NCBI RefSeq assembly: GCF_000422285.1
Contig: NZ_AULM01000018.1
Coordinates: 1 to 64,000, forward strand
Direction: 5' to 3'
Length of the DNA: 64,000 nt
From: Desulfatiglans anilini DSM 4660
GTDB lineage: Bacteria; Desulfobacterota; DSM-4660; Desulfatiglandales; Desulfatiglandaceae
A program made the position numbers and the translations under genes. Positions 1-64,000 of this stretch are shown one piece after another (positions within the stretch are counted from its first letter, which is position 1; each line of letters begins with the position of its first letter). The notes under the pieces were generated by a model. The model was not told the DNA's origin. It did not search any database and saw nothing but the letters and a program-made list of their open reading frames with translations.

Positions 1-200
1 AGATGCTGCTGGCCGCTCAGCATGGCCTCGATGCAGTTGGCCAGGTCTTTATAGTGTTCCGGTGAGAGGTCGACGGTTCCGAGGTTGAGTATCAAGCGCT
101 GTCTCGGTCCGTTCTTTGTCCGAACGTTTTCGACGAGATGCAAATACTCGTAGACCTTCTTGGAGTGGCGATTGGATTTACGTACCCGTTTAATATACAT
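1..200 (-). CDS. IS1634-type transposase, N-terminal part (runs off left edge)
   Basis: The minus strand reads openly from an ATG at 200 to the window edge, giving the first 66 residues of a protein. The start MYIKRVRKSNRHSKKVYEYL, followed by LVENVR..NGPRQRLILNLG, is the typical N-terminus of IS1634/IS4-group DDE transposases. The catalytic DDE residues lie outside the window, so it is not known whether the gene is intact. It marks the outer boundary of the accessory island. No terminal inverted repeat was identified with confidence. Confidence 0.75.
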   Translation of the reverse strand, partial: MYIKRVRKSNRHSKKVYEYLHLVENVRTKNGPRQRLILNLGTVDLSPEHYKDLANCIEAMLSGQQH

Positions 201-292
201 GCTCAGAGGCATACCACTTATAGAGCCGCCTGTAAAGCAGAAAATGCAGCGATGGGTCACTACAGACGCCAAAAACAAGGCCTGAATACTGA

Positions 293-329
293 AAAATCAA
301 CTACTTATGTCTGTAGATAGGTTGATTTT
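293..329. repeat. AT-rich inverted repeat
   Basis: A perfect 9-bp stem, AAAATCAAC (293-301) and GTTGATTTT (321-329), encloses a 19-nt loop. It lies between the transposase start and the end of the lipoprotein gene, so it could be a weak terminator for the lipoprotein operon or part of an IS end. The role is not established. Confidence 0.35.
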
Positions 330-387
330 AGGGCCAAAATAACCCCCAATCTGGGATTTTTGGCAAACTTGGGTTAGACCAAAAAAA

Positions 388-831
388 TCAAAATCCCGTC
401 GCGACCTCAACCGCTTCCGGGGTTGTCCGGATCATGCGGATGGACATGCTCCCGGACGTGATCCAGAAACAATACTGCTTCCCCGCGGCGGCCATTATCG
501 TTTCGCTATCCCCTGGCGCGCCCCACGATCGCTCATGCCTGACTTCGATGATCCTTTCTCCTGGGCGGACCGGGACCGAAAGATATTCCCCGACGCAAAT
601 TTCTGCCGCCATTTCCCCGTCAATAAACAAGTGATATGCCGCCGCCCCTCCCTCGAACTCGTTGGTCCTGAGCATAGTCAAGGTGGCCCTCGGCCCGTCA
701 ATGGTTGGCGCAAATATCGCCTCATCCGGAACAGGCTTGAGTTCCTTGATGGTAGGCTGGAGGTTGGCGCATCCAGCTAAGCTGGCAACCGTTAAACCCA
801 GCAGTATAATGGTGCCCAGCGCTTTGTTCAT
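388..831 (-). CDS. small lipoprotein of unknown function
   Basis: This 147-residue protein has a lipoprotein signal peptide: a short basic start, a hydrophobic stretch and the lipobox LAGC at about residues 18-21, so it should be anchored by the lipidated cysteine. The rest is a small beta-rich domain (YHLFIDGE, then SVPVRPGERIIEV) that resembles DUF2846-like lipoproteins. Its ATG overlaps the integrase stop in an ATGA arrangement, so the two genes are translated together. The function is unknown; a passenger gene of a lost integrative element is my inference. Confidence 0.7.
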   Translation of the reverse strand: MNKALGTIILLGLTVASLAGCANLQPTIKELKPVPDEAIFAPTIDGPRATLTMLRTNEFEGGAAAYHLFIDGEMAAEICVGEYLSVPVRPGERIIEVRHERSWGAPGDSETIMAAAGKQYCFWITSGSMSIRMIRTTPEAVEVATGF

Positions 832-1475
832 TTCTGCGGCCTTTCTGTTTTGGCTGTGGGGATCGATGCCACTACCGAGCGGTGCAGCGCGCTCGATACA
901 TGCTGGTAGTGGCGCATCAAGGTCTCCGGCCGGCTGCCGACGATCTCCGAGACCGCCTTGATTGGCATGCCGTTTTCGAGCGCCACGGTAACGAAATGGT
1001 GCCTGAGATCATACATGCGCAGCCGCCTGGTGATCCCGGCGCGCCGAAGCGTGTTCCGCCACGTTCTCTTGAGGGACCCCACCGGCGCACCGGTATAATG
1101 GATAATATATCGTTCCCCGTCAGCTTTCCAGTACTCGAGGTGCGCGGCAAGATCTTTGTGGACCGGCACGATCCGGAACCCGGGGCCGCCCTTGGCAGCT
1201 GACCGGACGAGGATCGTGCCGTCTGGTCTAACATCGTCCCAGGTTAGGCCAAGGAGCTCCGTCGCGCCAGGGCGCAGCCCGAGGTAGTACGAGAGCAGGA
1301 TCGCCCGGCGGAGGTGCTCGGAGGCATGCTTGAGGATCGCGGTCACCTCATCGGGGGTTGGAGGGAGGATGATTTCGAGATCTTCTCGCGGGAGGGAATA
1401 TCCCCGGACCGGATTGAATGGAACCAGCGGGGGCCTGCGCCTGGCGGCCCAGTTCAGGATCGCCTGCACGTTCAC
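828..1475 (-). pseudogene. tyrosine recombinase/integrase, 5'-truncated
   Basis: The C-terminal catalytic part of a tyrosine recombinase is readable. It has the first catalytic arginine in YLGLRPGATELLGLTW, a DLRHHFVT box and the nucleophilic tyrosine in MRHYQHV. The core-binding N-terminal domain is missing: reading upstream in frame gives only a few more integrase-like codons (RRELVNVQ) before a stop at about 1500, where the sequence becomes hsdR. The HxxR histidine is tyrosine (MYDLRH) and the usual GH before the nucleophile is GS, so activity is doubtful even apart from the truncation. The GTG at 1475 is only the first available start, not a natural one. Confidence 0.75.
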
Positions 1476-3360
1476 GAGCTCGCGCCGGATCGATCACAGT
1501 TCCGGAAAAGGCCACCAGCGTTTTAATCCCCGCATAGCCTTTATCCTTAATGTATTTGTCGAACGTTTGTTTGTATCTGACCGCGTGAAGACGGCTGGAG
1601 GTCACCACCATGGCCTTGGCCTTACCCCCGATCTTGTGCATGGTGAAGTGCCGGAAATGCTCGACCATGACCTCGGTCTTCTGGGCAATATTGTGCGGAT
1701 GCAGGCTCATGAATCGCGCCAGCGCCCGCGCGGCCTTGCGCTTGTCCACCTGTGGATCATCCTCGATTGATTTGATCAGCCGGTAATATGTCTTGTAGGT
1801 CGTGTAATTCCGGAGCACGTCGAGGATGAACCCCTCATCGATGGCCTGCCGCATGCTGTAGAGATGGAAGGGATTCGGCTTGCCGTCCGCGCCGGGTGTG
1901 CCGAAGACCTCCAGGGTTTTGTATTTAGGCGTTGCCGTGAAGGCAAAGAAGCTGATGTTGGGTTGCTGTCCGCGCTTTGCCATGGTCTTGAGGATTTCCT
2001 CCTCATAATCGGGCAGCCCTTCCTCCTCGGCTTTTGCCCTGGCCTCTTCCTTGATGGCTGCGCCGGCGAGCACGCCTTTGAGCTCGGTCGCCGTCTCGCC
2101 GCCTTGGGAGCTGTGGGCTTCGTCAACAACCACCGCATAACGGCGCATGGGCAGGGCGCCCATTTTCTCGGTGACGAAAGGAAACTTCTGGAGCGTGGTG
2201 ATCACAATCGGAACGCCCGAGGCGAGGGCGTCGGCCAGCTGTGTCGAGTTGATATCGATCTTCTGCACCACGCCCTGCTTATGTTCGAATTGGTAAATGG
2301 TGTTCTGCAGCTGCTGGTCGAGGACGACCCTGTCTGTGACCACGATGATAGAGTCGAAAACCTTCTCGTCATTTACGGTGTAAAGACTCGCAAGCCGATG
2401 GGCCAGCCAGGCAATGGAGTTGGATTTCCCGCTTCCTGCTGAGTGCTGAATCAGGTAGTTGGTTCCGGTGCCGCGCTCGCGAGCGTCCGCGACGAGTTTC
2501 CTCACACAATCAAGCTGGTGATAGCGCGGAAATATCATGGTTTCCTTCTTGACTCGCTTCCCACCGAGCTTTTTCTCTTTGATCTGCAGATGAATGAACC
2601 GTGCCAGAATATCCAGGAAGCTGTGACGCTCAAGCACCGCCTCCCACAAATACGCGGTCTTGTAGCCGCCGGGGTTTTCAGGATTGCCTGCCCCGCCTCC
2701 GCAGCCCCTGTTGAAGGGCAGAAAGCGCGTGCCTTTTCCCGAAAGACGCGTGGTCATGTAGACCTCGTCGGTGTCCACCGCAAAATGGACAAGGGTGCGC
2801 TTCTTGAACTGAAAGATCAGGTCCGACGGATCGCGGTCGTTTTTGTATTGTGTGACCGCATACCGCCAGTTTTGGCCAGTCATGGGGTTTTTCAGTTCCA
2901 GGGTGGCGAGGGGGATACCGTTGAGAGCCAGGGTCACATCAAGGGTGTTGCTGTGCTTGGCCGAATAGCGGAGCTGGCGCGTAATGGTGAGCCGGTTGGC
3001 GGCGTAGAGCGCCTGGGTGTCGGGGTTCATGCCACTGGCCGGGGCGAAATAGGCCACCCGGAATAGCTTGCCGAAGCACTTGAACCCGTGTCGAAGGACC
3101 GAGAGGCACCCCTCATGGCTGGAGTTGAGCGCGCGGCACAGATCGTCTATCAGCGTTTCTTCGGCCTTTTCTTTTTGGAGGTTGACGAGGTACTCCCATT
3201 CCTTGGGCTGGGTTTTCTGGATAAACGCAATCACGTCGCCGAAGAATAGACCCCGCTCGGTGTCGAAGCCCTCTCGGTCGCCTTTTTCAAATCCACCGGC
3301 TGTGGTCAAGTGGTGTTCTATGCCGGTTTCGAATGCGTATTCCGAATATTGACCCGGCAT
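1348..3360 (-). pseudogene. hsdR: type I restriction enzyme R subunit, 3'-truncated
   Basis: HsdR is the ATP-dependent translocase and nuclease subunit of type I restriction enzymes. The N-terminal nuclease motif is visible (an aspartate in LDVTLALNG, then LELK), followed by helicase motifs: Walker A HSAGSGKSNS, Walker B VVVDEAHS and motif III FAFTATPKY. Homology stops at about residue 625 (SGTVIDP, near 1486), where a full protein would continue for several hundred residues. The last 45 residues are an out-of-frame reading of the adjoining integrase. The later helicase motifs and C-terminal domain are lost. The start ATG overlaps the upstream DUF4411 stop as TGATG. Confidence 0.85.
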
Positions 3361-3863
3361 CAGGCACGCCCTCCAATCGGTTCCAAAATAAAGCGTGCTC
3401 TTTCCCGACGCAGCATCTCATAGGGCGTGACACACTTAACCTCAAGACCGATGCAGGCGTTGGGAATTTTGATTTTCTTTGTGGATGGGGAAGCGATTTC
3501 GTGGGTTACAATGGTGTGATTGTGCGCGACCGCAAAGGCGATCAAATAATAATCGGCCACCTGGAAGAAGGTGTTCACCGCTGCAGGATCATAGCCTTGG
3601 TCCGTCGCCCAGGCGCTCACCTTGCCCAACGCCGACAGCATGGCTGAATCCGGTTTCAAAAAAAATCCAGGCCCCCGCTGATCTGCCCATTTTGCAAGCT
3701 CATCGTTGCCCGCTTCGATTTCATCGCCGACTTTTTCGATGCTGAACACCTTCTGTTGCTGATTGTTTGTGATCAGCCAATCCCAGAACGCCGGACAGAA
3801 ATCCAGGCCGTAATGAAGGTTTTTTGCCTGGATGAACACATTCGCATCGAGCAGGTAGGTCAT
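3360..3863 (-). CDS. DUF4411 family PIN-like protein (putative RNase toxin)
   Basis: This 167-residue protein begins MTYLLDANVFIQAKNLHYGL, with the early aspartate of a PIN-like fold. Later acidic positions (QVADYYLIAFA, VTHE) and a length near 160 fit DUF4411, a PIN-related family often paired with ImmA/IrrE-type proteins. PIN proteins are usually metal-dependent RNases and commonly act as toxins. It is coupled to its neighbours on both sides by 1-nt TGATG overlaps, so it is made together with the ImmA-like protein and HsdR. The toxin role is inferred from family and context. Confidence 0.75.
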   Translation of the reverse strand: MTYLLDANVFIQAKNLHYGLDFCPAFWDWLITNNQQQKVFSIEKVGDEIEAGNDELAKWADQRGPGFFLKPDSAMLSALGKVSAWATDQGYDPAAVNTFFQVADYYLIAFAVAHNHTIVTHEIASPSTKKIKIPNACIGLEVKCVTPYEMLRRERARFILEPIGGRA

Positions 3864-5011
3864 CAGAAGGTAACCTCCAATTGATAGGCAAGCTCACGAA
3901 ATGTGGCGTGTTTGCGAAAACCCAACAAGCGGAAGGCGTCGCGATGCAGGGTCTGCCCCTCGAGCGTGCTGATGACCAGCGCCCGGGCAAATCGCTTGCT
4001 GACCCTGGCCGGAAGCGTCAGATAAAAATTGCCGCCGCTTCCTTTGGACATCGCTCCCAGCCGGTCCAACTCTTTATCGTATGCCTGCCAGAGTTCATCG
4101 CGGGTCAGTTTTCCTGCATCATGGAGTCGTCTTAGAATGACCAACGTGCTGACTTTGAACCATCGGGCTAGGTGGTCTAGTTCTTCCCGCAACGATCTGC
4201 CGCCTTCATAGGCTTCGCGCAAAGCGGGCAGGGGAACGAGCAATTCAGCCGCGACATGGTTGCACCACAGCTCTATTTTATTGGACGGCATCGTTACCGG
4301 CCCCACATCGGACAGCGCCGTTTCGCCGAGCCATATATGCGCCAGTTCATGAGCCAGCGTGAACATCTGCGCTGCCTTGGTATCCTTGCCATTGATGAAA
4401 ACCAACGGCGCAAGCGGATCGGCGAGCGCAAATCCACGGAATTCCTGAGGATCAAGAGAGCGATGCGTATTGCTGCCCACGATGCCGCTCACCATGACCA
4501 TGATGCCGAAAGAATCCGCCTGTTGGATGAAGTGGCGCAGCGCTTCCGTCCAGGTTGGCATATGACGGCGTTCATCGATATTGAAACCAAGGGTTTGCCT
4601 GATATTCCGCGCGACCTCCGCCGTATCGCTCTCAAGATTTGCGGACCCGGCAAACGGCAGGGGTTTTTCACCCATGGAGCGCGCAAAATCGCGATACCAT
4701 TCCTGCCGTTGCTGGCATATGTACATGGTGTCGAGAAGGTCAGGGCTCGGATGTCCTAAATATTGGCTGCCGAGCGTGCGAAGGTCGGGAATCGGAATGG
4801 ACTCTTCGGGAGGCTCCGGGAGGAAAAAATAGCCGAACGGCGTATAGGTCGCCTGGGCGAATTTCTCGAGCTGTTTGAAGGTCGGACGCTCCTCGCCGCT
4901 CACCCAGGCGGGCAACTTGCGAAAGGACTGCTGTTGCGCCAACGCATCGATGTTTCGCCCGGCGCGTGCACAGGCCCATAAAAATAAATCGGGTTTGACA
5001 TCCACCCGCAT
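3863..5011 (-). CDS. ImmA/IrrE family metallopeptidase with XRE-like N-terminus
   Basis: This 382-residue protein has an N-terminal HTH-like region (residues about 1-65, ...ALAQQQSFRKLPAWVSGEERPT as in XRE-ImmA fusions). A zinc peptidase domain follows, with the HExxH motif in TLAHELAHIWLG and downstream residues NHVAAELLVP supplying the third ligand region. ImmA/IrrE proteins cleave repressors or act as antitoxin partners. It lies directly between hsdS and the DUF4411 gene with TGATG overlaps at both ends. The pair is probably a toxin-antitoxin-like module placed inside the restriction operon; which partner neutralises which is not known. Confidence 0.82.
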   Translation of the reverse strand: MRVDVKPDLFLWACARAGRNIDALAQQQSFRKLPAWVSGEERPTFKQLEKFAQATYTPFGYFFLPEPPEESIPIPDLRTLGSQYLGHPSPDLLDTMYICQQRQEWYRDFARSMGEKPLPFAGSANLESDTAEVARNIRQTLGFNIDERRHMPTWTEALRHFIQQADSFGIMVMVSGIVGSNTHRSLDPQEFRGFALADPLAPLVFINGKDTKAAQMFTLAHELAHIWLGETALSDVGPVTMPSNKIELWCNHVAAELLVPLPALREAYEGGRSLREELDHLARWFKVSTLVILRRLHDAGKLTRDELWQAYDKELDRLGAMSKGSGGNFYLTLPARVSKRFARALVISTLEGQTLHRDAFRLLGFRKHATFRELAYQLEVTF

Positions 5012-6375
5012 CAGGAAACCTCCTCCTGCCTGCCGGCAGGCATGGTGCGAACGTCGATTTTGCCTGTTACCGCTGCGGAAATGAGGGCGGTGCGGTATTC
5101 GCGGAGTTTATCGATGCTTGTTTTCACCTTGGCAACCAGGACATCAATCCGCTGGGTCTCGAAATCTAAGTGATGTAGGATCATCTCTTGCTCATCGTGC
5201 GGGGGGAATGGAAACCGGTAAACGCGCAATTTTTCAGCCGTCAAATGTGGAATAGTGTTAGGATTGCCGTATGCTAGAAACACACCACTCCAGGCTGCGG
5301 CTCGCATGATGTAGTAGTAGAAGCGACGCACGTCTTGGGTACTTCGAGGTCGCACGCGGTGAATCGCTTTCTGAAACGCACAGACTGGCAGTTCACCACT
5401 CCACATTGCTGTTCGCCCGACTTCACCACCCTCGCAGACAAGTAGGTCTCCGTCTGCCAAGGTAAAACGGCTATATTCGTCCGGCTCAATATCCATCTCT
5501 GGAAGGTTCTCGACATTCACCCGATCCCATTGAACGTCTATGTTCCGCAAGTAAGGCAACAGATAATTGCCGGTGAATCGCTTGGCATCGAGCATTTTTC
5601 CTAATTCAACGCTGTACCTGGCGTAAAGCGGTGGGATGTCCCAATGCGCCGGAATCTCGCCCAACCACTCAATCCCGGAATCCTTCATCTTGGCATCGGG
5701 ATCGAGCCCTTTGGTAACGGCGTGGTTGATGAGGGCGGATCGCTTCTCCTTGAGCAACTCGATCTGCCGCTGCTTTTTCTCGATGAGCGCATCGATCCGC
5801 GCTGTTTCGCGGTCAAGAAAGGATGCGATGGCTTGCTGTTCCTCCAATGGGGGAACGGGGAACAGCCCGTTGTCTAACCAATATTTACCCAAACCGAACC
5901 GCGTAATTCCATTGGCGGCAACCCTGAACTGGTCGTTGATCCCACTGGTCCGAAATGCTCGAAACAGGTACTCGCCAATGAGTTTGCGCAGATCGGGACG
6001 AATGTGAGCCAGGTGGTAGCCGCACAGAACACCCTCGACTTCTTAAGCAACATACGCCGGGACAGCGATATCGTCCCAAGACTCAGAGTCCTTCGTTACG
6101 AGCACGTCTCCGTGACGTAGTTGGAATTTGGTGATCTCGCTCCGCGTAGCAGTCGCCGACAAGAATTCGATACCCTCTTTGATGAAGTCGTTGTAATACA
6201 CGTCCATATAATTACAGAGGCGTACGGGCTTTTCGCCCTCAATGGTGTGCTTGTCTACGCTGCTGAACTGGATTGACGCAACGTGTTTGATGCGACGAAC
6301 ATCCCAGTGCTCGGGAATATCGCCGACCCACTCCATCCCCGACGGTTTGTACGCAGAATAGGCACGATGTTTCAT
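5011..6375 (-). pseudogene. hsdS: type I restriction specificity subunit, one in-frame stop
   Basis: HsdS recognises the DNA target through two TRD domains. The reading frame from ATG 6375 (GGAGG 7 nt upstream) to the stop at 5011 would give about 454 residues, normal for the family. The first TRD starts with SGMEWVGDIPEHW, the first conserved region ends LFPVPPLEEQQAIASFLD, the second TRD starts SGIEWLGEIPAHW and the last repeat contains DFETQRIDVLVAKV. A single TAA at 6043-6045 interrupts it after VPAYVA, and reading resumes in the same frame with EVEGVLCGYHLAHIRPD. A GAA to TAA change would explain this. The C-terminal half, 5011-5892, has an internal start but no obvious ribosome site. 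The gene overlaps the next by TGATG. Confidence 0.85.
5027..5042. repeat. 16-bp palindrome TGCCTGCCGGCAGGCA
   Basis: A perfect 16-bp palindrome lies inside the last codons of hsdS and encodes part of its tail TMPAGRQEEVS. A near-identical copy is at 6402-6417, at the other end of hsdS. Such CRQAG/PAGRQ-encoding palindromes look like small inserted repeats rather than conserved protein sequence. Confidence 0.55.
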
Positions 6376-6764
6376 CTTCGTCCCTCCGATGGGTCTGTTC
6401 CTGCCTGTCGGCAGGCACGGCGGTGGACAGGTGTAGGGCGAGCACGATCCGGGCGAACACAAGGTTCGCCCCTACGGTGTGACCACAAAATGCCGTGAAT
6501 GTGATTCGGCATTACAATGAATTCATCCAATTCCAAATGGTGGAATCGAATCGGCAATTGATCCCAAACCGTTTCCACCATTCGCCCCGCACCGTTCAAC
6601 ACCATTTTTCCGCTCATGATTTCCTCGAACAGGCATTCCCGGTTCTGCGCGCAAATCGTCACAAAATACGCCCCGGCACCTACATAATCGTATCCTTTCA
6701 ACCGGATGGGCAGGCCCGCCGCTCCGGGCGGTCCGTACCCCGTATGCAAATCACCCCTGCTCAT
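6372..6764 (-). pseudogene. REP-associated tyrosine transposase (RAYT), N-terminal remnant
   Basis: About 100 residues match the start of RAYT/Y1-transposase proteins: RLKGYDYVGAGAYFVTICAQ, an internal VWDQLPIRFHHLELDEFIV segment and the HUH motif in MPNHIHGIL. The second half with the catalytic tyrosine (normally a NYYEHIIRN-type segment) is absent. The reading frame ends in low-complexity sequence that overlaps the hsdS start. RAYTs are single-stranded DNA transposases linked to spread of REP palindromes. It is a decayed copy inserted between rhuM and hsdS; its ATG overlaps the stop of the YhcG remnant. Confidence 0.75.
6402..6417. repeat. 16-bp palindrome TGCCTGTCGGCAGGCA
   Basis: This is the second copy, with one changed central base, just upstream of the hsdS ribosome site and inside the tail of the RAYT remnant, where it reads CRQAG. 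Because it sits beside a remnant of a transposase class known to move palindromes, a connection is possible but unproven. Confidence 0.5.
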
Positions 6765-7026
6765 TCGGCGTCCTCAATGCTCGAATTTATGCAACAATCA
6801 GCGAGGACCAGAATCTCCTGGAAATACGGCCAACGTAACTGTCTCGACAGCGTGGGGACAATTTCCGCTCCATAGTCGGCGCGCTTGCCTCTCAATATTT
6901 CCTAGTGGATTCGGCTTCCGATGCGCCGGTAGAGTATCATCAACCCGGCATTCACCGTTGCGGCGACACCGGCGCGTGTTTTCTAAATCATTTTCCGGAT
7001 ATCGCCGAGCAATCGAACGGGAACCG
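6761..7026 (-). pseudogene. YhcG/DUF1016 nuclease, remnant with two amber codons
   Basis: The minus strand translates in one frame to LLGDIRKMI*KTRAGVAATV, NAGLMILYRRIGSRIH*EIL, RGKRADYGAEIVPTLSRQL and RWPYFQEILVLAD. This matches the N-terminal region of DUF1016 (YhcG-type) proteins, which carry a C-terminal PDDEXK nuclease domain. There are two in-frame TAG codons (6983-6985 and 6902-6904). An internal deletion seems to join DYG to EIVPTLSRQL, two segments normally some 40-50 residues apart. The nuclease domain is missing. YhcG genes commonly travel with type I restriction operons, which fits this position. Confidence 0.65.
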
Positions 7027-7059
7027 CAGGCAAAAGGGGGGATTTCATGCTTCCATTCA

Positions 7060-8148
7060 TCATTTCTTTCCCCCTTTCTTCTTCACCTTTGCCTCCTGTT
7101 GCTTCGGGGGCGTCTTCTTGCGCTCCTGATCAAGGAAGCGAGCGGAGGTTCGCAGGTCTTCCACGTACCGCGTTTCGGCTTCGGATTCAGCTTCCAACCG
7201 CCGCCGCTCGGCAAAGGCGTCAAATTGCCCCTCCGCCCATTCGATAGCCGCATCGCGGCTGACCGATCCGGCATTGGCCAGCACCGGCAATTCGGTGTTC
7301 ATCAGGAACTTGTCGAGAAACGCTTCCCAGTCCAGCATGCGGATATCCTGCCGCCGTTGAGCGCGGAACTCGGCTTGATCCAGGAACATCACCGTAATCC
7401 GGTTGAGCGTTTCGATTTCCTCCGCGTCCAGATAGTTTTTCGCTGTTCCCACGTCGCGTTTGAGCACCCGGCCGCCCTTCCACGTTGTCAATCCCATGTT
7501 TGCCTTGGCCGCGTCGGCGCGCTTGCGGACAATCTCGGCAGCCGTCATGCCGGTGGCGGCGTAGTGCATCTTGTTCTGCAGGGTGGCAAAGAAGACCTGC
7601 GTTTCTTTCTCACCCTCCCGGTAGTCACGGGCCAAGGCGAAAATCTCGCGAATCCGCTGGTAAACCCGGGCCTCACTGGCACGAATCTCGCGGATGCGAG
7701 CCAGCAGTTCATCGAAATAGTCCACCAGGCCCTTGCCGCCCTTAAGCCGCTCATCGTCGAGGGTGAAACCTTTGACAATGTATTCGCGCAACCGTGCCGT
7801 GGCCCACTGGCGGAAGCGGGTTGCGATAACGGATTTTACCCGATATCCCACCGAGATGATCATATCGAGATTGTAAAAATCCATCAGGCGACCGACCTGT
7901 CTGTTTCCCTCGGTTTGAACTATCCGGAATTTCCGGATAGTTGATTCCGGCTCTAACTCGCCTTCCTCATAGACGTTCTTGATATGTTCATTGATCGTGC
8001 GAATATCCTTTTGAAACAACTCCGCCATCATTTTTTGCGTCAGCCAGACGGACTCATCCTGGAGCCGCACCTCAAGGCGGGTTTCCCCGGAATCGGATTG
8101 ATATATCAGTATCTTGGAATCAACGGGAGCGGGCAGGTTATCACTCAT
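7060..8148 (-). CDS. rhuM: RhuM family protein
   Basis: This 362-residue protein matches the virulence RhuM family over its full length. The N-terminal part has a winged-helix-like region (VWLTQKMMAELFQKDIRTIN) and then FYNLDMIISVGYRVKSVIAT, the family hallmark. The middle part has TGMTAAEIVRKRADAAKANM and the C-terminus is lysine-rich. The name comes from a Salmonella pathogenicity-island gene; the biochemical role is unknown, but such genes are often found inside type I restriction operons. Its ATG overlaps the hsdM stop (ATGA), so it was the second gene of the operon. It appears intact, although hsdM upstream has lost its 5' part and presumably the promoter. Confidence 0.82.
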   Translation of the reverse strand: MSDNLPAPVDSKILIYQSDSGETRLEVRLQDESVWLTQKMMAELFQKDIRTINEHIKNVYEEGELEPESTIRKFRIVQTEGNRQVGRLMDFYNLDMIISVGYRVKSVIATRFRQWATARLREYIVKGFTLDDERLKGGKGLVDYFDELLARIREIRASEARVYQRIREIFALARDYREGEKETQVFFATLQNKMHYAATGMTAAEIVRKRADAAKANMGLTTWKGGRVLKRDVGTAKNYLDAEEIETLNRITVMFLDQAEFRAQRRQDIRMLDWEAFLDKFLMNTELPVLANAGSVSRDAAIEWAEGQFDAFAERRRLEAESEAETRYVEDLRTSARFLDQERKKTPPKQQEAKVKKKGGKK

Positions 8149-8290
8149 TCCGTCACCTCCGCGAGCATGTCGGCGATTTCCTTCTCGATCTTCTTGAGGT
8201 CGGTTTCGATCTCCTCCAACGGTCTGGGCGGCGTATACTTGTAAAAATAGCGATTGAAATTGATCTCGTAGCCGATCTTGGTTTTAGAAC
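8145..8290 (-). pseudogene. hsdM: type I modification methylase HsdM, C-terminal remnant
   Basis: The minus strand encodes KTKIGYEINFNRYFYKYTPP followed by RPLEEIETDLKKIEKEIADM and LAEVTE before the TGA that overlaps rhuM. This is the characteristic C-terminal helix of HsdM, the N6-adenine methyltransferase subunit. All of the catalytic and SAM-binding part is missing: homology ends where the IS200 element begins, and none resumes beyond it. About 46 codons of a gene normally near 500 codons remain. The loss is therefore a deletion at the insertion site and not a simple insertion. Confidence 0.75.
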
Positions 8291-8292
8291 AA

Positions 8293-8970
8293 AGTAGAAA
8301 CCCCCACCCTAAGGGTGGGGTCATAGGAATTGGCTATGCCGGTCCCGGATGGGAATGGCCTTGAAGGCCGCTCACTGTGCTATCCTTACGAAAAGTTGTT
8401 GCCGCAACGGATAACGTAAGGAGGGAGCATCAGTGAGCAGATTTCGTAAGTTATCACATACGATATGGCACTGTCAGTATCATGTTGTTTGGCTGCCAAA
8501 ATATCGGTTTCGGATATTGACGGGATCGATACGGGAGGCATGCGAGGTGGCCATTCGATCGATCTGCGGGTTTGCGGGCTGTGAGGTTGTTGAGCTGAAC
8601 GTACAGCCCGACCATGTTCATCTTGTGGCAATGATTCCTGCAAAAGTGGGGATAAGCCAGTTGCTTGGGCGATTGAAGGGGCAGACATCGATAAGGCTGT
8701 TTCACCAGTTTCGGCATTTGAAAAAGAAACCGTATTGGGGGAACCACTTCTGGTCCAAGGGATACTGCGTGGTTACGGTGGATCTCGATGCGGACATGAT
8801 ACGCAAGTATGTCCGGTAGCAAGAGGAAAAGGAAAACCAGTTGGAACAAATGCAATTATTTTAATGGGTATCATGATAGCGGCACAACTTTTTTGCCCGC
8901 CCCCTCATGGGGTAGGGCATATGCCCCCCTATGGGGGGCTTAATTAAAGCCGCACCCTAAGGGTGCGGAT
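8293..8970 (+). mobile_element. IS200/IS605-family insertion sequence
   Basis: A short IS with one transposase gene is bounded by near-end hairpins, as in IS200 elements that lack terminal inverted repeats. The left hairpin is CCCCACCCTAAGGGTGGGG at 8302-8320 and the right is CCGCACCCTAAGGGTGCGG at 8950-8968; they share the core CACCCTAAGGGTG. Two further G/C hairpins lie at 8899-8918 and 8923-8939 before the right end. Exact ends are uncertain by several bases. It separates the hsdM remnant from the nuclease gene at 8981. Confidence 0.8.
8433..8819 (+). CDS. tnpA: IS200-family transposase TnpA, cut short by an amber codon
   Basis: TnpA is a Y1 HUH transposase acting on single-stranded DNA. 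The protein starts at a GTG with AAGGAGGG upstream. It has the opening SHTIWHCQYHVVWLPKYRFR, the HUH motif QPDHVHLV and the catalytic tyrosine region WSKGYCVVTVDLD. It stops at TAG (8817-8819) after IRKYVR. In the same frame the next codons read QEEKENQLEQMQLF to a TAA at 8862-8864, a normal IS200 tail in which a tryptophan often occupies the stop position. Only the last 14 or so residues are lost, so activity may be retained or reduced. Confidence 0.85.
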   Translation: MSRFRKLSHTIWHCQYHVVWLPKYRFRILTGSIREACEVAIRSICGFAGCEVVELNVQPDHVHLVAMIPAKVGISQLLGRLKGQTSIRLFHQFRHLKKKPYWGNHFWSKGYCVVTVDLDADMIRKYVR

Positions 8971-8980
8971 CTTTACAGAT

Positions 8981-9658
8981 ATGCTAAAAAATATTACTAT
9001 AAAGAAAGGAGATATATTAGAGAAAGAAAAAATGATTTTTTGGTTTAAGACAAAGTATCTACTCATAAAGCAGGCCACTATTTCAGCTCACTTGCACAAG
9101 CTATCAATAAGTTCTTCCAGTCGAATACATTTAAATGTCGATCCAAACGGCAAAGATGATCTTTTTTTCCAAATTGACAACAAAAAATTTCGTCTTTACG
9201 AGCAAGCCTCTGATCCAACTCCTATTTATTTTAGACAGAAGGAAGATGAGAAACTGGCGGCAAAACATCAGGATTCAGAAGAAGAAAATGGAAATGAATT
9301 CGCCTACGAAAAGGATCTTCAGAATTTTCTGGCAAAGAATCTTTCCCTTATCGAGCCTGGGTTATCGTTATACTTGGAAGAGGAAATTAGCGGTATTGAA
9401 TTTCCGGTAGGGAACCGGTTTATCGATTTTTTGGCAATCGATAATAACAAAAATTATGTGGTAATAGAGCTAAAAGTATCGCGCGGGTACGATCGAGTTG
9501 TCGGACAAATCCTCCGTTATATGGCGTGGATCAGAAAACACCACGCTGAAGAAGGTAGAAAAGTGCGTGGTATAATAATCGCCCGTGAGATTTCTGATGA
9601 TCTTTTGCTGGCATGTTCTGAAATGAACAATGTTGAACTTTACGAATATAATCTTTAA
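8981..9658 (+). CDS. NucS/DUF91-like PDDEXK nuclease
   Basis: This protein has about 225 residues. The N-terminal part (GDILEKEKMIFWFKTKYLLI, then TISAHLHKLS) is a DNA-binding-like domain found in front of such nucleases, with DDLFFQIDNKKFRLYE next. The C-terminal nuclease domain shows FIDFLAIDNNKNYVVIELKV, i.e. the D...ExK core, and then VGQILRYMAWIRKH, typical of NucS/DUF91 proteins. Family nucleases cut branched or mismatched DNA. The ATG at 8981 is only about 11 nt past the IS right end and lacks a clear ribosome site, so the natural promoter and possibly the first codons were replaced by the IS. AAGGAG at 9006-9011 is a second candidate, preceding the ATG at 9032. Confidence 0.72.
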   Translation: MLKNITIKKGDILEKEKMIFWFKTKYLLIKQATISAHLHKLSISSSSRIHLNVDPNGKDDLFFQIDNKKFRLYEQASDPTPIYFRQKEDEKLAAKHQDSEEENGNEFAYEKDLQNFLAKNLSLIEPGLSLYLEEEISGIEFPVGNRFIDFLAIDNNKNYVVIELKVSRGYDRVVGQILRYMAWIRKHHAEEGRKVRGIIIAREISDDLLLACSEMNNVELYEYNL

Positions 9659-9755
9659 ATAACATTAAATAAGATAGACAAAAATCTATAGCGAATATAT
9701 CGAATCGTTATAAAATTATACAATGTGTCAACATTGTAGAAGGAGTAGGAACGCA

Positions 9756-10604
9756 ATGCCTATAATGTTCAATACCATCCTTCGTGAAGCTGGGCTACCA
9801 CTGGAAAATATACGATTAATTAGGCATAAAGATAAGAATGCAAAGCGTGGCTTTACTCCTTATGAGCTCTGGCGCGATGACCGTTCTCAATTTGAAAATT
9901 ATCAATCTACGCAACGTATTCGAAATAAGACTAAGCTGAATGCCCTTTATTGGGCAGTGTTTGTCGTTGACTTTAGTGAAGAAACGATGTTTGCTGGACT
10001 TTACGAAGTGCATTATCGGGGGCGATTGGAGGTAGACACTCCTATGCCTCACATGGATGGTATAGATAAGGCAGGTAGTTGCGATGTATATGATCTCAAG
10101 TTACAAGACAAACTGCTTGATCTTGTCGGGAGACTTTATATTGATTGGGGGCCGGGAGCCCTTGCATGGGTTCAATACGCTTCTAGAAATGATAAGGCTA
10201 TCACCGAACTGCGGCGAGAATTTCGAACACCTGATTTCCCCGGTTTTTTGGAGTTTATCCAGCCACTTTCAAAACTCGATACTCTCCCCAAGAGTTGGGT
10301 TTCGCCACTTGAATCTTCTCGTGGAGTTTATTTGTTAACGTGCCCGAAGACGAAAGAACAGTACGTCGGTTCGGCGAGAGGTGAAGAAGGTTTTTGGGGT
10401 AGGTGGCAAAATTATGTGGAGACGGGGCACGGCGGCAATATAGGACTTAAAAGTCGGGACCCAAGTGATTACCAGGTCTCGATCCTTGAGGTTGCAGGAT
10501 CGTCTGCAACATCTGATGACATCTTAATGATGGAAGGGCGATGGCAGCGGAAGCTCCAAAGCCAGGAAATGGGTTTGAATCGCAATTTAGCCAAGAAGGT
10601 GTAA
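9756..10604 (+). CDS. GIY-YIG nuclease family protein
   Basis: This protein has about 282 residues. The first 190 form an uncharacterised domain (NTILREAGLPLENIRLIRHK, later ALYWAVFVVDFSEETMFAGL). The C-terminal domain carries the GIY-YIG signature as GVYLLT...EQYVGSA, then WGRWQNYVETGHGGN and the late glutamate region DILMMEGRWQRKLQ. GIY-YIG enzymes cleave DNA at one metal site. The ATG at 9756 was chosen because AGAAGGAG lies 12-17 nt upstream. The gene is in AT-rich sequence with its own ribosome site and stands alone in a run of nuclease-like genes. A phage or defence role is inferred from context. Confidence 0.78.
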   Translation: MPIMFNTILREAGLPLENIRLIRHKDKNAKRGFTPYELWRDDRSQFENYQSTQRIRNKTKLNALYWAVFVVDFSEETMFAGLYEVHYRGRLEVDTPMPHMDGIDKAGSCDVYDLKLQDKLLDLVGRLYIDWGPGALAWVQYASRNDKAITELRREFRTPDFPGFLEFIQPLSKLDTLPKSWVSPLESSRGVYLLTCPKTKEQYVGSARGEEGFWGRWQNYVETGHGGNIGLKSRDPSDYQVSILEVAGSSATSDDILMMEGRWQRKLQSQEMGLNRNLAKKV

Positions 10605-10683
10605 GACTGAGGTAGACGCTTTAAGCCGTCGCCGAAAAGCGTGCAGCTGGCGTTCGGCTTTATCCTGTATATGGAGATCCTTT

Positions 10684-11361
10684 TTGAAATATATCTACAT
10701 ACCAGCGAAAAATGCCGATGACTGGGCAGTGCTACTTGCTGATCCTTTAAAACATTGGCGGACCGGATATTCGGCGCGAACACTTGCCTATTCTTGGCAA
10801 AATGCAGACGGTTTCCCTTCTGAGATCCAGACAGCATTCTCGACAAACGAGCTGCTTGCCGACATTCAATTATTGCTTGCCATTCCAGAGCATCAGGTCC
10901 CTTTGGTCGGAGGATCTAGACCATCCCAAAATGATATATGGGCGCTTGCGAGGGCAAGCACGGGCTTAGTGTCAATCGCTGTAGAGGGAAAAGTTTCTGA
11001 GCCGTTTGGTCCAACATTGTCGGATTGGTTGGCTGAAGGATCGAAAGGAAAGGCTTCTCGACTTGCCTTCCTTAGGCGAGAACTTAATCTGAATGAGACG
11101 CTCGCTGGCACGATACGATATCAACTCATCCATCGGACTGGGGCTGCTGTGATTGAGGCTAAGCGTTTCGGAGCGCCGCATGCTGTTATGATCGTGCACT
11201 CATTCAGTCGGTCGCGTGAATGGTTTCAGGACTACGAGGCGTTTGCATTGTTGCTACGCGCTGAAGTGTCTGTCAATCGTATAGTCTATGCGGGAAAGCG
11301 TGCTGGGGTTCATCTCCATATTGGGTGGGTGTGCGGGAATGAAGAATACCTTTTTAGGTAG
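10684..11361 (+). CDS. DUF6946-like protein, possible nuclease fold
   Basis: This 225-residue protein matches my recollection of the DUF6946 family: it begins with KYIYIPAKNADDWAVLLADP, then HWRTGYSARTLAYSW. The centre reads VSIAVEGKVSEPFGPTLSDW, where an acidic residue two before a lysine (EGK) resembles a PDDEXK site. The later part is RYQLIHRTGAAVIEAKRFGA. The TTG start has GGAG nine bases upstream, and no in-frame ATG lies near. The function is not known; restriction-like nuclease is a guess from the EGK motif and its neighbours. Confidence 0.65.
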   Translation: MKYIYIPAKNADDWAVLLADPLKHWRTGYSARTLAYSWQNADGFPSEIQTAFSTNELLADIQLLLAIPEHQVPLVGGSRPSQNDIWALARASTGLVSIAVEGKVSEPFGPTLSDWLAEGSKGKASRLAFLRRELNLNETLAGTIRYQLIHRTGAAVIEAKRFGAPHAVMIVHSFSRSREWFQDYEAFALLLRAEVSVNRIVYAGKRAGVHLHIGWVCGNEEYLFR

Positions 11362-11365
11362 TATC

Positions 11366-11426
11366 TGATCGGAAATGACTCTCCGGTAGAACCCGGTTTC
11401 CAATCTGGAAAGGAAGATTTTTGGTC
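11366..11426 (-). repeat. dispersed about-60-bp repeat, family 1, copy 1
   Basis: Read on the minus strand, this segment matches the copy at 36149-36210 over about 60 bp with few changes. Shared blocks include CCAAAAATC, GATTGGAAAC, GGGTTCTACCGG and TCATTTCCG. It lies in the gap after the DUF6946 gene. Confidence 0.7.
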
Positions 11427-11600
11427 AATATCTATGAAATAAAGCTTTTGTGCGGAGGCGACCTATAGATCGCCGCACAAGCAAAGGTGTAGATAGACGC
11501 CGAGATTGGGCAAAAAGACTATTTCCGGATCGAAGTGAACATGTCCAATCGGATGTGGATCAAAACCCGTGAAACTGACGGATTAAGTTTAGGTGAGATC

Positions 11601-12044
11601 ATGAGTAAAAAATACAAGACGCAATGGTCAGGACAATTCGGGGTTGCGCATGAACTGACGCGGCGCGGGTATCTCGTGACGTTTACGATTGGGAATGCCC
11701 CTGCGGCAGACCTGTTGTGCGAGAGTCCATCCGGTAAAGTATTCTCTGTCCAGGTTAAGTCGCTAAGTTCCAAAACGTACTTTTTATATCAGTCTGCCTT
11801 GGTGGAGCCAGATGCCAGCCGATTTTTTGTGTTCGTCTTGATACCCGATGCCGTGGACCAGCGGCCGGAGTATTTCGTTCTTGATAATCAGCAGTTCAGG
11901 CAGGTTGTTACTGAGCAAGAGCAGGTATCGAGAGAGTTGGAGGAAAAACGCGGCAAGCCATATGGCAAGTTCAGTCCTGGAATAAACTATAAAATACTCG
12001 CACGGCATGATTTTCTGGATGCCTGGGGAAATATCCCACAGTGA
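11601..12044 (+). CDS. PDDEXK-like (DUF4365/resolvase-like) hypothetical protein
   Basis: This 147-residue protein begins MSKKYKTQWSGQFGVAHELT. The pattern of a glutamate in HELTRRGY, an aspartate in APAADLLC and VQVKS after FSV follows the E...D...[EQ]xK arrangement of small PDDEXK nucleases such as archaeal Holliday-junction resolvases and DUF4365 proteins. The ATG at 11601 is favoured by AGGTGAG upstream; a longer reading from 11535 has no ribosome site. The function is inferred from motif only. It continues the string of nuclease-like genes. Confidence 0.65.
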   Translation: MSKKYKTQWSGQFGVAHELTRRGYLVTFTIGNAPAADLLCESPSGKVFSVQVKSLSSKTYFLYQSALVEPDASRFFVFVLIPDAVDQRPEYFVLDNQQFRQVVTEQEQVSRELEEKRGKPYGKFSPGINYKILARHDFLDAWGNIPQ

Positions 12045-12130
12045 TGGACGCCGTGAAAATCTTAAGTTCTGGAAGGCTAGTGAGCCGTAAAAGTTTCTAA
12101 CTGATTGCTCACAGCGCGATATTTGTTATT

Positions 12131-12622
12131 TTGCAGAAAGAGAATATAGAGATTGAAGAAATGAAATCCGAGGTTGAATATTTCCATTGCGGAGATCAAT
12201 TGCTACGGGTTCTGAATTGCGAAATCCAAAAGGTGATGGCAATCGTTGATTCGATCGCATGGTCCAACTCGTTCAAGTATTTTAAAAATGGCATGATTTA
12301 CGAACATCAATCTGGTTACAATAAGGCGTTTGCTGAAAATTTTATTAATCGTGGCAGGGAAACACAACCTATATTACGGAGTGATCCGAAGCTGATTGGG
12401 GATTTTCGTAAAAAACTTGTTTTTGTTGAAATTCAGTTTGGTAATAGTTCAGCTTTATACCGTGACTATTACAAGTTCCAATACGGCTTGGCTAATGGAC
12501 TTCTCTCACTTGCGGTTCTCATCGTTCCGTCGAATCCCAGTAGTTTTTTCCCAAATCGAGCCCGAAGTGTTCAAACAGGACTTTCAGAGTTTGAAGTTGA
12601 AGGAAGTTCCAATATACTGTAA
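12131..12622 (+). pseudogene. BglII/BstYI-like restriction endonuclease, probably frameshifted
   Basis: The readable protein has the active-site neighbourhood of BglII/BstYI-type enzymes: DFRKKLVFVEIQFGN, with acidic residue, ExQ and QFGN, and then YRDYYKFQYGLANGLLSLAV and LIVPSNP. Orthodox enzymes of this group are about 200 residues or more. This frame ends soon after a run of six T at about 12545-12550, whereas another frame continues with VFKQDFQSLKLKEVPIYCKY, which looks like genuine protein. A 1-base slip in the T run is therefore likely. The start is either TTG 12131 or ATG 12161. No cognate methylase is nearby. Confidence 0.55.
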
Positions 12623-13089
12623 ATACAAGACAATTAAGTCTCGGGGTTGTAGAACTCAACCGTCAGCTATAGTGCGCCATCTCCGTGATTGGGGACGGCC
12701 CCTTTCTGGCTTCCAGGCCCGAAGAAACCCGGACGGAGGTTGGAAGACCCCACATCTCAGCCAATAGCGGTTCTCGATGCTCTCGGCTTCGTGATCCAGG
12801 ACGGTAGGGTACTACAAAAGCAGTAGCTATTTTGTACTGTGATAACAAAGGCTTGCTTCTTTTTTTTAGTTTCTTATTTGTAAACTCGAGTTAAAATTCT
12901 ATGTTCAATAAATCAAGTCATCAAAATAAACCATTTCCTCGCTGATATACGGCTGGGCGTTTTGGATTTTTGCTTACGGGCGGGGAACAGGTGCGTGGCG
13001 GTTATTTCCGCGCTGTTTACGTCAAAGCTGATTCTTCTTTCGGAGGAAGTTGTCAGGCGACCCGCATGTATCTGAAAACCTTTTGGCAA
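12623..13089. other. gap without a recognisable gene
   Basis: The first 150 bases may hold the shifted tail of the BglII-like gene. The remainder is AT-rich near 12840-12960 and shows no open reading frame with recognisable homology, no RNA gene and no convincing repeat. Confidence 0.4.
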
Positions 13090-13380
13090 TCAAGGTTTTG
13101 GTTCATAAACTTCGAACACCCTGGTAGTTGGTGGCACTTTGGCAATGCCTGCCAGGTCTTTTTGTAGCTGGGAGGCCGCAGCTTGTCGAAAAGCCTCAAT
13201 ATCCTCCCTCGAATCCCAAAGGGTAAGGGACCCATACTCTCCAGTTAAGTCGTCAGCGAGAAATATTTCGTCCTTAAACCCCTTTGCTGTTCTGTGCACG
13301 GGGGAAAACTGATCGCCCAGTTTCTCAGCAGTCGAACGCATCCCTGGTCCAAGAGGGAATAATAGTAGAAGTGCATACAT
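13090..13380 (-). CDS. small monooxygenase-fold (ABM-like) protein
   Basis: This 96-residue protein begins MYALLLLFPLGPGMRSTAEK; ADDLTGEYGSLTLWDSREDI and FEVYEP follow. A short protein ending in FEVYEP with a central GSLTLWDS strand fits the dimeric alpha-beta barrel of YdhR/antibiotic-biosynthesis-monooxygenase-like proteins, many of which have no known substrate. The ATG at 13380 has AAGGAGGA nine bases upstream; a TTG just before it is less likely. It stands alone on the minus strand. Confidence 0.6.
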   Translation of the reverse strand: MYALLLLFPLGPGMRSTAEKLGDQFSPVHRTAKGFKDEIFLADDLTGEYGSLTLWDSREDIEAFRQAAASQLQKDLAGIAKVPPTTRVFEVYEPKP

Positions 13381-13596
13381 CAATTATCCTCCTTTCCTTC
13401 GCAATGAATGTGTGCATTGCCCTATGGTACGCCTGGGTCGCCTAAAACGCTAATCAGCTATCCAATTTTCTGCGTCGGCTGAATTTTTCTTATTTCGTGC
13501 TTGTGTTTCATTCGCATACGGGACGTTCACGGCGTCAAGTAAATCGCCAGTTTCGACTAAGGCTTTCAATTTATGATAAAGTCTAGTACAGCCTAT

Positions 13597-14394
13597 TTAT
13601 TGCTCTAAGACCAAAAGCGAAAACCACTCTGATTTATCATGCTCCTTCCATGAAGAGCTGAAGTTGTACAGTTCTCTATTTGAAATTTGGGCATTAGTAA
13701 GAATATTTTTTACATTTTCATTGTCAGTATCGATTCTTCTATTTTTATAAGTTAGAAGTTTTTCTATAAAATCAAATCCTTCTGTTTGAGTCAAATTCGC
13801 ATTGATAAATGTATATTCTCCCAAATAATAGATGCCTGGTTTAGACAGCTGAAACGCACAACCCAAAAAATACCAATCCTTGTCCGATCTGAATATTTTC
13901 TGTAATGACTTTAAATAGTTTGCATGGAAGCTTTGGATGGAGGCTTCAATAGGAAGTAAGTAACCACTTGAAAAGAATTGTTCCATATAAGGAGCAATGC
14001 GCGTTTCACTTGATCTTGCACTTGTAAGGTAAATCAAGCTTTCGCGTTCATTTTTGAATTTTTCGATATCAATATTCCAAATTATATACCCATGATTGTC
14101 TCTGTCAGCTTCTGTATAAGTTATACCGTCCCATGGATCAGGGTTTAAAATGGGTTTTCTCGGGATGGACCCTTTATAAATGCCATTTCTCACGATACCT
14201 TTTGGTAATATTTTTTCTCCATCAATGTACAAAGCAAATGCCATTCCGTCAATATTACCATCCCCTAAATTTGCACCTAAAATAATGGTTGCTGCATTAT
14301 TATTAACTTCCCGGTTTATATCTGTTTGCGTAAGAGGATAACCTGCACAACCAGTGATAGCAAACAACATTATTAGTAAAAAACCATTTTTCAT
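13597..14394 (-). CDS. AT-rich lipoprotein of unknown function
   Basis: This 265-residue protein has a lipoprotein signal peptide ending in the lipobox ITGC (about residues 13-16), so it is likely membrane anchored after lipidation. The body has no family I recognise; it contains GMAFALYIDGEKILPKGIV, YLTSARSSETRIAPY and GIYYLGEYTFIN. Segments such as FALYIDGEKI recall the LFIDGE strand of the lipoprotein at 388-831, so a distant relation is possible. Base composition is far more AT-rich than the core genome, which suggests acquisition by transfer. Confidence 0.6.
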   Translation of the reverse strand: MKNGFLLIMLFAITGCAGYPLTQTDINREVNNNAATIILGANLGDGNIDGMAFALYIDGEKILPKGIVRNGIYKGSIPRKPILNPDPWDGITYTEADRDNHGYIIWNIDIEKFKNERESLIYLTSARSSETRIAPYMEQFFSSGYLLPIEASIQSFHANYLKSLQKIFRSDKDWYFLGCAFQLSKPGIYYLGEYTFINANLTQTEGFDFIEKLLTYKNRRIDTDNENVKNILTNAQISNRELYNFSSSWKEHDKSEWFSLLVLEQ

Positions 14395-15036
14395 GGTGAT
14401 TTGCCTTTCGTATATTATTAAACTAATCTAAATTCTGGCAATGCTCGCATGGAAAAATTTTGTAGCCGAACTTTACTATCTTCGACGTCTCAATTAAAGC
14501 CGCGAAAACCTTCGATTTAGCTGCCTATCGGATTTAGGCGGCTGATATGTGGAATTAGCCGTCCGTGACGGGATTTAAGGTTCAAATTTGAGATGATCTG
14601 CTTTAGGAAATAAAATTCCATTTGTATAAACTGTTGCCGCAGCCTGCCGCCCAGGAGTCTTTGCCTGACGAAAATGCTTATGCAAAAACGGGTGTGTGTG
14701 GATATAGGAATTAAACATACGTAAAATAATAACGTGTTTAAACCCAAGAAGACGGGAGACTCGTTTGGTAAGAGGCAATGGAGCATGGAAGGGCAGAGTG
14801 CGTGTATGAGCTGTGCCTTTTGACGTAGATCAGCGTCATGCCGTTTACGTGACCAGTCCGAAACTCCAGATTTGGCCGGTCAACCGCGACCGAGCTTTGC
14901 CGGAATGCATGACCGGAAGAGACTTGTGGTCCGGGCGTGAAAACTACTTCGCCGACCTCAAGCCGCCCCCCCGGACCCTCATGGACAACCAGTTTCCTGT
15001 TTGGCGGAAGACCGGATTGTCCGTCCGCGCTTCGGT
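14395..15036. other. gap without a recognisable gene
   Basis: The AT-rich first half holds the upstream region of the lipoprotein gene. The second half (from about 14815) turns GC-rich. Frames exist but none shows family resemblance, a plausible start with ribosome site or a signal peptide. No repeat or RNA gene was seen. Confidence 0.4.
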
Positions 15037-15462
15037 CTACTTGAGTCGCCTCCCCGAGACGTCGATCACCGTGATAGTCTGGGTCCCTGTGAATTTCTCG
15101 TCTTCTGTAGTAAAACCCACCAGGGTAAGTTCATTTTCACCGGGGACCGTCAGAGAGCCAATTTCCGCGAGAGCTTTAACCTCCTCCATCAGGAATTTGG
15201 CGACAAAATTTCCTCTGTTGTCCGCCTTCCAGGAGGCGATTTCAATGTCGTTGAGGGAAACCGTTGTCGCAACGACATTCGAATAGACGATATTCGTATG
15301 AACGGTGACCACCTCTCCGCTGTTCTGGAGATTCAGCGTCCGCGGCGCCACTTCAATCGTGATGTCTAAACCATAAGATGTCCCCGAAGGGCCGAAAAAG
15401 GTGATCAAAAGGATCGCAGCAGCCAGCACATTCGGAATAATAACTTTGCAACGTCTTCGCAT
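15037..15462 (-). CDS. exported protein of unknown function
   Basis: This 141-residue protein starts MRRRCKVIIPNVLAAAILLI, a basic start and hydrophobic core followed by SYGLDI, a likely signal peptidase site. The mature part (TIEVAPRTLNLQNSGEVVTV; later PGENELTLVGFTTEDEKFTG) looks like a single immunoglobulin-like beta-sandwich domain of the kind used in surface or cell-wall proteins. The ATG at 15462 has GGGGGGA just upstream and removes a longer unlikely N-terminus. The function is unknown. Confidence 0.6.
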   Translation of the reverse strand: MRRRCKVIIPNVLAAAILLITFFGPSGTSYGLDITIEVAPRTLNLQNSGEVVTVHTNIVYSNVVATTVSLNDIEIASWKADNRGNFVAKFLMEEVKALAEIGSLTVPGENELTLVGFTTEDEKFTGTQTITVIDVSGRRLK

Positions 15463-15526
15463 AATTCCCCCCTTTTCACTTAACCCATGAATAAATTGAA
15501 CCAACTTCCCAACCGATACCGGAAGC

Positions 15527-15582
15527 CCCTCCCATTGGGATCGGAAACTCGGCTGTACCGGGGGACCATTTCCGGGCGGACT
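15527..15582 (+). repeat. dispersed about-60-bp repeat, family 1, copy 2
   Basis: This copy has the blocks ATCGGAAACTCGG, TGTACCGGGGGACC and CATTTCCGGGCGGA, aligned in the same order and spacing as the copy at 36149-36210. It is more diverged than copies 1 and 3. Confidence 0.55.
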
Positions 15583-15933
15583 CTATTTCTTTTTTGAAGG
15601 CCGACCGACTTCGCAAACCCTACGTGAACGACAAAAAGATTCCTCTCTCTGAATTCGAACCGGTTTTGATCTTCGTTAAAACGGTGAGTCGAAGCAGTAA
15701 AACCAAGGTTCAATTAGACTTATCAGCGGCATTTTCTTCACGATCCAGAGATTCAAAGATAAGAAGCATTCCGCCGGAAAGTTACCGGCACAATACCAAA
15801 AGCTCAAGTTAGGATTAATTCATGGAGCCGAAAAGACTTAAGGAGGCAGATCATCACGGATGCATCCGCGACGCTAGCGCGGTCCTGCCCAAAAGTCAAT
15901 TTATTTTACGTCGCAGCCTCTTTTGAACAAGGG

Positions 15934-15975
15934 AGAAACCGGCCCCCTAAGAGCAGGGGTTTCTATTTTTTTTTA
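15934..15975 (+). terminator. Rho-independent terminator with no obvious gene upstream
   Basis: GAAACC followed by CCCC pairs with GGGGTTTC across a 9-nt loop, with a GG bulge, and is followed by TATTTTTTTTT. It faces the plus strand, yet no recognisable plus-strand gene precedes it. The only short frame upstream is a 34-codon ATG frame from about 15822 to 15926. A small RNA ending here is possible. Confidence 0.6.
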
Positions 15976-16080
15976 AACTGACTCCACCTCAGAAACACAA
16001 CTGTGTTGAATCCTATACTCAAGTAGGTGAGAATCACAGCGCAGTTTTGAGTATACAATTAAAAACATTCATTTGCAATA

Positions 16081-16695
16081 TCAGCCATCTTTCTTGGCGG
16101 CGGATCGAATCGACTCCGCTTTTTCACGGAGTTCCAGGTAGTCCGTCCTTAATCGGGAGTTAGCGGCCCAAACCTCTTCCATATAGTTTCTTTCTTTCTC
16201 TGTAATCAGTCGAAGTGCCAGTACTTCGGGGCGATCACGGATAACGGCACCTGCAGGCACCTTTGTAAAGGAATGGAAGGTAACCCGTTTGGCAATAGCT
16301 CCAATGCCAAGCCATACATGATCTTCTAGAGTGGCCTTGTATAAAGAGGCTCTCATAGCAATAAAACACTCTTGCCCGATGGTGCACGGTCCATGGAGGA
16401 TAGCTCCATGGGCTACGGTAGTCTTGGAGCCTATGATCACTGAAGCCCCCGGATCGGCGTGTATGATGACGCCATCCTGAATAATGACCTCCCTATCGAT
16501 CTGGATGGGGGCGACTTTTCCGTCCTTTCCGCGCTGGTCGGCCCGAATAACGGCCAATGGTCCTATGAAAACATCTTTGTCAATTCTGACGTTACCGATG
16601 ATCTGGGCAGAAGGGTCAATCAGCGCCGTGGGATCGATGTGTGGATAATCGCCTGCCAGGTTATGCCTTATATTTTTGTATTGTAGTGATGTCAT
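16081..16695 (-). CDS. gamma-carbonic-anhydrase-like left-handed beta-helix protein
   Basis: This 204-residue protein contains hexapeptide repeats of a left-handed beta-helix (for example DPSAQIIGNVRIDKDVFIGP). The zinc-site histidines of gamma-carbonic anhydrases are present in VIIHAD and in VAHGAILHG, together with the conserved RADQRG region. Gamma-CA proteins hydrate CO2 as trimers, but many homologues are uncharacterised or act as acyltransferase-like proteins. A C-terminal helix (residues about 165-204) caps the fold. No operon partner is present. Family is confident; activity is not. Confidence 0.82.
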   Translation of the reverse strand: MTSLQYKNIRHNLAGDYPHIDPTALIDPSAQIIGNVRIDKDVFIGPLAVIRADQRGKDGKVAPIQIDREVIIQDGVIIHADPGASVIIGSKTTVAHGAILHGPCTIGQECFIAMRASLYKATLEDHVWLGIGAIAKRVTFHSFTKVPAGAVIRDRPEVLALRLITEKERNYMEEVWAANSRLRTDYLELREKAESIRSAAKKDG

Positions 16696-16852
16696 TCTTT
16701 TTCCTCCATGTCTAAAATTACCGTTTAGAATGGACAGCCATTAAGCAGATACCTCTTCGGGTTTCCAAATAGTCCGGAAACAACATTCTCAGGTTTGTAA
16801 TGAATTATCTATATGGTTTAAAGCCGGCCAGCTATCCGCCGATTCAGGATCT

Positions 16853-17089
16853 TCAGTACTGGATTTGAATTTGCCATTGATAGCCTGTCGGGTGCTCGTG
16901 ATCCTTGCGAACATTTCCTTTAAATATATCGATGTCCTCAAATTCACATGCGAAAATTTGTCCTCGCAGCCTGGCTGCTGTCGGTCTTCGTAGGACGGGT
17001 TTGCGTTGCATGGTGATCCATCGAAAAATTATATATAGGTCATATACAGCATGGCTTGAACGGCGATAGTCCTTATATCCAATAAGCAT
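16853..17089 (-). pseudogene. IS200-family transposase, degraded fragment
   Basis: About 78 residues begin MLIGYKDYRRSSHAVYDLYI, close to the usual IS200 start with DYRRSSHTVYD. They continue through ITMQRKPVLRRPTAARLRGQ and IDIFKGNVRKDHEHP. The HUH motif normally written DHVHL reads DHEHP here, and the sequence leaves the family straight after. The catalytic tyrosine half is absent. This is a second IS200-related remnant, in the opposite orientation to the element at 8.3-9.0 kb and from a different subgroup. Confidence 0.6.
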
Positions 17090-17728
17090 ACTAAAGTCTT
17101 CACCTAAAGGCGAGGCTTTTTGTCTTTTCCCTGAAGTGGCAAGCAAGCTGTTGAAAATAATGATAATTACGCATATATGGGCAAGATGTGACGGCAAATG
17201 TGAGCCACGCGGTTCTCTGCTTAGGCGCACGTGTTCGTTGGCCGTGGTATTGGCTGGTCAGCAAAGCAAACCGATGCTTATCGACCTCTGTTAAAACATT
17301 TGCGATTCTCAATGACTTAGGATTGTTCACGATGCCCGCCTGACCACGCCCTTTCCATCGCTTCCGCTGTTCTGAGATGGCGCACCGGCCGCAATCGGTG
17401 TATTCAGGGAGCTGTAAGACAGCATTCCATGGTCTTCACGCTTCTCATTATGCATGTAGTGTGTTTATCATTGCCTTTATGAGGGCTTATAGCGGTTCTC
17501 TCCTTACGGGTTATCCAAAGCGCGTGATGCACGCACTGCCAATCATCAGGGTCGCATCTATCCGATTCCGGCACCTTGCAGTATTTGATGTGGGATCGGT
17601 CGTATAAGCATCTTCATTCAAAAGGTTCATTATGGTAAAATTCTGTGGGCGAAAGAGGCTGGACCCCTTGAGGACAAGGCTGAAAACATGGGTTGAAGAT
17701 CCACCCCGCAAAAAAGGAGACCGACCCT
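17090..17728. other. gap without a recognisable gene; island boundary
   Basis: This stretch separates the accessory island from the core genome. Short frames exist but none has homology I can recognise. The last 40 bases hold the ribosome site of the antiporter gene. No direct repeat or tRNA that could mark an attachment site was seen. Confidence 0.4.
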
Positions 17729-19885
17729 ATGCTCGACGGCAATTCTTTTCTTGAAATCGCGGCTGTTCTGAGTCTTGCAACACTGCTCGGCATCGTCGGC
17801 CAGAGGCTCCGACAGCCCTTGCTGATCATGTTCCTGGCGACGGGCATCCTTGCAGGGCCTTCGTGGCTGGGGATCATCCAGAGCTACCACGAGATCGAGC
17901 TGCTTGCGCATATGGGCATCGCCCTCCTGCTGTTCATCGTCGGGCTGAAACTCGACCTCGGTCTGATCCGCACAACGGGCCCGGTCGCTTTGGCGACGGG
18001 TCTGGGGCAGATCGTTTTCACTTCTGCGATCGGCTTCCTGATCGCGCTGGCTCTGGACATCCCGCCCGTCGATGCTGCCTACGTGGCTGTCGCCTTGACC
18101 TTTTCGAGCACGATCATCATCGTCAAGCTCCTGTCGGATAAGAAGGAGATCGATTCGCTGCACGGCCAGATCGCCATCGGCTTCCTGATCGTTCAGGACA
18201 TCGCCGCCATCCTGGCGCTGGTCGCATTGACCACGTTCGGTTCGCCGATTGCGGCCGGCCAATCGGCTTGGACGGGTTCGCTCCTGATCGCAGCCAAGGG
18301 TCTGGGCCTGCTCGCCTTTGCGGCCCTCATGACCAGGTATGTCCTTCCAGGCCTGGCGCTGCGGTTGGCCTATTCCCAGGAGCTTCTGATCCTGTTTGCC
18401 ATTGCCTGGGCTGTGTGCCTCGGGGCGGGGGGAGAGTGGCTCGGGTTCAGCAAGGAGGTGGGGGCGTTTCTGGCGGGAGTCTCCCTGGCATCCACGGATT
18501 ACCGGGATGCAATCGGGGCGCGATTGACCAGCCTGAGGGATTTTCTGCTGCTTTTCTTTTTCATTGATCTCGGGGCACGCCTCGAATGGACGATGGTCGG
18601 CTCTCAAGTGGGTGCAGCGGGCCTTTTTTCGGTCTTCGTCCTTGTCGGGAACCCGCTGATCGTCCTGGCGATCATGGGCTTCATGGGTTACCGGCGGCGT
18701 ACGGCCTTCCTTGCGGGGCTGACGGTGGCCCAGATCAGCGAGTTCTCTCTCATCGTGGCGGCGCTGGGGCTCAGCATCGGCCACATCGCTCCGGAAACCA
18801 TGGGCCTGATCACCCTGGTGGGGGTGGTGACCATTTTCGTTTCGACGTATATGATCCTGTATTCGGGTTCCCTTTATCATTTGTTGTCCAAGCCCCTGAA
18901 GGTGTTCGAAAGAAGAACGCCTTTCAGGGAATGCGCCGTCGACTCCCTTGAAGGAGCCCCGCAGTTGGATGTGATCCTTGTGGGTCTCGGCACGTATGGG
19001 AGGGGGATTGCGGAATGCCTTTTGCGGAGACGCAAGACGCTCCTGGGCGTCGATTTCGATCCGCAGGTCCTCAGGACCTGGCGGTCCAGGGGAGTGCCGG
19101 TGCTCTACGGCGATATGACGGACCCGGAGCTGCATGAACATCTGCCCCTCAACAAGGCGCGATGGGTGGTCAGCACGGTCCGTTCGAGGCACCTGGACCT
19201 CGAACTGCTGCACCATCTGAGAGACAGGGGGGTCGAGGCCAAAGTGGCGGTGAGCGCGGCGAACGAAGCGGAAGCGGATCTGTTCAAGCAAGAAGGCGCA
19301 CACGTGGTCTTTCGGCCTTTCGCGGATGCCGCGGAGCAGGCCGCCGATGCCCTGACCAGATCCATGGAAATGCTGCCGAAAAACATCGATTGGCCGATCG
19401 CGTTTCAGGAGATTCGCATCCGCTCCGGGGCGTCTGCAGCCGGAAAGACGATCAAGGATATCCCCCTGCGCTCGCAGACCGGTGTTTCCGTGCTGGCGGT
19501 GAGCCGGGCCGGGCGGGTGCTATACGAGCCTGGGCCTGATTTTCAGGTCTATCCCGGTGATCGGCTGGTTGTCATGGGGCCGCCCGATGAGCTGCAGGAG
19601 GCTGAAGCCATGCTCGATCAACCCGTGGAGGATCTCGATGGGGAGCGGACCGACCGGTTCGAGATCAATGAGATCCGGATCGGTGAAAACTCCGAGCTGG
19701 GCGGCAGGACCTTGGCCGAACTGCAGTTCCGCCAGAAGTATGAGGCGACCGTGATCGGCATCATCCGGGGTGGTCAGCGGATCACCGCCTTGCGCACCAC
19801 AGAGCGGCTGCAGCCCGGAGACGGTCTGGTCGTCATCGGGGCTGCCGAGGCGGTCAAGGGTTTGAAAGGGATGGAGCCTCTCTAG
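17729..19885 (+). CDS. Kef-type cation:proton antiporter with TrkA domains
   Basis: This 718-residue membrane protein starts at ATG 17729 with AAAGGAGA upstream. Residues about 1-385 form the CPA2 Na+/H+-exchanger fold: about 12 hydrophobic segments, with the TFSSTIIIVKLLSDKKE motif and GFLIVQDIAAILALV typical of KefB/C proteins. An RCK (TrkA-N) domain follows, with the nucleotide-binding start VILVGLGTYGRGIAECLL, and then two TrkA-C domains (about 555-635 and 640-718). Such proteins exchange K+ or Na+ for protons, gated by nucleotide or glutathione-like ligands. No KefF/G partner is adjacent, so a general Kef-like assignment is safest. Confidence 0.88.
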   Translation: MLDGNSFLEIAAVLSLATLLGIVGQRLRQPLLIMFLATGILAGPSWLGIIQSYHEIELLAHMGIALLLFIVGLKLDLGLIRTTGPVALATGLGQIVFTSAIGFLIALALDIPPVDAAYVAVALTFSSTIIIVKLLSDKKEIDSLHGQIAIGFLIVQDIAAILALVALTTFGSPIAAGQSAWTGSLLIAAKGLGLLAFAALMTRYVLPGLALRLAYSQELLILFAIAWAVCLGAGGEWLGFSKEVGAFLAGVSLASTDYRDAIGARLTSLRDFLLLFFFIDLGARLEWTMVGSQVGAAGLFSVFVLVGNPLIVLAIMGFMGYRRRTAFLAGLTVAQISEFSLIVAALGLSIGHIAPETMGLITLVGVVTIFVSTYMILYSGSLYHLLSKPLKVFERRTPFRECAVDSLEGAPQLDVILVGLGTYGRGIAECLLRRRKTLLGVDFDPQVLRTWRSRGVPVLYGDMTDPELHEHLPLNKARWVVSTVRSRHLDLELLHHLRDRGVEAKVAVSAANEAEADLFKQEGAHVVFRPFADAAEQAADALTRSMEMLPKNIDWPIAFQEIRIRSGASAAGKTIKDIPLRSQTGVSVLAVSRAGRVLYEPGPDFQVYPGDRLVVMGPPDELQEAEAMLDQPVEDLDGERTDRFEINEIRIGENSELGGRTLAELQFRQKYEATVIGIIRGGQRITALRTTERLQPGDGLVVIGAAEAVKGLKGMEPL

Positions 19886-19993
19886 GCAAGCGGTTGCCCG
19901 GCGCCTCATGTGAAGCGATGCTTCTCCCGCCGGGCTGCGCGATGGCTGGCAGTCGGTTCGATGCGAAAAAGCAGCCTTTTTGTCAACGGCCAC

Positions 19994-21046
19994 TCAGGCG
20001 GATGCCGGTGCGGGCTTGTATCCGATGCGGCGGAGGATGTCGAGGTCGTCCAGCACCTTGCCGCAGCCGAGAATGACGGTCGAAAAGGGGTCGGGGGCTA
20101 GGATTACGGGAAGGCCCGTCGCTTCTACCAGAAGCAGGTTGAGGTCTTTGAGAAGGGCCCCGCCGCCCGTCAGAACGATGCCCCTTTCGATGAGGTCCGC
20201 CGAGAGCTCGGGAGGGGTCCGCTCCAGGGTGACGCGGACCATCTCGACGATGGCGCCGATCTCCTCCGAGAGCGCGCCGCGGACATCGCTCGAATCGATG
20301 GTCAGCGTGCCCGGGATGCCGCTGACCAGGTCCCTTCCCCTGATCTCGAAGGATTGGGGGGAAGCGGACGGATGGGCATTGCCGATGGCCAGTTTGATCG
20401 CTTCGGCCGCGCTGCTTCCGATGAGGAAATTGTATTTTCTCTTGATGTATTGCAGGATCGCCTCGTCCATTTTGTCTCCGCCGATCCGGATGGAGCGGCT
20501 GAGAACGATTCCGCCGAGCGAAATGACGGAGACCTCCGTTCGGCCCCCGCCGATATCGACGATCATGCTCCCCGTAGGTTCGATGAAAGGCAGCCCGGCC
20601 CCCATTGCGGCGGCTAGCGATTCTTCGATCAGGTGGACTTCCCGGGCGCCGGCTGAGAGCGCGGTCTCCCGAACGGCCCTTTTTTCGACCGGTGTGATGC
20701 CTGTCGGGATCGACATGACGACCCTCGGTTTGACAAGCCCCCGGCGGCGGTCGATCAGGGCGATGAAGCCCCGGAGCATGGACTCGACTATCTCGAAATC
20801 GGCGATGACGCCGTCCCGGATAGGACGGACGGCCGAAATCTTCTGGGGCGTGCGGCCGATCATCTGCTTGGCGGCGTTTCCGACGGCGAGGACCTTATGA
20901 TCCCTCCCGCCGTTGCGGGAGATGGCGATTACAGACGGTTCGTGGAGGACGATGCCTTTTCCCTGGACGTAGACAGAGGTGTTGGTCGTCCCAAGGTCAA
21001 TGGCGAGATCGTTCGAGGAGAGTGCGAGCGAATATTTCGAGGGCAT
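19994..21046 (-). CDS. mreB: rod-shape protein MreB
   Basis: This 350-residue actin-like ATPase has phosphate-1 motif NDLAIDLGTTNTSVYVQGKG, phosphate-2 VDIGGGRTEVSVISLGGIV and adenosine motif VLTGGGALLKDLN. MreB forms membrane-bound filaments that guide lateral cell-wall synthesis. Length and motifs are normal. It is not followed by mreC, mreD or rodA; its neighbours are an Rnk-like factor upstream on the same strand and the antiporter convergent to it. It may therefore be a second, stand-alone MreB/Mbl-type copy, though the rest of the genome is not visible. Confidence 0.92.
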   Translation of the reverse strand: MPSKYSLALSSNDLAIDLGTTNTSVYVQGKGIVLHEPSVIAISRNGGRDHKVLAVGNAAKQMIGRTPQKISAVRPIRDGVIADFEIVESMLRGFIALIDRRRGLVKPRVVMSIPTGITPVEKRAVRETALSAGAREVHLIEESLAAAMGAGLPFIEPTGSMIVDIGGGRTEVSVISLGGIVLSRSIRIGGDKMDEAILQYIKRKYNFLIGSSAAEAIKLAIGNAHPSASPQSFEIRGRDLVSGIPGTLTIDSSDVRGALSEEIGAIVEMVRVTLERTPPELSADLIERGIVLTGGGALLKDLNLLLVEATGLPVILAPDPFSTVILGCGKVLDDLDILRRIGYKPAPASA

Positions 21047-21158
21047 GGCGGATTCTTCTCGTGGAGCGAAATGCCGGCGCGTCCGCCGGGGCGGGAGCGG
21101 CGCAGCAGGTTCGAAGGATAGTTCCTCGTGTCATGCAATGGGCGGGACTCAAGCTTGC

Positions 21159-21575
21159 TCAAAGATGATAGTCCCCGGCCGCCTCCGGCTGATACAGGAT
21201 TTTCGACACCTTGAAATGTTTTTTCCCGGCGGGGACGTCCCATTGAAAAATCGAACCGGTTCTGTATCCGAGCATGGCCGTGCCGATCGGAGCCAGGACG
21301 GATATCTTGCCCTGCGATATGTCCGCATCCTTGGGAAAGACCAGAGTCAGAATCTTTTCCTCCTGGTTTTCCTGATCTACGAGACAAACCTTCGAATTCA
21401 TGGTGACGACGTTGTCGGGGATTTGGTTCGGCGGGACGACTTCAGCATGAGACAACTCTTCCTCCAGCTTTTCCAGGTAATGCCGGTCCTGGGAAATGGA
21501 TTCCTCGGCCTCATCGATCAGCTGATTCAGACGTTCGAGGTCATACTGGGTGATGTAGATCGTTCTCATGCTCAT
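21159..21575 (-). CDS. Rnk/GreA-type transcription elongation-like factor
   Basis: This 138-residue protein has an N-terminal coiled coil (QYDLERLNQLIDEAEESISQ to about residue 45) and a C-terminal FKBP-like GreA/GreB domain with VTMNSKVCLVDQE and APIGTAMLGYRTGSIFQWDV. This arrangement matches Rnk, regulator of nucleoside diphosphate kinase, which binds RNA polymerase without cleavage-factor activity. ATG 21575 is preceded by GGAG at the right distance. It lies 112 bases upstream of mreB on the same strand. The short coiled coil favours Rnk over GreA. Confidence 0.82.
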   Translation of the reverse strand: MSMRTIYITQYDLERLNQLIDEAEESISQDRHYLEKLEEELSHAEVVPPNQIPDNVVTMNSKVCLVDQENQEEKILTLVFPKDADISQGKISVLAPIGTAMLGYRTGSIFQWDVPAGKKHFKVSKILYQPEAAGDYHL

Positions 21576-21965
21576 GGTTTGTCTCCTTGCGGGGCTGGTT
21601 TCCACTCGCCGGTCGACTGTGGGATATCGGCCCCGTGTTCGCGCGGCCGTCAAAATGGCCGGGTTCCGTTTCATCAGTATTCAGGGGATGGAAACCGCCT
21701 CCAGCTGTCCACCCGGCAGGCTGTTCCGGATCCTGGCGGCCGGGAAACAACGGATCCGGCCGCCTCTGACGCAAAGGGCCCACCCCCGTGAAGCGATGGT
21801 CGGCGGACGGACGGTTTTCTCGCCGGTGCAGGTGAAGCGAAACAAAAAGCTGTCCGTCGCCCGGGTCTTCACGAAGCTCAGGCCACTTGGCAAGATTGTG
21901 ATGGATTGGCGGCCGGCTGTAAACGGCAAAAAATTGACGGGAAGATACCAGGCAAAACCTGCGAT
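21576..21965. other. upstream region of the rnk-like gene
   Basis: This 390-base GC-rich spacer lies between the LuxR-type regulator and the rnk-like gene, both on the minus strand. No gene, terminator with U-run or repeat is evident. Confidence 0.4.
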
Positions 21966-22913
21966 TCAGAGGGTGGACATCAGGAAGGACCGCAGGTTGG
22001 TCTTTCGGTCCTTCAGCTGCAGCTTCCGCCGCAGGTTGGACCGGTGAAAATCCACCGCGCGCGTCGAACTGTTGAGAAGGTCCGCGATTTCCTTTGTGGT
22101 CTTTCCCTGGCGGATGAGTTCGGCCACGCGCAGCTCCGTGGGCGTGATGCCGAGGCAGATATCCGTGAGCCGTCTTTGAAATCCCGAAGCGACGTTTTTG
22201 AGACTTTCCTCGATGAACTCGAGGACCTCTTCCCGCCCTTCGGACAGCCCTGCTGATCTGAACTGATTCAGATACGGAAAGATCAATTCCTTGATGTTTC
22301 TTGCGATGTTTTCCTCCAGTTCGGCCCGATCCTTCTCTCTCTGACGCAGGAGGACCTTCAGCGCGGTGTTGACCTCCTGGAGTTCCTGGTTCTTGACGGC
22401 GAGTTCTCTTTCACGATGCCGGAGCGTTTCTTCGGTTTTGAGCCTCTCGATGACACGTCCAAGGGTCTCGGCCACCTCGTTCAGGAGATTACGTTCTTCG
22501 CGCAGGAAAGGGCCCTCGAACTCCGGGGGCGTCTTTTCGCAGTAAAAGACAGCCACATGGCCGACAAAGCGGCCGCCGACCTTGATCGGCTGGCTTTGGA
22601 CCCAGGGGGTCTCCTTGAAGCGGCTCGATGTCGCGGTCATCGAATCCACTGCGACACGGGCGCAGGCGATCTCCGGATACTGCCATGCGGAGGGCAGGAT
22701 GGCTGCGGCGCCCTCGAGTATTTCCCGGATCGAAGCGCCGGTTTTCTCTATGAGCCTGGAGATGCCGTAGAGGCAGTCGAGCTCTTTGAGGCGCTCCTCG
22801 AGCTCGCGGGTCTTTGCGCGCAGGGCCGCTTCCGGGGAGGGCCGGTCCCCCGCTCGATCCTGGGCTGTCAGGTCTTGGGGTTTGGATTCGTGAGGATCCG
22901 GTCGCTGGGGCAT
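21966..22913 (-). CDS. GAF-domain LuxR-type transcriptional regulator
   Basis: About 315 residues if the start is ATG 22913 (MPQRPDPHE); upstream ATGs extend it but look non-coding. A coiled segment (ALRAKTRELEERLKELDCLY) leads into a GAF-like sensor domain (about residues 55-165, with AWQYPEIACARV and GPFLREERNLLNEVAETLGR). A second coiled coil follows, and then a C-terminal LuxR HTH with LGITPTELRVAELIRQGKTT and STRAVDFHRSNLRRKLQL. There is no receiver domain, so it probably senses a signal directly or through a protein partner. This architecture is frequent in Desulfobacterota. Target genes are unknown. Confidence 0.82.
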   Translation of the reverse strand: MPQRPDPHESKPQDLTAQDRAGDRPSPEAALRAKTRELEERLKELDCLYGISRLIEKTGASIREILEGAAAILPSAWQYPEIACARVAVDSMTATSSRFKETPWVQSQPIKVGGRFVGHVAVFYCEKTPPEFEGPFLREERNLLNEVAETLGRVIERLKTEETLRHRERELAVKNQELQEVNTALKVLLRQREKDRAELEENIARNIKELIFPYLNQFRSAGLSEGREEVLEFIEESLKNVASGFQRRLTDICLGITPTELRVAELIRQGKTTKEIADLLNSSTRAVDFHRSNLRRKLQLKDRKTNLRSFLMSTL

Positions 22914-23563
22914 CGGTTTACCCGTCGATGGTTGTTTCAGCCTTGCGGGGGTCTGATGCCCCGCTGCGTGGCCGTTCCTGAAGATCGTCGCTGCCGGCGC
23001 CCGCCGCATGGAAATTTGCCAGGGATTACGCAGGCCCCGCATCCGGCCGCTTTTCCTCGGGCTGGAGACAGCAGGGTTTTCAAGGCGCTGCTAAATGTTT
23101 GATTTGATAATGTTTATAAAACACAGGCGCCGGAGGTTTTCAAGCTAAAAATCGGGGAAGGCGGCATGGTCGAACCTGCCCCGTAACGCAGCCCCGTCCC
23201 GGGGTGTCGCAGCGGATCGTTTACTTTTTGCTTGCATATCTTTAGCTTATTTTCTATATATATAAAAATTTTCCCCGATAATGATGCCTTGAGCGCTTTA
23301 GAGGAAGGCCTTTTTGACTTCGAAGGACCGCGCATGGCGGGCGGCTGGGGGGCGGATCGCAAACCGCGCGCGGGCGGGATGTTGAGGAGAGTGCACCGAG
23401 GTGTTGCGGAAGAGGTTCTCGGACAGAATATTTTAATTGTTCGTATTGATGATGGGGCATACGGATTGATGCAGTTTTGACCTCCGATGCCTTATTTTCT
23501 TTTCATAGCCCGTATTTTTTGACCGGTGAGGGCTCGACGGCCTGATGCGGACAGAAGGAACAG
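22914..23563. other. divergent upstream region of thrS and the LuxR-type gene
   Basis: The 650-base region contains the only strong AT-rich block of this neighbourhood (23220-23285), which holds a promoter-like sequence. No T-box-like stem, tRNA-like fold or further gene was recognised. The long untranslated leader of thrS (about 290 bases from the promoter) could carry control elements that I cannot resolve. Confidence 0.4.
23232..23260 (+). promoter_or_regulatory. sigma-70-like promoter candidate for the thrS operon
   Basis: TTGCAT (23232-23237) and TATATA (23255-23260) are separated by exactly 17 bases, in the only AT-rich stretch before thrS. It lies about 300 bases upstream of the thrS ATG. 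Assignment is by consensus match only. Confidence 0.5.
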
Positions 23564-25480
23564 ATGAGCCACCGTATGGAAAGTGTATCCAAACCGGCTG
23601 ATGAGGCGCCCGAAAAACAGGAAGGACGGACGGCGATAGAGGTTCTGCGAGCCTCGGGGGTGAAGTCCCCGGAGCGGATCGTTGCGGTCAGGGTCGACGG
23701 AGTGCTGCGGGACGTTTCCTGCCCCGTCGGCTCGGCGGAGGACGTGGCGCCCGTCTATCTGAATTCAGAGGAAGGTCTCGACATCCTTCGGCACAGTGCG
23801 GCGCACGTGATGGCCATGGCGGTGCGGAGCCTTTTCCCCGGCGTGAAAGTGACGATCGGGCCCGCGATCGAAGATGGTTTCTACTATGATTTCGATTACG
23901 AGCGGCCCTTCAAGGAAGAGGACCTGCCGGCCATCGAAGAGCGGATGAAGGAGATCATCCGGGAGGATCTCCCGTTTTCGCGCAAGGAGACGTCGGCTGA
24001 AGAGGCGATTCGGCTCTTCGGAGGAGAAGGGGAGGCCTACAAGGTCGAACTGATCGAAGATCTGGGCGAAGAGCGTGTGTCCCTTTACACCCAGGGGGAT
24101 TTCACGGATCTGTGCCGCGGGCCGCATATCCCTTCGACGGGGATGATCAAGGCCTTCAAGTTGATCAAAGTGGCCGGGGCTTATTGGCGTGGGGACGAAA
24201 AACGCGCCATGTTGAGCCGGATCTACGGAACCGCGTTCGCCGACCCCAAGGCGCTCAAGGAGTATCTGCGCCGGGTCGAAGAGGCCCGGAAACGCAATCA
24301 TGTCAAGCTTGGACCGCAGCTCGGACTGTTCAACACCTATGAGGAGATCGGGGCAGGGCTCGTCGTCTGGCATCCGAGGGGTATGATGCTTCGCTATCTC
24401 CTCGAGGATTTCGAGATCAAGGAGCACCTGAAGCGCGGGTACGAGATGGTCAAAGGGCCGGAGATCCTGAAGACCGAACTGTGGCAGAAGTCCGGGCACT
24501 TCGATAACTATCGGGAAAACATGTATTTTACGACGGTGGATGAACAGTCCTATGGGATCAAGCCCATGAACTGCCTCTCTCACATGCTCATCTACCGGTC
24601 CCGCATTCGAAGCTACCGCGAACTGCCGAAGCGTTATTTCGAGCTGGGGTGCGTCCATCGCCACGAACGCTCCGGCGTGCTGCACGGACTCCTGCGGGTG
24701 AGGGAGTTCACCCAGGACGACGCGCACATCATCTGCATGCCGGATCAACTGAATGACGAGATCAAAGGGGTCCTGGCTTTCGTCAAGGATGTGATGGGGA
24801 TCTTCGGGTTCGAATACGAGCTCGAAATCAGCACGCGGCCTGAAAAATCCATCGGCAGCGACGAGGATTGGGAATTGGCGACGAACGCCCTCAAGCGGGC
24901 CATGGACGACAACGGCCTGCCATATGAGATCAACGAGGGGGACGGCGCCTTTTACGGCCCCAAGATCGATGTCAAACTGAAGGACGCCCTGGGAAGAAAA
25001 TGGCAGTGTGCCACGATCCAGTGTGATTTTACATTGCCTGAAAGGTTCGATTTGGTTTATATCGATCAGGATGGACAGCGCAAGCGTCCGGTGATGATCC
25101 ATCGTGTGATTCTCGGCGCCATCGAACGGTTCATCGGTATTCTGATCGAACACTACGCCGGCGCATTCCCGGTGTGGCTTGCTCCGGTTCAGGCCGTCGT
25201 ATTGACAGTGACCGACAGGAACACCCCCTATGCGGAGGCTGTCCTCAGCGGTTTGAACGCCGCCGGGGTGCGTGCGAAAGGGGATTTCAGGAACGAGAAA
25301 CTGGGCTTCAAGATCAGAGAAGCCCAGATGGAAAAGATCCCCTATATGCTGATCATAGGGGACAAGGAATGCGAAGAGGAAGGGGTGACGCCCCGCCTTC
25401 GCAGTGGTGAGAATCTTCCGTTCATGAAGGTGGAAGATCTCGTTCGACGTGTACAGGATGAAACTCGAAGAAGGGGGTAG
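23564..25480 (+). CDS. thrS: threonine--tRNA ligase
   Basis: ThrS charges tRNA-Thr. The 638-residue protein has an N-terminal TGS-like domain with weak conservation (to about residue 65). The editing domain carries HSAAH (residues 77-81) and the second pair in TDLCRGPH (Cys184, His188). The class II core has the zinc cysteine in MNCLSH, motif 2 around [18 protein letters not shown] and the last zinc histidine in [13 protein letters not shown]. An anticodon-binding domain closes it. All catalytic parts are present. It opens a classic thrS-infC-rpmI-rplT-pheST order; the infC ribosome site overlaps its stop codon. Confidence 0.97.
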
Positions 25481-25485
25481 CGGCC

Positions 25486-26004
25486 ATAAGTAAACAAGCT
25501 GATGAGGTAAGGGTGAATGACCGGATCTTTGCCAAGAGCGTCAGGTTGATTTCTTCCGACGGCACCCAGTTAGGCATTCTGCCCGTGCGGGACGCGCTCA
25601 GAACGGCCAAGGAAGAAGGTCTGGACCTGGTGGAAGTGGCACCCAATTCGGATCCGCCCGTGTGCCGGATCATGGACTACGGGAAGTTCAAGTATCAGAC
25701 CAGCAAGAAGGTCCAGGAGACGCGGAAGAAGAGTCGTGGCCTTCAGGTCAAGGAAATCAAGGTCAGGCCCAATACGGAAGAGCACGATCTGGATGTCAAG
25801 GTCAAGAACCTGATCAAGTTTCTTGAGAAGAAGAACCGTGTCAAGGTCACCGTAACCTTCCGGGGGCGGGAGATGGCCTACATCGATGCGGGCGTCGAGG
25901 TTCTGAAGCGGGTGGCTGAGGCGGTCGCCGAGTTCGGGACCGTAGAGGAGGAGCCGAAGCGGGAGGCGCGCAACCGGATGTGCCTGGTGATCGCTCCAAA
26001 GTAG
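25486..26004 (+). CDS. infC: translation initiation factor IF-3, probable AUA start
   Basis: IF-3 binds the 30S subunit and checks initiator codon pairing. The protein has the N-domain NDRIFAKSVRLISSDGTQLG, a basic linker and the C-domain with IKFLEKKNRVKVTVTFRGRE. I place the start at ATA 25486 because AAGGGGGT (25471-25478) lies 7 bases before it and the codons between it and the alternative GTG 25513 (SKQADEVR) read as a normal IF-3 N-terminus. Rare AUU/AUC/AUA starts in infC let IF-3 repress its own synthesis in other bacteria. With the ATA start it is 172 residues; with GTG, 163. Only 5 bases separate it from thrS. Confidence 0.9.
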   Translation: MSKQADEVRVNDRIFAKSVRLISSDGTQLGILPVRDALRTAKEEGLDLVEVAPNSDPPVCRIMDYGKFKYQTSKKVQETRKKSRGLQVKEIKVRPNTEEHDLDVKVKNLIKFLEKKNRVKVTVTFRGREMAYIDAGVEVLKRVAEAVAEFGTVEEEPKREARNRMCLVIAPK

Positions 26005-26397
26005 CTTCATCCGGACAGGGCCTGCGGCCCGATCTGGGCCTCAGTGGGTGCCTTTACCGGTCCGACGGTCGAGGGGACCCTGGGGGGGGCTGTTCTCTAT
26101 TTGTCTCAGGGCTGAAGCCTTGTTTCAAACATGACTGGATGCTGGGGCGCGGCACCCGCTTCCGAGTGGACCTGAATGCGGTTTCGATCCGGAAGCACTT
26201 TTTTCTTCAGTCATTGGCCCGAAAGCCCGAGCAGGAGCTTTGCGGGGCAAAGTGATTTTCGTGCCCGCTCCCGGGGCCGGTGAACACGCCTGCAAGCCGG
26301 AGCGGCGCGGGGCTTCCGCCCCAGGCCGCGGCGGTTCCGCGGGACAGGCGGCGTTAGATGTGATTTTACCCAATATGTTTTGATGGAGGATGACGGA
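26005..26397 (+). promoter_or_regulatory. infC-rpmI spacer, possible ribosomal-protein leader
   Basis: A 393-base spacer inside the translation-factor operon is long for this gene order. The second half is rich in GC inverted segments (26265-26350, e.g. GGCCGCGGCGG, GCGGGACAGGCGGCG) before the rpmI ribosome site. In Escherichia coli and Bacillus the same location holds an L20-binding autoregulatory RNA; an analogous role here is inferred from position only. An internal promoter is also possible. Confidence 0.35.
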
Positions 26398-26595
26398 ATG
26401 CCGAAGATAAAAACCAACCGTGGCGCTGCCAAGCGTTTCAAGACCACGGGAACGGGCAAGCTGGCCAGAAACAGGGCTTATGCGAGCCATATTCTGACGA
26501 AGAAGAGCACGAAGCGGAAAAGGAACCTGCGCAAATCCGCATTGGTCGACGCCACCAACCGTAAACAATTGCAGAGGCTTCTGCCTTATCTCTAA
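26398..26595 (+). CDS. rpmI: ribosomal protein bL35
   Basis: This 65-residue basic protein starts [40 protein letters not shown] follows, a full-length match to bL35 of the large subunit. ATG 26398 has GGAGG 8 bases upstream; an earlier in-frame ATG overlaps that ribosome site and is unlikely. It sits between infC and rplT, as is usual. Confidence 0.97.
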
Positions 26596-26602
26596 GGCGT
26601 TT

Positions 26603-26630
26603 GGCGGCTCGTCGGCCGCCTCCTTTTTTT
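26603..26630 (+). terminator. terminator or attenuator between rpmI and rplT
   Basis: GGCGGC and GCCGCC form a 6-bp stem around TCGTCG, followed by TCC and seven T. It has the shape of an intrinsic terminator within the operon. It would adjust L20/PheST expression relative to L35 or act as a 3' end for a short transcript. Confidence 0.55.
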
Positions 26631-26711
26631 GAGGAGGTCCATAAAAGGCGCATGGAGAGCTGCCGGAAATGCCGAAGGCGGAAAGTTGCTTTTTAGAAAA
26701 CGAGGTTAACG

Positions 26712-27056
26712 ATGCCAAGGGTAAAAAGAGGCTTCAAGGCCAGACAACGAAGAAACAAGCTCCTCAAGGCCGCAAAAGGCTACCGCGGCGGGGCGTCCAG
26801 ACAGCTGCGGACGGCCAAGGCCGCTGTCAACCGGGCGCGCGCCTATGCATACAGGGATCGCAAGGTCAGGAAACGGGAGTTCCGCTCGCTCTGGATCGTG
26901 CGGATCAATGCGGCGGCGCGGCAGAACGGTATTTCTTACAGCCGGCTCATGGGCGGGTTGCAGAAGGCCGGGATAGAGCTGGATCGAAAGGTGCTTGCCG
27001 ACATGGCGGTCAACGACCCCGCCGGGTTCACGCGCCTGGTCGGTGCCATTCAATAA
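26712..27056 (+). CDS. rplT: ribosomal protein bL20
   Basis: This 114-residue basic protein, [20 protein letters not shown] with [20 protein letters not shown] and [16 protein letters not shown], matches bL20 in full. bL20 binds 23S rRNA early in assembly and represses its own operon in several bacteria. GAGGTTAACG precedes the ATG. It stands in the conserved rpmI-rplT-pheS order, with a terminator-like hairpin before it. Confidence 0.97.
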
Positions 27057-27080
27057 GAGAACCGATCCCCCGGATGCACG

Positions 27081-28088
27081 ATGAGAGAAAAACTTCCAGT
27101 CCTGGAAAAGGAGGCCCGCGAGGCGCTTGCACGCGCGGCCGATGCAGGGGCCCTCGAGGCCTTCAGGATCGCCTATTTAGGTAAAAAGGGCCTGATCACG
27201 GCGCTCATGAAGGGGCTCGGTGCGGTCGCGCCCGAGGAGCGGCCCTTGCTGGGTAAACTGGCCAACGAGCTGAAGCAGCGTATCACGCAGGCCTACGAAG
27301 AAAAGCGTGAGGCGATTGCAGCGTCGGCCGGCGGGTCGGAGCGTTTCGTGGATGTCACCCTGCCGGGAAGGGAGCCGCCGTGCGGCCATTATCACCCCAT
27401 CAGCCTGGTGGTCGAAGAGGTCTGCCAGATCTTTGCGCGCATGGGATATCGGGTGGTCAAGGGCCCGAATGTGGAGCTCGATTACTACAATTTCGAGGCC
27501 CTCAACATCCCCAGGGACCACCCGGCGCGGGACATGCAGGATACCTTCTACGTGACCGACAACGTCGTGTTGAGGACCCATACCTCTCCGATGCAGGTCA
27601 GGGTCATGGAAAGCCAGGCGCCGCCCGTCAGCGTCATCGCTCCGGGGAAGGTGTACCGGCGGGATTCGGATGTGACCCATACCCCGATGTTCCATCAGGT
27701 GGAAGGCCTGCTCGTGGACCGGGACGTCACGTTCGGGGACCTGAAGGGCACGCTGACCACCTTTGTCCACCAGATGTTCGGCTCCGGCACCGGGCTGCGT
27801 TTCCGGCCGAGCTTTTTCCCCTTCACCGAGCCGAGCGCCGAGGTGGACATCCGCTGCGTGATCTGCGGCGGGGCCGGATGCCGCACGTGTTCCCAAACCG
27901 GATGGCTGGAGATCCTGGGGTCGGGCATGGTGGATCCAAACGTGTACGGTTTTGTCGGCTATGACCCGGAGGTTTACAGCGGCTTCGCATTCGGAATGGG
28001 CATCGAGCGGATCGCGATGCTCAAATACGGCATAGACGACATTCAGCTGTTTTTCAGGAACGACACGCGTTTTCTGCGGCAGTTCTGA
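27081..28088 (+). CDS. pheS: phenylalanine--tRNA ligase alpha subunit
   Basis: PheS is the catalytic subunit of the alpha2-beta2 enzyme that charges tRNA-Phe. The 335-residue protein has the N-terminal coiled coil (to about residue 90), then the class II core: [20 protein letters not shown], motif 2 with [20 protein letters not shown] and motif 3 ending [35 protein letters not shown] forms the Phe pocket. Length and motifs are normal. It lies 24 bases after rplT and is followed by pheT. Confidence 0.97.
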
Positions 28089-28146
28089 TTTCCTGTCCAT
28101 CCTGTCCTACCTTAGATCCCAGGCATGGAAACGATCGGTCAATTCA

Positions 28147-30561
28147 ATGAAAGCAAGCCTGAACTGGTTGAAAGAATACGTTGATATCTCTCAGAGCCCC
28201 GAAGAGCTGGCCCAAATCCTGACGATGGTCGGCCTGGAGGTCGAGGGATTGGAGCCCCACGGCGCAGGACTGGACGAAATCGTCGTCGGGCGCATCCTTG
28301 CCGTCTGGCCGCATCCAGGAGCGGACCGGCTCTCCCTTTGCCGGGTGGACGTGGGGGGCCGTGAGCTGCACATCGTCTGTGGCGCCCCGAATGCAGCCGA
28401 GGGCGTGTTTGCGCCCGTGGCCTTGCCGGGTGTTCGACTGCCGGGCGGTATGAAGATCAAGGCGGGCAAGATCCGCGGCGAACTGTCGGAGGGCGTGCTG
28501 CTGGCCGAGGACGAACTGGGCCTGACGGAAGACCACACCGGGATCATGGAACTGGATCCCTGTAAGCCTGGCAGCCGGTTGATCGATGTCGTGCCGATCG
28601 TCGATCATGTTCTGGATATCAGCATCACGCCGAATCGTCCGGACTGCGCCTGCATCATTGGAATCGCCCGCGAGATCGCGGCCGCCCTGGGGACTACGGT
28701 TCGGAAACCCGTGCTGCGTGCAGGCGGCAAAGGCCCGGGGATCGAGTCCCTGGCGCAGGTTGAGGTGCAGGACGCGATAGGCTGCCCACGGTACGTCGCC
28801 GGGATGATCCGGGGGGTGGCTGTCTGCAAGTCGCCTTTCTGGATGCGCTATCGGCTGTTGCTTTGCGGAATGCGCGCCATCAACAACGTCGTCGATGTGA
28901 CCAATTATGTTCTGCTCGAGATGGGGCAGCCCCTGCACGCCTTCGATTACCACAGGCTCGGCGGCCGCCGCATCGTCGTCCGGCGAAGCCTGGAGGGGGA
29001 GCGCTTCGTTACGCTCGACGGCGAATCCCGCACGCTGAGCGGGGAGACGCTGATGATCTGCGACGGAGACGGGCCGGTGGCCATCGCGGGCATCATGGGC
29101 GGACTGAATTCTGAAATCGTCTCCGAGACGCAGGACGTCCTCATCGAAAGCGCCTGCTTCGATCCGGTCACCATCCGGCGCGGGTCCAAGTTCCTGGGGC
29201 TGTCGACCGAGGCATCTTACCGCTTCGAGCGGGGGACGGATATCGAAGGCGCCCCCGATGCGCTCTGGCGTGCCCTGGGGCTCATGAAAGACCTCGGCGG
29301 AGGCGAAATGGCATCCGGATCCCTGGACGTCTACCCCCGGCCTTACCAGGCCCCCGAGATCGTGCTGCGGGTGGAACGGACCAACCGGTTTTTAGGCTCG
29401 GCGCTGTCGGGCGAGAGTATGGCACGTTATCTCCGGAACCTGGAGATGCGGGTCGAGACGATGGACGGTGACCGTTTGCGTGTGCTGCCGCCGGCCTTCC
29501 GCGTGGATATCTCAAGGGAGGTCGACCTGATGGAGGAGGTGGCGCGCGCCGACGGCTATGACCGGATCCCGGTGACCGTTCCCCATGTCCGCCCCTCCGC
29601 GGAGCGCGATGCCCCGGAGATGCCTCTGGGGGCCGAGGTGCGCCGCATCATGATCGGGCTCGGCTTCAGCGAAGTCATCACCTACAGTTTTGTGGCGCCG
29701 ACCTCGGCCGACCTGCTGGGCGCTTCGGCAGACAGCCCGCTCAGGGCCTTTGTTCCGCTTCTCAACCCCCTGACAACCGAGCAGTCGGTTTTGAGGACCT
29801 CCCTGATCCCCGGGCTGCTGGGCGCCGTTCAAACCAATGTCTTTCAGCAGGAAAGAGGGCTCCGGCTCTTTGAGTGGGGCAAGGTCTTTACCGCCAGGGA
29901 AGGCGAGCCTCTGCCGCTCGAGCGTCTGCGGTTGGCTGCCGTCATGACGGGGCCGCTCCACGAAAAGACCTGGTACGGCGAGGAGACGCCCGTCGATTTT
30001 TATGACATCAAGGGCGTGCTGGAGGCGTTTTTGCGCGGGTTCGGGCTGGGGTCCTGCCGCTTCGACCGTGCGGATGATGCCTTTCCAGGGTTCGACCCCC
30101 GGGTCTGCGCTGTCGTCACCTGCGGCGAAGACAGGCTTGGGGTCGTTGGCAAGGTGGACAAACGCGCCATGGCGGCGCTGGACATCGAACGTGAAGTGGC
30201 CTATTGCTTCGATCTGGATGCGGAGGCCCTTGCGAGGCAGGCGGACCGCCGCCGGCTCTTTCAGCCGCTCGCCAAGTTCCCGGCTGTCTACCGGGACATC
30301 TCGATGATCTTCGACTCCGATGTGGAGAGTGCACGGGTGCTTGACATCATTCGCGCATCCGGGGGAAAATGGGTCGAGTCCGTCAGGATCTTCGACCTGT
30401 ACGAGGGGGAGAAGATGCCGCCCGGCAAGAAGGCCCTGGCTGTCAGGGTCTGCTACCGCTCCGGTAAGAAGACGCTGGACGGCGCCGCCGTGAATGCCTT
30501 GCACGAAAAGGTGATTGCGGCCATCGGCCAGGGGACGGGGGGAAGACTCAAGGAGGGCTAG
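28147..30561 (+). CDS. pheT: phenylalanine--tRNA ligase beta subunit
   Basis: This 804-residue partner of PheS supplies editing and tRNA binding. Domains in order are a start helix MKASLNWLKEYVDIS, an EMAP/OB-fold tRNA-binding domain (about 40-150, with VGRILAVWPHPGADRLSLCR), the B3/B4 editing domain (SITPNRPDCACIIGIAREIA onward), B5, the core-like domain and a C-terminal anticodon-binding FDX-ACB domain (FQPLAKFPAVYRDISMIFDS). The full length is kept. A weak ribosome site precedes the ATG. The downstream merR ribosome site overlaps its stop codon. Confidence 0.97.
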   Translation: MKASLNWLKEYVDISQSPEELAQILTMVGLEVEGLEPHGAGLDEIVVGRILAVWPHPGADRLSLCRVDVGGRELHIVCGAPNAAEGVFAPVALPGVRLPGGMKIKAGKIRGELSEGVLLAEDELGLTEDHTGIMELDPCKPGSRLIDVVPIVDHVLDISITPNRPDCACIIGIAREIAAALGTTVRKPVLRAGGKGPGIESLAQVEVQDAIGCPRYVAGMIRGVAVCKSPFWMRYRLLLCGMRAINNVVDVTNYVLLEMGQPLHAFDYHRLGGRRIVVRRSLEGERFVTLDGESRTLSGETLMICDGDGPVAIAGIMGGLNSEIVSETQDVLIESACFDPVTIRRGSKFLGLSTEASYRFERGTDIEGAPDALWRALGLMKDLGGGEMASGSLDVYPRPYQAPEIVLRVERTNRFLGSALSGESMARYLRNLEMRVETMDGDRLRVLPPAFRVDISREVDLMEEVARADGYDRIPVTVPHVRPSAERDAPEMPLGAEVRRIMIGLGFSEVITYSFVAPTSADLLGASADSPLRAFVPLLNPLTTEQSVLRTSLIPGLLGAVQTNVFQQERGLRLFEWGKVFTAREGEPLPLERLRLAAVMTGPLHEKTWYGEETPVDFYDIKGVLEAFLRGFGLGSCRFDRADDAFPGFDPRVCAVVTCGEDRLGVVGKVDKRAMAALDIEREVAYCFDLDAEALARQADRRRLFQPLAKFPAVYRDISMIFDSDVESARVLDIIRASGGKWVESVRIFDLYEGEKMPPGKKALAVRVCYRSGKKTLDGAAVNALHEKVIAAIGQGTGGRLKEG

Positions 30562-30565
30562 CGGG

Positions 30566-30895
30566 ATGGAGCTGATCCCTGATGATAAGCGCTATTTTCG
30601 CATCGGCGAAGCCAGTCGTATCATCGGTGTGGAGCCTCACGTCCTGCGCTATTGGGAGGGTGAATTCCCGCAGCTTCGGCCCCGGCGGGCCGACTCCAGA
30701 CAAAGGACCTATCAAAGAAAGGATCTCGAGGTCCTGCTCGAGATCAAGAAGCTGCTCTACGAAGACAAGCTCACCATAGAAGGGGCCCGCAAGCGGCTGG
30801 TCGAGGGCCCCCGCCCTCCGAAGGCCCTTGACGAGGGCTTCCTCGCCGAGCTTCAGGAGGAGCTTCGTCTGATCATCAAAATCCTCAGCACATGA
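30566..30895 (+). CDS. MerR-family transcriptional regulator
   Basis: This 109-residue protein has the MerR winged-helix start RYFRIGEASRIIGVEPHVLR, then YWEGEFPQLRPRRADSRQRT, and a short C-terminal helix (EGARKRLVEG) without a metal- or drug-binding domain. A MerR-type gene after pheT is common in proteobacteria, often with ihfA between them; ihfA is missing here. AAGGAGGG overlaps the pheT stop and gives a strong ribosome site 7 bases before ATG 30566. Its own stop overlaps the next ATG (ATGA), so it is co-translated with the cytochrome that follows. Confidence 0.88.
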   Translation: MELIPDDKRYFRIGEASRIIGVEPHVLRYWEGEFPQLRPRRADSRQRTYQRKDLEVLLEIKKLLYEDKLTIEGARKRLVEGPRPPKALDEGFLAELQEELRLIIKILST

Positions 30896-32832
30896 ATGAC
30901 CCGTCCAACGCGGCCGGCGGCAGCTCCCGCGCACCGGCCCGGCCCCTCCAAGGCGGCAGCCGTCTTTGGCGCACCGCCTGGACGCCCCTCGTTTTAACCC
31001 TGTTTGCGATCATCATCTGGAAAGGCTTTGCGAAGGAAGCGAGCCGCGTCACAGGGCCTGACGGCTGCATGAGCTGCCACGGCGAAGTGACGGATCCGGA
31101 CCCCTCCCACCCACCGGCCGCTTTTGGATGTGCGGTCTGCCATCTCGGCAATCCCTATGCGCTTGACAAAGACCGGGCCCACTTCACCATGGTGCGGAAT
31201 CCCGGCGATCTTTCGGTGGTCCCGAAGACCTGCGGAAGGGAGAAATGCCATGGGGACATCGCCCTCAGGGTGCAGAACAGCCTGATGGCTACGAACCGGG
31301 GGATCCTGAAGACCATTCAATCCCACTGGCTGAAGACGGGCGAAGCCGTGCCGGCCCTGCCGACGAGTGCGATGCTCGGCAATCCTGTGGACGGCCTTTC
31401 TGTTCCGGACCTGATGGAGGCCGGCGCCGCCCCGAATCTGGCAGTCGACCACTACCGGAAGATGTGCGCCGGCTGTCATCTCTGGAAGCCGAAATGGGAC
31501 CGGCCGGGTGAAGCCGGGCTGCGGGGCGGCGGCTGCAGCGACTGCCATGTCCGGGATGCCGCGAGGGTCCGCCTCGAATCGGCGGAGGGTAAGTATGAGC
31601 ACCCTTCCATCACCACGCGGATTCCGAGCGAGAACTGCATCAAGTGCCACAACCGTTCAGCTCGGATCGGATTGTCCTACGCCGGACGATTCGAGTCGGA
31701 GGGCTACGGCACCCCGCACCAAGGGGGGCGCCTCGGCAGCCGCACCCTGTCCGGCGGGCGGTACTTCATGGAGACGGCTCCGGACATTCATCTGAGCAAG
31801 GCAGGGATGGTCTGCATCGACTGCCACACCGCGGCGGGGCTGATGGGGGACGGAAAGATCTACGACCGGATGCGGGACCAGGTGGACATCTCCTGCCGGG
31901 ACTGCCATCGCCCGAACCTGATCGATGGCGCCGCCTCGGATGACCTGGCGCGGCGGCTCCTCGATTTGAACCGCCGGGTGCCTTCGTTCGAGGGGCGGCG
32001 CATCGGGCTGACCGCGCGGGGGAGCCCGCTTTATAACCTCCAGGCCGGGGACGGGCGGCAGGTCCTGTATCGCAAGATGGATGGCGTGCCGGTGGAGATG
32101 AAGGCCTTTGAAGACAGGAAGGCCTACCACACGCTGAAGGGCCACGAAAGGCTCTCCTGCCAGGCCTGCCACAGCGCCTGGATGCCGCAGTGCTACGGCT
32201 GCCACCTCGAATACATCCCCTCCGAACGCCAGAGGGATTGGCTGACGGGGAAGGAGAGCGACGGCGGTTGGTACGAGAGCCGGTCCTACATGCGGTTCTC
32301 CAAACCGACTCTCGGAGTCGTGAAGGATTCCGGACGCATCTACCCCGCAACGCCGTGCCAGGTGTTCGCCTTGTTCGGTCCGCGTGCGGAAGGGGAAGAG
32401 GCCGGGTATTTGCGGAGCCTGAGTCTGAGCGGCTTCGATCCGCATACGACCGCCGCGGCGGCGCGCGACTGCATTGCGTGCCACGCGGACCCGAAGGCCC
32501 TGGGCCTGGGGGAGGGGGTGATCTACCGGCGGGAGGGGCGATGGGCCTTCAGGGCGATATCCGGCGGCGGTCCGGGCTCTTTGACAGCCCCGCTCCCGCT
32601 CGACGGGTTTACGACCCTTGGGGGCGCGGATGCCGCACCCTATCGGGGCGGCACGCGGCCTTTCAACGGCGTGGAACTGGAGCGCATCCTCGCGGTCGGC
32701 CTTTGTTTAGGCTGCCATCGGACCTACGAGGACCCGATTTACGGCGATTTCAAGCAGTCGAAGGAGCGCTTCGGCCGGGAGGAAGGGCTGCCGTGCAGAG
32801 GCGGGGCTCCGGGGGGCCGAGCATGCAGGTAG
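30892..32832 (+). CDS. membrane-anchored multiheme cytochrome c (12 haem motifs)
   Basis: This 646-residue protein has an uncleaved anchor (about residues 29-47, LVLTLFAIIIW). The rest should be periplasmic. I count eleven CxxCH motifs (CMSCH, CAVCH, CAGCH, CSDCH, CIKCH, CIDCH, CRDCH, CQACH, CYGCH, CIACH, CLGCH) plus one CGREKCH that could bind an unusual CX4CH haem, hence up to twelve c-type haems. I recognise no named family; it does not show features of NrfA or hydroxylamine oxidoreductase. It is homologous to the next gene. The ATG overlaps the merR stop, and the gene's last 10 bases overlap the next start. A role in periplasmic electron transfer is inferred. Confidence 0.85.
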   Translation: MNDPSNAAGGSSRAPARPLQGGSRLWRTAWTPLVLTLFAIIIWKGFAKEASRVTGPDGCMSCHGEVTDPDPSHPPAAFGCAVCHLGNPYALDKDRAHFTMVRNPGDLSVVPKTCGREKCHGDIALRVQNSLMATNRGILKTIQSHWLKTGEAVPALPTSAMLGNPVDGLSVPDLMEAGAAPNLAVDHYRKMCAGCHLWKPKWDRPGEAGLRGGGCSDCHVRDAARVRLESAEGKYEHPSITTRIPSENCIKCHNRSARIGLSYAGRFESEGYGTPHQGGRLGSRTLSGGRYFMETAPDIHLSKAGMVCIDCHTAAGLMGDGKIYDRMRDQVDISCRDCHRPNLIDGAASDDLARRLLDLNRRVPSFEGRRIGLTARGSPLYNLQAGDGRQVLYRKMDGVPVEMKAFEDRKAYHTLKGHERLSCQACHSAWMPQCYGCHLEYIPSERQRDWLTGKESDGGWYESRSYMRFSKPTLGVVKDSGRIYPATPCQVFALFGPRAEGEEAGYLRSLSLSGFDPHTTAAAARDCIACHADPKALGLGEGVIYRREGRWAFRAISGGGPGSLTAPLPLDGFTTLGGADAAPYRGGTRPFNGVELERILAVGLCLGCHRTYEDPIYGDFKQSKERFGREEGLPCRGGAPGGRACR

Positions 32833-34697
32833 CTTTGGTTCTGCGGCTGGCTGTGGCGGTGGTTTTCTGCATCCCCGCTGCGGCCAAGGGGGCCGTCGGC
32901 GCCCCGGACGGCTTTCGCCGCTGCCTTGAATGCCATTCCGGGATCGAACGGCTCGACGAGCGCCACGACTTCGAGTGCGGCGTTTGCCATCTGCATGCGG
33001 AGGACCGTGCGGCCGCCCCGCTTGCCTCCCACGAGGCCGTGATCCGCAATCCGTCCGACCCGTCCCATGCCGATGCTTCCTGCGGGGGATGCCACCGGGA
33101 GGAGATCGCGCGGCTGCGGCAATCGCTGCACGGGACCCTCGCCGGGATCATCAACCAGACCCGCTTTCTCTGGGGCGCGCAGAGTGCCGCCGAACCGCCG
33201 GTTTACGGCATGGGAGGGGGCCTCCGGCCGATCCCCGAGCCGCAGGAGGGCGGGTACGCCGGAGGCGATGACCAGTCCGTTCTGGTAGATGATTTTCTGC
33301 GCCGGCGCTGCCTCGGCTGTCATATCGGCACACAGGGGCCTTCGGGCTACGGCCTGCACCGCGGAACGGGCTGCGCCGCGTGCCATGTCCCTCATGACGC
33401 CTCCGGACGGTACAAAGGAAATGACCCTGTCCTGGACCGCGGTCGTACAGGATATGCAGCCAGACACGTCTTCGAGCGCCCGATCCCAAACGAGAGGTGT
33501 CTGCGCTGTCATCGACGCAATCATACAGGGGCGGATTACGAGGGGCTTTTCGAGCGGGATCTGAGCCGGGTCTACCGGCCGCATGGCTTTGGCGAGCCGT
33601 TGGCGGTGAATCCTGCCGAGCCGGGATATCATCAACTTGCGAAGGATGTGCATGCCGAAAGAGGGATGCTCTGTGTGGATTGTCACGGGAGCGGGGAAGT
33701 CATGGGCGACGGCGGAGTCTATGCCTCTCAAAGGGTGTCTCCCGGCCGCGGGTGTGAGGACTGCCACGGCGGCTGGGAGAAGGCCGCAACCCGGGGTGAC
33801 ATCCCAGCGGGCGTAAAGCGGTTCGAGGTTTCGGGGGGCATTCATGAGAAGGAGGATCGAGCGACTCCTGCCCATGAAAACCAAGGAACGGCGGAACCGG
33901 ATAAACGCAGCGTCTTCAACAGCAAGGGAGGAGGCGGCAGACGAAATCTTCCCCTGTTCGACCGAACGGTGCCTGCCCACGAAGTTTCGGGGCACCGGCG
34001 GGTGCGTTGCAGTGCGTGCCATGCGCAGTGGTCTTTTCAGGACTACGGCTTGAGCGTGGTTCGGCTGGATCTCCTTTCCGGAGAGGACTGGCGCAGGCTG
34101 ACGGCACAGGGAGATCCGGATCTGCAGGACGTGCTGGAGGCCCACCTCGCACAGCGGGGCGGAACGACTCATCCGGAATCCCTCGACCGGCTGAGCGGGC
34201 GGGTCCGCCCTGGGATCTGGTTGACGGGGTGGCGTTTCAGACGATGGGAATGGCTGCCCCTGGGCGTGGATCACGAGGGGCGCATCTGCGTGATGCGGCC
34301 GCGCCATCAGTACCTGGTGAGTTATGTGGATCGAAGCGGGAATGTGCAGCTTGACAGTGTCATTCCACGAAGAGGGGACGGGTCGGGCAGAGGATGGGCG
34401 TTCATGCCCTACGTCCCGCACACGGTCGGGCCGGTCGGCCGGCCCTGCGAGGCATGCCATCTGAACCGCGTCTCGGCGGGCTTGGGGGTGGAGGCGGACC
34501 CGACCATCGACACCGTTTTGACGAAGGTCTCCGAGCCCGCGCTCAAGCGCTTCCGCCTGCTTGACCTGCGGGAGATCGAAGCCCTTATGAACCCGCCCGA
34601 GGAATGGGGCGGGATCCGCCTGAGGGCGCTCGGCTGTGGGCAGGACCTCCTGGCCCCGACAAACCCCTCCGGTTCAAGTGAAGAGGACGGCCGGTGA
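32823..34697 (+). CDS. periplasmic multiheme cytochrome c (10 haem motifs)
   Basis: This 624-residue protein has a signal peptide (MQVALVLRLAVAVVFCIPAA, then AKGAVGA). It contains ten CxxCH motifs: CLECH, CGVCH, CGGCH, CLGCH, CAACH, CLRCH, CVDCH, CEDCH, CSACH, CEACH. The order and spacing follow the upstream cytochrome; for example GMLCVDCHGSGEVMGDG matches GMVCIDCHTAAGLMGDG. Two haem sites of the paralogue are missing: its CYGCH corresponds to DYGLS here, and its last CLGCH has no counterpart. The start at 32823 lies inside the preceding gene (10-base overlap), so the two are coupled and probably form one complex. The partner oxidase or reductase is unknown. Confidence 0.85.
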   Translation: MQVALVLRLAVAVVFCIPAAAKGAVGAPDGFRRCLECHSGIERLDERHDFECGVCHLHAEDRAAAPLASHEAVIRNPSDPSHADASCGGCHREEIARLRQSLHGTLAGIINQTRFLWGAQSAAEPPVYGMGGGLRPIPEPQEGGYAGGDDQSVLVDDFLRRRCLGCHIGTQGPSGYGLHRGTGCAACHVPHDASGRYKGNDPVLDRGRTGYAARHVFERPIPNERCLRCHRRNHTGADYEGLFERDLSRVYRPHGFGEPLAVNPAEPGYHQLAKDVHAERGMLCVDCHGSGEVMGDGGVYASQRVSPGRGCEDCHGGWEKAATRGDIPAGVKRFEVSGGIHEKEDRATPAHENQGTAEPDKRSVFNSKGGGGRRNLPLFDRTVPAHEVSGHRRVRCSACHAQWSFQDYGLSVVRLDLLSGEDWRRLTAQGDPDLQDVLEAHLAQRGGTTHPESLDRLSGRVRPGIWLTGWRFRRWEWLPLGVDHEGRICVMRPRHQYLVSYVDRSGNVQLDSVIPRRGDGSGRGWAFMPYVPHTVGPVGRPCEACHLNRVSAGLGVEADPTIDTVLTKVSEPALKRFRLLDLREIEALMNPPEEWGGIRLRALGCGQDLLAPTNPSGSSEEDGR

Positions 34698-34820
34698 GGG
34701 CTGACCGGTGAGCCCCGCAGGGCCTGCCAAGCGGGTGGCATGCCTGAGTGGTTCGGGGCCTTGCATCGGAAGAACGGGGTCCGGCCGGGCTCCGATTGTT
34801 GTCCGGCGCCTGCTTGGCCG

Positions 34821-36068
34821 CTAGAGGGGACAGGTGAGAATATCGCGCGGTGTCCGGCTCATCAGACGGTGGCCTTCGGCGGTGACCTGGAAGACGCTCT
34901 CGATGCCCGCGGCGAAGGCATCCTGGAAGTTGAGTTTGGGCTCCAGCGCGAATACCATGCCCTCCTGCAGGACCTCTTGTTTGCCAAGGGCGATGATGGG
35001 CGGCTCGATCAGTTCGACTCCGATCCCGTGGCCGATGAAACGCACCTTTTCGCCGGGCGGTCCGAGAAAGGCGTCTTCATAACCGAGCGCGGAGGCCTTC
35101 CGGCTGGCGCAGTCGAAAAGCTCATTCATGCTGACACCGGGGCGAACGGCATCGAGGACGCAGTCATGGACCTCCGTGATCGCCTTGTACGCCTCGCGCG
35201 CCTTGTAAGGCATGTCGCCCAGGACGAGCATGCGTGTTTCGTCGAAATGGTAACCGTTCAGGACGTAGCTCAGATCGGCCATGATCGGATCGTGCGGCTG
35301 AATCTTCCGGGGGCCGGCCCCGCAGGGAAAGGCGGGCGAAGAGCCTTCGCCGCTCATGGGGGAGTCGAGCAGGCCCAACTTGCCGCCGTTCGGCCCGCTG
35401 AGGATGTGCCAGGAATACCCCTCCGTCTGATAGTCGCGGACCCGGAGTTTGCCAGCGTGCCCGAGTTCCCGCGCATAGCCCTCGACCATGCTGGCAAAAG
35501 CGATCTCCGACAGGCCGGGGCGCAGATGGGCCTGCATGAATTGGAAGCATCGATAGGAGAGGTCGGCCGCATCGCTTATCCGGTCCATCTCCCAGGCCGA
35601 TTTGATCATGCGGGTTTCGAGGATCAACGGCGAGGCGTCCAGGCATTCCCTGCAGCCGAGCAATCCCCGGTAGAAGCGGAACTCGTTGACGGGCATGACG
35701 TCGAGTTCCATGCCCATCTTGGCAGGGTAGGGCTGCGTGTGGGCGGCAATGAGGTCCGGAATGTTCTTGACCGAAGGCAGCGGCACGATCCGGCGGATGG
35801 CTGATTCCTGCCTGGCGCGCGGCAGGTAGCGTTTGACCATGAGGAGGGGGTCTCCCCCGACGGGGACGAAGAGCACGCCGTTTTGGGCGGTGCCTGTGAA
35901 GTAGAACAGATCGGCTCTTTGCACCACAAGCAGTCCGTCGAGATGGGCACCAGCGAGTTTGGCCTGGATTTTCCGGATGCGGGCGAAGATCTCGTCGGCG
36001 GGGATCGGAAATACGGAAGACGGCGATATATTTTCGGAACGATTCGATGTGCCTTCGGAAAAATTCAT
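34821..36068 (-). CDS. M24-family peptidase (Xaa-Pro dipeptidase-like)
   Basis: This 415-residue protein has an N-terminal creatinase-like domain (about 25-160) and a C-terminal pita-bread domain. Metal-binding residues are visible: the two aspartates in IMADLSYVLNGYHFDETR, a histidine in RFIGHGIGVELIEPP and glutamates in VFALEPK and GIESVFQV. These fit proline dipeptidase/aminopeptidase P activity on small peptides, although some M24 proteins have other substrates. No clear ribosome site precedes the ATG. It is convergent with the cytochrome genes and divergent from the RseC-like gene. Confidence 0.87.
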   Translation of the reverse strand: MNFSEGTSNRSENISPSSVFPIPADEIFARIRKIQAKLAGAHLDGLLVVQRADLFYFTGTAQNGVLFVPVGGDPLLMVKRYLPRARQESAIRRIVPLPSVKNIPDLIAAHTQPYPAKMGMELDVMPVNEFRFYRGLLGCRECLDASPLILETRMIKSAWEMDRISDAADLSYRCFQFMQAHLRPGLSEIAFASMVEGYARELGHAGKLRVRDYQTEGYSWHILSGPNGGKLGLLDSPMSGEGSSPAFPCGAGPRKIQPHDPIMADLSYVLNGYHFDETRMLVLGDMPYKAREAYKAITEVHDCVLDAVRPGVSMNELFDCASRKASALGYEDAFLGPPGEKVRFIGHGIGVELIEPPIIALGKQEVLQEGMVFALEPKLNFQDAFAAGIESVFQVTAEGHRLMSRTPRDILTCPL

Positions 36069-36643
36069 TTTTCTGACTTAAAAATCTGTTTTTTTGGGTT
36101 CCACGCCGCAGGCGGCGCACTGAGGGGCCAAGCTCTATCCTAGTTATTGGCCAAAAATCCTCATTTCCGGATTGGAAACTGGGTTCTACCGGGAAATCAT
36201 TTCCGGATGGATACCAGCTAAGAATCCTCGTTTCCGGCCTGGAAGCTATTGCCTTTGCAAAGTTTTACTTCCGGACAGACGCTGTTCTACAGTTCAAGGT
36301 CCTGATTTGAATTCCCGATAGTCTATGCAGACTGGATTTGTATTGGACATTGAATTTTGTTTCAAAAAATATATATAATCTTTCAGTAAGTTTCATGGTG
36401 ATGCTTCTGGAGGAACTGCCAATAAAGCTTATATTATAATAAAAAGGCAAGGAATATGAAATCCAAATCCTCAAGCTCACTCATGGAAGGAACCATACGA
36501 AGCTCGAGATCCGTATTTTGAAACAATTGGGTTATCCTGGAAAACTCCAAACTCTAAATTCGCAGATGGTCGATAACGTCTGTAAAGATGGCATGGAATG
36601 TCCAACGTCAGGCATTTCCGGACAGACCATGAACGGGTAAGTT
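36069..36643. other. intergenic region with family 1 repeats
   Basis: This 575-base divergent region holds the best copy of the family 1 repeat, a partial copy at about 36221-36254 (AATCCTCGTTTCCGG) and a further TTTCCGGACAG echo at about 36613. It is AT-rich between 36300 and 36480. Promoters for both neighbours must lie here, but none is clear enough to place. Confidence 0.5.
36149..36210 (+). repeat. dispersed about-60-bp repeat, family 1, copy 3
   Basis: This is the most complete copy. Its blocks GGCCAAAAATCC, TCATTTCCGGATTGGAAAC, GGGTTCTACCGGG and AAATCATTTCCGGATGG recur at 11366-11426 (reverse), 15527-15582 and 43945-43996. ATTTCCGG near one end and CCGGGAAAT inside give it partial dyad symmetry, like REP elements. 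Confidence 0.7.
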
Positions 36644-37120
36644 ATGGCGATTGAACAAGGGGTCGTCGAGCAGGTTTCGGATGCGCAGGCCCATATCCGG
36701 ATGCAGCGGAGCCCGGCTTGCGCAAGCTGCGGTTCGCGGCACATGTGCTACAGCGATTCGAATGAAGATCTGCTCGTCGAAATCGACAATACACTGAAGG
36801 CCAAGGTAGGGGACCGCGTGGAGGTCAGCATGCCCACAGGATCGCTGTTGCGGCTGTCAGTGCTGGTTTACTGCGGTCCGATCCTGGCGATGATAGCTGG
36901 GGCCTATGTGGGGCAGACCTGGGCAGAAGCGCTGGGCGCCGAGCCCACTCCAGCCTCGATCCTTGGAGGGATCATTGCGTTGACTGCGGCCTTCATCGGC
37001 CTCAAGCGCTACGATCGAGCCGCGAAGGCAAAAGGGCGGTTCCTCCCCAAAATGACCCGTATCCTGCCTGGCCAGCCGGCTATCGACTGCCCAGTGACGC
37101 CTCCCGCCGATAACAGATAA
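36644..37120 (+). CDS. rseC: RseC/MucC-family membrane protein
   Basis: This 158-residue protein has an N-terminal domain with a cysteine cluster (ACASCGSRHMC, about residues 25-36), then two membrane segments (about 68-90 and 101-120) and a basic tail. The pattern is that of RseC (SoxR-reducing system) proteins, which accompany Rsx/Rnf complexes and may help insert or reduce their Fe-S or flavin parts. It lies beside the rnf operon on the opposite strand, and its last 41 bases overlap the 3' end of rnfB. The assignment rests on the Cys cluster, topology and location. Confidence 0.82.
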   Translation: MAIEQGVVEQVSDAQAHIRMQRSPACASCGSRHMCYSDSNEDLLVEIDNTLKAKVGDRVEVSMPTGSLLRLSVLVYCGPILAMIAGAYVGQTWAEALGAEPTPASILGGIIALTAAFIGLKRYDRAAKAKGRFLPKMTRILPGQPAIDCPVTPPADNR

Positions 37121-39149
37121 GCCCGCACTGCAGACAGCGGCCGGCCTCCGTCCGCGCCTGCTCCTCGCTGTAACCGAGGGCGATTTCAGCCGACGGATCG
37201 TTCACGAGTTCCTGGGGCGGTCTCTCGGGCATCCTCTCACGCGGGGCTGAACTTACGGGTTCCAACTGGTCGAGGCTCAGCACCCGCGTATCCTGGCGGA
37301 TCATATGGGCAGGGGCGATGACCTGCTCGGCATTCAGGAAGTGGTGAAGGGATGAAGCAGCGCGCCGCCCAGCGCCGATGGCCTCTACAACGGCCTTGTA
37401 GTCGCTCGTCACTTCCCCGGGCCGGAATATGCCGATGTCTTCCTTCGCAAACGGACTGGCGTAAGGGAAAAGGGTTTCCCACTTGACCGCGGTGGATGCG
37501 CTCGTTGAGGCCTCTCCCTCGGAGGGCTGCTTGACGTATATCAGTTCCGGGAAACGGCCGGCACCGACGATGATCGTGTCGATCTGAAGCATGATGGGCT
37601 CGCTGACGCCCTCGGCGCCGTCCATGTTCGGGGTGATCTCGGCCTGCGTCAGACGGTCTCCCTCACCGATCATGCGAGTCAGCGCGCTCCCATGATAGAA
37701 CCTGACACCCTGCTCCCGGGCCTTGTTCAGCAGATCAGCCGGGTAATGGGTGTTCTCCTGGGTGGTGCGGACCACGAGATAGACCTCGTCGGTCCCCTGT
37801 TCTTTGCATGTGAGGGCCATCTGTATCGCGGCGCGGCCCCCGCCGAGGATCATGACGCGATTGCCGCATTGGAACGGCTCCCCGGCTTGGGCACGCAGCG
37901 CCAGATCGATCAGGAGCCGTACGCCCGGAAGAGGCGTGAGCGGCGCTTCCGGGCGGCGCTCCGTCAACTGGGTGTCCCATCCGCCGGTGGCGATGACGAC
38001 GGCTTCATACCCCTCCGCCATGAGGGAGGAAACGGTAAAGTCGGAGCCTAGGCGTTCCCCCGTATGGGCCGCAATCCCGGCGTCGAGGATGCCGTCGATT
38101 TCCCAGTCCAGGACGTCTCTCGGGAGGCGGTTCTCGGGCAGACCGATCCTCAAGAGACCGCCGAGCACATCTTTCGATTCGAAAACGGCGGCGTCGTGTC
38201 CGAGGCGGTTGATGAGATAGGCCGCTGTCAGGCCTTCGGCTCCGCCGCCGATGACCGCAATGCGATGGCCGGTTTCGGGCGCCCTTGGCACATGGACCCT
38301 TTCACCGGAACGTCTCTCGTAATCGGAGGCAAAGCGCTTGAGGTGGTTGATGGCCACCGGTTCGTCGACCAGATTCCTCCGGCATTCGAATTCACAGGGA
38401 TGCACGCAGATCCGCCCGCAGACCGCAGGGAAAGGATTGGTCCTCTTGATGGTCCGGACCGCTTCGAGGTATTCCCCGTCGCGGATCTGACGGATATAGA
38501 CCGGAATATCGATGCCGGCCGGGCAGGCGCGTTGGCACGGGGCCGTGCATTCATCGGTGATGTATTCGTGGAGGATTCGGCGGGTGTTGGAACTGAGCGT
38601 GATGATCCCTTTGGGGCATACGCGCTCGCAGGTTCCGCACCCCGTGCAGCGCGTCAGGTCGACGACGGGAAGATTGTCTTCGCCCATGGAGAGGGCGTTG
38701 AAGGGACAGGCCCGGACGCAGGTGCCGAGACCGAGGCAGCCGACCGGGCAGATCTTCGAACCTCCGTTCAGGAGAACCGCGGCCCGGCAGTCCTGGATGC
38801 CGTCGTAAAGATATTTGAGATCGGCCTTGTCCCACCCGTAGGTGCACCCGGGCTTGGCCAGGTCCGGTTCGCGGGCGGTCACGGAGACGCCGAGGATCCG
38901 GGCGATCTCCTGGGCCAGCTCCTCACCGCCGGCGACGCAGGAACTGGGCGACGATTCACCCGCAACGATGGCAGCAGCGTTCGCACCGCATCCCGGGTAG
39001 CCGCAGCCGCCGCAGTTCGCGCCGGGCAGGGCTTCACTGACAGCCTCGACCTTCGGGTCTACGTAGACGTAAAAAATCTTGGATGCAGCGGCAAGGCCGG
39101 CGCCGCAGAGCAAGCCCAATCCGCCCAAGAGTAATAGACCGCCAAGCAT
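37080..39149 (-). CDS. rnfB: RnfB fused to a GltD-like FAD/NAD(P) oxidoreductase
   Basis: RnfB carries the Fe-S chain of the Rnf ferredoxin:acceptor oxidoreductase. Residues 1-190 are normal RnfB: membrane helix, CGGCGYPGC cluster domain (Cys46, 49, 54, 71) and two 4Fe-4S motifs (CLGLGTCVRACP, CTGCGTCERVCP). Instead of ending there, the 689-residue protein continues as a glutamate-synthase small-subunit-like module. This has its own cysteine region (CTAPCQRACPAGIDIPVYIR, Cys201 onward), FAD site IAVIGGGAEGLTAA (297-310), NAD(P) site VMILGGGRAA (432-441) and a late CLQCGLIC. The reading frame is continuous. GAGGAGG precedes the ATG. The fusion suggests that pyridine nucleotide reacts on RnfB itself. 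Confidence 0.93.
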   Translation of the reverse strand: MLGGLLLLGGLGLLCGAGLAAASKIFYVYVDPKVEAVSEALPGANCGGCGYPGCGANAAAIVAGESSPSSCVAGGEELAQEIARILGVSVTAREPDLAKPGCTYGWDKADLKYLYDGIQDCRAAVLLNGGSKICPVGCLGLGTCVRACPFNALSMGEDNLPVVDLTRCTGCGTCERVCPKGIITLSSNTRRILHEYITDECTAPCQRACPAGIDIPVYIRQIRDGEYLEAVRTIKRTNPFPAVCGRICVHPCEFECRRNLVDEPVAINHLKRFASDYERRSGERVHVPRAPETGHRIAVIGGGAEGLTAAYLINRLGHDAAVFESKDVLGGLLRIGLPENRLPRDVLDWEIDGILDAGIAAHTGERLGSDFTVSSLMAEGYEAVVIATGGWDTQLTERRPEAPLTPLPGVRLLIDLALRAQAGEPFQCGNRVMILGGGRAAIQMALTCKEQGTDEVYLVVRTTQENTHYPADLLNKAREQGVRFYHGSALTRMIGEGDRLTQAEITPNMDGAEGVSEPIMLQIDTIIVGAGRFPELIYVKQPSEGEASTSASTAVKWETLFPYASPFAKEDIGIFRPGEVTSDYKAVVEAIGAGRRAASSLHHFLNAEQVIAPAHMIRQDTRVLSLDQLEPVSSAPRERMPERPPQELVNDPSAEIALGYSEEQARTEAGRCLQCGLICYRREASLGSR

Positions 39150-39273
39150 AACATGCCTCCTCTAAAGCCTGCTCGCGGATCCACGGGAACCCCCCGGATC
39201 GAATTGCTCGAGCAGGCGTGATGGCTCCAAGACCGAAGTCGTGCTCCTGGGGCCGACGATGATAAGAACCGAC

Positions 39274-39849
39274 CTAAACCATCCCCTTGAAGGCCAGAAA
39301 AGCCAGGGACAGAAGTCCGGCTGTCACGAGCCCGATCGAGGTGTCTTGCAGGGGCCGGGGAACGCGGGCGAGCAGGATTCGTTCACGCAGCCCCGCAAAA
39401 AGGACGAGGGCCAGGCCGAAACCCGCCGCGTAGGAGAAGGAAGACACCAGCGTCTGCATGAAGGTGTATTCCTCTTTGATGTTGATGAGACAGGCACCCA
39501 TCACGGCGCAGTTTGTCGTGATCAAGGGCAGAAAGATGCCGAGCCCGGCGTAAAGGGCAGGGATGCTTTTCCTCAGGAACATCTCGACGAATTGGACCAG
39601 GGAGGCAATCACCAGGATGAAAGCGATGGTCCTCAGAAATCCGAAGCCGTAGGGTCTCAAAAGGAAGTATTCGACCACCCAGGTGATGGCGCCAGCCATG
39701 ACAAGGACGAAGATAACGGCCATGGCCATGCCGACGGCGGTCTCCATCTTCTTGGATGTCCCCAGAAAGGGGCAGTTGCCCAGGTACTGCGCCAGCAGGA
39801 TGTTGTTCACAAAAATGCAGCTGATCGCCAGCAGGATGTAGTCGCCCAT
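39274..39849 (-). CDS. rnfA: Rnf complex subunit RnfA
   Basis: This 191-residue integral membrane protein has six hydrophobic segments. It carries the paired cysteine motifs of RnfA/NqrE proteins (YLGNCPFLGTSKKM and ITTNCAVMG), which in the NQR/Rnf family hold an intramembrane Fe-S centre together with RnfE. It ends GLLSLAFLAFKGMV. It follows rnfE by 42 bases and precedes rnfB by 124 bases in the order C-D-G-E-A-B. Length and motifs are normal. Confidence 0.95.
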   Translation of the reverse strand: MGDYILLAISCIFVNNILLAQYLGNCPFLGTSKKMETAVGMAMAVIFVLVMAGAITWVVEYFLLRPYGFGFLRTIAFILVIASLVQFVEMFLRKSIPALYAGLGIFLPLITTNCAVMGACLINIKEEYTFMQTLVSSFSYAAGFGLALVLFAGLRERILLARVPRPLQDTSIGLVTAGLLSLAFLAFKGMV

Positions 39850-39891
39850 ATGAGTCTCTCCTAACGCCGCGGGAAGAATGCGCCGCGGTTC

Positions 39892-40485
39892 CTATTTTTT
39901 GCCCAGCATGTTCATTCCCGCAAGCATGAGGCCGAGGCACACAAAGGCCCCGGGAGCTTGCACCATAAAGGTGAAGGGCTGGAAAGAGGGGCCGAAAAGC
40001 GGGATATTGTAAAAGGTCCCGTTCCCGAGTATCTCCCTGAGAGCAGCGAGGGCGGCGAGGGAAAGGGTAAAGCCGATACCGATCCCGAGTCCGTCGGCGA
40101 GAGAAGGGAGGAGCTTGTTTTTGAAGGCAAAGGCCTCTGCACGACCGAGAACGATGCAGTTCACCACGATCAGGGGGATAAAGATGCCCAACTGCAGGAA
40201 CAGGGGATAAGTGAAAGCCTGCATGAGCAACTCGACGACGGTGACGAAGGTGGCGATAACGACGATAAAACAGGCGATTCGAACCTGCTTCGGGATGACG
40301 TTTCGAAGAAGGGACACGAGGATATTGGAGCACACGAGCACGAAGGTCGTGGCGATGCCCATGCCGATGCCGCCGTCTACGGACTTGGTTACAGCCAGTG
40401 TGGGACAAAGGCCGAGGACCAGCCGGAAGGGCGGAATCTCAGCCCAAAGCCCTTTGGTAAATTCCTGGACAACTGTTTTTGCCAT
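39892..40485 (-). CDS. rnfE: Rnf complex subunit RnfE
   Basis: This 197-residue membrane protein is a relative of RnfA with inverted topology. The conserved cysteine motifs are in LVLGLCPTLAVTKSVDGGIG and IVVNCIVLGRAEAFA, and the usual six segments are present. The start MAKTVVQEFTKGLWAEIPPF is typical of RnfE. Together with RnfA it forms the membrane core thought to carry electrons across the membrane. It lies 18 bases after rnfG. Confidence 0.95.
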   Translation of the reverse strand: MAKTVVQEFTKGLWAEIPPFRLVLGLCPTLAVTKSVDGGIGMGIATTFVLVCSNILVSLLRNVIPKQVRIACFIVVIATFVTVVELLMQAFTYPLFLQLGIFIPLIVVNCIVLGRAEAFAFKNKLLPSLADGLGIGIGFTLSLAALAALREILGNGTFYNIPLFGPSFQPFTFMVQAPGAFVCLGLMLAGMNMLGKK

Positions 40486-40503
40486 TTGCCTAGTCTCCCC
40501 GGC

Positions 40504-41088
40504 TTACGCCTGCATCTTCTTCACGATTTCGGATTTCAAACGCTGATAGATTTGACCAGCCGCATCGACAGCGGTTGCAACGCCTTTGGACGAGACGGTT
40601 GCACCGCTGATGGCGTCCACCTTCCCGCCGTCAGACTTGACCTTGAAGGTCTGGGCGATGTCCAGACCCTGGAACTGCCGGCTGAAGGCCTTGTCGGTTT
40701 TTGCCCGTGAGCCGATACCGGGCGTTTCACTGTGAGTGGTCACCCCGATGCCGACGATCTTGTCGGTTTCAACATTGACGGCCACCATCACGCCGATGTC
40801 GCCGCCGAAGCCGCCGCCGTAGGTTTCGAAGGCGACCGTGTCAGGCTTCCCATCGAACTTGCCGATAAAGAAGCTTCTTTCCGTTTCGCCGTCCTGGAGT
40901 TTGAAGCGGTCGATGAGGGGATCGTTGGTGCAACCGTCGAGGATCTCCATGATGGCCGGTCCCTTGACGAACAGCAGTTGCTGGTACTCGATCCGGTCTT
41001 TGGTGCTGTTCTGCAAGGCGGTCAGGAGGCCGCCGGCAAGGGCGCTGAATATCACAACCGAAAGGAAAAGCCTCAGCATTTCACGCAT
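40504..41088 (-). CDS. rnfG: Rnf complex subunit RnfG, covalent flavoprotein
   Basis: This 194-residue protein has one N-terminal membrane segment (LFLSVVIFSALAGGLLTAL) and an extracytoplasmic FMN-binding domain. The site for covalent FMN is visible as DAISGATVSSKGVATAV, with the acceptor threonine in SGAT. The ATG at 41088 was chosen because it begins the hydrophobic anchor and overlaps the rnfD stop by 8 bases; the longer frame upstream reads through rnfD. The GGDIGVMVAVNVETDKIVGI segment is standard for RnfG/NqrC. Operon position is third. Confidence 0.93.
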   Translation of the reverse strand: MREMLRLFLSVVIFSALAGGLLTALQNSTKDRIEYQQLLFVKGPAIMEILDGCTNDPLIDRFKLQDGETERSFFIGKFDGKPDTVAFETYGGGFGGDIGVMVAVNVETDKIVGIGVTTHSETPGIGSRAKTDKAFSRQFQGLDIAQTFKVKSDGGKVDAISGATVSSKGVATAVDAAGQIYQRLKSEIVKKMQA

Positions 41089-42049
41089 TTTGAATATCCC
41101 TCCCCATCGCTTTGGGTCTGATCTTGTCGAGCAGCGGGTTTGCGGCATTCAAGAGGAGAACGGCGAAGACCACTCCGTCGACGAAGGCCCCGATGTTGCG
41201 GATCAGGACGGTCATGACACCGCCGGCCAGGCCGTATATGAGCATGGGTACGAAATTGATTGGAGATGAGGAATCTTCGGTCGCAAGGAAGAAGGCCCCG
41301 ATCAGCGTGTAGCCGGTAAGCAGGTGGAAGAGGGGCGGGGCGTACTTCTCCGCGTCGCTCAGGTTGAACAAAAGGGCCGCCAGGAAAACGCCCACGAGGA
41401 ACGAAACAGCGATTTCCCAGCGGATGAATCCGCGCAGGATCAGATAGATGCCTCCGATGATCAACCCGAGGCCGAATGTGGCCCCGATCGCACCGGATTG
41501 GCCTGCCATGAGAAACCCCGTGACATCGTAGTCCGCAGCGGCGCCCGCCCCAAGGAATTTGACGGCGCTCAGGGGATAGATCATGTTGAAACCGAGATTG
41601 TAGTCAACCAGGGCGGCGTTGAATTCGACCAGGGATTTCCAGGAGAGCATCAGGATGGCCAACCCGACCAGGGGCGGATTGAGGGGGTTGCAGCCTACGC
41701 CGCCAAAGATCATTTTACCGATGACAACGGCCGCGAATGACCCGACGATGACAACCCACCACGTGACCCCGGCAGGCAACAACATGCCGAGGATCATCCC
41801 GATCACGGCGGCATCCAGATCTCCGATACTCACAGGGCGGCGGGCTGCGAGGTTGAAGAGCCACTCCCAGATCATAGCTGAGGCGACGCTCAGCGCCAGC
41901 ACGGCCAGGGCGGGGATCCCGTACTGGTAAACGCCCATGGCGACCGCAGGCAAGGCAGCCAGCAAGATGTTGGCATTCTTGTTGGAGAGGCTGCTGCCGT
42001 TGTGCCAGAAGGGGGCATGCGAGCCGACTAAGAGTTTCTGGTTAAGCAT
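41081..42049 (-). CDS. rnfD: Rnf complex subunit RnfD
   Basis: This 322-residue polytopic membrane protein is related to NqrB. It has about nine hydrophobic segments and the cytoplasmic GCNPLNPPLVGLAIL motif. The flavin-site region reads QSGAIGATFGLG, keeping a GAT sequence like that which takes covalent FMN in the family, although the surrounding residues differ from the textbook SGATPL. Its start overlaps the rnfC stop by 8 bases and its stop overlaps rnfG by 8 bases, so C, D and G are translationally coupled. Confidence 0.93.
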   Translation of the reverse strand: MLNQKLLVGSHAPFWHNGSSLSNKNANILLAALPAVAMGVYQYGIPALAVLALSVASAMIWEWLFNLAARRPVSIGDLDAAVIGMILGMLLPAGVTWWVVIVGSFAAVVIGKMIFGGVGCNPLNPPLVGLAILMLSWKSLVEFNAALVDYNLGFNMIYPLSAVKFLGAGAAADYDVTGFLMAGQSGAIGATFGLGLIIGGIYLILRGFIRWEIAVSFLVGVFLAALLFNLSDAEKYAPPLFHLLTGYTLIGAFFLATEDSSSPINFVPMLIYGLAGGVMTVLIRNIGAFVDGVVFAVLLLNAANPLLDKIRPKAMGRDIQNA

Positions 42050-43322
42050 GGGCTTCCTCCTCGCCCCTCATCTGGGCAATCTCGTATTTGCCGAGCATGA
42101 TGTAGTGAAAGAGCGGGATATGAGCGATGCAGACATAGCTGCAAAGGCCGCACTCGATGCAGGAGAAGAGGTCCCAGTCCCGTTCGGCCTCATCGTAGAG
42201 TCTGTTTTCGAGAAAACGGACCAGCATGTTCACTGGTATTCTTGCAGGGCAGACACGAACACATTCCCCGCAGTTCACACAATGCGTGTCATCTGCACTC
42301 TTGACCTGCAGTTTGTCCTGCAGGAGAAGACCGGTTGTGCTCAGGAGGATTGGAAAATCCTCGGAAAAAAGCGCCTGCCCCCGCATCAGACCGCCGCTGA
42401 TCAGCCTGTCTCCGTGTTCCGTCGAGAGTTGAAGCACCTCGAGGACATTGCGGATCGGTGCGCCGACCCGGGCCTTGACTTGATGAGGTCTCATGGTCTT
42501 ATCGAAGACGCTGAAGACCTTGTAAACCGGGATGCGCTTCAGGCTGAACGCCTCCCCCAAGAGGGCCACGGCATCAGCCGTGACGAAGACGGCGCCCGAC
42601 CCTGCCCGCTCGCCCCCGCCGGTCTTGCCGAGGAGTCTTCGTATAAGCAGGGGCTTGAGCGTCTCCGGGTAAATCGGATCGATCAGGTGGACCTCTGCCC
42701 CGGCGCGGTTCGCCGCGCCGCCGAGATCGGAGGGGGCTGCAAGGAGAACCCTGGCGGAGGGCGCCGCCCCCTTGAGCTGTGCAATGCCGTTTTTAAGGGC
42801 ATCGGCAGCGCCGGTCAAGGCATGGCGGTTGTTTGCGACGAACAGGTCATTCTCGAGGGCGCTGATGAGAATCGTCGCCGTCCGGTCATTGACGGCAGCG
42901 AGGGGTTCAAAGATATCGCCCCCCGGGAGATTGCTCAAATGGGCTACGGCGCCCTCGAAATCGCCCCGGTCGACCTTTTCGCCGAAACCGGGGTCCCATT
43001 CGTCTTCCGGTTTGATGTCCACCGCGAACGAGGTGTATTTTTGGCCCATGTATCCGGTGTATTCGTCGATCGCACGGATCGCCCCCGTGAGCGGGGAAAC
43101 CAGAAAACGCTTGTCGTCAAGGATCGATGAGAGTTTTTGCCCCGTCCTGATGGTGTCTCCAGGGCGCAGGCCGAGGGTATCCTTGAGGGGGCCCTGCTGC
43201 GGGAAAAAGAAAGTTCCGGTCTGCGGGGTGGGCATCTCCAGCGGCGCGGTGGACGCCTCGGTCCACAAAACCGGGGATTTCAGCCTGGGCTTTGTCAGGC
43301 TGAGAAAGGATCTCTTCAACAT
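42042..43322 (-). CDS. rnfC: RnfC variant lacking the usual FMN/NADH glycine motif
   Basis: This 426-residue protein starts at ATG 43322 (GGAGG upstream). The N-terminal barrel-sandwich domain is kept (LKDTLGLRPGDTIRTGQKLS, SPLTGAIRAIDEYTG). The C-terminal part has both 4Fe-4S motifs: CVNCGECVRVC (348-358) and CIECGLCSYVC (388-398). The middle still aligns with RnfC (IYPETLKPLLIRRLLG; GAVFVTADAVALLGEA). However, the stretch that normally reads like GLGGAGFPT and NGAECEPY, which binds FMN and NADH, is replaced here by LSNLPGGDIFEPLAAVNDRT and SALENDLFV. Canonical NADH oxidation at RnfC is therefore doubtful. It is preceded by a cytochrome c gene. Confidence 0.92.
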   Translation of the reverse strand: MLKRSFLSLTKPRLKSPVLWTEASTAPLEMPTPQTGTFFFPQQGPLKDTLGLRPGDTIRTGQKLSSILDDKRFLVSPLTGAIRAIDEYTGYMGQKYTSFAVDIKPEDEWDPGFGEKVDRGDFEGAVAHLSNLPGGDIFEPLAAVNDRTATILISALENDLFVANNRHALTGAADALKNGIAQLKGAAPSARVLLAAPSDLGGAANRAGAEVHLIDPIYPETLKPLLIRRLLGKTGGGERAGSGAVFVTADAVALLGEAFSLKRIPVYKVFSVFDKTMRPHQVKARVGAPIRNVLEVLQLSTEHGDRLISGGLMRGQALFSEDFPILLSTTGLLLQDKLQVKSADDTHCVNCGECVRVCPARIPVNMLVRFLENRLYDEAERDWDLFSCIECGLCSYVCIAHIPLFHYIMLGKYEIAQMRGEEEAHA

Positions 43323-43382
43323 AAACACCTCCTCACCCAATCGACGGGCAGCAAGGGTTCGCAGTGCCCGCAGCTCGAATCG

Positions 43383-43763
43383 CTACTGAAACACATGGCA
43401 TTCACCACATTCAACAGGGCCGCTGCCCCCGTCCTCATGGCACCCTTGGCACAACATGTGAAACGCATCGGACGACTTCATGGGATCCTCACTCTCAGGC
43501 TCGTGGCATTCGCTGCAACGGCCCGGGGAGGTCTCCGGGTCTTCATCCCAGGCATGATGGCAGTCGGTGCAGGCGATCCCGTATTCATCTTCCGAGGCGT
43601 GGTTCATGTGGGTGAAGAGAACGCCGCCGGCGCTGTTCTGCAGCATGATCCTCACGAGTTCATCCGGTTTCTGGTGCGCCGATGCGACGTAGGAAACGAC
43701 ACCGACGACCAGCAGTACCGCTGCAAGGCAGTAAGCGATCATTTTCTCAGATTTGGATCCCAT
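43383..43763 (-). CDS. tetraheme cytochrome c at the head of the rnf operon
   Basis: This 126-residue protein has an N-terminal signal or anchor (MIAYCLAAVLLVVGVVSYVA) and four CxxCH motifs (CTDCH, CSECH, CQGCH, CGECH), with extra histidines HMNH and CHHAWDEDP as likely axial ligands. It resembles the small class III/c7-like cytochromes. It is the first gene of the rnf operon, 60 bases before rnfC. Cytochrome genes in this position are known in Rnf clusters of sulfate reducers and some methanogens, where they link Rnf with periplasmic electron carriers. AAGGGA precedes the ATG. Confidence 0.9.
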   Translation of the reverse strand: MGSKSEKMIAYCLAAVLLVVGVVSYVASAHQKPDELVRIMLQNSAGGVLFTHMNHASEDEYGIACTDCHHAWDEDPETSPGRCSECHEPESEDPMKSSDAFHMLCQGCHEDGGSGPVECGECHVFQ

Positions 43764-43833
43764 ACCAGTATCCCTTCATCAAGCGAGTGGTTCCAGGGGT
43801 AAAATTCTCCGCCTCTCCCAACAAACGTCCCCA

Positions 43834-43935
43834 TCCGGGAATGGATTTCTTTGCCGGTCTCTGCGTCAATCTGCACGCTTGCTTGTGCGGCGGCTTGCAG
43901 ATCGCCTCCGCGCAACGGTTCGATTTCCTTGATAT
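43834..43935 (+). repeat. dispersed about-100-bp repeat, family 2, copy A
   Basis: It shares in order TCCGGGAATGGATTTCTTTG, GCGTCAATCTGC, CGCTTGCTTGTGCGGCG and CGCCTCCGCGCAAC, then GATTTCC, with the copies at 44680-44779 and 59210-59313. GTGCGGCG and CGCCTCCGCGC can pair as a stem, as in REP/BIME elements. Confidence 0.65.
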
Positions 43936-43944
43936 TGACAGAAA

Positions 43945-43996
43945 ATGGTCATTTCCGGATCAAAAACGGAGTTCTGCCCGGAAATCATTTTTCTCG
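43945..43996 (+). repeat. dispersed about-60-bp repeat, family 1, copy 4
   Basis: TCATTTCCGGATC, then AAACGGAGTTCTGCCCGG and AAATCATTTTTC line up with copy 3. It directly follows family 2 copy A. Confidence 0.6.
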
Positions 43997-44428
43997 TGAC
44001 GAACACAGGAATCGCTTTCATTGTCGATAACGCACCCCGTGGGCGGCGAAATCCTGCACCGCCATGGAGTGAAAACGATACAAATCCTTTAGACATCCGC
44101 GTTCCGCCTGCAGCCATAGTCCGCTGTCCCCGATGCGCCTCTTCCTGACTGCAAAAATCTCCCTCCCCGGCAGATCGGGCGCATCCGCTTCCGCTCTTAC
44201 CGGCAACAGCACCGGCGCAGGACCGGATCTCCCTGGATTGCGAGACAGGAATAATAAGGGAGGGGGCGCCTCCGCCGCACAGCGAGCGACGGGGTCGCCA
44301 TCCGGAATGGTTCATCCGACGGCGGGCTGTGAGCCGAACACGGCAAAACCGGTCGACTGACAGCACCCTGTGAAAGGTCAAGATACATAAAGGCACAGCC
44401 TTGTGATCGCATTGGGGTTTCATCAGGC

Positions 44429-44444
44429 TTGTAAATACTTACAA
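44429..44444. promoter_or_regulatory. perfect 16-bp palindrome, operator candidate
   Basis: TTGTAAATACTTACAA has 6-bp arms TTGTAA/TTACAA around ATAC. It resembles, but is 2 bases shorter than, the Rex site with TTGTGAA arms around four bases. It lies about 665 bases upstream of the rnf operon cytochrome gene and 545 bases before the ppx-like gene, so which gene it would serve is unclear. Confidence 0.35.
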
Positions 44445-44679
44445 AACCATCGGAAATTTCACAGGGGCATTTCTAGCGGAAATGGTCGCGTTTTGTCAAG
44501 CAGTTTTTGGGTTTGGTGGAGGTGCGGAAATCCCGCCGATGCTTGATCGGCGCGAATTTCGCGGGAGCCGGTGCCAGCGTCCCCGGGTGCCGGGGGGCCG
44601 TCACCGAATGAGACCAGGGGCCCGGGCGAGAGAGGGAGGGTTTTGTTTCTTGCAAATAGGCAGCGTGTTTGCTAATTTC

Positions 44680-44779
44680 CAGCCGGAAATTGTGTTTTTG
44701 CCCAATCTCGGCGTCAATCTGCGCGCTTGCTTGTGCGGCGTACTATGCGTACGCCTCCGCGCAACCGCTTGATTTTCTG
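44680..44779 (+). repeat. dispersed about-100-bp repeat, family 2, copy B
   Basis: This copy has the clearest dyad symmetry: GCGGCGTAC and GTACGCCTCCGC pair around TATGC. It starts TTTCCAGCCGGAAATTGTG and ends CGCTTGATTTTC. Confidence 0.65.
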
Positions 44780-44989
44780 CCTATCGTTGGGAAATCGCCG
44801 TTTTTAAGGGAGAAACTCCGCCGTGATGGGGGAACCCTCACATGCTGAAACTTCCCGGTGTTCAACGCCAAAGAAGCATGTTAAAATACGTGAAAAAATG
44901 CGATTCGAATTTTACACGATAAGCGGCCTTCACGAAAGGCATCGAGCCCTTGCGCCGGCGAGGTTGCAGGATCGTTTGGCCGTTTGTTC

Positions 44990-47390
<2,401 letters not shown>

Positions 47391-47467
47391 GCGATGGAGG
47401 GCCCTGAAACCCGCCGGGGCCCGAACGGGTCAAGACCCTTGCGGAACAGACGGAGACGGATGGATTC

Positions 47468-49027
47468 ATGAGCAGTCAACTTTACAAGCAAAAGATCCTG
47501 ATCCTGGACTTCGGGTCGCAGTACACCCAGCTCATCGCGCGCCGCGTACGGGAGGCGCAGGTCTACTGCGAAATTCACCCTTTCAACCTGGCGCTTGAAA
47601 AGATCGAGGCGTATGCCCCGAAGGGGATCATCCTTTCGGGGGGGCCTGCGAGCATCTATGACGCCGATGCGCCGATGCTGCGGCGTGAGATCCTGGAGAT
47701 GCGCGTACCGATCCTGGGCATCTGCTATGGGATGCAGTCCATCACCTTCCTGCTCGGGGGCCAGGTGACGCGGGCCGAGGATCGGGAATACGGCCATGCG
47801 ACGATCGATATCCAGGACGACACGGACTTGTTTCACGGGCTCGGTGAACAGGAAGGCCGGATGATGGTCTGGATGAGCCACGGGGACCGGATCGAGGCCA
47901 TGCCCGCCGGGTTCACCGCACTGGCCGGGAGCCGCAACAGCCCGGTGGCGGCGATGGCGGACCCCTCCCGGCGCATCTTCGGGGTGCAGTTCCACCCGGA
48001 GGTGGTCCACACCCCGGACGGCACCCGGCTCCTCAAGAATTTCCTCTACACGATCTGCGGGTGCGAACCCACCTGGACCATGGCGTCCTTTGCGCGCCGG
48101 ACCATCCGCAGCCTGCGTGAACGGATCCAAGACGACCGGGTCATCTGCGGACTGTCCGGGGGGGTCGACTCCTCGGTGACGGCCGTCCTGCTCCACAAGG
48201 CCATCGGGCCGCAGCTGAGCTGCATCTTCGTGGACAACGGTCTTCTGCGCCTCAACGAGGCCCGGGAGGTGATGGAGCTTTTCGGCGAGCACTACGGGAT
48301 GGACATCCATCTGGTGGATGCCTCGGACCACTTCCTTGCCTGTCTGGAGGGGGTCACCGACCCCGAGCGGAAGCGCAAGATCATCGGCCGGGAGTTCATC
48401 GCCGTCTTCGAGCAGAAGGCCAAGGAGTTGGGCGACGCGCGCTATCTCGCCCAGGGAACCCTGTACCCCGACGTGATCGAGAGCGTCTCCTTCAAAGGGC
48501 CTTCGGCGACGATCAAGAGCCATCACAACGTGGGGGGGCTGCCTGAACAGATGAATCTCGAGTTGATCGAGCCCCTGCGCGAACTGTTCAAGGACGAGGG
48601 GCGCCAGGTGGGGGTCGAACTCGGCCTCCCCCGGGAGATGGTCATGCGCCAGCCTTTCCCCGGCCCGGGCCTTGCCGTGCGGATCCTCGGCGAGGTGACC
48701 CGCGAACGGTTGGAGATTGTGCGCGCGGCCGACGCGATCGTGATCGAAGAGATCCGCAACGCCGGGCTTTATGAAAAGGTGTGGCAGTCCTTCGCCGTGC
48801 TGCTGCCCGTCCGGACCGTCGGCGTGATGGGGGATGAGCGCACCTACGAGCATGTGATCGCCGTGCGCGTCGTGGACAGCCTGGATGCCATGACCGCCGA
48901 CTGGTCGCGGATCCCCTATCAGGTGATGGGCCGCATCTCCAATCGGGTCATCAACAGCGTCAAGGGGGTGAACCGCGTCGTCTACGACATCTCCTCCAAG
49001 CCCCCGGCGACCATCGAGTGGGAGTGA
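47468..49027 (+). CDS. guaA: GMP synthase (glutamine-hydrolysing)
   Basis: GuaA converts XMP to GMP using glutamine and ATP. The class I amidotransferase domain (1-195) has the nucleophile in GICYGMQS and the HxE pair in FHPEVVH. The ATP-pyrophosphatase domain has the P-loop [12 protein letters not shown], and the C-terminal dimerisation domain ends KPPATIEWE. At 519 residues it is complete. GGAGACGG precedes the ATG. Downstream, GGCCCG and CGGGCC with inner AGGGG/CCCC can form a hairpin at about 49038-49066, but it lacks a U-run. Confidence 0.97.
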
Positions 49028-49069
49028 ACTCGGTTCCGGCCCGCAGGGGCGATAGGACCCCGGGCCGCC

Positions 49070-49849
49070 TCAGGCGCCGCCTTTGAGGGCGTGCAGAGCG
49101 GCCCCGAAGGCCCCCACGGTGCGCGGTTCGGCGGGCACCCGGACGGGGCGGCCCAGTTCCTCCGAAAGCAGGGCGACCACCCCTTGGTTGAGGGCCACGC
49201 CCCCGGTCATCGTGACCTGGCCCTGGACGCCGACGACCCTTACCATGCTGACGACGCGGTGCACGATGGAGCGGTGGATGCCGCGGATGATCTCCTCCCT
49301 GGGGTGGTTCCGCGCTACGAGCGAGACCACCTCGCTCTCCGCGAAGACGGTGCACACACTGCTGATTGTGGCTTCACCGCGCGCCTCGAGGGAGAGGCGT
49401 CCGAGGTCCTCGAGCGGGACCTCCAGCTTGGCGGCCATTACGTCCAGGAAGCGGCCGGTTCCGGCTGCACACTTGTCGTTCATGGTGAAATCGAGGACCC
49501 TCCCCTCTGTCCCCACCTGAATCACCTTCGAGTCCTGCCCGCCGATGTCGATCACGGTCCCTGTGTCCGGAAAAAGACGCCACGCCCCCAGGGCATGGCA
49601 GGAGATCTCCGTGATGCGTTTGGCGGCAAAGGGGACCGATATCCTCCCGTAGCCCGTCGCCACGGCGGTCTCGATGGCCTCAGCCGGCAGGCCGGCATGG
49701 GCGAGGGCGGCTTCGAAGGCTTTTTCGGCCGCCCGGGTGCTGTGGAATCCGGTCTCCAGGATGCTTTCCCCGACGATGCGGGCCTCTGAGTCCAGAATGA
49801 CGGCCTCTGTGCTGAGGGATCCGACGTCGATGCCGGCGGCATAGTGCAT
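49070..49849 (-). CDS. 2-hydroxyacyl-CoA dehydratase activase (BadF/BcrA-type ATPase)
   Basis: This 259-residue ASKHA ATPase has a phosphate-1 motif in AAGIDVGSLSTEAVILDSEA and phosphate-2 in TVIDIGGQDSKVIQVG. The two cysteines that hold the shared 4Fe-4S cluster of the dimer are in NDKCAAGTGRF and SVCTVFAESEVVSL. Such activators use ATP to push one low-potential electron onto a dehydratase or reductase. Only one activase gene is present, as in HgdC/FldI systems, whereas class I benzoyl-CoA reductases use two related subunits. It is last of three genes on the minus strand, 11 bases after the second subunit. Confidence 0.93.
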   Translation of the reverse strand: MHYAAGIDVGSLSTEAVILDSEARIVGESILETGFHSTRAAEKAFEAALAHAGLPAEAIETAVATGYGRISVPFAAKRITEISCHALGAWRLFPDTGTVIDIGGQDSKVIQVGTEGRVLDFTMNDKCAAGTGRFLDVMAAKLEVPLEDLGRLSLEARGEATISSVCTVFAESEVVSLVARNHPREEIIRGIHRSIVHRVVSMVRVVGVQGQVTMTGGVALNQGVVALLSEELGRPVRVPAEPRTVGAFGAALHALKGGA

Positions 49850-49860
49850 CGTTCTTTCCT

Positions 49861-51180
49861 TTATTCCTCTTCGAGCGCCTCGAAAAAGGCCTCGAGGCGC
49901 GTGCGGGTCTGCTCCTCGGCGTATGCCCGCTCATCGGCGATGTCGGCCTCGATGACCACCGAGGGGATCGATAGGCGTTCGAGGAGGAGGCGTTTGATAT
50001 CGTACTGGCCGACGGAGTACGGCTTGCAACTCCGGGCCGAGTGGATCACCAGCCCGTCGACCCGGTATTCGCGGATCAGACGCTCCATGAGCTTCAGCCG
50101 GTGCTCTAGATGATGATTCAGGATAACACAGCTGTAAGCCTTCGCCAAGGACTCCAGGGGGCGTCCCGGGTCGAGCAGGGGGGTGGTCTCCGCCCAGGCG
50201 TTCGTGTAGGTGGCGGTGACGAAGGCCATCCCGTGCGAGGCGAAGAGATTCGCGTGCTCCCGCATCCGGGGCCAGATGGCGATATTGTCCCACATGAGGC
50301 GCTTGCGCTCCTCGCGGATGGCGCCAACGCCCCGCTCTGCGCGCTCCTCGAGTTCTTCCAGGAGCAGGCGGTAGTAGCCCCGGGCCGATTCCAGGCCGCG
50401 GAGGGACACGATCGGCAGCATGTGGGCGAAGGCGTCGAAGATGGTCATGGGGGCCGGTCGGGCCTTCATCGTGGCGAGCACCCGCCCCCAGAGAAGCGAG
50501 GTTTCTTTTGCGAGGTCGATGGTCCGCGAAAAGGCCTCCCGGTCGAAGCGCCGTCCGCTGATGCCCTCGAGCTGCTGGATGATGGCCTCCATCTGCCCCA
50601 CCATGTATTCGAGGTCCGGCCCGCCCTCCGCGTCCGCGAAGCGATAAGGGGTGTCGAAAAGAATGAGCGGGATGCCGTAACGCGCCGCCAGGATCTTGTA
50701 CCAGTAAAGCACGGTCTGGCAGATGTTGTTCGAAGCGAAGAGAAGGTCCGGCCGGGGGAGCCGCCCGACGGGGGTGTTTCCGGTGAGCGCGTGCCCGAGG
50801 TCGATGCGCGCGTAGGAGCAGAGATCGGGGCTGTAGCCGTGCTCTTCGGCATGGGCGCACATGCGCCCGCCGACCTTCTGGGCGCCGCACAGGGCGCTGT
50901 GGTTTTCGGGGTAGAGGGTGTAATAGCCGAAAGGGCGCAGGATCTCGACCGGCGCGCCGCTCGTGACCCAGGCGACGGGCATCGCCCCCCGGGTGTACCG
51001 GGAGAGAAAATAATGGCGGCTGATGAGCTCCTTGAGGCGCCGGGTGGCAGCCAAGGGGGGTGCGAACAGGGGGTCGGGCGGGCGCGCAGGCCGTTTCTTC
51101 CCCATTTTTGCGAAGCGCATGGCGGCCGGTGCGCCGATGTCCTTCATGAAGCGGTATCGGATGGCAGGCAGAAGGGTCAT
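49861..51180 (-). CDS. 2-hydroxyacyl-CoA dehydratase/benzoyl-CoA reductase-type subunit (BcrC/FldB-like)
   Basis: This 439-residue subunit of the HgdB/BcrC family has probable 4Fe-4S ligand cysteines in ENHSALCGAQK, SNNICQTVLYW and HSARSCKPYSVGQYDIKR, the typical three-cysteine layout. The C-terminal IPSVVIEADIADERAYAEEQ with TRTRLEAFFEAL is a family hallmark. It forms a heterodimer with the gene upstream, and the substrate is an acyl-CoA thioester. Substrate cannot be read from sequence: phenyllactyl-, 2-hydroxyacyl- or aromatic-CoA are all possible. GGAGAG is well placed before the ATG. Confidence 0.92.
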   Translation of the reverse strand: MTLLPAIRYRFMKDIGAPAAMRFAKMGKKRPARPPDPLFAPPLAATRRLKELISRHYFLSRYTRGAMPVAWVTSGAPVEILRPFGYYTLYPENHSALCGAQKVGGRMCAHAEEHGYSPDLCSYARIDLGHALTGNTPVGRLPRPDLLFASNNICQTVLYWYKILAARYGIPLILFDTPYRFADAEGGPDLEYMVGQMEAIIQQLEGISGRRFDREAFSRTIDLAKETSLLWGRVLATMKARPAPMTIFDAFAHMLPIVSLRGLESARGYYRLLLEELEERAERGVGAIREERKRLMWDNIAIWPRMREHANLFASHGMAFVTATYTNAWAETTPLLDPGRPLESLAKAYSCVILNHHLEHRLKLMERLIREYRVDGLVIHSARSCKPYSVGQYDIKRLLLERLSIPSVVIEADIADERAYAEEQTRTRLEAFFEALEEE

Positions 51181-51191
51181 GGTCTCTCCAT

Positions 51192-52379
51192 TCAGGGAAG
51201 CATCTCCAGAAAGGCCTCGAGCCGCGTGGCCGTCTGGCCGGTCAGCCCTTCGTCGAGGGCGCTTTCGATCACGAGCGAGGGAATGCCGAGGCGCTTGAGG
51301 CCCGAACGGAGCTCCGGCAGATCGAAGGCCTCCGGTTCGCAGAATTTGACGGTCCAGAAAATGACGCCGCCGGCCGAGGCCGACCGGACCATGGCGGCCA
51401 GCCGCTCGAGGCGCGCCTTCAGAGGGGACGAGCCCGTGCTGCAGGGGGGGAGGGCGAAGAAGCGCTCGGCCGCGCGCTCCCAGGGGTCGGCCGAGCGGGG
51501 CGCGTGGGCCGGTATGCGGCGGCCGGCATCGAGGAGGTCGTCATCCGCCACCCGGACCCCGAGGTCGTCCAGGGCTTCGAGGGTCTCCGGCGGGTTCGGA
51601 AGGATGCCGCTCAGGAGCACCCTTTTGCCGCCCGTGGCCTTCCCTTCGCAGACCGCCCGGAAGCGCTCGATCCGCGGAAGGAAATCGTCCGGATGCAGGT
51701 ATTCGGCCTGGCGGATGAAGCTGTAGAACGCCGCGTTCGAGCAGACGAGACGGCCGCCTGCCCTGAGGGCGTAGAGCGCCTCGAGCGCCCGGTCCAGCTC
51801 GAGCGCCTGCGCCGAACGCGCCGCCCACTGCGCCGGGTCGAGGGGGCCGAAGCGCTCGGCGAGCCGTTCGGCCAGCCCCCTGGTCTGTTGGATGTAATAC
51901 TTCCAGGACGGGGCCGGGCACGTCGATTTGGGCGTGTAGAAGAAGTAGACCGGAAGATCCGGCTGGAGGTAATGGGCGGTGAGAGATGCCAGGTTCTGGA
52001 GCGTATCGCAGAGGTGCGGGAAAAGGACGCCGTCGAGGCCCCGCGCGCGGCTGTCGAGGATCAGTTCGAGCCCGCGCTTTGCGACCGGGCAGATGTAGGA
52101 CTGCAGATGCGCGTCCGCCCGGCTGGTTTCGATCGGCGGATCCCATATCTCGACGGGCAGGATGTCGAAGGCCCAGAGGAGTTCGCGCGGGTAGTGGCCG
52201 GGGAAGACCCCGAAGATCTTTCGGCCGTGCGAGGCCTTCTGCGTTTGGATGTAATCCTTCCGATTCGGCGCTGCGAAGGCCTCGGAAGAGCGAAGGGTGT
52301 TTTCGACGGAGACATCCGGCCTGTGCATTTCGGCCGTTCTGTCTGGGGATTCTGGAAAGGTGTTCTTCACGGGCTTCAC
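51192..52379 (-). CDS. 2-hydroxyacyl-CoA dehydratase/benzoyl-CoA reductase-type subunit (BcrB/FldC-like)
   Basis: This 395-residue partner subunit starts its domain with HGRKIFGVFPGHYPRELLWA. Cluster-ligand cysteines are likely in SYICPVAKRGLEL, FPHLCDTLQNLA and FWTVKFCEPEAF; the family ending is IPSLVIESALDEGLTGQTAT, then RLEAFLEML. It is the first gene of the dehydratase operon and is transcribed divergently from an MFS transporter. With the adjacent subunit and activase it makes a complete radical dehydratase set. Confidence 0.92.
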   Translation of the reverse strand: MKPVKNTFPESPDRTAEMHRPDVSVENTLRSSEAFAAPNRKDYIQTQKASHGRKIFGVFPGHYPRELLWAFDILPVEIWDPPIETSRADAHLQSYICPVAKRGLELILDSRARGLDGVLFPHLCDTLQNLASLTAHYLQPDLPVYFFYTPKSTCPAPSWKYYIQQTRGLAERLAERFGPLDPAQWAARSAQALELDRALEALYALRAGGRLVCSNAAFYSFIRQAEYLHPDDFLPRIERFRAVCEGKATGGKRVLLSGILPNPPETLEALDDLGVRVADDDLLDAGRRIPAHAPRSADPWERAAERFFALPPCSTGSSPLKARLERLAAMVRSASAGGVIFWTVKFCEPEAFDLPELRSGLKRLGIPSLVIESALDEGLTGQTATRLEAFLEMLP

Positions 52380-52733
52380 TCCGTCTCGAAGCCATCGCTC
52401 GCGGCGATTGATGAAAGAGCGACCCCTGTCGACGGGGCGCTTACAGGCCCGGAAGCCTGCCCTGTTCCGCCCACGACCGAGGCCGTCCGCTACGGCCTTC
52501 TTCCGCTGCGGCCGGGGTCCCCGTTTTCGGGACCCTCGGGGCGTGGCGCCGGATCCGAAGGGAAAAAACCGCGGTTATTCGAAAATACCACTAAAATTAT
52601 ACGGTATTCTTGCAGATGTTTGGGAAAATTCATGCCTGGGCATGCGGCCTCCCGGATGATCATTGCAAATCGGCTCCGGTTGGATATATGCTCCCGGGTG
52701 GCCGGAATAACCGTAAGGGAGGGCTCGCACGCT
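52380..52733. other. divergent promoter region of dehydratase operon and MFS gene
   Basis: This 354-base region has one AT-rich patch at about 52575-52630 (TAAAATTATACGG) and is otherwise GC-rich. A shared control region for transporter and enzyme is plausible; no operator was identified. Confidence 0.4.
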
Positions 52734-53996
52734 TTGCCGACTTTAAACGACCAGCAGCGCCGCTGGGCGATATTCGCCATCACAGCGGCCAACTTTTTTC
52801 TGTCCCAATTCTATCGGGCGACCAATGCGGTCATCGCACCGGATTTGACGGCCGATCTAGGTCTCGACACGGCCGAGCTCGGCTTCCTTTCGGCGGCGTT
52901 TTTCTATGCCTTCGCCCTGACGCAGATCCCTATCAGCATCTTCCTCGACCGGGTCGGCGCCCGCAGGATGATGACCGGGCTCTCCATTGCAGGGGTCGTC
53001 GGGGCGGTGGTCTTCGCCTCGGCGCATTCCCTTTCGATGGGGGTGTTCGGGCGTCTTCTCCTGGGGATCGGGATGGCCTGCAACCTGATGGGGACGCTCA
53101 AGCTCATGACAAGCTGGTTCAGCCCCGTCTACTTCGCCACCCTATCGGGGATCGTTTTCGCTATCGGGACGATCGGCAACATGGCGGCCACGACCCCCCT
53201 GGTCCTTCTGGTCGATCTCGTGGGGTGGCGCTGGGCCTTTCTGACGGTGGCTGCGGTGAACCTGGTCCTTGTCGCCGGCCTGTACGCCGTCGTCCGGGAC
53301 GCCCCGAATGAGGGGAAAGACAGGGCTGAAAAGGGTGCAGCGGGCGGGGGCGGGCATTCCATCGCCCGTCTTGCCGTGCTGCTGAAAAACCGCGACTACT
53401 GGATCATATCGATGGGGAGCTTCGTCGGGTACGGCATCTTCGCCTCCTTCCAGACCCTTTGGGCGGGTCCGTATCTGATGGAGGTGATGCGCCTCACGCC
53501 GGTGCAGACGGGCAACCTGATTTTTCTCCTGAACGTCGGCATGATCCTGGGCAGCCCGTTCTGGGGGGGAGTTTCGGACCGTCTCGTCCGCACGCGCAAA
53601 TGGATCATCGTGCTCGGCTTGGTGACCTTTGCGGCGATGACCGGAATCCTCGCCATCCTGCCCGCCGGTATGGCCTTCGTCTGGTTGGCCCTGCTGATCA
53701 CGACCCTCGGGATGTTCCGGGCCTCGGGTCAGCTCATGTACACCCATATCAAGGAGCGGATGCCGTCCGAGATGGCGGGCATGGCCATGACGGGCATCAA
53801 CTTTTTCACCATGATCGGCCCGGCGGCGTTTCTGCATGGCCTCGGGGCCTTCATGCAGAGGATCTTTCCCGGGGATTCGCAAGGGCCGGCCGCCTTCAGC
53901 GCGGCGCTCCTGCTCTGCAGCGGGTGTCTGACGGCTGTCACCCTGTTGTACTGCTTTTCACGCGACACCCGGGACCTCAGGCGGCCGGTTGGATGA
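52734..53996 (+). CDS. MFS transporter
   Basis: This 420-residue protein has twelve hydrophobic segments. It starts LPTLNDQQRRWAIFAITAAN, then FFLSQFYRATNAVIAPDL, with the MFS loop motif FLDRVGARRMMTGLS between helices 2 and 3 and the second-half GGVSDRLVRTRKW. I use TTG 52734 because AAGGGAGGG lies just before it and a normal MFS N-terminus follows; ATG 52632 would add 34 unusual residues. It resembles organic-acid or nitrate/sulfonate-type porters. Location back to back with the dehydratase operon suggests uptake or export of its substrate acid. Confidence 0.88.
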   Translation: MPTLNDQQRRWAIFAITAANFFLSQFYRATNAVIAPDLTADLGLDTAELGFLSAAFFYAFALTQIPISIFLDRVGARRMMTGLSIAGVVGAVVFASAHSLSMGVFGRLLLGIGMACNLMGTLKLMTSWFSPVYFATLSGIVFAIGTIGNMAATTPLVLLVDLVGWRWAFLTVAAVNLVLVAGLYAVVRDAPNEGKDRAEKGAAGGGGHSIARLAVLLKNRDYWIISMGSFVGYGIFASFQTLWAGPYLMEVMRLTPVQTGNLIFLLNVGMILGSPFWGGVSDRLVRTRKWIIVLGLVTFAAMTGILAILPAGMAFVWLALLITTLGMFRASGQLMYTHIKERMPSEMAGMAMTGINFFTMIGPAAFLHGLGAFMQRIFPGDSQGPAAFSAALLLCSGCLTAVTLLYCFSRDTRDLRRPVG

Positions 53997-54139
53997 CCGT
54001 CCGATCAGGCCCTGGAAATACAGTCCGGCCGGCATTCCGGAGGGAGCCCGTCTGCAGGGTGCTCGATTCCCCTTGAGGTGCTATCCCCTATTTGAACAAA
54101 TGGCAGATGTTTACGAGGAGCGCCTCGCCCCTGAGCGGC

Positions 54140-54622
54140 TCAGCGTGATCGGTGCTTTTTCCGGCGGATATAAATGGTTTTTTCGACCTCGGCTACACAG
54201 TCGCCCTTTTCGTCGAACACCCGGGCCGTAAACGTCTGCAGGACCTTCTCTCCGCCGGCGGCTGCGAGCCGGGTCTGTTCGACGACCGCCTCCGAAAGCG
54301 CGAAACGGGCGCGGACGGTCCCGCGGCCCGGTGCGATGAAGCGCACCCGGGCATCGATGTCCCACACCCAGTAGCCCTTGCCGAGGTTCTTGATCAGCAT
54401 GAGGACAAAGAACGGATCGGTCATGGCAAAGAGGCTCCCCCCGAAGTGGGTCCCCATATAGTTGCGGTTGTACCAGCGCAGCCGCATGCGTACGTCGATC
54501 CGGCGCCAGTCCGGACGGATCCTTTCGACGTGTATCCCGGCGCCGAGATAGGGAAACCACAGGTTCAAGAGCCGGCGGAAGATCCGCGGGTTTTCCGCAA
54601 GCCGTTCGAAGATGGGGTTCAT
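54140..54622 (-). CDS. DUF4442 hot-dog fold protein
   Basis: This 160-residue protein has a single hot-dog domain. The central helix region NRNYMGTHFGGSLFAMTDPF is the mark of DUF4442, related to acyl-CoA thioesterases and PaaI-like proteins; RVRFIAPGRGTVRARFALSE and VEKTIYIRRKK follow. A thioesterase acting on acyl-CoA is possible but unproven for this group. It is convergent with the MFS gene. The ATG opens a sensible N-terminal helix. Confidence 0.8.
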   Translation of the reverse strand: MNPIFERLAENPRIFRRLLNLWFPYLGAGIHVERIRPDWRRIDVRMRLRWYNRNYMGTHFGGSLFAMTDPFFVLMLIKNLGKGYWVWDIDARVRFIAPGRGTVRARFALSEAVVEQTRLAAAGGEKVLQTFTARVFDEKGDCVAEVEKTIYIRRKKHRSR

Positions 54623-55031
54623 CCGGCCTCCTCTGCCCGCATCACGGCCGGATCCCGCGTGGCTACGGCGCGCAAGGCGCCGGCGCCGCAGGGAAAGAGC
54701 CCTTGCGGATCAGGACCGATTGTGGTTGATTGGGAACGGGGCGCCTCTACCCTGAGGGTTTCCATTTCATCGGGACCTTTAGCAGCCTGTTGAAAAATCC
54801 CTTGTGTACAAGCGGCGGAAAAATGGCCGGATGCAGGGCTTGCGGAACGCCTCGGAATGAGGCGCACACACAGGTGCGCCGCCGTGGCGCGGGATGAGCC
54901 CAGTGCAGCAGATGGGCGTTTTTCAAAGGTCCGTCAACCCTGGCAGCATACCAGATGCGAATGGCTGTGTCCAATCCGGCCTCGGCCGCGATCTCACGTC
55001 CGGTGCTCGATCGGGACGAAGGGGAATCGAT

Positions 55032-56162
55032 ATGAGAGATCAGATGACGATCAGAGAAGAATTTCCGGTCACCCGCTCCTATACCTACCTGAACCACGCA
55101 GCCGTCTCGCCGATGCCGCGGCGCGTGGCGGCGGAGCTGGCCCGTCTGAACGAAGACAGGGTGCACCACGGGATTGTCATGTTCCCGGAGTGGATGAAGC
55201 GGATCGGCGAGGTCCGCGGGCTCCTGGCGCGGCTGATCGGCGCGGAGTATCAGGAAATCGCCTTTGTCGGCAACACATCCGAGGGGCTGAGCGCGGTCGC
55301 GGGAGGGATCGACTGGCGGCCGGGCGACGCGGTCCTGGTGTCACGCCCTGACTTCCCGTCCAACATCTACCCCTGGCTCGATCTCGAGAGAAAGGGGGTC
55401 CAGGTGATCTTCGTGGAGCGCCGAGAGGGGATCGTGGACCCGGGCGATGTCCGCAGGGCGCTCAGGAAAGGGGCGCGGCTTCTGGCGGTCAGTTCGGTGG
55501 ATTTTTTGACCGGTGGCGCCTCCGACTTGCAGGCCCTCGGCGGGCTTTGCCGGGAGGAGGGCCTCCTTTTCTGCGTCGATGCGATCCAGAGCCTCGGGGT
55601 GCTGCCGATCGATGTGCGGTCATCAGGGATTCATTTCCTCGCGGCGGGGGGGCACAAGTGGCTCCTGGGTCCCCTGGGATGCGGGATGCTCTATGTGGAC
55701 CGGGAGACGCTCCGCCGGCTCCACCCGACGCAGATCGGCTGGAGGAGCGTCGAGAATGAAGAGGATTTTTTCAACATCCGTTACCAACTCAAGTCCGGCG
55801 CCGCCAAACTCGAACCCGGTACGCCGAATGTCTCCGGCATCTACGCACTGGGCGCTGCCGTCGAGCTCCTCCTGGAGGCGGGGATCGACACGGTCCGGCG
55901 CCGCATTTTCCAGCTGAACGATCTTCTGGCCGCGGGGCTTTCGGAAAGGGGCCTCGAAACCGTGACGCCGATGTCTCCCGCCGAGCGTTCGGGCATCCTG
56001 ACCTTCCGCCCGCGCGGGGAGGCGCTGCTCCTCTTCAAGGCCATGCTGAAAGAGCGTGTGCTCGTCTCGGAGCGGGGCGGCCTGATCCGCCTCTCACCCC
56101 ATTTCTACAACGACGAAGCCGATGCGGCGCGGTTTTTCGAGATCCTCGACAGGCTTTTGTAA
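55032..56162 (+). CDS. class V aminotransferase-fold PLP enzyme
   Basis: This 376-residue fold-type I PLP protein has start EFPVTRSYTYLNHAAVSPMP, cofactor contacts VGNTSEGLSAVA and VDAIQSLGVLPID, and the Schiff-base lysine in LAAGGHKWLLGPLGCG. The family includes cysteine desulfurases, isopenicillin-N epimerase-like proteins and kynureninase relatives. A catalytic cysteine loop of true desulfurases is not evident, so the reaction is unassigned. ATG 55032 has AAGGGGA upstream; the longer in-frame start at 54894 reads through unlikely sequence. Confidence 0.85.
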   Translation: MRDQMTIREEFPVTRSYTYLNHAAVSPMPRRVAAELARLNEDRVHHGIVMFPEWMKRIGEVRGLLARLIGAEYQEIAFVGNTSEGLSAVAGGIDWRPGDAVLVSRPDFPSNIYPWLDLERKGVQVIFVERREGIVDPGDVRRALRKGARLLAVSSVDFLTGGASDLQALGGLCREEGLLFCVDAIQSLGVLPIDVRSSGIHFLAAGGHKWLLGPLGCGMLYVDRETLRRLHPTQIGWRSVENEEDFFNIRYQLKSGAAKLEPGTPNVSGIYALGAAVELLLEAGIDTVRRRIFQLNDLLAAGLSERGLETVTPMSPAERSGILTFRPRGEALLLFKAMLKERVLVSERGGLIRLSPHFYNDEADAARFFEILDRLL

Positions 56163-56186
56163 TGACGGGGATCCGGCTGCCGCCGA

Positions 56187-56615
56187 TCATTCATCCGTCC
56201 GCAGGACCGTCTTTTCGAACCATTCCTTGATCTCGTCCCGCACCGTTCGGAAGGCCTCGAGCGTTTCCTCGTCATCCCCTTGGGCGGCGGCCGGGTCCCT
56301 GAAGCCCATGTGGACCCGCTTGTATCCGGCCGGGAAGACCGGGCACGACTCGCGCGCATGGTCGCAAAGGGTGACGACCCAGTCGAAATCCCGGCCCAGG
56401 AAACGGTCGATCGATTTCGACTGCTGCCGGCTGAGATCCATCCCGAGCTCTGACATCGCCCGGCGGGCGATCGGGTGGACCTCTGTCGGTTCGGTGCCGG
56501 CGCTGAAGGCCTGATAGCGGTCGCCGTAGAGATGGTTGACGAGCGCCTCGGCCATTTGCGATCGGGCGGAGTTGTGCGTACAGACGAACAGAATGGTCTT
56601 CCGTTCCAAATCCAT
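56187..56615 (-). CDS. arsC: arsenate reductase, thioredoxin-coupled type
   Basis: This 142-residue low-molecular-weight phosphatase-fold protein has the loop FVCTHNSARSQMAE, which holds the first catalytic cysteine (CX5R). The two further redox cysteines lie in TLCDHARESCPVFP, as in the three-cysteine ArsC of Staphylococcus pI258 and Bacillus. It reduces arsenate to arsenite. No arsR, arsB or acr3 gene is adjacent, and it overlaps no neighbour. Some homologues act on protein tyrosine phosphate, but the third cysteine favours ArsC. Confidence 0.88.
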   Translation of the reverse strand: MDLERKTILFVCTHNSARSQMAEALVNHLYGDRYQAFSAGTEPTEVHPIARRAMSELGMDLSRQQSKSIDRFLGRDFDWVVTLCDHARESCPVFPAGYKRVHMGFRDPAAAQGDDEETLEAFRTVRDEIKEWFEKTVLRTDE

Positions 56616-56701
56616 GGGTGCAGGATGCCTCCAGCTATGAGATCATCGGTTGATCCCCGGATGGGGGTGGGTCCGGGGGAGCTCCGGGGCGCCTCCGCAA
56701 G

Positions 56702-58498
56702 TCACCCGGCGCGGGCGGGCGGGGGTTCTTTGAGGACGATGTTGAAGGTGCTGCCTTTGCCCAACGTGCTTTCGACCTCCAATCGGCCGCCGTGGGCCTG
56801 GACGATGTGCTTCACGATGGCCAGGCCCAGTCCCGTCCCCCCCTCCTGCCTGCTGCGTGCCTTGTCGACGCGGTAGAAGCGCTCGAAGATGCGCGAGAGG
56901 TGTTCCTTCGGGATGCCGTAGCCTTGGTCGCTGATTCGGAGTTCGGCGCCCTCGGGTGTTGTGTGGCCCTCGATCCGCACCTCTTTGCCCGGGTCGCTGT
57001 ACTTGATGGCATTGTCCAGGAGGTTGACGATGGCCTGCTCGAGCCTCAGGGGGTCCATGCCGACCTCGAGATCCGCCGGGCAGCGGATGTCCAACCGGAT
57101 GTCCTTCAGCCGGGCGGGTTCTGCACAGACCTGCACCGCCGTCTGAATGACGTCGAGCAGCCGCCCTCTGGTCAGACGAACCTCCCCGCTTTCCGTCTCT
57201 TTTTCGATCCGCGACAGGCTCAGCAGGTCCTTGATGATGGCTTCGAGGCGGGCCACGTGCTTCTCGATAATCCCGAGGAACCTCTGTGCGTTTTCCGGCT
57301 CCGTGAGGGCGCCTTCCTTCAGGGTTTCCACGAATCCCTTGATCGCCGTCAAGGGGGTTCTGAGCTCATGGGAGACATTGGCGACGAAATCCCGGCGCAC
57401 ATTCTCCAGTTGACGCAGCCGGGTCACATCGTTCAGGACGATGAGGACGCCTATTTGCCGGCCCTCCCCGTCGCGGAGGATCGAACTGCCGGCTTTCAGA
57501 AAGCGCTGGGTATTGCCGGCCAGGACCAGTTCCTGTTCGATGGGCCTGCGCTGCTCGATGGTGTCCCTCGCGAACCGCTGCAGGCCCGGGTAGCGGGCCA
57601 CCTCCTGAAGGCTGCGTCCGCGTGCATCCTGCGGGGTCCATCCGAGCATGACCCCCGCCGCAGCGTTCAGGGTCAAGATCCGTTCGTCCATATCGAGTGC
57701 GATCACACCGTCTGCCATGCTGGCCAGGATCGCCTCCATTTCGTTGCGCTGCTGGGTGGCGGCAAGGATACGGCCGCGGAGCTCCAGGGCCATCCCGTAA
57801 ATCGCTTCCGCCAGGGAGGCGATTTCCGTTCCGCCCTTTTCAACAGGGGGCCTCGATGGGGCGTTTCCAGCCGAAAGTCCTTCGGCCCATTCCCTGAGGA
57901 TATTCATGGGGCGCACGGTCCGGCGCGAGACCAGAAAGGCCAGAAGGGCAGCGAGAACCGCCGTCAGCACTCCGCCCTCGACCATTCGCACCTTCGCTTT
58001 CCGGACCGTTTCCTTGATGTGATCGATCGGGGTGGCGGCCCTCACGAAACCCATCATGCGGCCTTCCTTGAAAAGGGGCAGGGCTGCATACAGAAAATGG
58101 TAATCCGTTGTGCGGCTGAAGCGCTGGACGTGACCGAATCCTGTGACGGCTGCCTGCTTGATCTCGGGCCGGTCGAGATGGTTGTCCATGTTGCCCGGAT
58201 CTTCACGGGAGTCGCCGATGACCCGGCCGTCGGCCAAGAGGACCGTCAGCCGGGTGGTGCTCATCCGTCCGGTGGTCTTGCAAAACTGATCGACCGCAGC
58301 TTCGTTGAGCGGATCGAGGTGTTGCAGGATCTGGGGGGAGACCATGCCGGCGCGGATGCCGAGGTCCTGGAGGGCTTGGTCGAAGATGAAACCGGTGAGC
58401 AGGTGTGTGGCGAACCAGGCGGAGGCCATGATAGAGAGGAGGGTGATGAGAAGATAGGAAGGGTAGAGCTGCCAGATGAGCCGCCTTCTTTTCGCCAT
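56702..58498 (-). CDS. phoR: PhoR-like sensor histidine kinase
   Basis: This 598-residue membrane kinase has helix 1 (about 10-32), an extracytoplasmic sensor domain (about 33-170, with DQFCKTTGRMSTTRLTVLLA), helix 2 (about 172-192) and HAMP. A PAS domain (about 258-365, ILASMADGVIALDMDERILT) follows. HisKA has the phosphoacceptor in SHELRTPLTAIKG, and the ATPase domain has VNLLDNAIKYSDPGKE and GGTGLGLAIVKHIV. The order matches PhoR. ATG 58498 is used; the longer frame upstream reads through phoB. It follows phoB by a few bases. No pst or phoU gene is in view, so the phosphate role is inferred. Confidence 0.88.
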   Translation of the reverse strand: MAKRRRLIWQLYPSYLLITLLSIMASAWFATHLLTGFIFDQALQDLGIRAGMVSPQILQHLDPLNEAAVDQFCKTTGRMSTTRLTVLLADGRVIGDSREDPGNMDNHLDRPEIKQAAVTGFGHVQRFSRTTDYHFLYAALPLFKEGRMMGFVRAATPIDHIKETVRKAKVRMVEGGVLTAVLAALLAFLVSRRTVRPMNILREWAEGLSAGNAPSRPPVEKGGTEIASLAEAIYGMALELRGRILAATQQRNEMEAILASMADGVIALDMDERILTLNAAAGVMLGWTPQDARGRSLQEVARYPGLQRFARDTIEQRRPIEQELVLAGNTQRFLKAGSSILRDGEGRQIGVLIVLNDVTRLRQLENVRRDFVANVSHELRTPLTAIKGFVETLKEGALTEPENAQRFLGIIEKHVARLEAIIKDLLSLSRIEKETESGEVRLTRGRLLDVIQTAVQVCAEPARLKDIRLDIRCPADLEVGMDPLRLEQAIVNLLDNAIKYSDPGKEVRIEGHTTPEGAELRISDQGYGIPKEHLSRIFERFYRVDKARSRQEGGTGLGLAIVKHIVQAHGGRLEVESTLGKGSTFNIVLKEPPPARAG

Positions 58499-58502
58499 CG
58501 AT

Positions 58503-59189
58503 CTATTCCTTGAAGCGGTACCCGACGCCGCGCACCGTTTCGATGTAGTGTCCTGCGCCCCCGAGTTTTTTCCGAAGGCCGACGATTTGGACGTCGACCG
58601 ATCGGTCCGTAACCGGGTAGTCGTCTCCACGAACCGCATCGACGATCTGTGCGCGCGTAAAGACCCAGCCGGGCCTGCGGGCCAGATAATTCAGGATCTC
58701 GAATTCGCTGAAGGTCAGCTGCAGCGGTTCGCCGTTCAGGAGGACCTCGTGCCGCCCGGGGTGGATGACGAGGTCGTGGATTCGCAGCACGCCTTCGGGG
58801 TCGGGCTCAGGCGGGGTTTTGCGACGGAGCACGGCCTTGACCCGGGCGGTCAGGACGCGCGGGCTGAACGGCTTGGTGACATAGTCGTCCGCCCCCAGCT
58901 CGAGTCCGGTGACGACGTCCGTCTCCTCTCCCTTGGCGGTCAGCATGATGATCGGGATGTGCCGGATCTTCGGATCATATTTGATCAGGCGGGCGACCTC
59001 CAGCCCGTCGATCCCCGGGAGCATCAGATCGAGGAGCAGGATGTCCGGCGGGTTTGCCTTGACCAGCTTCAGGGCCTCCTCCCCGGTTTCGGCACAGGTG
59101 ATTTGGAAGCCTTCCCTGGAAAGATTGAAACGGACCAGTTCCAGGATGTCCGCTTCGTCATCGACGACGAGGATCTGTTGTGTCGGCAT
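58503..59189 (-). CDS. phoB: PhoB-like OmpR-family response regulator
   Basis: This 228-residue protein has a receiver domain with VVDDEAD, the phosphorylated aspartate in ILLLDLMLPGIDGLEV and the lysine in DDYVTKPFSPRVL. The C-terminal winged helix has TFSEFEILNYLARRPGWVFT and VTDRSVDVQIVGLRKKLG, then IETVRGVGYRF. It is close to PhoB in both halves. The gene is upstream of its kinase with a 4-base gap, forming a two-gene operon. Target phosphate boxes were not seen in the window. Confidence 0.9.
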   Translation of the reverse strand: MPTQQILVVDDEADILELVRFNLSREGFQITCAETGEEALKLVKANPPDILLLDLMLPGIDGLEVARLIKYDPKIRHIPIIMLTAKGEETDVVTGLELGADDYVTKPFSPRVLTARVKAVLRRKTPPEPDPEGVLRIHDLVIHPGRHEVLLNGEPLQLTFSEFEILNYLARRPGWVFTRAQIVDAVRGDDYPVTDRSVDVQIVGLRKKLGGAGHYIETVRGVGYRFKE

Positions 59190-59548
59190 GGCTCTTCGCC
59201 TTCATCGGCCGTTTCGGTCCGAAAGGAATCTTTTGGTTCAATCTGGGCGTCCATCCGCGCGATGGCGTGTCCGGCGACCTATCCGCACGCCTCAGCGCAG
59301 CCGCTTGATTTCCCTCATCTTGGCCAGACCGGGACCCGCCGCGAAGGGGTGGGACTGATCTGGAACCTGTTTCGTGCCCGAAGCCTCGTTTCCCGGCGGA
59401 CTCCAGATCGAAACGTGAATAATCAGCAGAATATACAGCGAATGTTAGAATCACGCAAGAAAGGTGTTAGAAAATGGAAGCGGGGCGGATGCAGTCATTG
59501 TCCTGCAAAAAAGAATGCCGCCCCCTTTTGTTGTCGCTTCTGGTGTGT
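59190..59548. other. intergenic region upstream of phoB with repeats
   Basis: This 359-base region holds family 2 copy C (59210-59313). A degenerate family 1-like stretch follows at about 59348-59400 (GATCTGGAACCTG, then CTCGTTTCCCGGCGGA). The AT-rich part near 59415-59470 is the likely end of the purF transcript. No gene is seen. Confidence 0.45.
59210..59313 (+). repeat. dispersed about-100-bp repeat, family 2, copy C
   Basis: TTTCGGTCCGAAAGGAATC, TTCAATCTGGGCGTCCATC, CGCGCGATGGCGTGTCCGGC and ACGCCTCAGCGCAGCCGC, then TTGATTT, align with copy B in the same order. It is the most diverged of the three copies. Confidence 0.6.
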
Positions 59549-61003
59549 TTATTCCATGCAGGTCTTCGAGAATTGCTCGTCGATGGGGACCGGGTAGCAG
59601 CCGTCGAAGCAGGCCAGGCAGAGTTCGGAACGCGGGATGACGGTGGCCCGGACGAGGTTTTCGATGTGGAGGTAGCCGAGGCTGTCGAGGCCGATATAGT
59701 CCCGGATCTCATCGACCGAATTCTCGGCGGCGATCAACTCGCCGCGGGTGGTGAAATCGATTCCGTAGTGGCAGGGGAAGCGGTGCGGGGGGCAGCTGAC
59801 CAGCATGTGCACCTCGCGGGCCCCGATCTTGCGAAGCGTCTGGATGCGGGTGCGGGCCGTCGTGCCGCGGATGATGGAATCCTCGATGATCAGCACCCGC
59901 CTGTCTTTGAGCATCTCCTTCACCGGGTTCAGTTTGACCTTGACCCCGAAGTCCCGCATGCTCTGCGAGGGCTGGATGAAGGTCCGGCCGACGTAGTGGT
60001 TCCGGATGACGCCCATTTCGAGAGGGAGGCCCGAGGCCTGCGCATAGCCGAGGGCGGCGTAATTGCCCGAGTCTGGAAAGGGCATGACGAAGTCGACGTC
60101 GCGCGGGAATTCCTCCGCCAGCAGCTCGCCCTGCCGCTTGCGGAAGAGGTAGACGTTCTGTCCGAAGATCGTGCTGTCGGGCCGCGCGAAGTAGATCAAC
60201 TCGAAGATGCACTGGCTTTTGGGGCAGGAGACGGCCGCCGGGATGCTCCGGAGCCCGTCCGCGTCGATGATGAGGATCTCCCCCGGGGCGATCTCCCGGA
60301 TGAATTCGGCCTCGATCAGGTCCAGGGCGCAGCTTTCCGAGGTGATGACGTAGCTCGAGTTGACCTTCCCGAGGCAGAGGGGCCGGAATCCGTTGGGATC
60401 CCTCACCGCCACGAGGCTGTCTTCCGTCATGAGGACCATCGAATAGGCGCCCTTGACCCGCTGCATGGTCTCGGTGAGGGCCTTTTCGAGGCCGTCCCGC
60501 AGGCTTTTGGCGACCAGATGGAGGACCACCTCGCTGTCCATGCTGGTTTGGAAGATGGAGCCCTGATCTTCGAGCTCCGAGCGGATCTGCCTGGCGTTGA
60601 CGAGGTTGCCGTTGTGGGCGATGGCGAGGGAATGGCCCGAGAACTGGACGCGGAAGGGCTGCGCGTTTACGAGGAGCGAGGAGCCGGTCGTGGAGTAGCG
60701 CACGTGCCCGAGCGCCATGTGCCCCTTGAGGCGGTTCAGGATCGGCTCGTCGAAGATGTCGTGGACGAGCCCCATGGCCTTGTGCTCCTGGACGCGCCGG
60801 CCGTCGGAGGTGACGATCCCGGCGCTTTCCTGCCCGCGGTGCTGCAAGGCGTAGAGGCCGAAATAGGTCAGCTTGGCGGCGTCCTCATGGTTGTAGACGG
60901 CAAAGATGCCGCACTCGTCGTGCGGCCGGTCTTCAAGGAGGTGGGGCCGCAGACAGAGGCCATCCGCGCAGGGCTTCATCGGATCTCGGGTATCGGTCGG
61001 CAC
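59549..61003 (-). CDS. purF: amidophosphoribosyltransferase
   Basis: PurF makes phosphoribosylamine from PRPP and glutamine, the first step of purine synthesis. The 484-residue protein has a short propeptide ending PHDE before the nucleophile in CGIFAVYNH (Cys31 if GTG 61003 is the start). The glutaminase domain has LMTEDSLVAVRDPNGFRPL; the transferase domain has the PRPP loop VLIIEDSIIRGTTAR. Conserved cysteines near the C-terminus (SELCLACFDGCYPV) and in FPCHYGID fit the Fe-S-containing Bacillus-type enzyme. An ATG at 60979 is an alternative start. Confidence 0.96.
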   Translation of the reverse strand: MPTDTRDPMKPCADGLCLRPHLLEDRPHDECGIFAVYNHEDAAKLTYFGLYALQHRGQESAGIVTSDGRRVQEHKAMGLVHDIFDEPILNRLKGHMALGHVRYSTTGSSLLVNAQPFRVQFSGHSLAIAHNGNLVNARQIRSELEDQGSIFQTSMDSEVVLHLVAKSLRDGLEKALTETMQRVKGAYSMVLMTEDSLVAVRDPNGFRPLCLGKVNSSYVITSESCALDLIEAEFIREIAPGEILIIDADGLRSIPAAVSCPKSQCIFELIYFARPDSTIFGQNVYLFRKRQGELLAEEFPRDVDFVMPFPDSGNYAALGYAQASGLPLEMGVIRNHYVGRTFIQPSQSMRDFGVKVKLNPVKEMLKDRRVLIIEDSIIRGTTARTRIQTLRKIGAREVHMLVSCPPHRFPCHYGIDFTTRGELIAAENSVDEIRDYIGLDSLGYLHIENLVRATVIPRSELCLACFDGCYPVPIDEQFSKTCME

Positions 61004-61084
61004 GGTTCGATTCCAATCGTTTCAAGGGGCTTGCTGCACCCGGGGCAGGGCCGAACCTGCCGGAGCGCTTCCCCTGGTTTGAGG

Positions 61085-64000
<2,916 letters not shown>

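Follow-up and report, generated by a model that had tools for sequence, protein, structure and literature searches.

A D-type fused RnfB without an NADPH motif in a cytochrome-associated Rnf operon of Desulfatiglans anilini

The Rnf operon and its fused RnfB

The window analysed here is a 64,000-nucleotide stretch of the Desulfatiglans anilini DSM 4660 genome (contig NZ_AULM01000018.1, positions 1 to 64,000). Its minus strand carries an operon in the order cytc3-rnfC-D-G-E-A-B, in which the rnfABCDGE gene set that defines a canonical Rnf is complete. The opening gene encodes a tetraheme, TmcA-like cytochrome c3 (43383..43763; Pfam Cytochrom_CIII, 4.4e-11; four CxxCH motifs) with an N-terminal hydrophobic anchor, which scored 66.5 bits against the NCBIfam TmcA model, under the cut-off of 114. 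It is followed by an RnfC-like protein (42042..43340; TIGR01945, 128 bits against a cut-off of 245.95), RnfD (41081..42049; TIGR01946, 209 bits, above cut-off), RnfG (40504..41148; NF045876 RnfG_DVU2794, 243.9 bits, above cut-off), RnfE (39892..40485; TIGR01948, 245 bits) and RnfA (39274..39849; TIGR01943, 245 bits), and rnfB is the final gene. On the plus strand, an RseC/MucC homologue (36644..37120; Pfam RseC_MucC, 1.7e-31) is convergent with rnfB and overlaps its 3' end by 41 bp (37080-37120). The RseC/MucC gene is frequently retained in relatives beside RnfB of the window's type (group D, below), and the overlapping arrangement recurs, for example at locus L079. Past RseC and a peptidase-like gene, positions 30892-34697 of the plus strand contain two neighbouring ORFs for multiheme cytochromes (11 and 10 CxxCH motifs); L080 and L081 have a comparable pair close to their Rnf operon.

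The rnfB gene is a single unbroken ORF of 689 aa (37080..39149, minus strand, as are all features of the protein given below). A preliminary description of this DNA had read it as RnfB fused to a GltD-like Fe-S/FAD module, and Pfam and structure-sequence matches bear this out. Residues 1-195 match RnfB (7zc6_B, 8.6e-52; 9eri_B, 1.1e-51), and profile and structure-sequence matches assign to residues 1-190 (38580..39149) the N-terminal anchor helix and Fe-S domains of RnfB. Next come a Fer4_20 Fe-S domain containing K271 (residues 197-283; 38301..38561; Pfam match over 201-281, 3.2e-23) and a flavoprotein domain with two dinucleotide-binding parts, which spans about residues 296-610 and matches Pyr_redox_2 (296-535, 7.8e-14) and Pyr_redox (431-501, 9.3e-10). 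Pfam and motif alignment place the N-terminal half of the FAD domain, with GGGAEGL and R341, at residues 296-395 (37965..38264). Alignment further delimits a former NAD(P) domain (residues 425-535; 37545..37877), a C-terminal FAD segment in which GD is changed to GE (residues 575-612; 37314..37427) and a C-terminal cluster motif, RCLQCGLIC (residues 665-682; 37104..37157). Its cysteines C672, C675 and C679 are the counterpart of the N-terminal RCLQC segment of NfnL; 9bov and 8oh5 likewise have this segment at the C-terminus. The module most closely resembles, in sequence as well as in predicted structure, NfnA/StnC from the Stn and NfnABC transhydrogenases (9bov, 8oh5, 9n5u), with NfnL (5jca_L, 4.2e-43) and GltD coming after them. 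In the predicted model of the whole protein (mean pLDDT 74) the module is well resolved, and part of RnfB poorly. An origin of the fusion by chance or assembly artefact was rejected, as another genome of the genus carries a 97% identical copy, and most relatives have the fused protein at full length.

Loss and retention of nucleotide and flavin sites

The window RnfC has neither the GxGGxGFP FMN/NADH loop nor ECEP, so that the nucleotide site which the preliminary description considered lost is indeed absent. Two [4Fe-4S] motifs are kept (residues 354-404; 42129..42281, minus strand; invariant in 24 aligned RnfC), and the AlphaFold model (pLDDT 84) has RnfC 8ahx/9eri as its best structural matches (TM 0.76-0.77). 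A search of the D. anilini genome for RnfC_N (PF13375) hit nothing in the window, and its one weak match outside the window fell under the cut-off. A survey of relatives, of a sample of 395 genomes from the phylum and of 80 named loci yielded 109 distinct fused RnfB proteins. All 51 complete RnfC adjoining a fused RnfB lack GxGGxGFP and ECEP and carry the two cluster motifs, whereas GxGGxGFP and ECEP are both intact in each of the 18 complete RnfC from canonical operons; in the canonical operons RnfB is unfused (198-292 aa) wherever a complete RnfB lies on the contig. The separation is complete in the sample (Fisher p = 6e-17, with counts from related genomes that are not phylogenetically independent), and the pairing proposed earlier therefore holds, fused RnfB being by no means equally common beside canonical RnfC.

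It had also been proposed that the NAD(P) reaction shifted from this RnfC to the fused RnfB module, so that NAD(P)H electrons enter at RnfB. The tree of fused RnfB divides across one branch (support 100) into two groups, N (n=53) and D (n=56), and the proposal fits only the former. Group N, which has the same motif-less RnfC, keeps GGGPAGL and, in nearly all of 50 members, GGGNTAID and YRRTRxEMPA, and three N members carry an acidic, NADH-like motif. Group D, to which the window copy belongs, has GGG[AVI][EQ]GL at the FAD site and lacks YRR in 55 of its 56 members; nine operon-borne members are without GGG too, yet retain the whole Rnf operon. Conservation of the NAD(P) region has collapsed in D only: residues 425-535 show a mean pairwise identity of 0.61 among N members and 0.31 among D members, against 0.66 and 0.64 for the Fer4_20 domain.

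The window copy itself retains the GGG (436-438) and has VRT rather than YRR at 460-462. The 'GGG NAD(P) site' of the preliminary description is thus present as to its glycines, but the NADPH-site residues around them (N439, D443, R450, Y460, R462, R464) are gone. YRR binds the NADP phosphate in NfnB, and DsrL proteins without YRR use NADH (PMC7596348). NADPH use by the window RnfB is thus unlikely on sequence grounds, and the protein may still bind or use NADH because its GGG is intact. As an account of the window complex, a transfer of the NAD(P) reaction to RnfB is not supported, and overall we consider it rather unlikely.

Group D is nevertheless more than a product of decay, to judge from its alignment, because two positions near the FAD motifs are fixed: E/Q305 in 55/56 members and R532 in 56/56 (Q532 in 53/53 N), the window copy having E305 and R532. 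W557 is found in 56/56 D and 43/53 N members.

The D. anilini genome holds a second, orphan fused RnfB of type N (G000:C20:33219-35273), downstream of which lie two small ORFs resembling cyclic-nucleotide-binding regulators (L069:10451-11617). No redox genes were seen beside N-type orphans at the loci inspected. The N-type copies at L277-L281 are about 600 aa long, apparently with neither the anchor nor the first cluster domain of RnfB, and are possibly soluble. Two genomes (G030 and G033; loci L107 and L108) have cytc3-rnfCDGEA operons without rnfB and an orphan N-type fused RnfB elsewhere. One N and one D copy per genome serving a single Rnf core was rejected as a rule, many genomes having only D or only N.

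In A. woodii RnfD, T156 bears FMN covalently, and ions are proposed to pass through RnfA/E (PMC11889175). All 18 canonical RnfD carry the covalent-FMN motif [ST]xATP, whereas alignment revealed [ST]xAT at this place in 0 of 62 fused-type RnfD ('TAATA' and 'SAATP' in two of them were rejected, as both lie outside the aligned motif). The T156 column is Thr in 18/18 canonical and 5/62 fused-type proteins; Tyr is commonest in the latter, including Y158 of the window (41576..41578, minus strand; alignment to 9eri_D and column counts). Fused-type RnfD could hold FMN non-covalently. The window RnfG keeps its covalent-FMN motif SGAT (SGATVS; aligned to 8ahx_G/9eri_G), as do 55/58 fused-type RnfG by pattern match, and both [2Fe-2S] cysteines are present in RnfA and RnfE (alignments to 9eri_A and 9eri_E) and retained in fused-type operons.

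These sites bear on a second alternative, a complex of swapped polarity in which ferredoxin docks at an Fe-S-only RnfC, another carrier at RnfB, and all subunits are still traversed. The Fe-S motifs of RnfC, its predicted fold and the riboflavin Asn of RnfD (N123, in 52/62 fused-type proteins) are all consistent with such a complex. However, with the covalent-FMN motif gone from all 62 RnfD the RnfG-RnfD step would be broken unless FMN binds otherwise, and RnfC has no known ferredoxin dock, which makes this arrangement improbable.

The module has kept its Fe-S ligands. Within group D, its Fe-S cysteines, K271 and R341 are invariant, as are the cysteines of the RnfB part (46, 49, 54, 71, 102, 134, 138, 144, 148, 168, 171, 174 and 178; 56/56), while K271, R341 and the FAD glycine motif occur in 109/109 fused RnfB. 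FAD positions Y335, G336, P338 and D579 are drifting in D, with G336, P338 and D579 changed in many members, and the FAD of the D module may still work. The drift, together with the relaxed NAD(P) region, would fit a degenerating remnant without a redox role, but the invariant residues, the two fixed substitutions and the loss of the fusion in 0/56 D members make this very improbable. Least likely of all is an Nfn-like bifurcating site within Rnf, a complex that in the preliminary description was perhaps able to bifurcate electrons: NfnL homology, the FAD glycine motif and R341 would suit it, but K271 and R341 align with K170 (a cluster ligand) and R239 of StnC, whose Lys-ligated flavin does not bifurcate, whereas bifurcating NfnB has Glu at that ligand (PMC10482914), the closest structures (NfnABC/StnC) bifurcate in HydBC-type subunits, and the NADPH site is lost. 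Bifurcation at the FAD of the window RnfB is therefore unlikely, and could be located in a separate BfuBC partner instead.

A possible electron route and its published relatives

Electrons in canonical Rnf follow a U-shaped path, RnfB - RnfA/E - RnfG - RnfD - RnfC - NAD (PMC11889175). In the window complex the return limb is damaged at RnfD and RnfC, so that electrons would most likely leave from RnfG. We tentatively favour a reading in which this is a Tol2-type Rnf with electron entry at its D-type RnfB, the module there retaining Fe-S clusters and most FAD residues and no NADPH site, and with exit via RnfG to cytochrome c3. Electrons, perhaps from ferredoxin and/or BfuBC, would enter at RnfB, drive the RnfA/E ion pump, reach RnfG and pass to periplasmic cytochrome c3, the cytochrome of the operon being the candidate partner of RnfG. 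Alternatively, flow might run in reverse, powered by the ion gradient. The most speculative element is that ferredoxin and/or a BfuBC core with its own NADH/FMN site would feed group D, the module there serving as relay and docking site; for group N, the NADPH site might be the module itself.

The lost sites of RnfC and RnfD and the kept RnfG motif and RnfA/E cysteines argue for exit from RnfG, and a precedent exists in the Rnf of Methanosarcina acetivorans, which has no NAD(P) reaction and for which a step from RnfG to cytochrome c was proposed (PMC4023990). That complex likewise has a co-encoded c-type cytochrome and an RnfC with two cluster motifs; it differs in being archaeal, in its unfused RnfB and in coupling ferredoxin to methanophenazine. 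On the other side, the RnfC Fe-S motifs, invariant in 51/51, count against an exit from RnfG only, several operons of the fused type have no neighbouring cytochrome gene, and deleting the operon cytochrome gene dhcA of D. alaskensis had little effect (PMC4215793). The D. alaskensis Rnf is probably N-type, and another c3 could replace DhcA.

An Rnf variant with a large RnfB and a degenerate RnfC has already been reported, is widespread in Desulfobacterota and is not new. In the part of the account drawn on here, Desulfobacula toluolica Tol2 and Desulfococcus multivorans possess an RnfB of some 700 aa with NAD-binding sites and an RnfC without the NADH-oxidoreductase and ligand-binding (SLBB) domains, and the acceptor is called unknown (PMC5109826). 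This Rnf2 resembles the window complex in both proteins and in the cytochrome of its cluster. The difference lies in RnfB: NAD-binding sites were reported there, and the window copy, a group D protein, keeps GGG and no longer has the NADPH motif; a Desulfobacula operon copy in our survey (L182) falls in group N. The same part of that account makes no mention of RnfD motif loss or of a BfuBC link. In Desulfovibrionaceae, an rnf operon with an 'FAD-dependent oxidoreductase' in place of rnfB was described as having lost rnfB (PMC11434368). Operon position and cytochrome are the same there, and probably so is the fused gene, but the Pseudodesulfovibrio locus L185 shows that such a gene starts with RnfB. 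That a cytochrome might connect NAD(P)H/ferredoxin with the periplasmic pool was hypothesised earlier (PMC4287179).

More distant parallels concern single parts of the complex. StnC/NfnA (8oh5, 9bov, 9n5u), the nearest relatives of the module, share its Lys cluster ligand and displaced C-terminal CxxC, but are soluble, have an intact NADPH site and are fused to a NuoG-like domain rather than to RnfB. Na+-NQR likewise has an RnfC homologue, NqrA, without an NADH site, and an input module swapped at the RnfB end (PMC11889175); there, however, NqrF is an FNR-type reductase and the acceptor is quinone. Relative to the published accounts, as far as they were consulted, what is new is subgroup D with its three lost nucleotide/flavin features, and likely a new electron route.

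Annotations usually treat the Rnf of sulfate reducers as a ferredoxin:NAD+ pump, and energy models take this as their basis. If the RnfC NADH, RnfD flavin and D-type NADPH sites are all gone, a cytoplasmic donor is probably coupled to a periplasmic cytochrome. The energy balance of many Desulfobacterota would then shift, and this could help account for the failed membrane-vesicle assays of ferredoxin:NAD+ coupling in D. alaskensis (PMC4841214).

BfuBC genes in the vicinity of D-type RnfB

A strong match to BfuB (NuoF-like) lies within 9 kb of 15/55 D loci versus 0/53 N loci; the statistical test of proximity counted 16 such D loci, one of them with a weak match. At eight of the 15 loci BfuB immediately precedes the D-type gene in the same orientation, at a distance of 14-183 nt and often behind NuoE and a DRTGG gene, and in G007, G037 and G039 it stands upstream of the cytc3-rnf operon. 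D-linked BfuB form one group (support 95/93). The D. anilini genome has BfuC and BfuB without BfuA at G000:C2, about 123-126 kb, and this BfuB clusters with the copies that precede the D-type operons in G007 and G039 (96/93). By hand tally, with the top 2-3 candidates scored per genome and the genomes being related, a close stand-alone BfuB occurs in 16/28 genomes with D versus 5/367 without, a co-occurrence that is suggestive only.

From this linkage one can draw a more specific, and rather doubtful, picture of an Rnf-Bfu supercomplex. A BfuBC core would dock on D-type RnfB in the place of BfuA, and electrons of NADH and ferredoxin, confurcated or in the reverse direction, would travel by way of the RnfA/E pump and then RnfG until they reach a c-type cytochrome in the periplasm; neither RnfC nor RnfD would react with NAD any longer. 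Counting against a feed from BfuBC, its genes do not adjoin the operon in the window, and a close BfuB is missing from several D genomes (G004, G075, G197, G221, G305 and G414). In the part of the Bfu literature considered here, cores without BfuA and with a third substrate given as unknown are reported, to which the BfuBC core beside D-type RnfB bears a likeness, and no Rnf-linked Bfu is described (PMC9304861). D-type RnfB is a possible partner for such BfuA-less bifurcating cores.

In a D subgroup without GGG, rnfB is followed by a fusion of a NuoG/Fdh-like protein with NuoE and then by a NuoF-GltD fusion. At L089, L091 and L096, the gene right after this rnfB encodes a molybdopterin/NuoG-like protein of 970-993 aa with a NuoE end, and the next a NuoF-GltD fusion of about 1000 aa, whose NADPH motif is intact in L089.
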